Shown: in pieces, positions 1 to 35,222 of the stretch | How the letters are laid out: the number at the start of each line of letters is the position of its first letter | Numbering within the stretch: position 1 is the stretch's first letter | From: Holophagaceae bacterium | GTDB taxonomy: Bacteria > Acidobacteriota > Holophagae > Holophagales > Holophagaceae | NCBI GenBank assembly: GCA_003165415.1 | Contig: PLUC01000099.1 | Location: 1 to 35,222, forward strand | Length of the DNA stretch: 35,222 bases | Direction of reading: 5' to 3' | Notes under the pieces: model-generated | Seen by the model: only the letters and a program-made list of their open reading frames with translations | Told to the model about the DNA's origin: nothing | Database searches by the model: none | Translations under genes and position numbers: made by a program

Positions 1-19
1 TTTTTTTAACACAGTAGTA

Positions 20-280
20 CTAGCGCTCCGGCAGAAAGGCCAGCACCCAGTCCTGGTCCGATGGCCGCCAGTCTTCCTCCAGGGACCGCTCCAGGAGATC
101 CACGGAGTCCAGGAATCCGGCCTCAGGCTCCTGGTCCGGGCCGGAGGCGGGGACCTGGGAGCCGGCCGCCTCCAGGACCGCCTGCACTTCCTGCTGAAGG
201 GTCCAGCCATGGACGGCGGCCCGGGCCCGCAGTCCGGCCAGGAACGTGTCCTGCAGGTCTTCCACCGCCAACGTAGACAT
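20..280 (-). CDS. FitA/Arc-like ribbon-helix-helix antitoxin-type protein
   Basis: This 86-residue protein starts with a short beta-strand-like segment (STLAVEDL) followed by two helices rich in Ala, Arg and Glu. That is the layout of FitA/VapB-type ribbon-helix-helix antitoxins, in which a segment like LRARAAVHGWTLQQEV forms the DNA-binding dimer. The acidic C-terminal tail (about residues 48-86) would suit toxin binding. I chose the ATG at 280-278 because a GGGAGG Shine-Dalgarno site lies just upstream; an in-frame ATG at 304 has no such site. A PIN-domain toxin would be expected directly downstream on this strand, which is beyond the left edge; a GTG at 12-10 could be its start. Family assignment rests on the N-terminal pattern only. 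Confidence 0.55.
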   Translation of the reverse strand: MSTLAVEDLQDTFLAGLRARAAVHGWTLQQEVQAVLEAAGSQVPASGPDQEPEAGFLDSVDLLERSLEEDWRPSDQDWVLAFLPER

Positions 281-368
281 GATGACCTCCCATGGGATGT
301 CCACTTTGGGAGCATGGGCCGTGCCACGGGGCCTGCGGTACTATGCCAACTAATAACAATACTTAAAA

Positions 369-551
369 TTAACGGTTTGATTCCCGGCCGTGCTCTATTC
401 GGAACATGTGCCATTTCCGGCACAGTGCCGGCTGGCTCAGGAATGACCGCCGTTCCCACTGGAGGACGACCAGGAACCAGACCAGCGTCGCGACGGTCCC
501 GGCCACGCCGTAGGCCGCCAGATATCCTGCGCTTTGGATCCAGATGGGCAT
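369..551 (-). CDS. Small single-span membrane protein, unknown function
   Basis: A 60-residue frame has a very strong ribosome-binding site, AGGAGG, five bases before its ATG. Residues about 8-30 form one hydrophobic segment, followed by a basic tail (WERR, RKW, RIEHGR), so the protein probably spans the inner membrane once with the tail in the cytoplasm. I do not recognise a family. It lies 71 bases downstream of the next leftward gene and could be co-transcribed with it. The ribosome-binding site is the main reason to believe it is real. Confidence 0.5.
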   Translation of the reverse strand: MPIWIQSAGYLAAYGVAGTVATLVWFLVVLQWERRSFLSQPALCRKWHMFRIEHGRESNR

Positions 552-622
552 TTTCTCCTCCTGACGGTCGGTTGGTAACGTTGATCCCTGGTGAAAGCCT
601 CAGTGGACGGGGGCCACGGCCG

Positions 623-925
623 TCACCTCAGATCGCGGGACACGGGGGCGTTCGCGCCCAGCGGCTGGTCGATCCGCTCCCGCGCATTCCGGTGGTGCCC
701 CAGCCCGGAGAGATCGGGTCCCACGCCCATGGGCATCGGAAGCTTCGTTTCGATCCAGGAGGCCAGCATGCGGAGCTGCTCCGCCTGGAGCTTCAGCAGA
801 TTCTGCCACTGGGTCTGGCGCGCCAGATCAAGATTGTTCAGAAATACCTTCAACTCGGCCTTGCGGGCCACGGCACGGCCGGTTGCAGCGGGGATGCGGC
901 CATTTTCGGGATTCTGGTCTTTCAT
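623..925 (-). CDS. Hypothetical protein, about 100 residues, helical
   Basis: The frame reading MKDQNPENG has a GAGGTG ribosome-binding site seven bases upstream of the ATG at 925-923. Residues about 18-55 look like a long amphipathic helix rich in Leu, Gln and Lys, perhaps a coiled coil; the C-terminal half is low in predicted structure, rich in Gly, Pro and Arg. There is no signal peptide or membrane segment. No family is recognised. The frame stays open upstream through an AT-rich segment, but those codons look like leader rather than protein. It is the first of three leftward small genes at the window edge. Confidence 0.4.
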   Translation of the reverse strand: MKDQNPENGRIPAATGRAVARKAELKVFLNNLDLARQTQWQNLLKLQAEQLRMLASWIETKLPMPMGVGPDLSGLGHHRNARERIDQPLGANAPVSRDLR

Positions 926-1290
926 GGGGTAGCACCTCATTGGAGAACTGATGAATGTCAAAAGCATCAAATGCGCCAAGATGATAACCATTATATTTGT
1001 AATAATTAATGAGAAGTTCGTCGCTTTGAAGGCCGCCCTTCCATTCAAAACGAAAGGGTCTCACCCCCAACTCGAAGGACATTTCAGGGGCAGAGTTCAT
1101 TCCGGTCCGCGAGGAAAGGGATCTGGCGCAACGCGGGGTCTTGGTATAAGCAGCGCCAATAGGCCGATTTGAATATTCCTGGGTGGACAAGTCCTCCCAC
1201 CTGGCCGGGCGGGGCCATGGAAGAATATGGCCATCCACCGCACGTCCTGGAACACCGGAGTCTCCCGATTCCCCGCCGAGGTGCAAAAAA
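926..1290. other. Intergenic region with AT-rich patch, probably divergent promoters
   Basis: No gene is supported here. Bases about 945-1020 are markedly AT-rich compared with the rest of the window and lie between the leftward gene at 925 and the rightward Panacea gene at 1291. On the leftward strand a TATAAT is present (complement of about 992-997), with only a weak -35 sequence 17 bases before it. A frame on the leftward strand across about 925-1100 reads in a protein-like way (FRFEWKGGLQSDELLIN), but it has no ribosome-binding site and runs into the other gene out of frame, so it is at most a remnant. Confidence 0.4.
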
Positions 1291-1830
1291 ATGTCCACCT
1301 TCAACGAGAAAAAAGCGACCCAAGCCGCGGGACGGATGCTGGCGTTCTCCGGCAGGCGGATGAACGGCATGAAATTGAACAAGCTGCTGTACCTGGCCGA
1401 CCGCGAGGCCATCCTCCGCTGGGGCGACCCGGTCACGACCGACTGTTTCGTATTCATGAAGCACGGCCCGGTGCTGAGCCAGATCCACACCCTGATGGCG
1501 GAAGGGCATGACCCCAGGCTGGCGGCTTCGGTATGGAGCGCGGCCATTTCCCGGCCCCAGGACGGCGAGGTGGCGCTCCAGGGAACGACGGAATTCAGCC
1601 AGCTGTCCGGGGCGGAGTCGGACCTCCTGGGCGACGTCTTCCAGGAGCACGGATCCAGGACCCCCTGGGAACTGGCGGACTTGACCCGGCGCCTTCCGGA
1701 ATGGCGGGATCCCAAGGGGAGCGCCATCCCCTTCGGGGTCCGGGAGCTCCTGGCGGCATGCGGCGGACCCAGGACCCTTCCGGCCCAGGCTGAGGACGAA
1801 CCGGGGATCTCCCTGGTCTTCTGCTGGTGA
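1291..1830 (+). CDS. Panacea-domain (DUF4065, SocA-like) protein
   Basis: The 179-residue product matches the Panacea/DUF4065 pattern: an N-terminal helix, then [18 protein letters not shown] at about residues 31-48, followed by a segment ending in KHGPV and a C-terminal helical part. Panacea domains are known as antitoxins or proteolysis adaptors (SocA of Caulobacter, PanA of PanAT systems) and as phage-related GepA proteins. The ATG at 1291 is chosen because GAGGTG lies seven bases upstream; the longer frame from 1183 adds an arginine- and proline-rich stretch that looks untranslated. No obvious toxin gene sits beside it: the upstream gene is divergent and the next gene is metabolic. It could be a solitary Panacea protein or have lost its partner. 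Confidence 0.75.
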
Positions 1831-1867
1831 GCCTTATACCGTCCCCCGATCTTTGACAAGGCCGCCC

Positions 1868-3172
1868 ATGTTCAGTCCCGACCGCGAATCCATGCACCCG
1901 TCCAGGCTCAAGCAACTCCAGCTGGAGCGCCTGCGCTGGTCGGTGCGCCATGCCTACGAGAACAACGCCCACTACCGCGGGACCTTCGCGGCGGCCGGGT
2001 TCCACCCGGACCAGGTGCGCAGCCTCGACGACCTGCGCCGGATTCCCTTCCTCACCAAGCAGGAGATGCGGGACAACTCTCCCTACGGCCTGTTCGCGGT
2101 GCCCATGAAGGACGTGGTCCGGGTGCACTCCTCCTCGGGCACCACGGGCCATGCCACGGTGGTGGGCTACACCCGGAACGACATCGAGCTGTGGTCCACC
2201 CTCATGGCGCGCACCATCGCCAGCGCGGGCGGCTCCGCCGAGGATGTGCTGCAGGTGGCCTACGGCTACGGGCTGTTCACCGGGGGCCTGGGGGCCCACT
2301 ACGGCGGGGAGAAGATCGGCGCCACCGTCATCCCCATCTCCGGCGGCAATACGGACCGGCAGCTCATGCTCATCCGGGACTTCGGCACCACCATGCTGGC
2401 CTGCACTCCTTCGTACGCCATCAACATGGCCGATTTCGCCGCCAGGCACATGCCGGAGTTCGACTTCCGCAAGACCAGGCTGCGCCGCGGCATCTTCGGC
2501 GCGGAACCCTGGACCGAGGCCATGCGCAAGGAGATCGAGTCCCGCCTGGGCATCGACGCCTACGACATCTACGGGCTCTCCGAGGTGATCGGTCCCGGCG
2601 TCTCCTGCGAATGTTCCGCCAAGAGCGGCCTGCACGTGTTCGAGGATCTCTTCCTGGTGGAGATCATCGACCCCGCCACCGGCGAGGTGCTGCCCGAGGG
2701 CTCCCAGGGGGAGATCGTCTACACCTCCCTCACCAAGGAGTGCTGCCCGGTTATCCGCTACCGCTCCCGGGACATCACCCGGCTCCACCGGGACGGATGC
2801 GCCTGCGGCCGCACCCTGGTGAAGATGGACAAGGTCTGCGGCCGCTCGGACGACATGCTCATCATCCGCGGGGTCAACGTGTTCCCCAGCCAGATCGAGG
2901 CCCTGCTGCTGGAGGTGGAGGGGGTGGAACCCCACTACCAGGTGGTGGTGGACCGGCGCGGGGCCCTGGACGACATCGAGGTCATGGTCGAGGTGGACGA
3001 GGCGATCTTCTCCGACGAGATGAAGGTCATGAACGCCCTGGCGGAAAAGATCGCCGCCCGCATGCGCAGCACCCTGGGCATCACCGCCAAGATCACCCTG
3101 GTGGAGCCGTCCAGCATCGAGCGCGGAGCCGGGAAAGCCAGGCGCGTCATCGACAAGCGCAAGCCGCAGTGA
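1868..3172 (+). CDS. paaK: Phenylacetate-CoA ligase
   Basis: This 434-residue adenylate-forming enzyme would activate phenylacetate or a related aryl acid to the CoA thioester using ATP in the cytoplasm. The ATP-binding loop SSSGTTG is at residues 88-94. The C-terminal hinge motif, from [20 protein letters not shown] at about 325-344, is characteristic of PaaK rather than of other acyl-CoA ligases. Length is normal for the family. An in-frame TTG at 1853 would add five residues; the ATG at 1868 with AAGG upstream is preferred. An ACT-domain gene follows after 10 bases, a pairing common in anaerobes where the ligase serves aromatic amino acid breakdown rather than the aerobic paa epoxide pathway. 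No paaABCDE genes are present. Exact substrate is not proven. Confidence 0.9.
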
Positions 3173-3182
3173 GGGGCCGGAC

Positions 3183-3617
3183 ATGAACATCACCCAGATC
3201 TCCGTATTCCTCGAGAACCGGCCGAGCCGGCTGCGCCAGGTGCTGCAGGTCCTCGCGGACCGCTCCATCAACATCCAGACCCTCACCATCGCCGAGGTGA
3301 GCGATTTCGGGATCCTCCGCCTGATCGTGAACCAGCCCGAGGAGGCCTACGCGGCCCTGAAGGCCAGCCACATCACCTGCTCCCGCACCGAAGTGCTGGC
3401 CGTGGCCCTGGAGGACACCCCCGGCGCGCTCCTGCGGCTCATCGACGTCTTCAGCAGCCGGCGCCAGATCAACATCGACTACATGTACGCCTTCGTGGAC
3501 CGGCGCGACGCCCACTCCATCATGATCTTCCGCTTCGAGGACATCGAAGCCGCCAAGCAGGCCTTGGCCGAGGAAGGCTACACCGTCCTGAAGCAGGCCG
3601 AGGTACTGGGCCAATAG
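3183..3617 (+). CDS. Tandem ACT-domain protein
   Basis: The 144-residue protein consists of two ACT domains, about residues 3-67 and 70-138, each with the beta-alpha-beta start typical of ACT modules (ISVFLENRPSRLRQVL and LAVALEDTPGALLRLI). ACT domains bind amino acids and regulate enzymes allosterically. There is no catalytic domain. Its start lies 10 bases after the paaK stop, so the two are almost surely co-transcribed. Proteins of this type beside phenylacetate-CoA ligases are common in anaerobic bacteria and archaea; a role in sensing an aromatic amino acid and adjusting the ligase or its pathway is inference. The next gene, hutI, appears to have its own promoter. Confidence 0.85.
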   Translation: MNITQISVFLENRPSRLRQVLQVLADRSINIQTLTIAEVSDFGILRLIVNQPEEAYAALKASHITCSRTEVLAVALEDTPGALLRLIDVFSSRRQINIDYMYAFVDRRDAHSIMIFRFEDIEAAKQALAEEGYTVLKQAEVLGQ

Positions 3618-3625
3618 CTTTGCGC

Positions 3626-3661
3626 TTGACCGCTGTATCATGCCCCATATACAAGTATGGG
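3626..3661 (+). promoter_or_regulatory. Likely sigma-70 promoter of the hut operon with overlapping palindrome
   Basis: TTGACC at 3626-3631 and TATACA at 3648-3653 are spaced by 16 bases, a good sigma-70 match, and lie 25 bases before the hutI start. The -10 box is embedded in an inverted repeat, CCCATA at 3644-3649 and TATGGG at 3656-3661, separated by six bases. The right side (TATACAAGTAT) resembles half of the operator described for the histidine repressor HutC, but the left half does not match, so regulation by a HutC-like repressor is only a suggestion. No hutC gene is in the window. Confidence 0.5.
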
Positions 3662-3678
3662 CAGCGAGGCGGTAGAGC

Positions 3679-4884
3679 ATGACCACAAGCGCAGTCATCG
3701 TGAACCTGGCGGGGGTGGTCACTCCCGATCCCGCCCGGCCCTGGGTGGTGGACTGCTTCGAGAACGCGGCCATCGCCCTGGACGGAGGGCGCGTCGCCTG
3801 GCTGGGGCGGGCTGTGGACCTGCCGGCCCGATGGCGGGACCGTGAGCGGGTGGACGGCAAGGGGGGGTGGGCCTCGCCGGGCTTCGTGGACGGGCACACA
3901 CACCTGCTGTTCGGCGGGGACCGCAGCCAGGAATTCAACCGGCGCCTGCACGGCGCGAGCTACGCCCAGATCGCCGCGGAGGGGGGCGGGATCCGGGAGA
4001 CGGTGCGGGCCACCCGCCAGGCCAGCCTGGAGGAGCTGGTGGCCCTGGGCGAGGAGCGGCTGGACAAGCTGCGCCGCAAGGGGGTGGTCCACCTGGAGGC
4101 GAAGACCGGCTACGGGCTCTCCCTGGAAGCGGAGCTGAGGCTCCTGGAGGCCTACGGCGAGCTGAAACGGCGGGGCTGGAGCCTGGACGTCACCCTCATG
4201 CCCGCCCACGATGTTCCCGAGGAATTCCAGGGAGACCCGGCCGGCTACGCCAGGGTCGTGGCGGAAGCGTGGCAGCCCGAGCTGGTGCGGCGCCACCCCG
4301 GCGTGGCCGGGTTCTGCGATGTGTTCGTGGAGAAGGGCGTGTTCACCGCGGAGCAGGGCCGGATGGTGCTCCAGTCGGGGAAAGCGCTGGGGCTGGTCCC
4401 CAGGATCCACGCCGACGAGTTCGGCTCCACCGGCGGCGCCGAACTGGCCGCGGAGCTGGGCGCGGCCAGCGCGGACCACCTGATGTTCGCCTCGGACCGG
4501 GGCATCCGGGCCATGGCCCAGGCCGGGGTGACCGCCACCCTGCTCCCGGCCACCACGCTGTTCCTGGGCATGCGCGACTGGGCCCCGGCGCGGAAGATGA
4601 TCGAGGCCGGCTGCCGGGTGGCCCTGGCCTCGGACTTCAACCCCGGATCCTGCGCCTGCCTGGACCCCCTGCTGATCCTGCGCCTGGGCTGCCTGCAGCT
4701 GGGCATGACCTTCGAGGAGGCGCTCACCGCCATGACCCTGCATCCGGCCCGCAGCCTGGGCCGCGCCGACCTGGGCCACCTGCACCCGGGCGCCCTGGGC
4801 CCGGTGCTGATCTGGCAGGTCAAACACCCCCTGGACCTGGTCTACTGGATGGGCGAAGCGTTCGTTCCGGAAATCGTGGTCTGA
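3679..4884 (+). CDS. hutI: Imidazolonepropionase
   Basis: This 401-residue amidohydrolase opens the ring of 4-imidazolone-5-propionate to give N-formimino-L-glutamate, the third step of histidine degradation. The metal-binding pair H73-T-H75 (in GHTHLLFGG), H244 with E247 (HADEF), H267 (SADHLM) and D319 (SDFNPG) are all present in the order expected for HutI. Length is normal. The start at 3679 follows GAGGCGG. It leads a three-gene unit with ftcD (18-base gap) and hutU, read from the promoter at 3626. The gene order hutI-ftcD-hutU places the later enzyme first. No histidine ammonia-lyase gene is beside it. Confidence 0.95.
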   Translation: MTTSAVIVNLAGVVTPDPARPWVVDCFENAAIALDGGRVAWLGRAVDLPARWRDRERVDGKGGWASPGFVDGHTHLLFGGDRSQEFNRRLHGASYAQIAAEGGGIRETVRATRQASLEELVALGEERLDKLRRKGVVHLEAKTGYGLSLEAELRLLEAYGELKRRGWSLDVTLMPAHDVPEEFQGDPAGYARVVAEAWQPELVRRHPGVAGFCDVFVEKGVFTAEQGRMVLQSGKALGLVPRIHADEFGSTGGAELAAELGAASADHLMFASDRGIRAMAQAGVTATLLPATTLFLGMRDWAPARKMIEAGCRVALASDFNPGSCACLDPLLILRLGCLQLGMTFEEALTAMTLHPARSLGRADLGHLHPGALGPVLIWQVKHPLDLVYWMGEAFVPEIVV

Positions 4885-4902
4885 ATCTTTTCGAGGTCCC
4901 GC

Positions 4903-6750
4903 ATGGCCCTGCGCGTGGTCGAATGTGTTCCAAACTTTTCCGAAGGGCGCGACCTGGCCAGGATCAAGGCCATCACCGACGCCATCGAGGCCGTCCCGGG
5001 GGTGAAGCTCCTGGACGTGGACCCCGGGGCCGACACCAACCGCACCGTGGTCACCTTCGTGGGCGATCCGGACAGCGTGGCCGAGGCCGCCTTCCAGGCG
5101 GTGAGGACCGCGGCCCAGGTGCTGGACATGACCAGCCACCACGGCGCCCATCCGCGCATGGGCGCCACCGACGTCTGCCCCTTCGTGCCGGTGGAGGGCG
5201 TCAGCCTCGACGACTGCGCGGAACTGGCGCGCCGGCTGGGCCGGCGCGTGGGCGAGGAGCTGGGCCTTCCGGTCTACCTGTACGAGCACGCCGCCAGCCG
5301 CCCCGAGCGCCGCAACCTCGCGGCGGTGCGCCAGGGCGAGTACGAGGGCCTGGCCGAGAAGGTGAAGGACCCCAGGTGGGCCCCCGATTTCGGCCCCGCC
5401 GCCTTCCATGCCCGGGCCGGGGCGCTCATCACCGGCGCCCGGGAGTTCCTGATCGCCTACAACATCACTCTCAACAGCCGGGACAAGGCCCACGCCACCG
5501 ACATCGCCTTCGAGCTGCGGGAGAAGGGCCGGGTGGCCCGGCGCGGCCAGACCAGCCCCTTCTATGGCAGCGGCAGGGAGCTGCGCTATGCCGAGGGCTG
5601 CTTCCCCTGCGGCAACTGCGGCCACGACGCCGCCGACCTCGAGGCCCTGGAGGCCCACTGCCGGGAGGAGCACGGCTACGACCTGCGCCGACTGCTGGCC
5701 CTCAACGGCATCGACGCCGGCGAGGGCGTGGCCGGCCGGCAGGCGTACCGGGCGGGGCTGTTCCCGCACTGCAAGGCCATCGGCTGGTACGTGGACAGCT
5801 ACAAGCGGGCCCAGCTTTCCATCAACCTCACCGACTACAAGGCCACCGCGCCGCACACGGTGCTGGAGGCGGCCCGCGGGCTGGCCCGGGAGCGGGGCCT
5901 GGTGGTGACCGGCAGCGAGATCGTGGGGCTGGTGCCCTTCCAGGCGCTGTACCAGGCGGGCCAGTTCTACCTGCGCCGGCAGCTCAAGTCGCCGTTCGTG
6001 CCGGTGCCCGACGTGCTGGAGTGCGCGGTGTTCTCCATGGGGCTGGCGGACGTGGCGCCCTTCGACCCCGTGAAGAAGGTCCTGGGCCTCCCCAGGGTGC
6101 CTTCGAAGGGCCTCATGGCCATGGTCTGCGCCGACTTCGTGGACGAGGTGAGCCGGGACACCCCGGCCCCGGGCGGCGGCTCCATCGCGGCCCTGTCCGG
6201 CGCGCTGGGCGCGGCCCTGGCCGCCATGGTGGCGAACCTGGCTCTGGGCCGGAAGGGGGATGAGGACCGCCTGCTCGCCGCCGCGGAGACCGCCCAGCGC
6301 GCCAAGGACCGGCTGGTCCTGGCCGTGGACGAGGACACCAGCGCCTTCAACGCCTACATGGAAGCGCGCCGCCTGCCCCAGGGCACCCCCGGGGAGAAGG
6401 CCGGGCGCGAAGCGGCCATGCAGCAGGGGCTCAAGGCCGCGGTGGCGGTGCCCTGGAGCACCGCCCAGGCCTGCTTCGAGGTCCTCGCCGCCGCCGACCT
6501 GGCCATGCGCCACGGCAACCCAGCCTCCATCACCGACGCCATGCAGGGCGTGCAGATGGGCTTCGCCGGCCTGCGCGGGGGCATCTGGAACGTGATGATC
6601 AACCTCAAGGACATCACCGACGGGGCCTTCAGGGCGGAAATGCAGGCGAACTGCGCGGAGCTGCTGGCCCGAGCCAGGGCCCTGGCCGAGTCCGCCACCG
6701 CCTACGGGGACGCCGCGCTGGAGAAGCTGCACGCTGGAGGAAAACCTTGA
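4903..6750 (+). CDS. ftcD: Glutamate formimidoyltransferase fused to formimino-THF cyclodeaminase, with zinc-finger-like insertion
   Basis: The 615-residue protein carries the formiminotransferase module from the N-terminus ([11 protein letters not shown] at 7-17; [12 protein letters not shown] at about 77-88) and a C-terminal cyclodeaminase module (residues about 405-610) with its signature PAPGGGS at 421-427. It transfers the formimino group from formiminoglutamate to tetrahydrofolate, releasing glutamate, then deaminates the product to methenyl-THF. Between the two transferase subdomains, residues about 228-270 form an insertion with C236-x2-C239-x12-H252-x4-H257, exact C2H2 zinc-finger spacing, plus extra C233, H241 and C253. 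Its stop overlaps the hutU start (TGATG), which implies translational coupling. The fused form means this organism uses the folate route and needs no hutG or hutF. Confidence 0.92.
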
Positions 6751-8444
6751 TGAACGCCGACCTCAACTCCCGCCGGGACGAAAGCCGCGTCATCCGCGCG
6801 CCCAGGGGCCCCGAAAAGACCTGCAAGAGCTGGCTGACCGAGGCGGCCTACCGCATGATCCAGAACAACCTCGACCCGGAGGTGGCGGAGAACCCCAAGA
6901 GCCTGGTCATCTACGGCGGCATCGGCCGCGCCGCCCGGAACTGGCCCTGCTTCGACGCGATCCTGGAGGCGCTCAGGAACCTGGAGGACGACGAGACCCT
7001 GCTGATCCAGTCCGGCAAGCCCGTGGGCGTGTTCAGGACCCACAGCGACGCGCCCCGGGTGCTCATCGCCAATTCCAACCTGGTGCCGCGGTGGGCCACC
7101 TGGGAGCACTTCCACGAACTGGACCGCAAGGGTCTGTTCATGTACGGCCAGATGACCGCCGGCTCCTGGATCTACATCGGCGCCCAGGGCATCGTCCAGG
7201 GCACCTTCGAGACCTTCGCCGAGGCCGGGCGGCAGCACTACGGGGGCGACTGGGCCGGGCGCTGGATCCTCACCGCCGGCCTGGGCGGCATGGGCGGCGC
7301 CCAGCCCCTGGCCGCGACCCTGGCCGGCGCTGTCTCCCTGAACGTGGAGTGCCAGCAGAGCAGCATCGACTTCCGCCTGCGCACCCGCTACCTGGACGTG
7401 CAGGCCGCGGACCTGGAGGACGCCCTGCGCCTGGTCAGGCATCACTGCGGGCGCCGGGAGGCGGTGTCCGTCGGGCTGCTGGGCAACGCGGCGGAAGTGC
7501 TGCCCGAACTGGCCAGGCGGGCCGCCGCGGGGGGCCTGCGCCCCGACCTGGTGACCGACCAGACCTCGGCCCATGACCTGATCAACGGCTACCTGCCCGT
7601 GGGCTGGAGCGTGGCCCAGTGGAAGGCCGCCCAGGCCGACCCCGCCCAGCATGCCGGCCTCGCCGGGGAGGCGGGCCGGTCCTGCGCCGTGCACGTGCGG
7701 ACCATGCTGGCGTTCCAGGCCATGGGCATCCCCGTGGTGGACTACGGCAACAACATCCGGCAGGTGGCCAAGGACCACGGCGTGGCCAACGCCTTCGACT
7801 TCCCCGGGTTCGTGCCCGCCTACATCCGGCCGCTGTTCTGCGCGGGCAAGGGTCCTTTCCGCTGGGTGGCCCTGTCCGGCGACCCCGAGGACATCTACCG
7901 CACCGACGCCAGGATCAAGGAGCTGTTCCCCGGCAACGGCCACGTCCACCGCTGGCTGGAGATGGCCCGGGAGCGCATCAGCTTCCAGGGCCTGCCCGCC
8001 CGGATCTGCTGGCTGGGCCTGGGCGAGCGCCACCTGGCCGGCCTGGCCTTCAACGAGATGGTCCGCACCGGCGAGCTCAAGGCTCCCATCGTCATCGGCC
8101 GGGACCACCTGGACACCGGCTCCGTGGCCAGCCCCAACCGCGAGACCGAAGCCATGCGCGACGGTACGGACGCCGTGTCCGACTGGCCCCTGCTGAACGC
8201 TCTGCTGAGCACCGCCGGCGGCGCCACCTGGGTGTCGTTCCACCATGGCGGGGGCGTGGGCATGGGCTTCTCCCAGCACGCCGGCCTGGTCATCGTCGCC
8301 GACGGCACCGACGCCGCGGCCCGGCGGCTGGAGCGGGTCCTGTGGAACGACCCGGCCTCCGGCGTCATGCGCCACGCCGACGCCGGCTACGAGCTGGCCC
8401 GGGACTGCGCCCGGGCCAACGGGCTGAACCTGCCCATGATTTAG
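6750..8444 (+). CDS. hutU: Urocanate hydratase
   Basis: The 564-residue enzyme converts urocanate to 4-imidazolone-5-propionate using a tightly bound NAD+ as electrophile. The N-terminal NAD-fold region contains [12 protein letters not shown] and the family signature [11 protein letters not shown] begins at residue 500, after H498-H499; NNIRQVAKD and the DHLDTGS loop are also conserved. Length is typical for HutU. I chose the ATG at 6750 that overlaps the ftcD stop and has GGAGG upstream in the ftcD tail; an in-frame TTG immediately before it is less likely. It is the last gene of the hut unit, with the convergent hyi stop codon 18 bases downstream and no clear hairpin terminator between them. 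Confidence 0.96.
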
Positions 8445-8462
8445 CAGCCGTTACGGACGGTA

Positions 8463-9233
8463 TCAACGGTATTGCTGGTACCAGCCGAGCCCGGCCAGCG
8501 TGCCGGCGCGGGGATTGTATTCGCAGCCCACGAATCCGGCGTAGCCCAGGCGGTCCAGTTCTTCGAACAGGAACGGGTAGTTCAGTTCCTCGCCGTCGGG
8601 CTCATGGCGCGAAGGCACCCCGGCGACCTGCACATGGCCGGTGATGGGCATGAGCGCGCGCAGGGCCATGGTCATGTCGCCGTGCAGGATCTGGCGGTGG
8701 AAGACGTCGAACTGGAGCTTGAGGTTGGGCATCCCCAGCTCCTTGATGAGATTCTCGGCGAAGGGGAAGGTGTTCAGGAAATAGCCCGGCATGGTGCGGT
8801 TGTTGATAGGCTCCAGGACCAGGTCGAGCCCCGCTTCGGCCAGCCGCTCCGCGGTCCAGAGCACCGCCTTGCGGTAGGCGGCCACGGTGGCGGGGTCCGA
8901 AGGGTCGCCTACGCCGGACATGAGGTGCAGGCGCTCGACCCCAGTGGCCTGGGCATAGTCCAGGGCCTTGGCCACGCCGGCCTGGAGTTCGCCGAAGCGC
9001 CCGGGAAGGCAGCCCAGCCCGCGCTCCCCCGCTTCCCAGTTCCCGGGCGGAAGGTTGAACAGCGCCTGGGTCAGGCCATTGCGGGTGAGGCGCTCGGCGA
9101 TGGCGTCCGCCGCGAAGGCATAGGGAAAGAGGTACTCCACCGCAGGGAACCCGGCTTCCGCCGCGGCGTCGAAGCGGTCGAGGAAGGCCCACTCGGTGAA
9201 CATCATGGACAGGTTGGCGGCAAAGCGCGGCAT
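8463..9233 (-). CDS. hyi: Hydroxypyruvate isomerase family protein (TIM barrel)
   Basis: The 256-residue protein has the xylose-isomerase-like barrel pattern of Hyi/OtnI enzymes: MPRFAANLSMMFTEWAFLDR at the start, LVLEPINNR in the middle, QFDVFHRQILHGD, and a C-terminal GCEYNPR whose Glu, with the earlier Glu, Asp and His, forms the metal site. The family interconverts hydroxypyruvate and tartronate semialdehyde, or acts on related 2-keto sugar acids (OtnI). The ATG at 9233 has AGGAG upstream; longer readings add a proline-rich tail that is not conserved. It is transcribed alone, tail to tail with hutU. No glyoxylate carboligase or glycerate kinase is nearby, so the actual substrate is uncertain. 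Confidence 0.85.
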   Translation of the reverse strand: MPRFAANLSMMFTEWAFLDRFDAAAEAGFPAVEYLFPYAFAADAIAERLTRNGLTQALFNLPPGNWEAGERGLGCLPGRFGELQAGVAKALDYAQATGVERLHLMSGVGDPSDPATVAAYRKAVLWTAERLAEAGLDLVLEPINNRTMPGYFLNTFPFAENLIKELGMPNLKLQFDVFHRQILHGDMTMALRALMPITGHVQVAGVPSRHEPDGEELNYPFLFEELDRLGYAGFVGCEYNPRAGTLAGLGWYQQYR

Positions 9234-9613
9234 GGCGGATTCTCCTGGTTGAAGGGGCGGGGCGGTATGGAAAGCTTGGCACAAAGTGGGACGAGTTGCC
9301 TCCCGTTGGCTGCCGGGATCCGGGGAAAGCTGTATATATTTTATGCATTGGTCCAAAGGCCACGCACCGATGGAGGCGAGCCCATCCGAGCTTTGTCTTG
9401 CCCCCGGTGATCTCCTGGCCGATCGGACCGTTCGGCAGAGATAACGGCTGCACATGTTAGTTGCTTATATTGTTTGTTTTATTTAATTTCGTGGAAATCC
9501 TGGAGCCACTGCCGGCAGGGTACAACCCTGAGTGAATCAAGCAATGGCGGTAACGGAATTCCGACCTAAATTGCAATTGCCGCTTTCAATCTTTCCCCGG
9601 AACCAGGTGCGAA
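9234..9613. other. Intergenic region between divergent hyi and a small gene; AT-rich segments and one hairpin
   Basis: No gene is supported in these 380 bases. Two AT-rich stretches, about 9328-9348 and 9455-9490, are probably the promoters for hyi (leftward) and the gene at 9614 (rightward); I see no convincing -35/-10 pair. A hairpin CAGGGT (9516-9521), loop ACA, ACCCTG (9525-9530) is flanked by CACT (9507-9510) and AGTG (9531-9534), which can extend it across a five-base bulge. It would sit in the 5' leader of the rightward gene. It matches no riboswitch I know. Confidence 0.35.
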
Positions 9614-10045
9614 ATGTCTCAACCCGCAGAATCTGGACGCACCATGGACAAGGTGGTGGCCCGCTACCGGAACGGCAGGGTGGTCAAAGGCTTCACCGTG
9701 GATTTCACGCCGTTCCAGGACCGCTTCCACATCGTCGAGGCCGGCGCCGAAACGCCCCAGTTGCGGGAAATCCTGGTCGCCGAGCTGAAGGGGGTCTTTT
9801 TCGTGAAGGATCTGGCGGGGGACCTGGGCCACGCCAAATCCAACGTCTTCGATCCCGGGGACTGGACGCCCGGGCGCAAGGTCCGGGTCCAGTTCAAGGA
9901 CGGCGAGGTCCTGGCGGGCTTCACCCCGGACTACCTGCCGGTGCGGGCCGGCTTCTTCCTCCTGCCCGCCGACCTGAAATCCAACACCGACCGCTGTTTC
10001 GTCATCGCTGCCGCCGCGGAGAAGGTCACGCCCATCAGTGCCTGA
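9614..10045 (+). CDS. Small protein with two copies of a beta motif (DUF6982-like)
   Basis: This 143-residue cytoplasmic protein contains an internal duplication: KVVARYRNGRVVKGFT at about residues 13-28 and KVRVQFKDGEVLAGFT at about 93-108, each followed by a related segment (DFTPFQDRFHIV and DYLPVRAGFFLL). Between them lies LREILVAELKGVFFVKDLAGD. This resembles the small DUF6982-type proteins of Acidobacteria and Deltaproteobacteria, whose function is not established; I am recalling the family from its pattern and could not check it. The start follows AGGTG. The gene stands alone behind an AT-rich leader with a small hairpin. Confidence 0.6.
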   Translation: MSQPAESGRTMDKVVARYRNGRVVKGFTVDFTPFQDRFHIVEAGAETPQLREILVAELKGVFFVKDLAGDLGHAKSNVFDPGDWTPGRKVRVQFKDGEVLAGFTPDYLPVRAGFFLLPADLKSNTDRCFVIAAAAEKVTPISA

Positions 10046-10120
10046 TGTCAAAAGTAGAGACAGAGCCTACGCTATAGGAGCGAATCAAGACCGTCGAACC
10101 GCCTGCCCAGGAGAGCCGCC

Positions 10121-11011
10121 ATGTCGCCCGAAACCAAGCTGCACGGCGTGTACCCCTACCTGGTTTCCCCCCTGGACGACGCCGGCCGAGTCCACCGGGA
10201 GGTGCTGGCCCGGCTGGTGGAACACCTGATCGGCTGCGGGGTGCACGGGCTCACGCCCCTGGGCAGCACCGGCGAGTTCGCCTACCTCAGCACGGCCCAG
10301 CGACTGGAGATCGTCGAGGTGGTGGTGCAGGCGGCCCGCGGGCGGGTGCCGGTGATCGCGGGGGTGGCCGCCACCACCACCCGGGACGGGGCCGCCCTGG
10401 CGCGGGAGGTGATGGCGCGGGGGGCGGACGGGGTGCTGGCCATCCTGGAGAGCTATTTCCCCATCCCCGATCCAGGGGTGGAAGCCTATTTCCGGGCGGT
10501 GGCCGAGGCCACCGACGGCCCGGTGGTGCTCTACACCAATCCCCAGTTCCAGCGCTCCGACCTCTCCCTGCCGGTCATCCGGCGGCTGTCGGAGGTTCCC
10601 AACATCCGCTACCTCAAGGACGCCTCCACCAACACCGGCCGCCTGCTTTCCATCCTCAACGAAACGGAAGGACGGCTGGGGCTGTTCGCCGCCTCCGCGC
10701 ACATCCCGGCCTGCGTCATGCTCATCGGCGGGGTGGGCTGGATGGCCGGCCCCGCCTGCGTCATCCCGCGCCAGAGCGTGGCCCTCTACGATCTGGCCCG
10801 GCGCGGAGAATGGGCGGCGGCCATGGAACTGCAGCGCGGACTGTGGGCGGTGAACCAGGTGTTCGCCAAGTACGCCCTGGCCGCCTGCATCAAGGGGGCG
10901 CTGGAACTGCAGGGCTTCCCCGTGGGGGCGCCGCTGCCGCCCCAGGCGCCGCTGGATGAGGCCGGCCGCCGGGAGGTGCGAGGCATCCTGGAAGGGGTCG
11001 GCGCACTGTAA
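10121..11011 (+). CDS. Dihydrodipicolinate synthase/N-acetylneuraminate lyase family aldolase
   Basis: The 296-residue TIM-barrel protein has the class I aldolase residues of the DapA/NanA family: the carboxylate-binding loop GSTGE at residues 48-52, the catalytic tyrosine Y138 in LYTNP, and the Schiff-base lysine K166 in YLKDAS. Length is normal. The family covers 4-hydroxy-tetrahydrodipicolinate synthase and many sugar-acid and hydroxyproline aldolases. The first loop threonine of true DapA (GTTGE) is serine here, and there are no lysine-pathway neighbours, so a catabolic aldolase is as likely as lysine synthesis. The ATG follows AGGAGAG. It is followed by a secreted phospholipase-D-like gene after 36 bases. 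Confidence 0.8.
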
Positions 11012-11047
11012 CCCGGGCGAGTGGCATCCAATTGGCAAGAGGTGCCC

Positions 11048-12031
11048 ATGCCACGCTTTGCCAAACTCATCCGCTGCTCCGCCGCCCTGCTCGCTGCGGC
11101 CGTCCTGTCCAGCGCGGTCCGCGCGGGCGCCAGAACCACCCTGGTGACCGAGCCGGACCAGGGCCTGGCGCCCATCTACGCCCTGATCTCCTCCGCCCGG
11201 ACCGCCATCGACCTGACCATGTATGAGCTCACCGACCCCACCGCCACGACCCTGCTGGGGCAGGCGGCCGCCCGGGGCGTGGCGGTGCGGGTCATCCTGG
11301 ACCAGAACTACAAGCGGGACACCAATACCCCCGCCTTCCAGGAACTGGCCGCCAATGGCGTGGCCGTGCACTGGGCCGATCCGACCTACGCCTGCACCCA
11401 CCAGAAGACCCTCACGGTGGATGGCGCCACCTCGGCCGTCATGACCCTCAACTTCACCCCCCAATACTACGCCAGCAGCCGCGACTTCGCGGTGGTCACC
11501 AACGACGCCGCTGATGTCTCGGCCATCGAGGCCACCTTCACCGCCGATTTCGCCGACACCCCCATCACGCCCCCGGTGGGCGACAACCTGGTGTGGAGCC
11601 CCACCAACGCCCTTCCCAGCCTGCTGGACCTCATCCAGTCGGCCGGAACCTCCCTGCTGGTGGAAAACGAGGAGATGTCCGACGCGCCCGTGGTGGACGC
11701 CCTCTGCGCCGCCGCCGCCCGGGGGGTGGCGGTGCGGATCACCATGACCTGGAAGGCGGAATACGCCCGGGAACTGGCCCAACTCCAGGACGCCGGAGCC
11801 CAGGTCTCCCTGTACTCCGCCTCGGCGGCGCTGTACATCCACGCCAAGGTGGTGCTGGCGGACTATGGCGCCCCCGGCGCCAGGGTCTTCATCGGTTCGG
11901 AGAACTTCTCCCGGGCCTCCCTCACCCGGAACCGGGAACTGGGGCTCATCACCTCGGATCCGGCCGTCCTGACCTCCACCAACACCACGTTGACCGCCGA
12001 TTTCCTGGGGGGCCTCGCCCAAAGGCCCTGA
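11048..12031 (+). CDS. Secreted phospholipase D-like protein with two HKD motifs
   Basis: The 327-residue protein has a signal peptide (about residues 1-27, basic start, hydrophobic core, ending near AVRAGA) and two phospholipase D motifs: H118-x-K120-x4-D125 (HQKTLTVD) and H265-x-K267-x4-D272 (HAKVVLAD), each followed by the family's conserved Asn/Ser region (LNFT and GSENFS). A pair of HKD motifs makes one active site for phosphodiester hydrolysis or transfer. Substrate could be a lipid or nucleic acid in the periplasm or outside the cell. The ATG at 11048 is chosen for AGAGG just upstream and because the signal peptide then starts correctly; an in-frame GTG at 11021 would spoil it. It ends four bases from the stop of the convergent gene. 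Confidence 0.85.
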   Translation: MPRFAKLIRCSAALLAAAVLSSAVRAGARTTLVTEPDQGLAPIYALISSARTAIDLTMYELTDPTATTLLGQAAARGVAVRVILDQNYKRDTNTPAFQELAANGVAVHWADPTYACTHQKTLTVDGATSAVMTLNFTPQYYASSRDFAVVTNDAADVSAIEATFTADFADTPITPPVGDNLVWSPTNALPSLLDLIQSAGTSLLVENEEMSDAPVVDALCAAAARGVAVRITMTWKAEYARELAQLQDAGAQVSLYSASAALYIHAKVVLADYGAPGARVFIGSENFSRASLTRNRELGLITSDPAVLTSTNTTLTADFLGGLAQRP

Positions 12032-12035
12032 CCAC

Positions 12036-12482
12036 TCAATGGGCGTCCGGGTCGTCCACGTCCAGGACGACCCGCACCCGGCTGTCCGTCCTGCCCCATT
12101 CCACCAGCCCGATGGCGTTCCGGTTCGCAGTGACGGCCCTGACCACCTCCTCGGCGCTGGACACCTCCCGGGGCGGATGGGCCTGGCCGGTGAAGAACAG
12201 CCGGGCCCAGTAGGCGCTGATCTCGGCCAGATCCTTGTTGACCAGGACGTGGTAGAAGTGCGCGCGGATGCTGGGAGGTTCCTGCTGTTCCACCGGGGCC
12301 GCGGGCAGCCCGGAGGGAAGCCGTTTCTGCCGCCCCAGGAAAAGGTTCCGGACCTCTTCCCGGGAGATCTTGGTCACGCCGCTGTCGGCATTGACGATGA
12401 CGACCATGCGCAGGTCGGCACCGGGGAGTGAGGCGCAGGCCGCCAGGAGGGCGGCCAGAGCGATGGAGGGGCCTTTCGCCAT
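12036..12482 (-). CDS. Small secreted PstS-like (phosphate-binding-like) protein
   Basis: The 148-residue product has an N-terminal signal peptide (about residues 1-22; a Cys at 16 might be a lipobox, ACAS, but the context is weak) and then a short domain resembling one lobe of a PstS-type periplasmic binding protein: VVIVNADSGVTKISREEVRNLFLG, then ISAYWARLFFTGQ, ending with IGLVEW. Such half-length proteins are often found next to a porin-like gene, as here, and are not linked to a PstCAB transporter. It starts nine bases after the porin stop with a GAGGGGGG ribosome-binding site, so the two are one operon. Ligand is unknown. Confidence 0.7.
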   Translation of the reverse strand: MAKGPSIALAALLAACASLPGADLRMVVIVNADSGVTKISREEVRNLFLGRQKRLPSGLPAAPVEQQEPPSIRAHFYHVLVNKDLAEISAYWARLFFTGQAHPPREVSSAEEVVRAVTANRNAIGLVEWGRTDSRVRVVLDVDDPDAH

Positions 12483-12491
12483 GTCCCCCCC

Positions 12492-13742
12492 TCAGAACAC
12501 GAAATCGATGGTAGCGGATACCACCGTTGCCCGGCCGTTCCAGTCGGGCTGCGAATTGTTGAACATGCCTCCATTCTGGGCGCGGATCCGGTCCACCTGG
12601 AACTTGCAGTCGACGTTGGCGCGCCAGTCCCAGCGCAGGCCCAGCGCCGCGGTGGACTGGGTGTCCTCGTTGACGGCGGTGAGCAGAGCCACGTCGGCCA
12701 CCACTTGCGCGGCCAGGGGATTCGGCAGGAACGGCAGGGCTCCCAGGTACGGCAACCCCTGCTGCCGGGAATCGATGCGCGACCAGAGGGCGTAGGGCGT
12801 CGCATGGCCCACCCGGTAGCCCAGGCTGAGGAAACCCGTCCAGCTCGACGGCATGAAGATCCGGTCGGAACCCAGGTGATTGAGCATGGCCTGGCCCTGG
12901 AGCGGGCCTTCCTCATAGGTGAGCCCGGCCGAATACCACTGGAGGACCCCGCCGTTCGGATCCACCGCGGTGGCGGTCTGGTTCAGCCCGGGATCCCCCA
13001 GAAGGGCGGCCAGGTTTTCCAGGTCGGTGGAAAGCTCGCTGACGGGCGGAGCGAACCCCTTGCGGAACTGGAACCGGGCATAGGCCATCCGGCCCCGCCA
13101 GGCCCCGCTCTGCACCTCGGCGATCCCCCCGCCGACACGGTCCCCGCTCAGGTCCAGGTTCGGGTAGCCGGACACCGGCACCTGCTCCGAGACGATCGCG
13201 CCATAGAAGCCCTTGAGCCGAAGGGTGGTCTGGCCGCCCAGCGAGAAGGTCCCGGTCAGGTCCACCCCGTTCATCCGGGTGATGGGGATCAGGCCGAAGA
13301 CTTCCACCGGCGGCCGGACCCAGAGGTAGGAATATCCCACATCCCGGGAATCGGCGTTCATGAACGCCTCGATGCCCAGTCGGCCGGCCCGGGCCTGGAT
13401 TTCCGGCACCGGCGTCCAGCCCAGGAAGGCCCAGGAGAACTCGGGCCTGAAGGTTCCGTCATAGTTGTACTTGCTGACCACCTGCAGGGTTCCCTGGAGG
13501 GTGCTGGACAGGGTCGCGTCCATCTGCAGCCCCAGGCGGCTGTCGATCCGGCCGTCCGGGGTGCGGGTGGCGCCCTCGGGCTGGGACGCGTCCCGGACGA
13601 AGCCGGCCTGGTCGGTGCTGTTCCAGACCAGACCCACGGTCCCGAACCCGCTGAACTTAAGCTTTTTTTCCAGTTCCTCAGCCGAAGCGGGCCATGCCAG
13701 GGCAAGGATGAGGGGCGTCAGGAGCCAGGCACCGAACCGCAT
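12492..13742 (-). CDS. Outer-membrane beta-barrel (porin-like) protein
   Basis: The 416-residue protein begins with a signal peptide cleaved near PASA/EE and continues as alternating polar and hydrophobic beta strands with many Gly, Tyr and Trp, ending in Phe (SATIDFVF), the usual outer-membrane insertion signal. Early segments FSGFGTVGLVW and SRLGLQMDATLSSTLQGTLQ resemble the first strands of proteobacterial porins. The protein is probably a channel for a small solute. It is co-transcribed with the small PstS-like gene downstream. The start has GAGG eight bases upstream. I cannot assign a substrate. Confidence 0.75.
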   Translation of the reverse strand: MRFGAWLLTPLILALAWPASAEELEKKLKFSGFGTVGLVWNSTDQAGFVRDASQPEGATRTPDGRIDSRLGLQMDATLSSTLQGTLQVVSKYNYDGTFRPEFSWAFLGWTPVPEIQARAGRLGIEAFMNADSRDVGYSYLWVRPPVEVFGLIPITRMNGVDLTGTFSLGGQTTLRLKGFYGAIVSEQVPVSGYPNLDLSGDRVGGGIAEVQSGAWRGRMAYARFQFRKGFAPPVSELSTDLENLAALLGDPGLNQTATAVDPNGGVLQWYSAGLTYEEGPLQGQAMLNHLGSDRIFMPSSWTGFLSLGYRVGHATPYALWSRIDSRQQGLPYLGALPFLPNPLAAQVVADVALLTAVNEDTQSTAALGLRWDWRANVDCKFQVDRIRAQNGGMFNNSQPDWNGRATVVSATIDFVF

Positions 13743-13771
13743 TGGAGACCTCAGATTGATGAACCATCAAA

Positions 13772-13993
13772 TCATGGCCTCCAGTAAAAGGACAGTAACT
13801 TCTTTTTCTGCTGGAAATGACTGATCCACTGGATGGGGCCGTCCTCGATGATCTGGCCGATGAACATCACCCCGTCGGAGTCCTTCAGGCCGCTGCGGTT
13901 CACCCCGCTCCGGCAACCACGTTCCCGTGAGCCGGCGGTTCCTGGGGCACCTGAAGGAGACCTTGGGCATTTGATGCCGGCGGATCGCGTCAA
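13772..13993 (-). other. Protein-like short frame, possible gene remnant
   Basis: On the leftward strand the last 40 codons of an open frame ending at 13772 read like genuine protein (DGVMFIGQIIEDGPIQWISH), while the upstream codons are arginine- and proline-rich and look random. There is no ribosome-binding site before any start and it overlaps the stop of the downstream-reading neighbour at 13990. It may be the tail of a decayed gene or chance. The 247 bases between the porin and the next leftward gene hold nothing else recognised. Confidence 0.2.
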
Positions 13994-14865
13994 GGCTTGC
14001 AGGCCAGGTATTCCAGGCCCGCGCCGATTTCCGGTCTGCCCTTGAGGAACGTCGGGGTGAACCGGACCAGGTTCACCGACCGGAACTTCACCGTTTCGCG
14101 CATCCGGCGTTCGAGGGCCGGAATGAGGTAGGTGGATTTCCAGACTGCCAGCGCCTGGGTCTGGGTGGCCGCATCGAGCCTGACCCAGACCAGCGGCACA
14201 TGAAGCGTGCTGGGCAGGAGCAGCGGCACGGGGGAATCCCGGAGTTCCTGGCGCTCGGCATTGCTCATGGCCCGCTGGATAAGTTCAGCATAGCGGCGGC
14301 TGTCCAGGGTCCGATTGCCCGTCGGGCCCTTGTTCTCCTCCGGGTCGAGGGTGCCGTCCAGGTTGATTCCGGGGTGGATGGCTCCCCAGGTTTCAACCGG
14401 GAGGAAAAAGGTGCCTCCCTCTTTCAACATGTTCCTCAAATTGAACCAATGGCCGGCCTTCCACCGGGTGAATTTCATGACACTCCAGTCGGGGATGATG
14501 GCCGACACCTTGTGCGCCAGGATCCTTGAAACGCGGAAGAGCTGGTCCGCATCGTTGAAGTCACAACGCACATGCAGGTCGGAAGAGGGCGCGTGCGCCT
14601 CGCTGCTCAGGAAGATCCACTTGGTCAATGGACTCCCCTCCACCCTTTCCACGGGGAAGCGGCCTGCCTCCTGGGTCGTCGCGCCGAGGACAAGGATGAG
14701 GGACGCCGGGTGTCTGGGATCGGTGCCGGCATCCAGTGCTTTTTTCAGGGCCTGAAGATCCTTGAGGACGGTTTCAAGGGGCACCTCCGCTCCCCGTCCG
14801 GGCATGAACGTCAACGAAACCAGGGCCGCAGCCAGAAGGAAATGCCTCAGGATTGAAGTTCTCAT
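13990..14865 (-). CDS. Secreted protein with a degenerate methyltransferase-like (Rossmann) pattern
   Basis: The 291-residue protein has a clear signal peptide (about residues 1-25, ending near GRGA). The mature part follows the strand-helix order of class I methyltransferases: ASLILVLGATTQ, SDLHVRCDFNDADQLF, VSAIIPDWSVMKF, then LKEGGTFFLPVETWG, which resembles the 'leader D...GG.f' motifs of SAM enzymes. The glycine-rich SAM loop is not present and export makes SAM use unlikely, so it may be a fold relic with another role. The start has only a weak GGGA upstream. It is transcribed alone, with an AT palindrome about 20 bases before the start. No firm function. Confidence 0.55.
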   Translation of the reverse strand: MRTSILRHFLLAAALVSLTFMPGRGAEVPLETVLKDLQALKKALDAGTDPRHPASLILVLGATTQEAGRFPVERVEGSPLTKWIFLSSEAHAPSSDLHVRCDFNDADQLFRVSRILAHKVSAIIPDWSVMKFTRWKAGHWFNLRNMLKEGGTFFLPVETWGAIHPGINLDGTLDPEENKGPTGNRTLDSRRYAELIQRAMSNAERQELRDSPVPLLLPSTLHVPLVWVRLDAATQTQALAVWKSTYLIPALERRMRETVKFRSVNLVRFTPTFLKGRPEIGAGLEYLACKP

Positions 14866-14885
14866 CTAGGCGTCCCGCGGTAAAA

Positions 14886-14900
14886 CATAATTAAATTATG
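14886..14900. promoter_or_regulatory. Perfect AT-rich palindrome upstream of the secreted protein gene
   Basis: CATAATT at 14886-14892 and AATTATG at 14894-14900 form a perfect inverted repeat around one base, in an AT-rich patch 21 bases before the leftward start codon at 14865. It could be an operator or simply the -10 region of that gene. It is too AT-rich and short to be a terminator. Confidence 0.3.
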
Positions 14901-15037
14901 GGTCGCTGAGGCCATTCATGCCAACCAAAGCAGTCCTAGCGGTTGCTGTGTCCTGAACGGATGCAACGCAAGGCCGTGTTCGTAATTGAATCAAATGGAT
15001 ACGTAACCAAGCATGAGCCTGTATACAGCTTGTGGGC

Positions 15038-15060
15038 AAAAAAATCCGGTGAGCGGCCGG
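15038..15060 (-). terminator. Possible terminator after the opp operon
   Basis: Read leftward, CCGG (complement of 15057-15060) and CCGG (complement of 15046-15049) make a short GC stem with a seven-base loop, followed after one base by seven T (complement of 15038-15044). It lies about 50 bases after the oppF stop. The stem is only four pairs, so the call is tentative. Confidence 0.4.
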
Positions 15061-15107
15061 GGCAGGGTGGTAATGGGTCTGATTCCTTCCCTGACCGGGT
15101 CAGCCGA

Positions 15108-16066
<959 letters not shown>

Positions 16067-16070
<4 letters not shown>

Positions 16071-17053
16071 GGCCGCGCCTCCCGCGGGGCCAGCTCGTGG
16101 GTGAGCCAGCAGGAGACGCTGTGGGTGGGGCTGAGCCGGGCCGCCGGGGGCGGGCGCAGGGCGCAGACCTTCATGGCGCGCTCGCAGCGGGGCGTGAACG
16201 GGCAGCCCCTGGGCGGCGCGATGAGGTCCGGCGGGCTGCCGGGGATGGGCACCAGGCGGGTCCGGGCGGCGGAGCTGTCGGGGATGGACCGGAGCAGGCC
16301 CCAGGTGTAGGGGTGCGCGGCCTGGTAGAAGATCTCCCGGGTGGTGCCCTCCTCCACGATGGTGCCGGCGTAGAGCACGATGACCCGGTTGCACATGGTG
16401 GCCACCACCCCGAGATTGTGGGTGATGAGGATGATCGAGGTGTCCAGCCGCTCCTTCACGTGGGTGAGCAGGTCCAGGATCTGGGCTTGGATGGTCACGT
16501 CCAGGGCGGTGGTGGGCTCGTCGGCGATGAGCAGCTTGGGCGAGCAGGCGATGGCCATGGCGATCATGGTGCGCTGGCGCATGCCGCCGGAGAACTCGTG
16601 GGGGAACTGCCGGAGCCGTTCCCGGGCGTCCGGGATCTCCACCAGCTCGAACAGGCGCAGGGCCTCCTCCCGGGCCTTGGCCTTGGAGACGCGGCGGTGC
16701 AGGCGGATGGGCTCCATCACCTGGCTGCCCACCCGCACCAGGGGGTTGAGCGAGGTCATGGGGTCCTGGAACACCATGCCGATGGCGTCGCCGTAGAGGC
16801 TGCGCAGGTAGCGGTCGCTCCTGCGGGTCAGCTCCTCGCCGTCGAAGCGGATGCTGTCCGCCTCGATCCGCGCGTTGTCGGGCAGCAGGCGCATGAGCGA
16901 GAGCATGGCCGCGCTCTTGCCCGAGCCGGACTCGCCGACGATCCCCAGGGACTCGCCCCGGTCCACGTGCAGCGAGATGCCCCGCAGGGCCTGGACTTCC
17001 CCCGCCTCCACGGTGAAGGTGGTGCGCAGGTTGGTGACCTCCAGGAGGCTCAC
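16067..17053 (-). CDS. oppD: Oligopeptide ABC transporter ATP-binding protein OppD
   Basis: The 328-residue ATPase has Walker A GESGSGKS at residues 40-47, the signature EFSGGMRQR, and Walker [23 protein letters not shown] is the typical Q-loop region of peptide importers. The C-terminal peptide-transporter extension includes GCPFTPRC. The start is a GTG at 17053 overlapping the oppC stop (GTGA), which gives the conserved N-terminus LLEVTNL; no ATG fits. It partners OppF. Confidence 0.92.
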
Positions 17054-17976
17054 TGCTTCAGCCTCGGGTCCAGGGCGTCCCGCAGGCCGTCGCCGATGAA
17101 GTTGAAGGAGAACATGGTCAGGCTGATGGCCAGGGTCGGCACCAGTATCTGGTAGGGGTAGGAGAAGATGCTGGGGATCGCTTCGCTGGCCAGGGTGCCC
17201 CAGCTGGCCATGGGCACCTGGATGCCGATGCCCAGGAAGCTCAGGAAGGCCTCGGAGAAGATCGCCGCGGGGATGAGGAAGGTCACGGTGACGATGATCG
17301 GCCCCATGCTGTTGGGGATCAGGTGCCGGAACAGGATGCGCGCGTCGCTCGCGCCCAGGGCCTTGGCGGCCAGGGCGAACTCCTGGTTCTTGAGGCTGAG
17401 CACCTGGGAGCGCACCATGCGGGCGGTGCCGATCCAGTAGGTGAGGCACAGGGCGATGAGGATGCTCTGCAGGGTGTTGCCCAGGAACATCATGATCAGG
17501 ATGATGTAGAGCAGCGACGGCACGCCGGTGAGGATGTCCACGATGCGCATCAGCACCATGTCGGTGCGGCCGCCGAAGTAGCCGGAGATGCCGCCGTAGA
17601 CGATGCCGATGACGAAGTTGATGCCCGCGGTGACGAAGCCGATGCTGAGGGAGATCCGGGCACCAAAGAGCACCCGGATGTAGATGTCGCGACCGAACTT
17701 GTCGGTGCCGAACCAGTGTGCGGCGGTGGGCCACTGGTTCTGCAGGTCGATGTCCTGGCCGTCGTAGGTGTAGGACGACAGCATGGGGCCGAAGATGGCC
17801 AGCAGGGTGACCGCCACGATCACCGCCAGCCCGACCATGGCCAGCGGGTCCCGGCGGAAGCGCGCCCAGGCGTCCTGCCAGTAGGACCTGGACCGGCGGA
17901 CGATGGCTTCGTCCTGGCGCTGGCCCGGGGCCAGCGGCTCGAACAGGTCGGGGGTCAGGGCCGCGTCGCTATTCAT
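17050..17976 (-). CDS. oppC: Oligopeptide ABC transporter permease OppC
   Basis: The 308-residue inner-membrane protein has about six membrane segments: the first at about residues 45-68, then a periplasmic loop with HWFGTDKFGRDIYIRVLFGA, and the cluster following it. The EAA-type motif that contacts the ATPase is at ALAAKALGASDARILFRH. FGTDKFGRD and the final FIGDGLRDALDPR are characteristic of OppC/DppC. Its start overlaps the oppB end by eight bases. Confidence 0.93.
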   Translation of the reverse strand: MNSDAALTPDLFEPLAPGQRQDEAIVRRSRSYWQDAWARFRRDPLAMVGLAVIVAVTLLAIFGPMLSSYTYDGQDIDLQNQWPTAAHWFGTDKFGRDIYIRVLFGARISLSIGFVTAGINFVIGIVYGGISGYFGGRTDMVLMRIVDILTGVPSLLYIILIMMFLGNTLQSILIALCLTYWIGTARMVRSQVLSLKNQEFALAAKALGASDARILFRHLIPNSMGPIIVTVTFLIPAAIFSEAFLSFLGIGIQVPMASWGTLASEAIPSIFSYPYQILVPTLAISLTMFSFNFIGDGLRDALDPRLKQ

Positions 17977-18895
17977 CGATCTTCACCCGGGGATCGATGA
18001 CCGCGTACATGATGTCCACGAGGATGTTCATGATGACCACCAGGGCGCCGAAGAAGATGGTCACGCCGAGGATGACGGCGTAGTCCCGGTCGCCGATGGA
18101 GCTCACGTAGTCCCGGCCGATGCCGGGGATGGAGAAGATGCGCTCCACCACGAAGCTGCCGGTGAGGAGGGTGGCGATGAGCGGGCCGAGGTAGGTCACC
18201 ACCGGAATGATGGCGTTGCGCAGGGCGTGCTTCAGGACCACCATGAGCTCGCTCAGGCCCTTGGCCCGGGCGGTGCGGATGTAGTCCTGGCGCATCACCT
18301 CGAGCATGCTGGAGCGCATGAGCCGGGCGATGTAGGCGATGGGGGCCACCGCCAGGCCGGTCACCGGCAGCAGATAGTGCTTCCAGGTGGTGAGGCCGAA
18401 GGTGGGCAGCCACTTCAGCACGACGGCGAACAGGTAGAGCAGGAGCACCGTGAGCACGAAGCTGGGGATGGAGATGCCGACGGTGGCGAAGATCATGGAG
18501 GCGCGGTCCGGCCACTTGCCCCGCCGCAGGGCGGAGATGATGCCGAGCGGAATGCCCAGCAGCAGGGCCACCAGGGTCGCCACGAAGCCGACCCTGGCCG
18601 AGACCGGGAAGCCCCGCGCCACGATCTCGTTCACCGACACGTCCAGTTCCTGGAAGGAGACCCCCAGGTCGCCGTGCAGAAGGTTGCCCATGTACCTCAG
18701 GTACTGCACCGAGACCGGCTGGTCGAGCCCGTAGCGCTGCTCGATCTGGGCGATGACCTCCTCCGGCACCTTGCGTTCCGCTGCGGGGCTGAACGGCCCG
18801 CCGGGGATGGCCCGGGTGAGGAAGAAGGTCAGGGTCACCAGCGTGATCATGGTGATCACGCCGGCCCAGATTCGCTTCAGGATGTAGCCGAGCAC
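17969..18895 (-). CDS. oppB: Oligopeptide ABC transporter permease OppB
   Basis: The 308-residue inner-membrane permease shows the OppB/DppB pattern: an N-terminal membrane helix from LGYILKRIWAG, the FFLTRAIPGGPF segment, the periplasmic YGLDQPVSVQYLRYM, five further membrane segments, and the EAA motif region YIRTARAKGLSE. It forms the peptide channel with OppC. The start is GTG at 18895, six bases after the oppA stop, with a poor ribosome-binding site overlapping the gene end, so translation may depend on coupling to oppA. Confidence 0.92.
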   Translation of the reverse strand: MLGYILKRIWAGVITMITLVTLTFFLTRAIPGGPFSPAAERKVPEEVIAQIEQRYGLDQPVSVQYLRYMGNLLHGDLGVSFQELDVSVNEIVARGFPVSARVGFVATLVALLLGIPLGIISALRRGKWPDRASMIFATVGISIPSFVLTVLLLYLFAVVLKWLPTFGLTTWKHYLLPVTGLAVAPIAYIARLMRSSMLEVMRQDYIRTARAKGLSELMVVLKHALRNAIIPVVTYLGPLIATLLTGSFVVERIFSIPGIGRDYVSSIGDRDYAVILGVTIFFGALVVIMNILVDIMYAVIDPRVKIDE

Positions 18896-18901
18896 TCCGT
18901 G

Positions 18902-20479
18902 CTACTCGATGTGGGCGTATTCGAAGCAGGTGTGCCCCAGGTAGGTCTTGAACAGGCCCTTGACGCTGGGCTTGCAGACCACCCGCGCCAGGTAGTAGTA
19001 GGCCGGCATGACCGGCATGTCGGTGGCGAGGATCTTCTCCGCCGCGACGAAATTGGCCATGCGCACCTTCTGGTCCGAGCTCTTGTGGTTGGCCTCGATC
19101 AGGCTGTCGTAGGCGGGGTTCGACCAGCGGTTGTTCTGCGTGTTCTGGCTGCTCTGGAAGATCTCCAGGTTGGTCATGGGATCGGAGTAGTCGCCGCTCC
19201 AGCCGTCGGCGCCGATGTTGAAGTTGCCCGCGTGCAGCTGGCCCCAGTAGACCTTGGGCTCGAAGTTCTGGATGTCCACGGTGACGCCGAGGTTGGTCTT
19301 CCACATGGCCTGGAGGGCCTGGCACAGGTCCTTGGCCTGCTGGTTGGCCTGGCAGATGATCGTCGCCTTGGGGAAGCCCTGGCCGTTGGGATAGCCGGCG
19401 GCGGCCATGAGCTTCCTGCCTTCGCCGATGTCTTCCTTGATCGGGTCGCCGACCACATCGCGGAAGGCCTTGGTGGTCTGCACGCCGTGGTTGATGCCGT
19501 AGGGCACGAAGCCCAGCGCCGGCTTCTCGCTGGTCTGCAGGATGTTCTTCACGAGCTGGGCGCGGTTGATGGAGATGCTGAAGGCGCGGCGCACCCGGGC
19601 ATCGTTGAAGGGCCTGACCGAGGTGTTGAAGTCATAGAAGTACACCCCGATCCGGGGGAAGGCGTTCAGCTCCGGGGTGCCCTGGTACTTCCTCAGTCCC
19701 TCGACACTGGGGTCCTCGAAGGCCTGGATTTCGTTGGTCTGGTAGGCGGCGAGCTGGGCTTCCTGGGCCTCGATGACCTCGATGTCGAGGGTGTCCAGCT
19801 TCACCTTGGCGGCGTCCAGGTAGTAGGGGTTCTTGGTGAGGATGTAGTGCTGCTTGGGCTTGTACTCGGTCAGGCGGAAGGGACCGTTGCCGATGAAGGT
19901 CTTGAGGTTCTTGGTCCACGGCTCCGGGCCTTCCACCAGGTCCTTGCGCACCGGCATGTAGGCGGTGACGCAGAGCAGGTCGGGGAAATAGGGGGTGGGG
20001 TTCTCCAGGGTGACCTTGAGCGTCCTGGCATCCAGCGCCTGGACCCCCAGCTGGTCCACCGGGACCTTGCCCTCCACCACGGCCTTGCCGTTCTTCAGGT
20101 AGTAGAGATAGAAGGATGCGGGGGAGGCGGTCTTGGGGTTGGCCACACGCTTCCAGGAGTATTCGAAGTCCTGGGCGGTCACCGGCTTGCCGTCCGACCA
20201 CTTGGCGCCTTCGGCGATGGTGAAGGTATAGATGGTCTTGGTCTTGTCCAGCTTGTAGCCGCTGGCCATGCCCGGGACCGGGCGGCCGTTGGGGTCCAGT
20301 TTCTCCAGGCCCGTGAACAGGGCCTTGAGCACGGTGGAGGCCCGGAACCATTCGTTGAGATTGGGATCCAGGGTCTGCGCCTCGCCGCCCAGGGCGTAGA
20401 CCAGTTTCTGCGGCGGGGCCGCGGCCAGGGGAACGAGCAAGCCGAGCGAGAGCAGGACAGAAGCCAGGCGCATCTTCAT
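18902..20479 (-). CDS. oppA: Oligopeptide-binding protein OppA (SBP family 5)
   Basis: The 525-residue extracytoplasmic solute-binding protein has a signal peptide (about residues 1-21, ending LAAA) and no lipobox cysteine, so it is probably free in the periplasm. Conserved SBP_bac_5 segments are present: LDPNLNEWF near the start, AKWSDGKPVTAQDFEYSWKR, IGNGPFRLTEY, and DARVRRAFSISINR. The E. coli OppA/MppA type fits best. The ATG has GGAGG at good spacing. It is the first gene of the leftward opp operon; its leader would include or border the long hairpin at 20513-20558. Confidence 0.93.
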   Translation of the reverse strand: MKMRLASVLLSLGLLVPLAAAPPQKLVYALGGEAQTLDPNLNEWFRASTVLKALFTGLEKLDPNGRPVPGMASGYKLDKTKTIYTFTIAEGAKWSDGKPVTAQDFEYSWKRVANPKTASPASFYLYYLKNGKAVVEGKVPVDQLGVQALDARTLKVTLENPTPYFPDLLCVTAYMPVRKDLVEGPEPWTKNLKTFIGNGPFRLTEYKPKQHYILTKNPYYLDAAKVKLDTLDIEVIEAQEAQLAAYQTNEIQAFEDPSVEGLRKYQGTPELNAFPRIGVYFYDFNTSVRPFNDARVRRAFSISINRAQLVKNILQTSEKPALGFVPYGINHGVQTTKAFRDVVGDPIKEDIGEGRKLMAAAGYPNGQGFPKATIICQANQQAKDLCQALQAMWKTNLGVTVDIQNFEPKVYWGQLHAGNFNIGADGWSGDYSDPMTNLEIFQSSQNTQNNRWSNPAYDSLIEANHKSSDQKVRMANFVAAEKILATDMPVMPAYYYLARVVCKPSVKGLFKTYLGHTCFEYAHIE

Positions 20480-20512
20480 GGTTGCCTCCAGGGTGGGCGA
20501 TGATGGGGTTTC

Positions 20513-20558
20513 GGGGTCGTTGCGAAATAACCTGTTAAGGTTATTTCGCTACGACCCC
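20513..20558. repeat. Long hairpin between divergent oppA and bzaF, with a displaced partial copy
   Basis: Arms 20513-20533 and 20538-20558 are 21 bases each and pair with a single T-T mismatch (20521/20550) around the loop GTTA. The inner 12 pairs are perfect. A partial copy lies 48 bases on: ACCTGTCCAGGTTATTTC at 20578-20595 matches 20530-20547 at 16 of 18 positions, followed by GACGAC against TACGAC. The arms contain an AT-rich core (GAAATAACCT) unlike the surrounding GC-rich sequence. It is too far from any gene end to be a terminator for known genes. A dispersed REP/MITE-like repeat or a large operator are the options. Confidence 0.7.
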
Positions 20559-20654
20559 TTATGCCGGGGCCGCAACGACCTGTCCAGGTTATTTCAAGAC
20601 GACGGCTTCGGGGTGGCGGTGGTTTCATTCTGACCCCAAACCTGTCATGTTAAA

Positions 20655-20719
20655 GGCACTTTCGTGCCAGAGGCACGGGAAGCGGGTGCGAACCTCCCCG
20701 GCGCGCACCGCCCGGGAGG
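20655..20719 (+). promoter_or_regulatory. Cobalamin-riboswitch-core-like leader with ribosome-site-sequestering hairpin
   Basis: This leader ends five bases before the bzaF start. GGGAA (20677-20681), a stem-loop GGGTGCGAACCTCCC (20684-20698), and CGCGCA-CG (20702-20710) follow in the order and spacing of the conserved core of cobalamin riboswitches such as that of E. coli btuB. CCTCCC at 20693-20698 is also complementary to the ribosome-binding site GGGAGG at 20714-20719, so the core stem and a sequestering hairpin exclude each other. GTGCC at 20664-20668 can pair with GGCAC either upstream (20655-20659) or downstream (20672-20676). The 3' part of a full riboswitch, including the B12 box, is not seen, so this is a short or variant element, or a chance resemblance. 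Confidence 0.42.
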
Positions 20720-20724
20720 CCCGT

Positions 20725-22035
20725 ATGACCACGCAGCTCCAGTTCGCCCAGCAGGGCCAGATCACCGACCCCATGCGGGCCGTCGCCTGCGGGGAGGGCC
20801 TGGCCCCGGAGCTGGTGCGGGACCGGGTGGGCCAGGGCACCATCGTCATACCCTGCAATCCCAACCGCAAAGCCCAGCGGGTCGTGGGCATCGGCCTGGG
20901 CCTGCGCACCAAGATCAACGCCAGCATCGGCACCAGCTCCGACATCTGCGACCTGGAGCTGGAGCTGCGCAAGGCGCGCATCGCCGAGGCGGAGGGCGCC
21001 GACACCCTGATGGAGCTCAGCGCCGGGGGCGACCTGGACCGCATCCGCCGGGAAGTGCTGGCCGCCACCGCCCTGCCCGTGGGCAACGTGCCGCTCTACC
21101 AGGCCTTCTGCGAAGCGGGCCGGAAGTACGGGGACCCCAACAAACTGGACCCGGAGTACCTGTTCGAGCTGATCGAACGGCAGCTGGCCGACGGCCTCAG
21201 CTTCATGGCCATCCACTGCGGCCTCAACCGTTTCACCCTGGAGCGGCTGCGCAAGCAGGGCTACCGCTACGGCGGCCTGGTGAGCAAGGGCGGCACCTTC
21301 CTGGTCTCCTGGATGGAGACCAACCACAAGGAGAACCCGCTGTACGAGCAGTTCGACCGGGTGGCGGGACTCCTGGCCAAGTACGACGCGGTGCTTTCCC
21401 TGGGCAACGGGGTGCGGGCCGGGGCCATCCACGACAGCCACGACCGGGCCCAGATGGCGGAAATGATCCTCAACTGCGAACTGGCCGAGATCGGCCGCGG
21501 CCTGGGCTGCCAGATGATGGTGGAAGGTCCCGGCCACGTGCCCCTGGACGAGATCGAGGCCAACATCATCCTGGAAAAGCGCATGAGCGGCGGCGCGCCG
21601 TACTACGTGCTGGGCCCGCTCCCCGCCGACCGCGGCGCCGGCTACGACCACATCACCGCCGCCATCGGCGCCGCCGAGGCCGCCCGCTACGGCGCCGACC
21701 TCATCTGCTACATCACCCCCGCCGAGCACCTGGCCCTGCCCAACGAGGACGACGTGCGCGAGGGCGTGCGCGCCACCCGCCTGGCCGCCCAAATCGGCGA
21801 CCTGGCCAAGTACCCCGAGCGGCGGGACCTGGAGAAGCGCGCCGCCCTCACCCGCCGCGACAGCCGCTGGGCCGAGCACCTGGACCTGCTGCTGTTCCCG
21901 GAGAAGGCCAAGGAGATCCGGGCCAGCCGGATGCCAGCCAAGGAAGAGACCTGCACCATGTGCGGGGATTTCTGCGCCAACCGCAAGGGCATGGAACTGT
22001 TCAGCGACTGCATCGGACCTGACAAGCGGCTGTAG
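20725..22035 (+). CDS. bzaF: ThiC-family radical SAM enzyme, probably 5-hydroxybenzimidazole synthase BzaF
   Basis: The 436-residue protein is a ThiC homologue of the short form, with the C-terminal iron-sulfur motif C410-x2-C413-x3-C417. ThiC makes the thiamin pyrimidine from aminoimidazole ribotide; BzaF makes 5-hydroxybenzimidazole, the B12 lower ligand precursor, from the same substrate. Positions that are nearly constant in ThiC differ here: DLSTGGD is ELSAGGD (97-103), the LHAG motif is IHCG (H164, C165), and DGxRPG is NGVRAG (N228-G233), followed by AIHDSHDRAQ. These changes, plus the cobalamin-like leader, favour BzaF. No other thi or cob gene is nearby. The ATG at 20725 has GGGAGG at five bases. 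ThiC remains the main alternative; the family itself is certain. Confidence 0.65.
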   Translation: MTTQLQFAQQGQITDPMRAVACGEGLAPELVRDRVGQGTIVIPCNPNRKAQRVVGIGLGLRTKINASIGTSSDICDLELELRKARIAEAEGADTLMELSAGGDLDRIRREVLAATALPVGNVPLYQAFCEAGRKYGDPNKLDPEYLFELIERQLADGLSFMAIHCGLNRFTLERLRKQGYRYGGLVSKGGTFLVSWMETNHKENPLYEQFDRVAGLLAKYDAVLSLGNGVRAGAIHDSHDRAQMAEMILNCELAEIGRGLGCQMMVEGPGHVPLDEIEANIILEKRMSGGAPYYVLGPLPADRGAGYDHITAAIGAAEAARYGADLICYITPAEHLALPNEDDVREGVRATRLAAQIGDLAKYPERRDLEKRAALTRRDSRWAEHLDLLLFPEKAKEIRASRMPAKEETCTMCGDFCANRKGMELFSDCIGPDKRL

Positions 22036-22352
22036 TTCCCAGCTATGAATTCAGACCTGGCGGGTCTCAGACGCTGCTCGTCTGATTGCATGAAAACAAA
22101 GTCTTTCAATATTTTTTTATCGAGAAGTACATTCTATATGGTGACAGATCAGGTAAGCGGTCTCAGTCGGAACCAGGCAAGCACTTCCCTGGTTTGCGAC
22201 GAGTTCCTCTTAAATCCAGTCCGCTGAGGCTGTCGGCCGTTCCGGTTCCTCGTAAAGATTTGGGTTTCTGATTCAAATAGGGTTCCTTTCCGGGCACAGA
22301 CATCCGGCGAAGGACGGCGCCGAAGGCTTGTCTCAACCCATGGAGTTTTCCT
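22036..22352. other. Intergenic region: hairpin after bzaF and an AT-rich segment before the CoA-transferase operon
   Basis: No gene is supported in these 317 bases. A hairpin TCAGACG (22067-22073), loop CTGCT, CGTCTGA (22079-22085) lies 32 bases after the bzaF stop; it has no T-run after it, so a terminator role is uncertain. Bases about 22100-22140 are AT-rich (run of T at about 22111-22118, TATATG at 22135-22140) and may hold the promoter of the operon beginning at 22353, though no good -35 box is visible. A 60-codon frame at 22045 lacks coding features. Confidence 0.4.
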
Positions 22353-23945
22353 ATGACCAAAGTGATTCGTAGCGAGGAAGTGGCGGCCCTCATCAAGGAT
22401 GGCGCGACCGTTGGCGCGAGTGCCATCACTCTGGCCGGCTGGCCGGAAGAAGTGGCCATGGCCATGGAGAAGAGCTTCATTGAGACCAGCCATCCCGCTG
22501 GGCTCACCGTGGTCCACGGCGCCGGGATCGGGGACTGGAAGACCAAGGGAACCCAGCACTTTGCCCACCCGGGAATGGTGCGCCGCTGGATCGGCGGGCA
22601 CACCGGGGTCTCCACCGACTTCGCCAAGATGATCATCGACGGGGGCTGCGAGGGCTATTGCCTGCCCCAGGGCGTGATCTGCCAGCTGTGGCGGGAGATC
22701 GCCGCGCACCGCCCGGGGGTGATCACCAAGATCGGCCTGGGCACCTTCGTGGATCCCCGGCTCGAAGGCGGCAAGATGAACAAGGCCACCACCAAGGAGC
22801 TGGTCCGGGTGATCGAGCTGGATGGCGAGGAATGGCTGCACTATCCCACCTTCCCGGTGGACGTGGCGATCATCCGCGGCACCACCGCTGACGAGGACGG
22901 CAACCTGACCCTGGAGAACGAAGGAGCGCTGATGGAGTGCCTGCCGCTGGCCCAGGCGGCCAGGAACAGCGGCGGCATCGTCATCGCGCAGGTGGAATAC
23001 CTGGCCAAGACGGGCACGCTGAACCCCATGAGTGTCCGGGTGCCGGGGGTGCTGGTGGACTACATCGTCATCGCCAAGCCGGAGAACCACTGGCAGGCGG
23101 GCGCCACCTACTACAACCCGGCCTTCTCCGGCCAGATAAAAGTGCCCCTCAATGCCATTCCCGAGCTGCCCCTGGACGAGCGTCTGGTGATGGCCCGCCG
23201 CGCGGCCATGGAACTGACCCCGGGCTCCATCGTCAACCTGGGCATCGGCGTGCCGGACGGCGTGGCCATCGTGGCTTCCATGGAGGGCGCGGCCGACCTG
23301 CTGACCCTGACCAGCGAATCGGGCGCCATCGGCGGGGTGCCGGCCGGGGGCCAGAACTTCGGCATGTCCTTCAACGCCCAGGCCATGGTGGAACAGCAGG
23401 CGCAGTTCGACTGGTATGACGGCGGCGGGCTGGACCAGGCCTTCCTGGGCGCGGCCGAAGTGGACCGGAACGGCAACGTCAACGTCAGCAAGTTCAAGGG
23501 GCGCTGCGTGGGCTGCGGCGGGTTCATCAACATTACCCAGAACGCCAAGAAAGTGGTCTACTGCGGCACCTTCACCGCCGGCGGCCTGAAGGTCCTGGTG
23601 GCCGACGGCAAGCTGGTCATCGCCCAGGAAGGCCGGGGCAAGAAGTACGTGAACAAGGTGGAGCAGGTGACCTTCAGCGGCGCCTATGCCACCAAGACCA
23701 GACAGCCGGTGCTCTACATCACCGAGCGCTGCGTATTCGAGCTGCGGGAGGGCGTGCTGACCCTCACCGAAATCGCGCCGGGGATGGACCTGGAGCGGGA
23801 CATCCTCGCCCAGATGGAGTTCCGGCCGGCCATCGCCAAGGACCTCAAGCTGATGCCCGCGGAGATCTTCCACGCCAAGTGGGGCGGGCTGCGCCAGATC
23901 ATCGAAACCAAGAGGACGCCGGCCCCCGAGCTGGTCCTCGTCTAA
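22353..23945 (+). CDS. pct: Propionate-type (acetate/acyl) CoA-transferase
   Basis: The 530-residue family I CoA-transferase exchanges CoA between acyl-CoA and a free short-chain acid through a glutamyl-CoA intermediate. The catalytic glutamate is E322 in TSESGAIGG, at the position expected from Clostridium propionicum propionate CoA-transferase (Glu324), and the oxyanion glycine loop GIGVPDG precedes it. Both halves (alpha residues about 1-270, beta about 275-520) are fused, as in Pct/YdiF. The ATG follows GGAG. It heads an operon with two acyl-CoA dehydrogenases, EtfBA, FixCX and a MaoC hydratase, so its likely role is activating the acid that those enzymes handle. Specificity for propionate rather than butyrate, lactate or acrylate is not settled. 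Confidence 0.85.
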   Translation: MTKVIRSEEVAALIKDGATVGASAITLAGWPEEVAMAMEKSFIETSHPAGLTVVHGAGIGDWKTKGTQHFAHPGMVRRWIGGHTGVSTDFAKMIIDGGCEGYCLPQGVICQLWREIAAHRPGVITKIGLGTFVDPRLEGGKMNKATTKELVRVIELDGEEWLHYPTFPVDVAIIRGTTADEDGNLTLENEGALMECLPLAQAARNSGGIVIAQVEYLAKTGTLNPMSVRVPGVLVDYIVIAKPENHWQAGATYYNPAFSGQIKVPLNAIPELPLDERLVMARRAAMELTPGSIVNLGIGVPDGVAIVASMEGAADLLTLTSESGAIGGVPAGGQNFGMSFNAQAMVEQQAQFDWYDGGGLDQAFLGAAEVDRNGNVNVSKFKGRCVGCGGFINITQNAKKVVYCGTFTAGGLKVLVADGKLVIAQEGRGKKYVNKVEQVTFSGAYATKTRQPVLYITERCVFELREGVLTLTEIAPGMDLERDILAQMEFRPAIAKDLKLMPAEIFHAKWGGLRQIIETKRTPAPELVLV

Positions 23946-23962
23946 GGAAAGGTGGATTGAAC

Positions 23963-25120
23963 ATGAGCATTCTCACCGCAGAGCAGAAACAGATCCAGGC
24001 GCAGGCCACGGCCTTCGTCGCCAAGGAGATCATTCCGTTCGCCGAGAAGTTCGACAAGGCCGGCGAGTTCCATCCCTACCTGCTGGACGCGGCCCGGGAG
24101 AGCAGGATCTTCGCCATGGCCGTGCCCATGGCCTTCGGCGGGCTGGAATACAGCGCGCTGACCCAGGCCGTGGTGCTGGAGGCCTGGGGCTACGGCTGCG
24201 CCGGCATGGCCACGACCCTGGCGGCGAGCGTGCTGAGCATGGACTCGGTGCTGGTGGCCGGGACCGAGGCCCAGAAGAAGCAGTTCTTCGACCCCATGGT
24301 GCGCGGCGAGATCGGCTCGTTCGGCCTGACCGAGCCCAGCGCCGGATCCGACGCCGGCAACGGCAAGTCCACGGCCGTCCGGGTGGGTGACGAGTACGTG
24401 ATCAACGGCAGCAAGTGCTGGATCACCAACGGCGGCTATTCCAGCGTGTTCGTGATCTACGCGCTCACCGATCCCGCGGCGGGCATGAAGGGCATCAGCG
24501 CCTTCATCGTCGAGAAGGGCACCCCCGGCTTCACCATCGGCACCGTGGACCACAAGCTGGGCATCCGCAGCTCCAACACCGTGGAGCTGCTATTCAAGGA
24601 CGTGCACATCCCGGCCGCCAACCTCCTGGGCAAGGAAGGCGAGGGCATGAAGATCGCCATGAAGACCCTGGACATGGCCCGCCCGGCCATCGCCAGCCTG
24701 AGCCTGGGCCTGGCCCAGCGCGCGCTGGACGAGTGCGTGAAGCACATGCAGAAGCTGTATCCCGAGAAGGCCCAGCCCGGCCAGACCCTGCAGTTCAAGC
24801 TGGCCGACATGCGCATCGAGATCGAAGCGGCCCGTCAGCTGCTCTACCACGCCATGAACCTGCGCGACGCCGGCCTGCCCTACTCCGCCGAGTCGGCCAT
24901 GACCAAGACCTTCAGCTCGGATGTGGCCATGAAGATCACCACCCAGGCCGTGCAACTCATGGGAGCCTACGGCTACACCTCGGTGCTGGCCAAGCTCATG
25001 CGCGACGCCAAGATCATGCAGATCTACGAAGGCACCAACCAAATCCAGCGACTGGTGATCTCCCGCGCGGTGCTGGCACCGGCACGGCCCGCCGTCGCAG
25101 TCCAGAAAGGCGGCAACTGA
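23963..25120 (+). CDS. Acyl-CoA dehydrogenase, subunit-like 1 (lacks the R-x-x-F-G motif)
   Basis: The 385-residue flavoprotein would insert or reduce the alpha-beta double bond of an acyl-CoA. It keeps LTEPSAGSD (L122-D130) and the catalytic glutamate E356 in IYEGTNQIQR. The R-x-x-F-G motif that in most family members contacts the FAD of the neighbouring subunit is absent: at residues about 258-275 the sequence is CVKHMQKLYPEKAQPG instead. Length is normal. The ATG at 23963 follows AAGGTGG. It overlaps the next dehydrogenase gene (TGATG), a sign of coupled expression. The complementary defect in that partner suggests one hetero-oligomeric enzyme. A butyryl-CoA-dehydrogenase-like short-chain role is the default guess. 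Confidence 0.88.
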   Translation: MSILTAEQKQIQAQATAFVAKEIIPFAEKFDKAGEFHPYLLDAARESRIFAMAVPMAFGGLEYSALTQAVVLEAWGYGCAGMATTLAASVLSMDSVLVAGTEAQKKQFFDPMVRGEIGSFGLTEPSAGSDAGNGKSTAVRVGDEYVINGSKCWITNGGYSSVFVIYALTDPAAGMKGISAFIVEKGTPGFTIGTVDHKLGIRSSNTVELLFKDVHIPAANLLGKEGEGMKIAMKTLDMARPAIASLSLGLAQRALDECVKHMQKLYPEKAQPGQTLQFKLADMRIEIEAARQLLYHAMNLRDAGLPYSAESAMTKTFSSDVAMKITTQAVQLMGAYGYTSVLAKLMRDAKIMQIYEGTNQIQRLVISRAVLAPARPAVAVQKGGN

Positions 25121-26256
25121 TGAGCATCCTCCTGACCGAAGAACAGCAACTGATTGGCCAGAGCGCCCGGGATTTCGCCAAGGAATACCTGGAGCCGATG
25201 GTCCTGGAGATGGACCGCACCGGTCAGTACCCGGCCGCGGTGGTGAAGCAGCTGGCGGCCCAGGATTTCCTCGGGCTCTTCCTGGCGGGCGAGTACGGCG
25301 GAGCCGAGGCCGGCTACGTCAGCCTGGTGGAAGTGGTCGAGAACCTGTCGCGGGTGAGCGCGGCGGTGGCCTCCATCATGGTCAACCATGCACTGGCCGC
25401 CTACGCCATCCAGCGCTGGGGCAGCCCGGAGCAGAAGAAGACCTGCCTGCCCAAGCTGGCGGCGGGCGAGGTACTGGGCGCCTTCGCGGTGTTCGAGCAC
25501 GGCCCCACGCCGGGCGTCGGCGCCGGCGCCCTGATGGCGACCAAGCTCCCCGAGGGCTGGGCGCTCAAGGGCACCAAGGCGTTCGTGCGCAACGCCGGTG
25601 TGGCCGGCGCCTATGTGGTGCTGGCCTGCACCGACCCCGCGGCCGGCGCCAAGTCGCTGGCGGCTTTCATCGTCAACGCCAAGGCCAGTGGCCTGACCGT
25701 GGGCGCGCCCTATGAAACCATGGGCCTGAAGGGCTGCCCCATGGCCGACCTGGTGTTCGACAATGTGATGGTGACCGATACCGCCATCCTGGGCGGCAGC
25801 ACCGACGGCTCCGCCATCATGACCGAAACCCTGGCCCTGGCCTCGGTGGCGGAAGCCGCCCAGACCGTGGGCATCGGACAGGCGGCGGTGGAGCACGCCG
25901 CGGCCTACGCCAAGACCCGGATCCAGTTCGGCCGCCCCATCGCGTCCCTGCAGGCGATCCAGACCCTCCTGGCAGAAGTGGCGGCGGACTGCCACCTGGC
26001 ACGCCTGGGCCTGCGCTATGCGGCCCAGCTCATGGACGACGGCGAGCCGTTCCTGGTGGAGGCCGCCATGGTCAAGCAGTTCCTGGCGCGCTTCGGCGCC
26101 AAGATGCTGATCGACACCGTGCAGGTGGAAGGTGGCTTCGGCTACTCCGAAACCATGCCGCTGCCCCGCCTATTCCGGGACATCGCCGGCACCACCCTGC
26201 TGGAAGCCCCCGCCGACTACCCCGAAAAGACCATCGCCGCAGCTCTGCTCGCATAG
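25120..26256 (+). CDS. Acyl-CoA dehydrogenase, subunit-like 2 (lacks the LTEPxAGSD motif)
   Basis: The 378-residue protein keeps R267-x-x-F270-G271 (TRIQFGRP) and a glutamate E362 aligned with the catalytic one, but the FAD/substrate loop LTEPxAGSD is replaced by FEHGPTPG around residues 125-132, and the EGT following the catalytic residue is EAP. Its partner immediately upstream shows the reverse pattern. In Mycobacterium steroid metabolism, pairs of acyl-CoA dehydrogenases form alpha2beta2 enzymes that bind FAD at only two of four sites; the same arrangement is inferred here. The start overlaps the stop of the preceding gene. It is followed after 13 bases by etfB, its probable electron acceptor's gene. 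Confidence 0.86.
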   Translation: MSILLTEEQQLIGQSARDFAKEYLEPMVLEMDRTGQYPAAVVKQLAAQDFLGLFLAGEYGGAEAGYVSLVEVVENLSRVSAAVASIMVNHALAAYAIQRWGSPEQKKTCLPKLAAGEVLGAFAVFEHGPTPGVGAGALMATKLPEGWALKGTKAFVRNAGVAGAYVVLACTDPAAGAKSLAAFIVNAKASGLTVGAPYETMGLKGCPMADLVFDNVMVTDTAILGGSTDGSAIMTETLALASVAEAAQTVGIGQAAVEHAAAYAKTRIQFGRPIASLQAIQTLLAEVAADCHLARLGLRYAAQLMDDGEPFLVEAAMVKQFLARFGAKMLIDTVQVEGGFGYSETMPLPRLFRDIAGTTLLEAPADYPEKTIAAALLA

Positions 26257-26269
26257 CAAGGAAACTCGA

Positions 26270-27049
26270 ATGCCAAAGCTTCTCGTTTGTTACAAGTGGG
26301 TGCTCAACGAGCAGGACATCAAGATCCGGCCCGAAGACCTCAGCCTGGACACCAGTCGGGCCAAGGGCAAGATCAGCGACTTCGACCGCAACGCCATCGA
26401 GGAAGCCAGCCTGATCGTGGAGCAGCAGGGCGGCACCGTGGACGCGCTGTCCTACGGCACCCCCGCCGTCAAGCAGTCGGTGAAGGACGCGCTTTCGCGC
26501 GGCCCCAACCGGCTGCTGTGGATCGGCGACCCGCAGGCGGAGGACGCCGACGCGCTGGTCATCGCCAACGTGCTGGCGGCGGCCATCCGCAAGGCCGGGC
26601 CGTACGACCTGATCCTTTGCGGCGAGGGCAGCTCCGACATGTTCTACCAGCAGACGCCGGCCCGGCTGGCGGCGCTGCTGGGCCTGCCCTGCGTCACCTT
26701 CGTTGCAAAGATGACCCTGGAAGGGGACGTGCTGAAAGCCACCCGGAAACTGGGGGACTGCACCGAGCAGGTCAGCGTCACCGGCCCGGCGGTGGTGAGT
26801 GTGCTCAGCGAGATCAACAAGCCGCGCATCCCCAGCCTCAAGCAGGTGCTTGGGGCCGCCAAGAAGCCCAGCGAGGAGATCGCCATCGGCAGCCTCGGCC
26901 TCGCGGCCGACGAGCTTCAGCCCAGGGCGGTTCGCAAGTCCGCCAAGGGTTTCCTGATGAACCGCAAGAACATCATTTTCAAAGAGTCTGACGCGGCAGC
27001 CAATGTCGCCAAGCTCGTCGCCAGCCTCGCCGCCGAAGGCCTGGCCTAA
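26270..27049 (+). CDS. etfB: Electron transfer flavoprotein beta subunit (EtfB/FixA)
   Basis: The 259-residue protein has the EtfB opening KLLVCYKWVLNE and the central region DLILCGEGSSDMFYQQTPARLAALL, which forms part of the nucleotide-binding site. It pairs with EtfA to accept electrons from acyl-CoA dehydrogenases. Because fixC and fixX follow in the same operon, the pair most likely belongs to an EtfABCX complex; whether it bifurcates (using FAD in place of the AMP of ordinary Etf) cannot be decided from these residues alone. The ATG follows AAGGA. Confidence 0.92.
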   Translation: MPKLLVCYKWVLNEQDIKIRPEDLSLDTSRAKGKISDFDRNAIEEASLIVEQQGGTVDALSYGTPAVKQSVKDALSRGPNRLLWIGDPQAEDADALVIANVLAAAIRKAGPYDLILCGEGSSDMFYQQTPARLAALLGLPCVTFVAKMTLEGDVLKATRKLGDCTEQVSVTGPAVVSVLSEINKPRIPSLKQVLGAAKKPSEEIAIGSLGLAADELQPRAVRKSAKGFLMNRKNIIFKESDAAANVAKLVASLAAEGLA

Positions 27050-27062
27050 AGGAGTTCGAATC

Positions 27063-27989
27063 ATGGCAGGTATCTTCATTTTCTCGGAAGACCCGCAACT
27101 GGCCCAGCAGCTGCTGACGCCCGGGTTGGCATTGAAAGCGTCCCTGGGTCAGCCGCTGGTGGCGCTCACCGCCAGCTCGGCGGATGCCCAGACGCTGGCG
27201 TCCCTGGGCGCCGACCGGGTCGTGATGCTCAAGGCCGCGCGGACCACCCCCGAGGCGCTGGCTCCGGCTATCGCCGACCTGCTCGCCAAGGAACAGGCCA
27301 GCGTGGTGCTGGTGGGCGGCACCCTGCGCGGCAGGCATCTGGCGGCGCACGTGGCGGCCGCCCTCAAGGCCGGCATGACCACCGACGCCAAGGTGCTGGC
27401 CATCCGGGACGGCAAGCTGGAGGCCCAGCGCATCCTATACGCGGGCCTGGCGGTGTGCGAAGAGGTGGTGGCGCTGCCGGCGGTGGCGACCATCCCCCAG
27501 CGCACCTTCCTCGCCCCCGCGGCCGCGGCCCAGGCGGGCACGGTGGAGACCCTGGAGGTCCAGGCCGACGCCCGGGTCGTGGTGGAGAGCACCACGCCGG
27601 TGGAAAGCGAGGGCGTGGACATCACGGCGGCCATCAAGCTGGTTTCCGTGGGCCGGGGCTTCGGCAAGAAGGAGGACCTGTTCCTGGCCCGGGATCTGGC
27701 CGGCGCGCTCAAGGCGGAAATCTCCTGCACCCGCGGGGTCGCCGAGGACGAGCACTGGCTGCCCATCGAGCGCTACATCGGCATCAGCGGCCAGACCGTG
27801 AAGCCCGAGCTGTACCTGGCCGTGGGGCTGTCCGGACAGGTGCAGCACATGGTCGGCTGCCGGGAGTCCAAGGTGATCGTGGCGGTGAACAAGGACGAGC
27901 AGGCGCCGATCTTCGAGGCCGCCGACTACGGCATCGTCGGGGACCTATACCAGGTGCTGCCGCTGCTGACCGCGGCGCTGAAGAGCTGA
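27063..27989 (+). CDS. etfA: Electron transfer flavoprotein alpha subunit (EtfA/FixB)
   Basis: The 308-residue protein has a variable N-terminal lobe and the conserved C-terminal FAD domain: SVGRGFGKKEDLFLARDLAG, then CTRGVAEDEHWLP, IGISGQTVKPELYLAVGLSG and ADYGIVGDLYQVLP. These make the FAD site of Etf alpha. It starts 14 bases after etfB with AAAGGAG upstream. It functions with EtfB and, by context, passes electrons to FixC. Confidence 0.94.
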   Translation: MAGIFIFSEDPQLAQQLLTPGLALKASLGQPLVALTASSADAQTLASLGADRVVMLKAARTTPEALAPAIADLLAKEQASVVLVGGTLRGRHLAAHVAAALKAGMTTDAKVLAIRDGKLEAQRILYAGLAVCEEVVALPAVATIPQRTFLAPAAAAQAGTVETLEVQADARVVVESTTPVESEGVDITAAIKLVSVGRGFGKKEDLFLARDLAGALKAEISCTRGVAEDEHWLPIERYIGISGQTVKPELYLAVGLSGQVQHMVGCRESKVIVAVNKDEQAPIFEAADYGIVGDLYQVLPLLTAALKS

Positions 27990-27998
27990 GGCGACACC

Positions 27999-29279
27999 AT
28001 GGCGGAAGATGATTTTGACGTGATCGTGGTGGGTGCCGGCCCGGCGGGATCCGCCTGCGCCTATACCCTGGCCAAGGGCGGCAAGAACGTCCTGCTGCTG
28101 GAGCGCGGCGACAGCGCCGGCGCCAAGAACGTCAGCGGCGGACGGCTCTACACCTACGCCCTGGACCTGGTGGATCCGGAACTTGCCAAGCGCGCCCCAC
28201 TGCAGCGCCGGATCGTGCGCGAGCAGATCATGCTGCTGAGCGGCACGCAGGCCACCACCATCGACTACGCCGACCTGGACAAGGACGCGGCTGGGCCGCA
28301 GTCCTACTCGGTGGTGCGGGCCGTACTGGACGAATGGTTTGCCGGCGAGGTGGAGGCCCAGGGCGCCAGCGTCGTGCCCGGCATGCGGGTGGACAGCCTG
28401 CTGGAGGAGAACGGACGGATCGTGGGCATCCGGGTCGGCGAGGACGAGATGCGCGCCGCCATGGTGGTGGCCGCCGACGGGGTCAACTCGCTGCTTGGCC
28501 AGCAGGCCGGACTGTTCCCGGAGGTGCAGGGGCACGCGGTCGGGGTCGGCGTGAAGGAGACCATCGAACTGCCGGACGCCGTGATCAACCAGCGCTTCGG
28601 GGTGAAGGACGGCGAGGGCGCCGCCCGGGTGGCCATCGGCTGCACCGAGGGCATCTCCGGGGGCGGGTTCCTGTACACCAACCAGGGCAGCATCTCCCTG
28701 GGCATCGTGTTCAACCCCGAGCAGGCGGCCCAGAACGGCCGCCAGATCCAGGAGATCTTCCAGGACTTCAAGCTGCACCCGGCCATCGCGGCGCTCATCG
28801 AAGGCGGCACCAGCATCGAGTACGGCGCCCACCTGGTGCCGGAGCGGGGCTACCACGGCATCCCCGAGCGGCTGTACCGGGAAGGCCTGCTGGTGGTGGG
28901 CGATGCCGCCCAGTTCGGCATCAACACCGGGATGATCATCCGCGGCATGGACCTGGCGATGGTGAGCGGCCTGGCCGCGGCCCGGGCCATCCTCCAGGCC
29001 GGGAACGCCGCCGGCACCGGTCCGGCCTACCGGGCCCAGCTGGAGGAGCTGCTGCTGCTGCCCAACATGCGGGCCTACGCCGAGTTCCACGGGATCTTCG
29101 GGATCAACCGGATCTTCAAGGCGTATCCGGACCTGGCCAACCAGGCCCTGCAGTTCCTGTTCACCGTGGACGGCAAGGTTCCGCCGCCGATGATCAAGAA
29201 ACTGAAGTCCATCGTCAAGAGCAAGGTGTCGTACGGGCAGCTCGCGGCCGACGCCTGGAAGGGGTTTCGCAGCGTATGA
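27999..29279 (+). CDS. fixC: FixC family Etf:quinone oxidoreductase-like flavoprotein
   Basis: The 426-residue flavoprotein begins with an FAD-binding Rossmann motif, G12-x-G14-x-x-G17 (VVGAGPAGSAC), and has DGVNSLLGQQAG and VGDAAQFGINTGM as second and third nucleotide contacts, matching FixC and the main domain of Etf-ubiquinone oxidoreductase without its iron-sulfur part; that part is supplied by fixX, whose start overlaps (ATGA). FixC accepts electrons from EtfAB and delivers them to (mena)quinone. No membrane segments are obvious, consistent with a peripheral protein. Known relatives occur in nitrogen fixation, carnitine reduction and anaerobic acid metabolism. Confidence 0.93.
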   Translation: MAEDDFDVIVVGAGPAGSACAYTLAKGGKNVLLLERGDSAGAKNVSGGRLYTYALDLVDPELAKRAPLQRRIVREQIMLLSGTQATTIDYADLDKDAAGPQSYSVVRAVLDEWFAGEVEAQGASVVPGMRVDSLLEENGRIVGIRVGEDEMRAAMVVAADGVNSLLGQQAGLFPEVQGHAVGVGVKETIELPDAVINQRFGVKDGEGAARVAIGCTEGISGGGFLYTNQGSISLGIVFNPEQAAQNGRQIQEIFQDFKLHPAIAALIEGGTSIEYGAHLVPERGYHGIPERLYREGLLVVGDAAQFGINTGMIIRGMDLAMVSGLAAARAILQAGNAAGTGPAYRAQLEELLLLPNMRAYAEFHGIFGINRIFKAYPDLANQALQFLFTVDGKVPPPMIKKLKSIVKSKVSYGQLAADAWKGFRSV

Positions 29280-29566
29280 GCATCAAGCGACTGAGTCCCG
29301 AGGAACTGCTCGCCCTGGACCGCTTCGCGGTGGACGAGGGCAACCCGCACATCGTGGTGGACAAGGAGATCTGCGCCCGATGCAGCAAGCGTCCGTGCCT
29401 GGTGGTGTGCCCGGCGCGGTGCTACCAGCTGAAGGACGGCCAGGTGCATTTCGAATACGCCGGGTGCCTGGAGTGCGGCACCTGCCGGGTGATGTGCACC
29501 GACCTGGGCGTCACCCACTGGAACTACCCGAGGGCCACCTTCGGGGTGACCTATCGTTGCAGCTGA
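29276..29566 (+). CDS. fixX: FixX ferredoxin-like protein
   Basis: The 96-residue protein has two cysteine clusters: C33-x2-C36-x4-C41-x3-C45 with C49, and C64-x2-C67-x2-C70-x3-C74. The second is a standard 4Fe-4S motif (CLECGTCRVMC); the first is irregular (CARCSKRPCLVVC), as is usual for FixX. It carries electrons between Etf/FixC and the quinone or ferredoxin branch. The start overlaps the fixC stop. It ends the electron-transfer part of the operon; MaoC follows after 30 bases. Confidence 0.93.
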   Translation: MSIKRLSPEELLALDRFAVDEGNPHIVVDKEICARCSKRPCLVVCPARCYQLKDGQVHFEYAGCLECGTCRVMCTDLGVTHWNYPRATFGVTYRCS

Positions 29567-29596
29567 CCCTCGGCTGCATTTCTGAGGAGAACCACC

Positions 29597-30028
29597 ATGG
29601 CAACACCCCTGAAAACGGAGCCCTTCACCGTCGGCCAGACCTGCACGTATGAACAAATAATCGACGATAAGCTGGTCCGGGCCTTCGCCGAACTGAGCGG
29701 CGACCGCAACCCCATCCACCTAAACGACGAAGTGGCCAAGAAGAGCAAGTTCGGCCAGCGCATCGCCCACGGCGCCATCCTGTTCGGCATCGTGTCCAAG
29801 GTCCTGGGCATGGACATGCCGGGCCTGGGCACGGTCTACCTCGGCCAGACCTGCAGTTTCAAGCTGCCGGTGTTCATCGGCGACAAAGTGAAACTGGAAG
29901 CCAAGATCATTGAACTTCTGCCCAAGAGCATCGCCCGGATTTCCACGGTCATCACCAAGCAGACTGGGGAAGTGGTGATGGACGGCATCGCCGAGGTCAA
30001 GCTCCCCGGCTGGCTGTTCAAGGCCTGA
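29597..30028 (+). CDS. MaoC-type (R)-specific enoyl-CoA hydratase
   Basis: The 143-residue hot-dog-fold protein has the hydratase catalytic pair D36 and H41 (SGDRNPIHLND) with the following AHGAI. This matches PhaJ, which adds water to 2-enoyl-CoA to make (R)-3-hydroxyacyl-CoA. The ATG has GAGGAG upstream. As the last gene of the operon, it could hydrate the product of the dehydrogenases or, in reverse, provide their enoyl-CoA substrate. No thiolase or hydroxyacyl-CoA dehydrogenase is nearby. Confidence 0.88.
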   Translation: MATPLKTEPFTVGQTCTYEQIIDDKLVRAFAELSGDRNPIHLNDEVAKKSKFGQRIAHGAILFGIVSKVLGMDMPGLGTVYLGQTCSFKLPVFIGDKVKLEAKIIELLPKSIARISTVITKQTGEVVMDGIAEVKLPGWLFKA

Positions 30029-30072
30029 CACCGCTGGATTCCTTCGCGACGCAGGGACCGTTCCGGGCACAA

Positions 30073-30221
30073 GCAACCATAGCGGAGCAAGCTCCGCAAC
30101 GGTTGCTAGCCGGGAAGGTATGGCGGAGCTGGCCCGGCCGGTTCCGCCCACCCGCCACGGTGCGGCATCTGGACGGGTACCGCCCTCCGGCGGACGGGTA
30201 CCAGGTGCCACCCGTGGCGGG
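30073..30221. repeat. Run of three inverted-repeat structures in the MaoC-transporter gap
   Basis: Three structures stand side by side in a 319-base gap without genes. The first: GCAACC (30073-30078) with GGTTGC (30101-30106), enclosing GCGGAG/CTCCGC (30082-30087 / 30092-30097). The second: GGCGGA (30122-30127) with TCCGCC (30143-30148), enclosing CTGGCC and GGCCGG. The third: CCCGCCACGG (30151-30160) with CCGTGGCGGG (30212-30221), enclosing CATCTGG/CCAGGTG and GCC/GGC. Within the third, GGACGGGTACC occurs twice (30171-30181 and 30192-30202). None has a T-run, so this is not a simple terminator. It could be a REP-type repeat cluster or a structured RNA leader of the transporter gene. Confidence 0.6.
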
Positions 30222-30347
30222 ATGTCCATGGATCGACCCCCTTTGTCCCGCTTCTGACGCTTTGCCCCAACCCATTGCCAAGCTTCGTTCCAAGAGCGTT
30301 TCATCGTCCTTTCTTCCCATCCATCACCCTTGATCCAGGAGGTCCCC

Positions 30348-31694
30348 ATGGCTCTTGCCGAAACCCCTGTCGCCCCGCAGGCGATCGATCCCGCCCTTCC
30401 ACCTGAGGATTACAGCCAGATCGTGAAAGTGGCGTTCGCGAGCATGATCGGCACCTCCATCGAGTGGTACGACTACTTCCTCTACGGCACCGCCGCCGCG
30501 CTGGTGTTCAACAAGCTGTTCTTCCCCAGCTACGATCCCCTCGTGGGCACGCTCCTTGCCTTCGCCACGTTCTCCCTGGGCTTCATCGCCCGTCCCGTGG
30601 GCGGCATCGTGTTCGGCCACTACGGCGACAAGATCGGCCGCAAGAAGATGCTCTACCTGACCCTGATGATCATGGGCCTGTCCACGGCCTGCATCGGCCT
30701 GCTGCCCACCTACGCCGCCATCGGAATCTGGGCGCCCATCCTCCTGGTCGGCATGCGCCTGCTGCAGGGCTTCGGCCTGGGCGGCGAGTGGGGCGGCGCG
30801 GTGCTGATGGCGGTGGAGCATGCTCCGGCCAACCGGCGCGGCTTCTATGGTTCCTGGCCCCAGCTCGGCGCCTTCGTGGGCCTGCTGCTCTCCACCATCG
30901 TGTTCCGGGCCGTCTCCAAGATGCCCGATTCCGCCTTCCTGTCCTGGGGCTGGCGCGTGCCCTTCCTGCTCAGCTTCATCCTGGTCGCCATCGGCATCTG
31001 GATCCGGTTGACCGTCGCCGAGTCTCCGGTCTTCTTGAAGATGAAGAAGAACCAGAAGAAGGAAGTGAAGATGCCCATCATTGAGGCGCTCACCAAGCAC
31101 CCCAAGAACATCTTCATCGCCATGGGCGCGCGGTTCGCCGAGAACGGCCTGTTTTACGTATTCACCGTGTTTTCCCTGACCTACATCTCCACCTACCTCA
31201 AGGTTCCCCGCGTCGTGGGCCTCAATGGCCTGCTCTGGGCCGCCGGCATCGGCATCTTCAGCACCGCCGCCTGGGGCGCCCTGTCCGACGTGTGGGGCCG
31301 CCGTCCTATATATATGTATGGCGCCATCGCCTGCGGCGTCCTGGCCTTCCCCTTCTTCTGGATGCTGGGCACCAAGGACCCCACGATGATCACTCTGGCC
31401 ATCGTCATCCCCGTCGTCCTCGGCCACTCGGCCATGTATGGCCCGCAGGCCAGCTTCCTGTCCGAGATGTTCTCGGCCAAGGTGCGCTACAGCGGCGCGT
31501 CCTTCGGCTACCAACTGGCCTCCATCTTCGCCGGCGGCCTGTCTCCCCTGATCGCCACCTGGCTGCTGGCCGTGGGTGTCGCGTCCGGCAAGGGCCCGAC
31601 CTACATCGCCTTCTATATGATCCTCCTGGTGGTCATCACCGTCGTCGCCGTCGCCTTCGCCAAGGAGACCAACAAGGACGTAGATATCACCTGA
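30348..31694 (+). CDS. MHS-family major facilitator (organic acid/metabolite:H+ symporter)
   Basis: The 448-residue protein has about 12 membrane segments and the metabolite:H+ symporter pattern: GTSIEWYDYFLYGTAAAL in the first helix, GHYGDKIGRKKML between helices 2 and 3, GGEWGGAVLMAVEHAP in helix 4-5, and SDVWGRRP in the second half. Relatives carry proline/betaine, shikimate, citrate, alpha-ketoglutarate or short organic acids. The ATG at 30348 has a perfect AGGAGG at 30338-30343. Lying after the CoA-transferase operon, it may import the acid used there; this is inference. A strong terminator follows. Confidence 0.88.
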   Translation: MALAETPVAPQAIDPALPPEDYSQIVKVAFASMIGTSIEWYDYFLYGTAAALVFNKLFFPSYDPLVGTLLAFATFSLGFIARPVGGIVFGHYGDKIGRKKMLYLTLMIMGLSTACIGLLPTYAAIGIWAPILLVGMRLLQGFGLGGEWGGAVLMAVEHAPANRRGFYGSWPQLGAFVGLLLSTIVFRAVSKMPDSAFLSWGWRVPFLLSFILVAIGIWIRLTVAESPVFLKMKKNQKKEVKMPIIEALTKHPKNIFIAMGARFAENGLFYVFTVFSLTYISTYLKVPRVVGLNGLLWAAGIGIFSTAAWGALSDVWGRRPIYMYGAIACGVLAFPFFWMLGTKDPTMITLAIVIPVVLGHSAMYGPQASFLSEMFSAKVRYSGASFGYQLASIFAGGLSPLIATWLLAVGVASGKGPTYIAFYMILLVVITVVAVAFAKETNKDVDIT

Positions 31695-32436
31695 AGCGAT
31701 CAACCTGAAGCGAGGCCCTGGCGTCAACTGCGCCGGGGCCTTTCGCTTTTTTTGGATTGTTCCATTCCGCCGAGGCGTCCTGGATCATCTGGGCGTTCTC
31801 CGGCAGCCCCAGCCAATAGGCGGCGAAGATCTGGCCAAGCCGCTGGCCCGCCAGCACGTCGCTGGGCCAGTGCACGCCGGCCATGGCGCGGTCGTCGCCG
31901 ATGAGCTTGCCCTCCTCCGCCAGGGACACCCCGTCGCCCGGATCCAGTTGGATGAGGATGGCCGCGAACAGGTCGCCCTCCGCGGCGTGCTTGCTGGGGA
32001 AGGACAGGCTGCCGTCGTCCGGGAGGGCCGGGGTCAGGGTGGGATCGGTGACGTGGGGCCGGGGCCGGCCGAAGCTGGCCTTCAGGGCGGTCACCACCGG
32101 CTTCACGTCCTCCTTGGCCTGTTTCAGCAGGGCCTTGGTGGTGGGGTAGGCCGAGGCGCCCCAGGACGAACGGATGGCGTTGAGAAAGCAGTCCAGATCC
32201 GGATGGCTCTCCACCTCGACCCGGTCCACGTCGGCGCGGGTGCGGGTGTCCTGCAGCCAGTGCAGGATGGCGTCCTCCTCCTGGGACTGCAGGCTGCCGA
32301 CGGCCGGATAGGTGCCGGCGACGGACGGCCAGTCCGGCTCCACGGCACTCGCCCATGGCTGGGCCGCGCGTGCCGGGACGAAGCTGGCGCAGGCCAGGAC
32401 CAGGGCAACCAGGGGGCTCCAATGTCGATGCTTCAC
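31687..32436 (-). CDS. Secreted PAP2/class A acid phosphatase-like protein
   Basis: The 249-residue protein has a signal peptide ending near PARAAQ and the PAP2/class A phosphatase motif: K119-x6-R126-P127, then P147-S148-K149-H150, then R183-x5-H189-x3-D193. In most relatives the middle motif is PSGH; here Gly is Lys. The histidines and arginines of the active site are kept, so phosphomonoesterase activity in the periplasm is likely but altered. I chose the GTG at 32436 because GGAGG lies five bases upstream and the signal peptide then begins correctly; an ATG at 32469 has no ribosome site. The C-terminal 20 or so residues are read through the neighbour's terminator, and the stop overlaps the transporter gene end by eight bases. 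Confidence 0.83.
   Translation of the reverse strand: MKHRHWSPLVALVLACASFVPARAAQPWASAVEPDWPSVAGTYPAVGSLQSQEEDAILHWLQDTRTRADVDRVEVESHPDLDCFLNAIRSSWGASAYPTTKALLKQAKEDVKPVVTALKASFGRPRPHVTDPTLTPALPDDGSLSFPSKHAAEGDLFAAILIQLDPGDGVSLAEEGKLIGDDRAMAGVHWPSDVLAGQRLGQIFAAYWLGLPENAQMIQDASAEWNNPKKAKGPGAVDARASLQVDRFR
31713..31753 (+). terminator. Rho-independent terminator after the MHS transporter
   Basis: AGGCCC (31713-31718), a T that can wobble-pair with G735-position base 31735, GGCG (31720-31723), loop of seven, CGCC (31731-31734) and GGGCCT (31736-31741) form an 11-pair stem, followed by TTCGC and seven T to 31753. It begins 19 bases after the transporter stop. On the other strand the same bases code for the end of the acid-phosphatase-like protein. 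Confidence 0.85.
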
Positions 32437-32501
32437 CTTTTCCTCCGGAAAGAGGAGGGAGTTTGTCATGGTTTCATGGGGAAAAATGGTTTAAAAACGT
32501 T

Positions 32502-32519
32502 ATAATATTTGAATATTAT
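32502..32519. promoter_or_regulatory. AT-rich palindrome in the divergent phosphatase-LysR promoter region
   Basis: ATAATATT (32502-32509) and AATATTAT (32512-32519) are perfect inverted repeats around TG. The gap 32437-32645 is strongly AT-rich. LysR regulators typically bind interrupted palindromes between divergent promoters, so this is a candidate operator of the LysR gene next door. A TTGACA at 32576-32581 with TAGACT at 32596-32601 is a possible LysR promoter, although the 14-base spacing is short. Confidence 0.4.
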
Positions 32520-32645
32520 CTGGTTTTACCTTAAAAGATAAATATTTTGATTGTTGATAGTTGTGTAAATAAATCTTGACATCTTCTATTTAAGCTAGAC
32601 TTGTCGAATACCGAATCACCAAGTTTCGTCCCTGCGAAAGAGCTT

Positions 32646-33560
32646 ATGGAACTCCGACTTTTGCGCTACTTTACCGCCGTCGCCGAGGAGTTGAACGTGA
32701 CTCGCGCCGCGGAGAAGCTGCACACGGCGCAGCCTTCCCTCAGCCAGCAGATCCGGCAACTGGAGGGCTTGATCGGGGCGCCGCTGTTCCTGCGCGACAA
32801 GCACCGGCTCAAGCTCACCGAAACCGGACGGGTCTTGCTGCCGGCGGCCAAGGACATCCTGGCCGCGGTGGAGAAGGCCATGCTCCAGGCCCGCGCCACC
32901 GCCCGGAGCGAGGTGGGCACCATCGTGCTGGGCATGATCCCGGGACCGGAGGGCATGGTGTTCTCCCACATCCTGCCGCTGCTGCTGCGGCGCTCGCCGG
33001 AGAACCAGCTCCTGCTGCGGACCATGACGGCGCCCGAGGCGATCCAGGCTCTGCTGGACCGGGAGATCCGGGCCGCCTTCACCCGGGGGCCCATCGACGA
33101 TGACGAAATAGAATATGAGATTTACATGCGAGAAGAGGTGGTCGCGGTGATGCCGGAAGCATGGCCGCTGGCCCGGCTGGAGCGTGTGCCCATCTCCGAA
33201 CTGGCCAAGATGCCCCTGATCTCCATCTCCGCGGTGGTGGCGCCGGCGGTGCACCAGGCCACCGAGGACATCGAACGGCGTGCCGGGGTGAAGTTCACCG
33301 GCGGGATCTGTTCCGAGAGCCTGATGACGTCCATGAACGCGGTGGCGTCGGGACTGGGCTGCTGCTTCTTTTCCGAATATGTGGGTGGGATCGTGCCCAA
33401 GGGGGTGGTGACCCGGCCCCTGGACCTGGATCCGGTCCCGACCCTGGACCTGCTGTTCGCCTACCGGAAGGACGACCAGTTCCCGGCCCTGGCCACCCTA
33501 ATCTCGCTGGTGCGCGACCATTCGCCGTTCCGCAAGCAGGCCCAGGGCAGGACGCGCTAA
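32646..33560 (+). CDS. LysR-family transcriptional regulator
   Basis: The 304-residue protein begins with the LysR winged-helix domain (ELRLLRYFTAVAEELNVTRA, with the recognition helix near AQPSLSQQIRQLE) and has a C-terminal effector domain (about residues 92-295) of the periplasmic-binding type. The form ELRLLRYFTAVAEE is common in CatM/BenM/HcaR-like regulators of aromatic or organic acid metabolism. The ATG at 32646 gives the conserved start; upstream codons from 32601 are not LysR-like. The aldo/keto reductase starts 22 bases downstream and is likely co-transcribed and under its control; the divergent phosphatase may be too. Confidence 0.9.
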   Translation: MELRLLRYFTAVAEELNVTRAAEKLHTAQPSLSQQIRQLEGLIGAPLFLRDKHRLKLTETGRVLLPAAKDILAAVEKAMLQARATARSEVGTIVLGMIPGPEGMVFSHILPLLLRRSPENQLLLRTMTAPEAIQALLDREIRAAFTRGPIDDDEIEYEIYMREEVVAVMPEAWPLARLERVPISELAKMPLISISAVVAPAVHQATEDIERRAGVKFTGGICSESLMTSMNAVASGLGCCFFSEYVGGIVPKGVVTRPLDLDPVPTLDLLFAYRKDDQFPALATLISLVRDHSPFRKQAQGRTR

Positions 33561-33581
33561 GATTTCGTGGGAGGTGCACCC

Positions 33582-34508
33582 ATGAAGTACACCGCGTTCG
33601 GCCATACCGGCCTGAAGGTCTCCCGGCTCGCCTTCGGGGCGGGCCCGATCGGCTACCTGGACAGCAGCCAGGAGCAGGTGGGACAGGTGCTCAACCTGCT
33701 GCTGGACCGGGGCGTCAACGTCATCGACACCGCCGCCGCCTACCTGGGCTCCGAGGAACTCATCCGGAAGGCCGTGGGCCACCGTCGGGACGACTACATC
33801 CTGGTGTCCAAGTGCGGCCGGCGGGTGGAGGGGGCCGAAGGGGAGGACTGGTCGGCCCGGCTGGTGACGGAAACCGTGGACCGCTCCCTGCGGCGTCTGG
33901 GCACCGACCGCCTGGACGTGATGCTGCTGCATTCCTGCAAGCTGGAGGTGCTCAGGCAGGGGGAGGCCCTGGGGGCCCTGCTGCGGGCCAAGGAGGCCGG
34001 CAAGATCCGCTTCGCGGGCTATTCCGGGGACAACGAGGCGGCTACCTTCGCGGTGGGCCTGCCGGGCGTGGATGTGCTCATGTGCTCCGCCAGCATCTGC
34101 GACCAGGTGAACCTGGAGGGCGCCCTGCCCGCCGCGGTTCGGGCCGGGACGGCGGTGATCGCCAAGCGTTCCGTGGCAAACGGGGCCTGGAAGCCGGCGG
34201 AGGACCAGATGGGGGTCTACCGGGACTACGCCAAGCCGTACGCCGAGCGGTTCCGGGAAATGGCCCTGGAGCCCCTGGAACTGGGCTTCAAGAGTCCGGG
34301 GGACTGGATGGAGATCGCCCTGCGCTTCACCCTGGCCCAGCCCGGGGTGCAGGTGCTCTCGGTGGGCACCACCCGGGCCGCCAACGCCGAGGCCAACCTG
34401 CGGCTGCTGGAGGCGGGACCCCTGCCGGCGGATGCGGTAGCGAGGATCCGCGCGGCCTTCAGTGAGGCCCGCGAGCGCTCCGGCGGCCCCTGGCCCGGGT
34501 TGACCTGA
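33582..34508 (+). CDS. Aldo/keto reductase
   Basis: The 308-residue TIM-barrel oxidoreductase has the complete catalytic tetrad: D49 and Y54 (IDTAAAYLGSEE), K77 (VSKCG) and H117 (LLHS). It would use NAD(P)H to reduce an aldehyde or ketone in the cytoplasm. Its start GRTGL-like region (FGHTGLKVSRLAFGAG) is typical. The ATG follows GGGAGGTG. It lies 22 bases after the LysR gene on the same strand. The substrate is unknown. It ends four bases from the stop of the convergent small gene. Confidence 0.9.
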   Translation: MKYTAFGHTGLKVSRLAFGAGPIGYLDSSQEQVGQVLNLLLDRGVNVIDTAAAYLGSEELIRKAVGHRRDDYILVSKCGRRVEGAEGEDWSARLVTETVDRSLRRLGTDRLDVMLLHSCKLEVLRQGEALGALLRAKEAGKIRFAGYSGDNEAATFAVGLPGVDVLMCSASICDQVNLEGALPAAVRAGTAVIAKRSVANGAWKPAEDQMGVYRDYAKPYAERFREMALEPLELGFKSPGDWMEIALRFTLAQPGVQVLSVGTTRAANAEANLRLLEAGPLPADAVARIRAAFSEARERSGGPWPGLT

Positions 34509-34512
34509 CCTT

Positions 34513-34974
34513 TCAGGGCGTCGAAAACAGGAACTTCCTGCCCGTCGTCAGCACGGTCAGACGGGTGAAGGCCCGTTCCAGGGCCTGGCACTTGCCCTCG
34601 TTGTCCATGGCCGGGGTTATCTTGAAGTCGCCGCGCACATGGGCGCCGTCCTTGGCGATGAGGGTATCCTTGCCCAGGGACCGCGCGACCAGGTAGTGCT
34701 TGTTGATGCCGTTGGCGTGGTTCAGGGTGACCATGTAGACATCCGCGGTTTTCAAGGGGATGGTGATGACGTATTCCTTTTTGCCTTTGGATTTCCGCCT
34801 GATCGTGAAGGCGTCGCCGCTGGGCGAGAAGGCCAGTTCCGCGAAGATATAATCGGGGGTTTCGAATGACTTGAATTCACTGGTGATGTAAGCCATGGTC
34901 TCTTCCTTGGTCTGGCCGAAGACGGCCAGCGGGCCCAGGAGCAGAAATACCAGGATGATCGAAAAACGTTTCAT
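34513..34974 (-). CDS. Small secreted protein, unknown function
   Basis: The 153-residue product has a clear signal peptide (MKRFSIILVFLLLGPLAVFG, cleaved near FGQ) and a mature domain of about 130 residues with alternating beta-like segments (DYIFAELAFSPSGDAFTIRRK; YVITIPLKTADVYMVTLN). It ends with a Cys-containing helix (CQALERAFTRL). I do not recognise a family. The ATG at 34974 is preferred over one four codons earlier because the signal peptide then starts with Lys-Arg; the upstream GGGTG is a modest ribosome site. Confidence 0.6.
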   Translation of the reverse strand: MKRFSIILVFLLLGPLAVFGQTKEETMAYITSEFKSFETPDYIFAELAFSPSGDAFTIRRKSKGKKEYVITIPLKTADVYMVTLNHANGINKHYLVARSLGKDTLIAKDGAHVRGDFKITPAMDNEGKCQALERAFTRLTVLTTGRKFLFSTP

Positions 34975-35123
34975 ATTTTCACCCAAGCCATGATCATGTT
35001 GAGAACCGCAAAAGGGCAGGGAGCGTCCCTCTCCACGTCATGAACTTAGGTCGTATTAAAAATTTATCAAGCTAGTACCGTTGGAGCCGGTCAGGGCAAA
35101 GCGGCCGTGTCCCGACCCGGCAA

Positions 35124-35210
35124 TGTCCGCCGACGGCCCCAGGCTCTTGCGGACATCCCCTGTCCTTCCCGCCGACCCACCTCAGGTCCCCCGGAGTGGC
35201 GCCGACCCAC
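35124..35210. repeat. Direct and inverted repeats at the right edge, possible mobile element margin
   Basis: GCCGACCCAC occurs at 35171-35180 and again at 35201-35210, exactly 30 bases apart, and TGTCCGC (35124-35130) is repeated inverted as GCGGACA (35149-35155). No gene is visible from 34975 to the end. Repeated subterminal motifs of this kind are seen at the ends of IS21-family elements, but no transposase is inside the window, so the call is a guess. Confidence 0.3.
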
Positions 35211-35222
35211 GCGTACGATTCG

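Follow-up and report, generated by a model that had tools for sequence, protein, structure and literature searches.

Two products of one enzyme family

Does the ThiC family gene at positions 20725 to 22035 serve thiamin synthesis, converting aminoimidazole ribotide (AIR) to HMP-P, or does it make the lower ligand of a cobamide? The gene lies in a stretch of 35,222 nt (here called the window), contig C28 of a 4.84-Mb metagenome-assembled genome (MAG) from the Holophagaceae (Acidobacteriota; 94.2% complete, 7.4% contaminated, 273 contigs). Our best explanation, drawn from sequence comparison, is that the gene very probably encodes BzaF, an oxygen-independent radical-SAM enzyme whose predicted product from AIR is 5-hydroxybenzimidazole (5-OHBza). 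The preliminary description of this DNA had made the same call, BzaF and not ThiC, and it is strongly supported by sequence identity, by a tree, by the residues of the AIR pocket, and by the presence of a separate canonical ThiC. The window BzaF itself is a further member of a known enzyme family; it is the genomic setting that is unusual. The features of the gene are as follows.

20714 to 20719, plus strand: likely ribosome-binding site, GGGAGG, from the sequence
20725 to 22035, plus strand: bzaF, encoding a BzaF-type radical-SAM enzyme of 436 aa (putative 5-hydroxybenzimidazole synthase), from identity, tree, and class-specific sites
20923 to 20925, plus strand: codon of Ser67 (Asn228 of Arabidopsis thaliana ThiC [AtThiC], which contacts the 3'-OH of AIR)
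21013 to 21015, plus strand: codon of Glu97 (Asp in 61/61 ThiC rows)
21406 to 21408, plus strand: codon of Asn228 (Asp383 of AtThiC, which contacts N3 of AIR)
21952 to 21975, plus strand: codons of Cys410, Cys413, and Cys417, a CxxCxxxC motif found in 82/82 BzaF-like rows

The window gene belongs with BzaF

The reading frame is intact, from an ATG at 20725 to a stop codon ending at 22035. A mechanical open reading frame opens earlier, at 20647; we place the start at 20725 because GGGAGG lies just upstream and the relatives, when aligned, start at M1. Two relatives match the DNA from 20715 onward, and the GC3 of the gene, 0.95, is similar to that of its neighbors. The product is an intact ThiC-family radical-SAM protein that matches Pfam PF01964 with 557 bits.

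The window protein is 69.2% identical over residues 1 to 434 to the annotated, plasmid-encoded BzaF of Trichlorobacter lovleyi SZ (WP_012471694.1), which adjoins cobT and was the sole match above 60% identity among 379 plasmid records. The two proteins share their length, a whole-length identity of 69%, the four pocket residues discussed below, and the one-gene system. GSU3005 of Geobacter sulfurreducens has likewise been named as BzaF, in the accessible part of PMC7726332. Four aligned BzaF sequences were used to scan a species-genome collection via two peptide patterns only; this yielded 496 confirmed relatives, and the best 80 of these, which were retained, are 73 to 84% identical to the window BzaF. 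Among 396 sampled genomes of the phylum, by comparison, identity to ThiC-type proteins was at most 51%, and higher matches were confined to the window's own genome and two other Holophagaceae genomes, G013 and G021.

A tree of 56 rows gave the same division: a branch with 100/100 support parts 31 BzaF-like from 25 ThiC rows, and the window protein falls outside thiamin ThiC rather than within it. These rows were taken from 83 BzaF-like and 61 ThiC rows, with BzaA and BzaB not included and with L065 (same place as L035), L037 (identical to L006), and L038 (identical to L005) left out. ThiC rows were mostly labeled by the family model plus similarity; of the five named ThiC rows, three are annotated as ThiC beside thiamin genes and two come from records unannotated at that place. 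The sister group of BzaF among ThiC is unsure, since, according to a warning of the tree program, the BzaF/ThiC join brings long branches together.

The gene is also not the only ThiC homologue of its genome, the other circumstance that the preliminary description had named as telling against BzaF. Contig C92 carries a ThiC of the long canonical type, truncated at the contig end, that is 89 to 92% identical over 314 aa to the ThiC of five relatives and groups with the genus in the tree. The absence of thiamin genes around bzaF was borne out among the window proteins scanned (8, 9, and 9 proteins in three scans of a subset of the open reading frames). The warning that such a gene would be misannotated as thiC was well founded: the window protein passes the cutoffs of two of the three ThiC equivalog models listed (549 bits against a cutoff of 410, and 498 against 460), and NCBIfam ThiC models thus do not separate BzaF. 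It is hardly conceivable that the gene encodes BzaA or BzaB, which are likewise ThiC paralogues and work as a pair (PMC6461909, in its accessible part), so that it would be active only with a partner: the match to TIGR04386 (BzaB), 489 bits, is far under the cutoff of 700, the MAG yielded a single gene of this kind in addition to ThiC, and the nearest annotated relative is BzaF.

A BzaF-type AIR pocket on a ThiC fold

Three motifs had first suggested BzaF, ELSAGGD (residues 97 to 103), IHCG (163 to 166), and NGVRAG (228 to 233), and all are present. Their weight turned out to be uneven. Glu97, Asn228, and Ala232 are class specific, occurring in 82/82 BzaF-like rows and 0/61 ThiC rows. The alanine of ELSAGGD and Cys165 are not: alanine is found in 26/82 BzaF-like rows, with threonine, as in ThiC, in 54/82, and Cys165 occurs in 19/61 ThiC rows too. 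Over all class-specific sites, the window protein has the BzaF residue at 19 of 19.

An offset of 68 was used for residue mapping; it puts AtThiC Glu422, His426, and His490 (we assume the numbers of the two histidines) onto E267, H271, and H335. Glu413 and Cys474 of Caulobacter crescentus ThiC map onto E267 and C328. All of these residues are present, as are C410, C413, and C417, whose CxxCxxxC arrangement we take to be the Fe4S4 cluster motif. The same offset places AtThiC Asp383 at Asn228 and AtThiC Asn228 at Ser67. At these two AIR-contact positions, BzaF-like rows have Ser and Asn (82/82) and ThiC rows Asn and Asp (61/61), and the ThiC-type Asp and Asn are absent from the window protein. 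Its pocket, with Ser67, Glu97, Asn228, and Ala232, is thus that of all 82 BzaF-like rows.

According to the accessible part of PMC11117688, AIR is bonded by AtThiC Asp383 at N3 and by AtThiC Asn228 at the 3'-OH, and the D383A and N228D variants use up AIR with no HMP-P formed. The same part reports that D383N, which has the residue seen in the window protein, retained some HMP-P activity, and this counts against a simple reading of Asn228.

An AlphaFold2 model of the window protein (mean pLDDT, 81) places Ser67, Glu97, and Glu267 at the ends of barrel strands and Asn228 two residues past one; loops including residues 232 to 239 have a pLDDT below 50. In the PDB, the model best matches substrate-bound AtThiC structures (TM score, 0.85). 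Fold and catalytic residues are therefore shared with the A. thaliana and C. crescentus enzymes, whereas identity in the structure alignment is 36 to 38% and the AIR contacts differ.

A divergent thiamin ThiC, present as a second copy for HMP-P synthesis, is highly improbable. In its favor, the window protein passes two ThiC equivalog models and shares with ThiC the radical-SAM cysteines, E267, H271, C328, and H335, and D383N has residual activity (PMC11117688, accessible part). It is opposed by the 100/100 branch, by identities of 69 to 84% to BzaF, where ThiC-type proteins of the phylum sample reach 51% at most, by the BzaF-type residues of the pocket, by the canonical ThiC already in the genome, and by the cobalamin riboswitches behind which relatives of the gene sit. 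For BzaF, known chemistry of the family suggests that the C-terminal Fe4S4 cluster would cleave SAM, that the resulting 5'-deoxyadenosyl radical would abstract a hydrogen from C5' of AIR, and that the altered pocket (Ser67, Glu97, Asn228, and Ala232) would steer the radical cascade to a benzimidazole and not to HMP-P.

Distribution and origin of bzaF

By title, 50 of the best 80 of the 496 relatives are Desulfo- organisms and 25 are unplaced Proteobacteria, Deltaproteobacteria, or Pseudomonadota; the remainder are two Victivallales, one Kiritimatiellia, one unnamed bacterium, and one Holophagaceae entry, which is the same DNA as G021. In the tree, the window BzaF groups with its nearest relatives, the genes of G021 and G013 (84% identity; support, 100/99), and this Holophagaceae clade is nested among mostly Desulfobacterota rows. 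Most likely, bzaF reached the Holophagaceae from the Desulfobacterota by transfer. The BzaF-like genes L086, L136, and L139, in Kiritimatiellia and Victivallales MAGs, are also nested among Desulfobacterota rows, apparently as further transfers or binning errors.

When 36 further genomes of the family were searched with the Pfam model, a second full-length copy of the BzaF type turned up in two, G013 and G021. The single-contig congeners G001, G002, and G004 had one match each, and G003 and G019 showed two contig-edge fragments. The window BzaF is 83 to 84% identical to its counterparts in genus g9, compared with 89% for ThiC; the greater divergence of BzaF is compatible with common inheritance followed by faster change and also with separate transfer. 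DNA similarity to G013 around the gene is limited to positions 20715 to 22032. The genes on either side are as follows.

18902 to 20479, minus strand: OppA-like substrate-binding protein, divergent from bzaF
22353 to 23945, plus strand: CoA-transferase, first gene of an operon that is syntenic in 4/5 congeners

To the left of bzaF lies an opp-type peptide transporter and to the right an operon of the CoA-transferase/acyl-CoA dehydrogenase/ETF type. The operon (22353 to 29279) encodes a CoA-transferase, an acyl-CoA dehydrogenase, and ETF- and FixC-like proteins, with 75 to 80% DNA identity in four congeners. From 22349 on, the right flank is syntenic in 4/5 congeners, and the left flank (opp) is not; left flanks are alike in G002, G004, and G005 but not in G001, and the junction thus varies from one congener to another. 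The interval between the divergent oppA and bzaF starts holds a strong inverted repeat (20513 to 20558; 21-nt arms with 95% complementarity around a 4-nt loop) and another, weaker inverted-repeat pair (20516 to 20603).

Eight Holophagaceae and T. lovleyi proteins served as queries for cobamide genes beside bzaF, in flanks of differing length and with divergent genes missed. A cobamide gene was found in the flanks of 26/80 BzaF loci, with cobT within 400 nt in 19/80; beside the window bzaF, there was none among the queries tried.

Cobamide metabolism of the host

The preliminary description had proposed that the organism makes its own benzimidazole-type cobamide. For the lower ligand this is probably right, with BzaF as the putative synthase; for the corrin ring it probably is not. 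CbiC and CbiD, the two proteins that the corrin-ring test covered, had no match in the MAG (94% complete) or in its five congeners (0/6 genomes of the genus), and both occur in 2/2 genomes of genus g9. BluB shows the opposite distribution, 6/6 and 0/2. Across these eight genomes, BzaF thus accompanies corrin genes in g9, BluB accompanies a lack of them in the window's genus, and both BzaF and BluB occur in the MAG. G013 and G021 have CbiC and CbiD and no BluB, and in G013 the BzaF-like gene stands before cobO.

CobT, which the preliminary description had flagged as a gene to look for, is encoded elsewhere in the MAG, on contig C62 (C62:3096-4097; 400 bits). C62 also holds a histidine phosphatase, a cobalamin riboswitch, a TonB receptor, a BtuF/C/D-like transporter, CobU, and a CobQ/CobB-like protein. 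The CobT of congener G003 (C334:45599-46546, L150) is 41% identical to that of the MAG and those of G002 and G004 are 75 to 76% identical; congener G001 had no CobT match. A riboswitch search of the genomes, in which 118/515 candidates were scored, gave nine cobalamin riboswitch matches in G021 and a single one per genome in the window's genus. CbiZ, which would open imported cobamides, was found in none of the six genomes of the genus nor in G013, and at two places in G021; free cobinamide would not need CbiZ. With no match to CbiC or CbiD and with CobT, CobU, CobQ-like, and uptake genes present, the MAG probably represents an organism that salvages corrinoids and adds a lower ligand of its own, as far as a draft genome indicates. 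CobT would activate 5-OHBza for attachment to the imported corrinoid, a use of the compound in the cell that we infer from these genes.

The claim that the lower ligand is made without oxygen would hold for BzaF, but the genome also encodes the oxygen-dependent BluB. Like the putative BzaF, BluB, the DMB synthase, makes a benzimidazole lower ligand; it belongs to a different family and destroys reduced flavin with oxygen (PMC8123684, accessible part). The BluB of the MAG (G000:C17:21644-22255, L213) is only 64 to 65% identical to the BluB proteins of its five congeners, and synteny with the congeners is lacking in its flanks; the BluB of G002 is 80 to 95% identical to those of the other four congeners.

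The combination of BzaF, BluB, and an apparently missing corrin pathway could be an artefact if the left part of the window, with bzaF, or the BluB contig (C17) came from another organism through binning or joining. We consider this unlikely. The MAG has 273 contigs and 7.4% contamination, congener synteny breaks at about 22349, just right of bzaF, and its BluB is the 64 to 65% outlier described above. Yet the right flank is syntenic in 4/5 congeners, the junction varies among the congeners too, and the tetranucleotide profiles of the left and right parts agree at 0.85; for C17 the values are 0.93 and 0.88 against the left part and 0.86 and 0.82 against the right, while genus g9 is lower, at 0.48 to 0.79. 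These profiles discriminate weakly, a Desulfobacterota-type locus scoring 0.74 with the right part against 0.76 for the MAG's own C62.

Regulation of bzaF

Control by a cobalamin riboswitch, noted as frequent for bza genes in the preliminary description, was recovered for relatives and not for the window copy, where none is recognizable. Among 12 distinct BzaF loci (of 82) analyzed with Rfam, 9 have a cobalamin riboswitch that ends less than 400 nt from the start codon and 2 have one 1.4 to 2.3 kb upstream; the T. lovleyi gene had none upstream in the stretch examined. The BzaF-like genes of G013 and G021 follow such a riboswitch. In the window, no Rfam family reached its gathering score anywhere, and no Rfam riboswitch matched positions 20480 to 20800 even at E values of up to 1. 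The window copy has most likely lost its riboswitch. One element upstream of the gene was found by eye, and patterns were tested afterwards.

20677 to 20692, plus strand: string resembling a cobalamin-riboswitch core, GGGAAGCGGGTGCGAA

The string GGGAAGCGGGTGCGAA resembles the 5' core of the riboswitches of this family; the conserved 3' half is absent. Across all loci compared, a strict core pattern matched only four distinct riboswitch sites, which recur in several loci, and positions 20677 to 20692. A looser pattern gave 42 matches not classed as riboswitches against 13 classed as such (repeats included) and therefore means little, and the RNA fold is not unusual (z, -1.8). A relic of the riboswitch is a possible, post hoc reading of this sequence.

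That bzaF itself is a decaying or unused relic in the MAG we regard as improbable. The terminal branch of the window copy, 0.21 against 0.045 and 0.055 for the other two Holophagaceae copies, is in keeping with decay, as are the missing riboswitch match and the lack of a cobamide neighbor among the queries tried. In contrast, the frame is full length, with a plausible ribosome-binding site and a GC3 of 0.95 like its neighbors, and the catalytic residues and all 19 class-specific sites are retained.

Implications

Compared with BzaF of the Geobacterales and Desulfobacterota, the window BzaF belongs to a Holophagaceae genome without CbiC or CbiD matches; its gene lies away from cobamide genes, has no recognizable riboswitch, and shares the genome with BluB. 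A possible but tentative account is that the organism is a salvager with two lower-ligand synthases, BluB (DMB, requiring oxygen) and BzaF (5-OHBza, oxygen free), that may switch between cobalamin and a 5-OHBza cobamide with the oxygen supply, bzaF having been freed from B12 repression and its riboswitch reduced to a relic. In the accessible portions of the open-licence literature, we found no description of bzaF and bluB co-occurring in one genome; searches of that literature also returned nothing on bzaF in Acidobacteriota, on cobamides in Holophaga, or on Acidobacteriota cobalamin together with bluB.

The four residues Ser67, Glu97, Asn228, and Ala232 offer a simple test of BzaF against ThiC, and the same positions are candidates for how one fold yields two products. 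Which organisms can use a cobamide depends on its lower ligand, and lower ligands are predicted from genes; since BzaF passes the ThiC models, producers of 5-OHBza are hidden. In the accessible parts of PMC8123684 and PMC6461909, bza genes are read as marks of obligate anaerobes with de novo cobamide synthesis. BzaF in an apparent acidobacterial salvager that also encodes BluB would speak against that reading.
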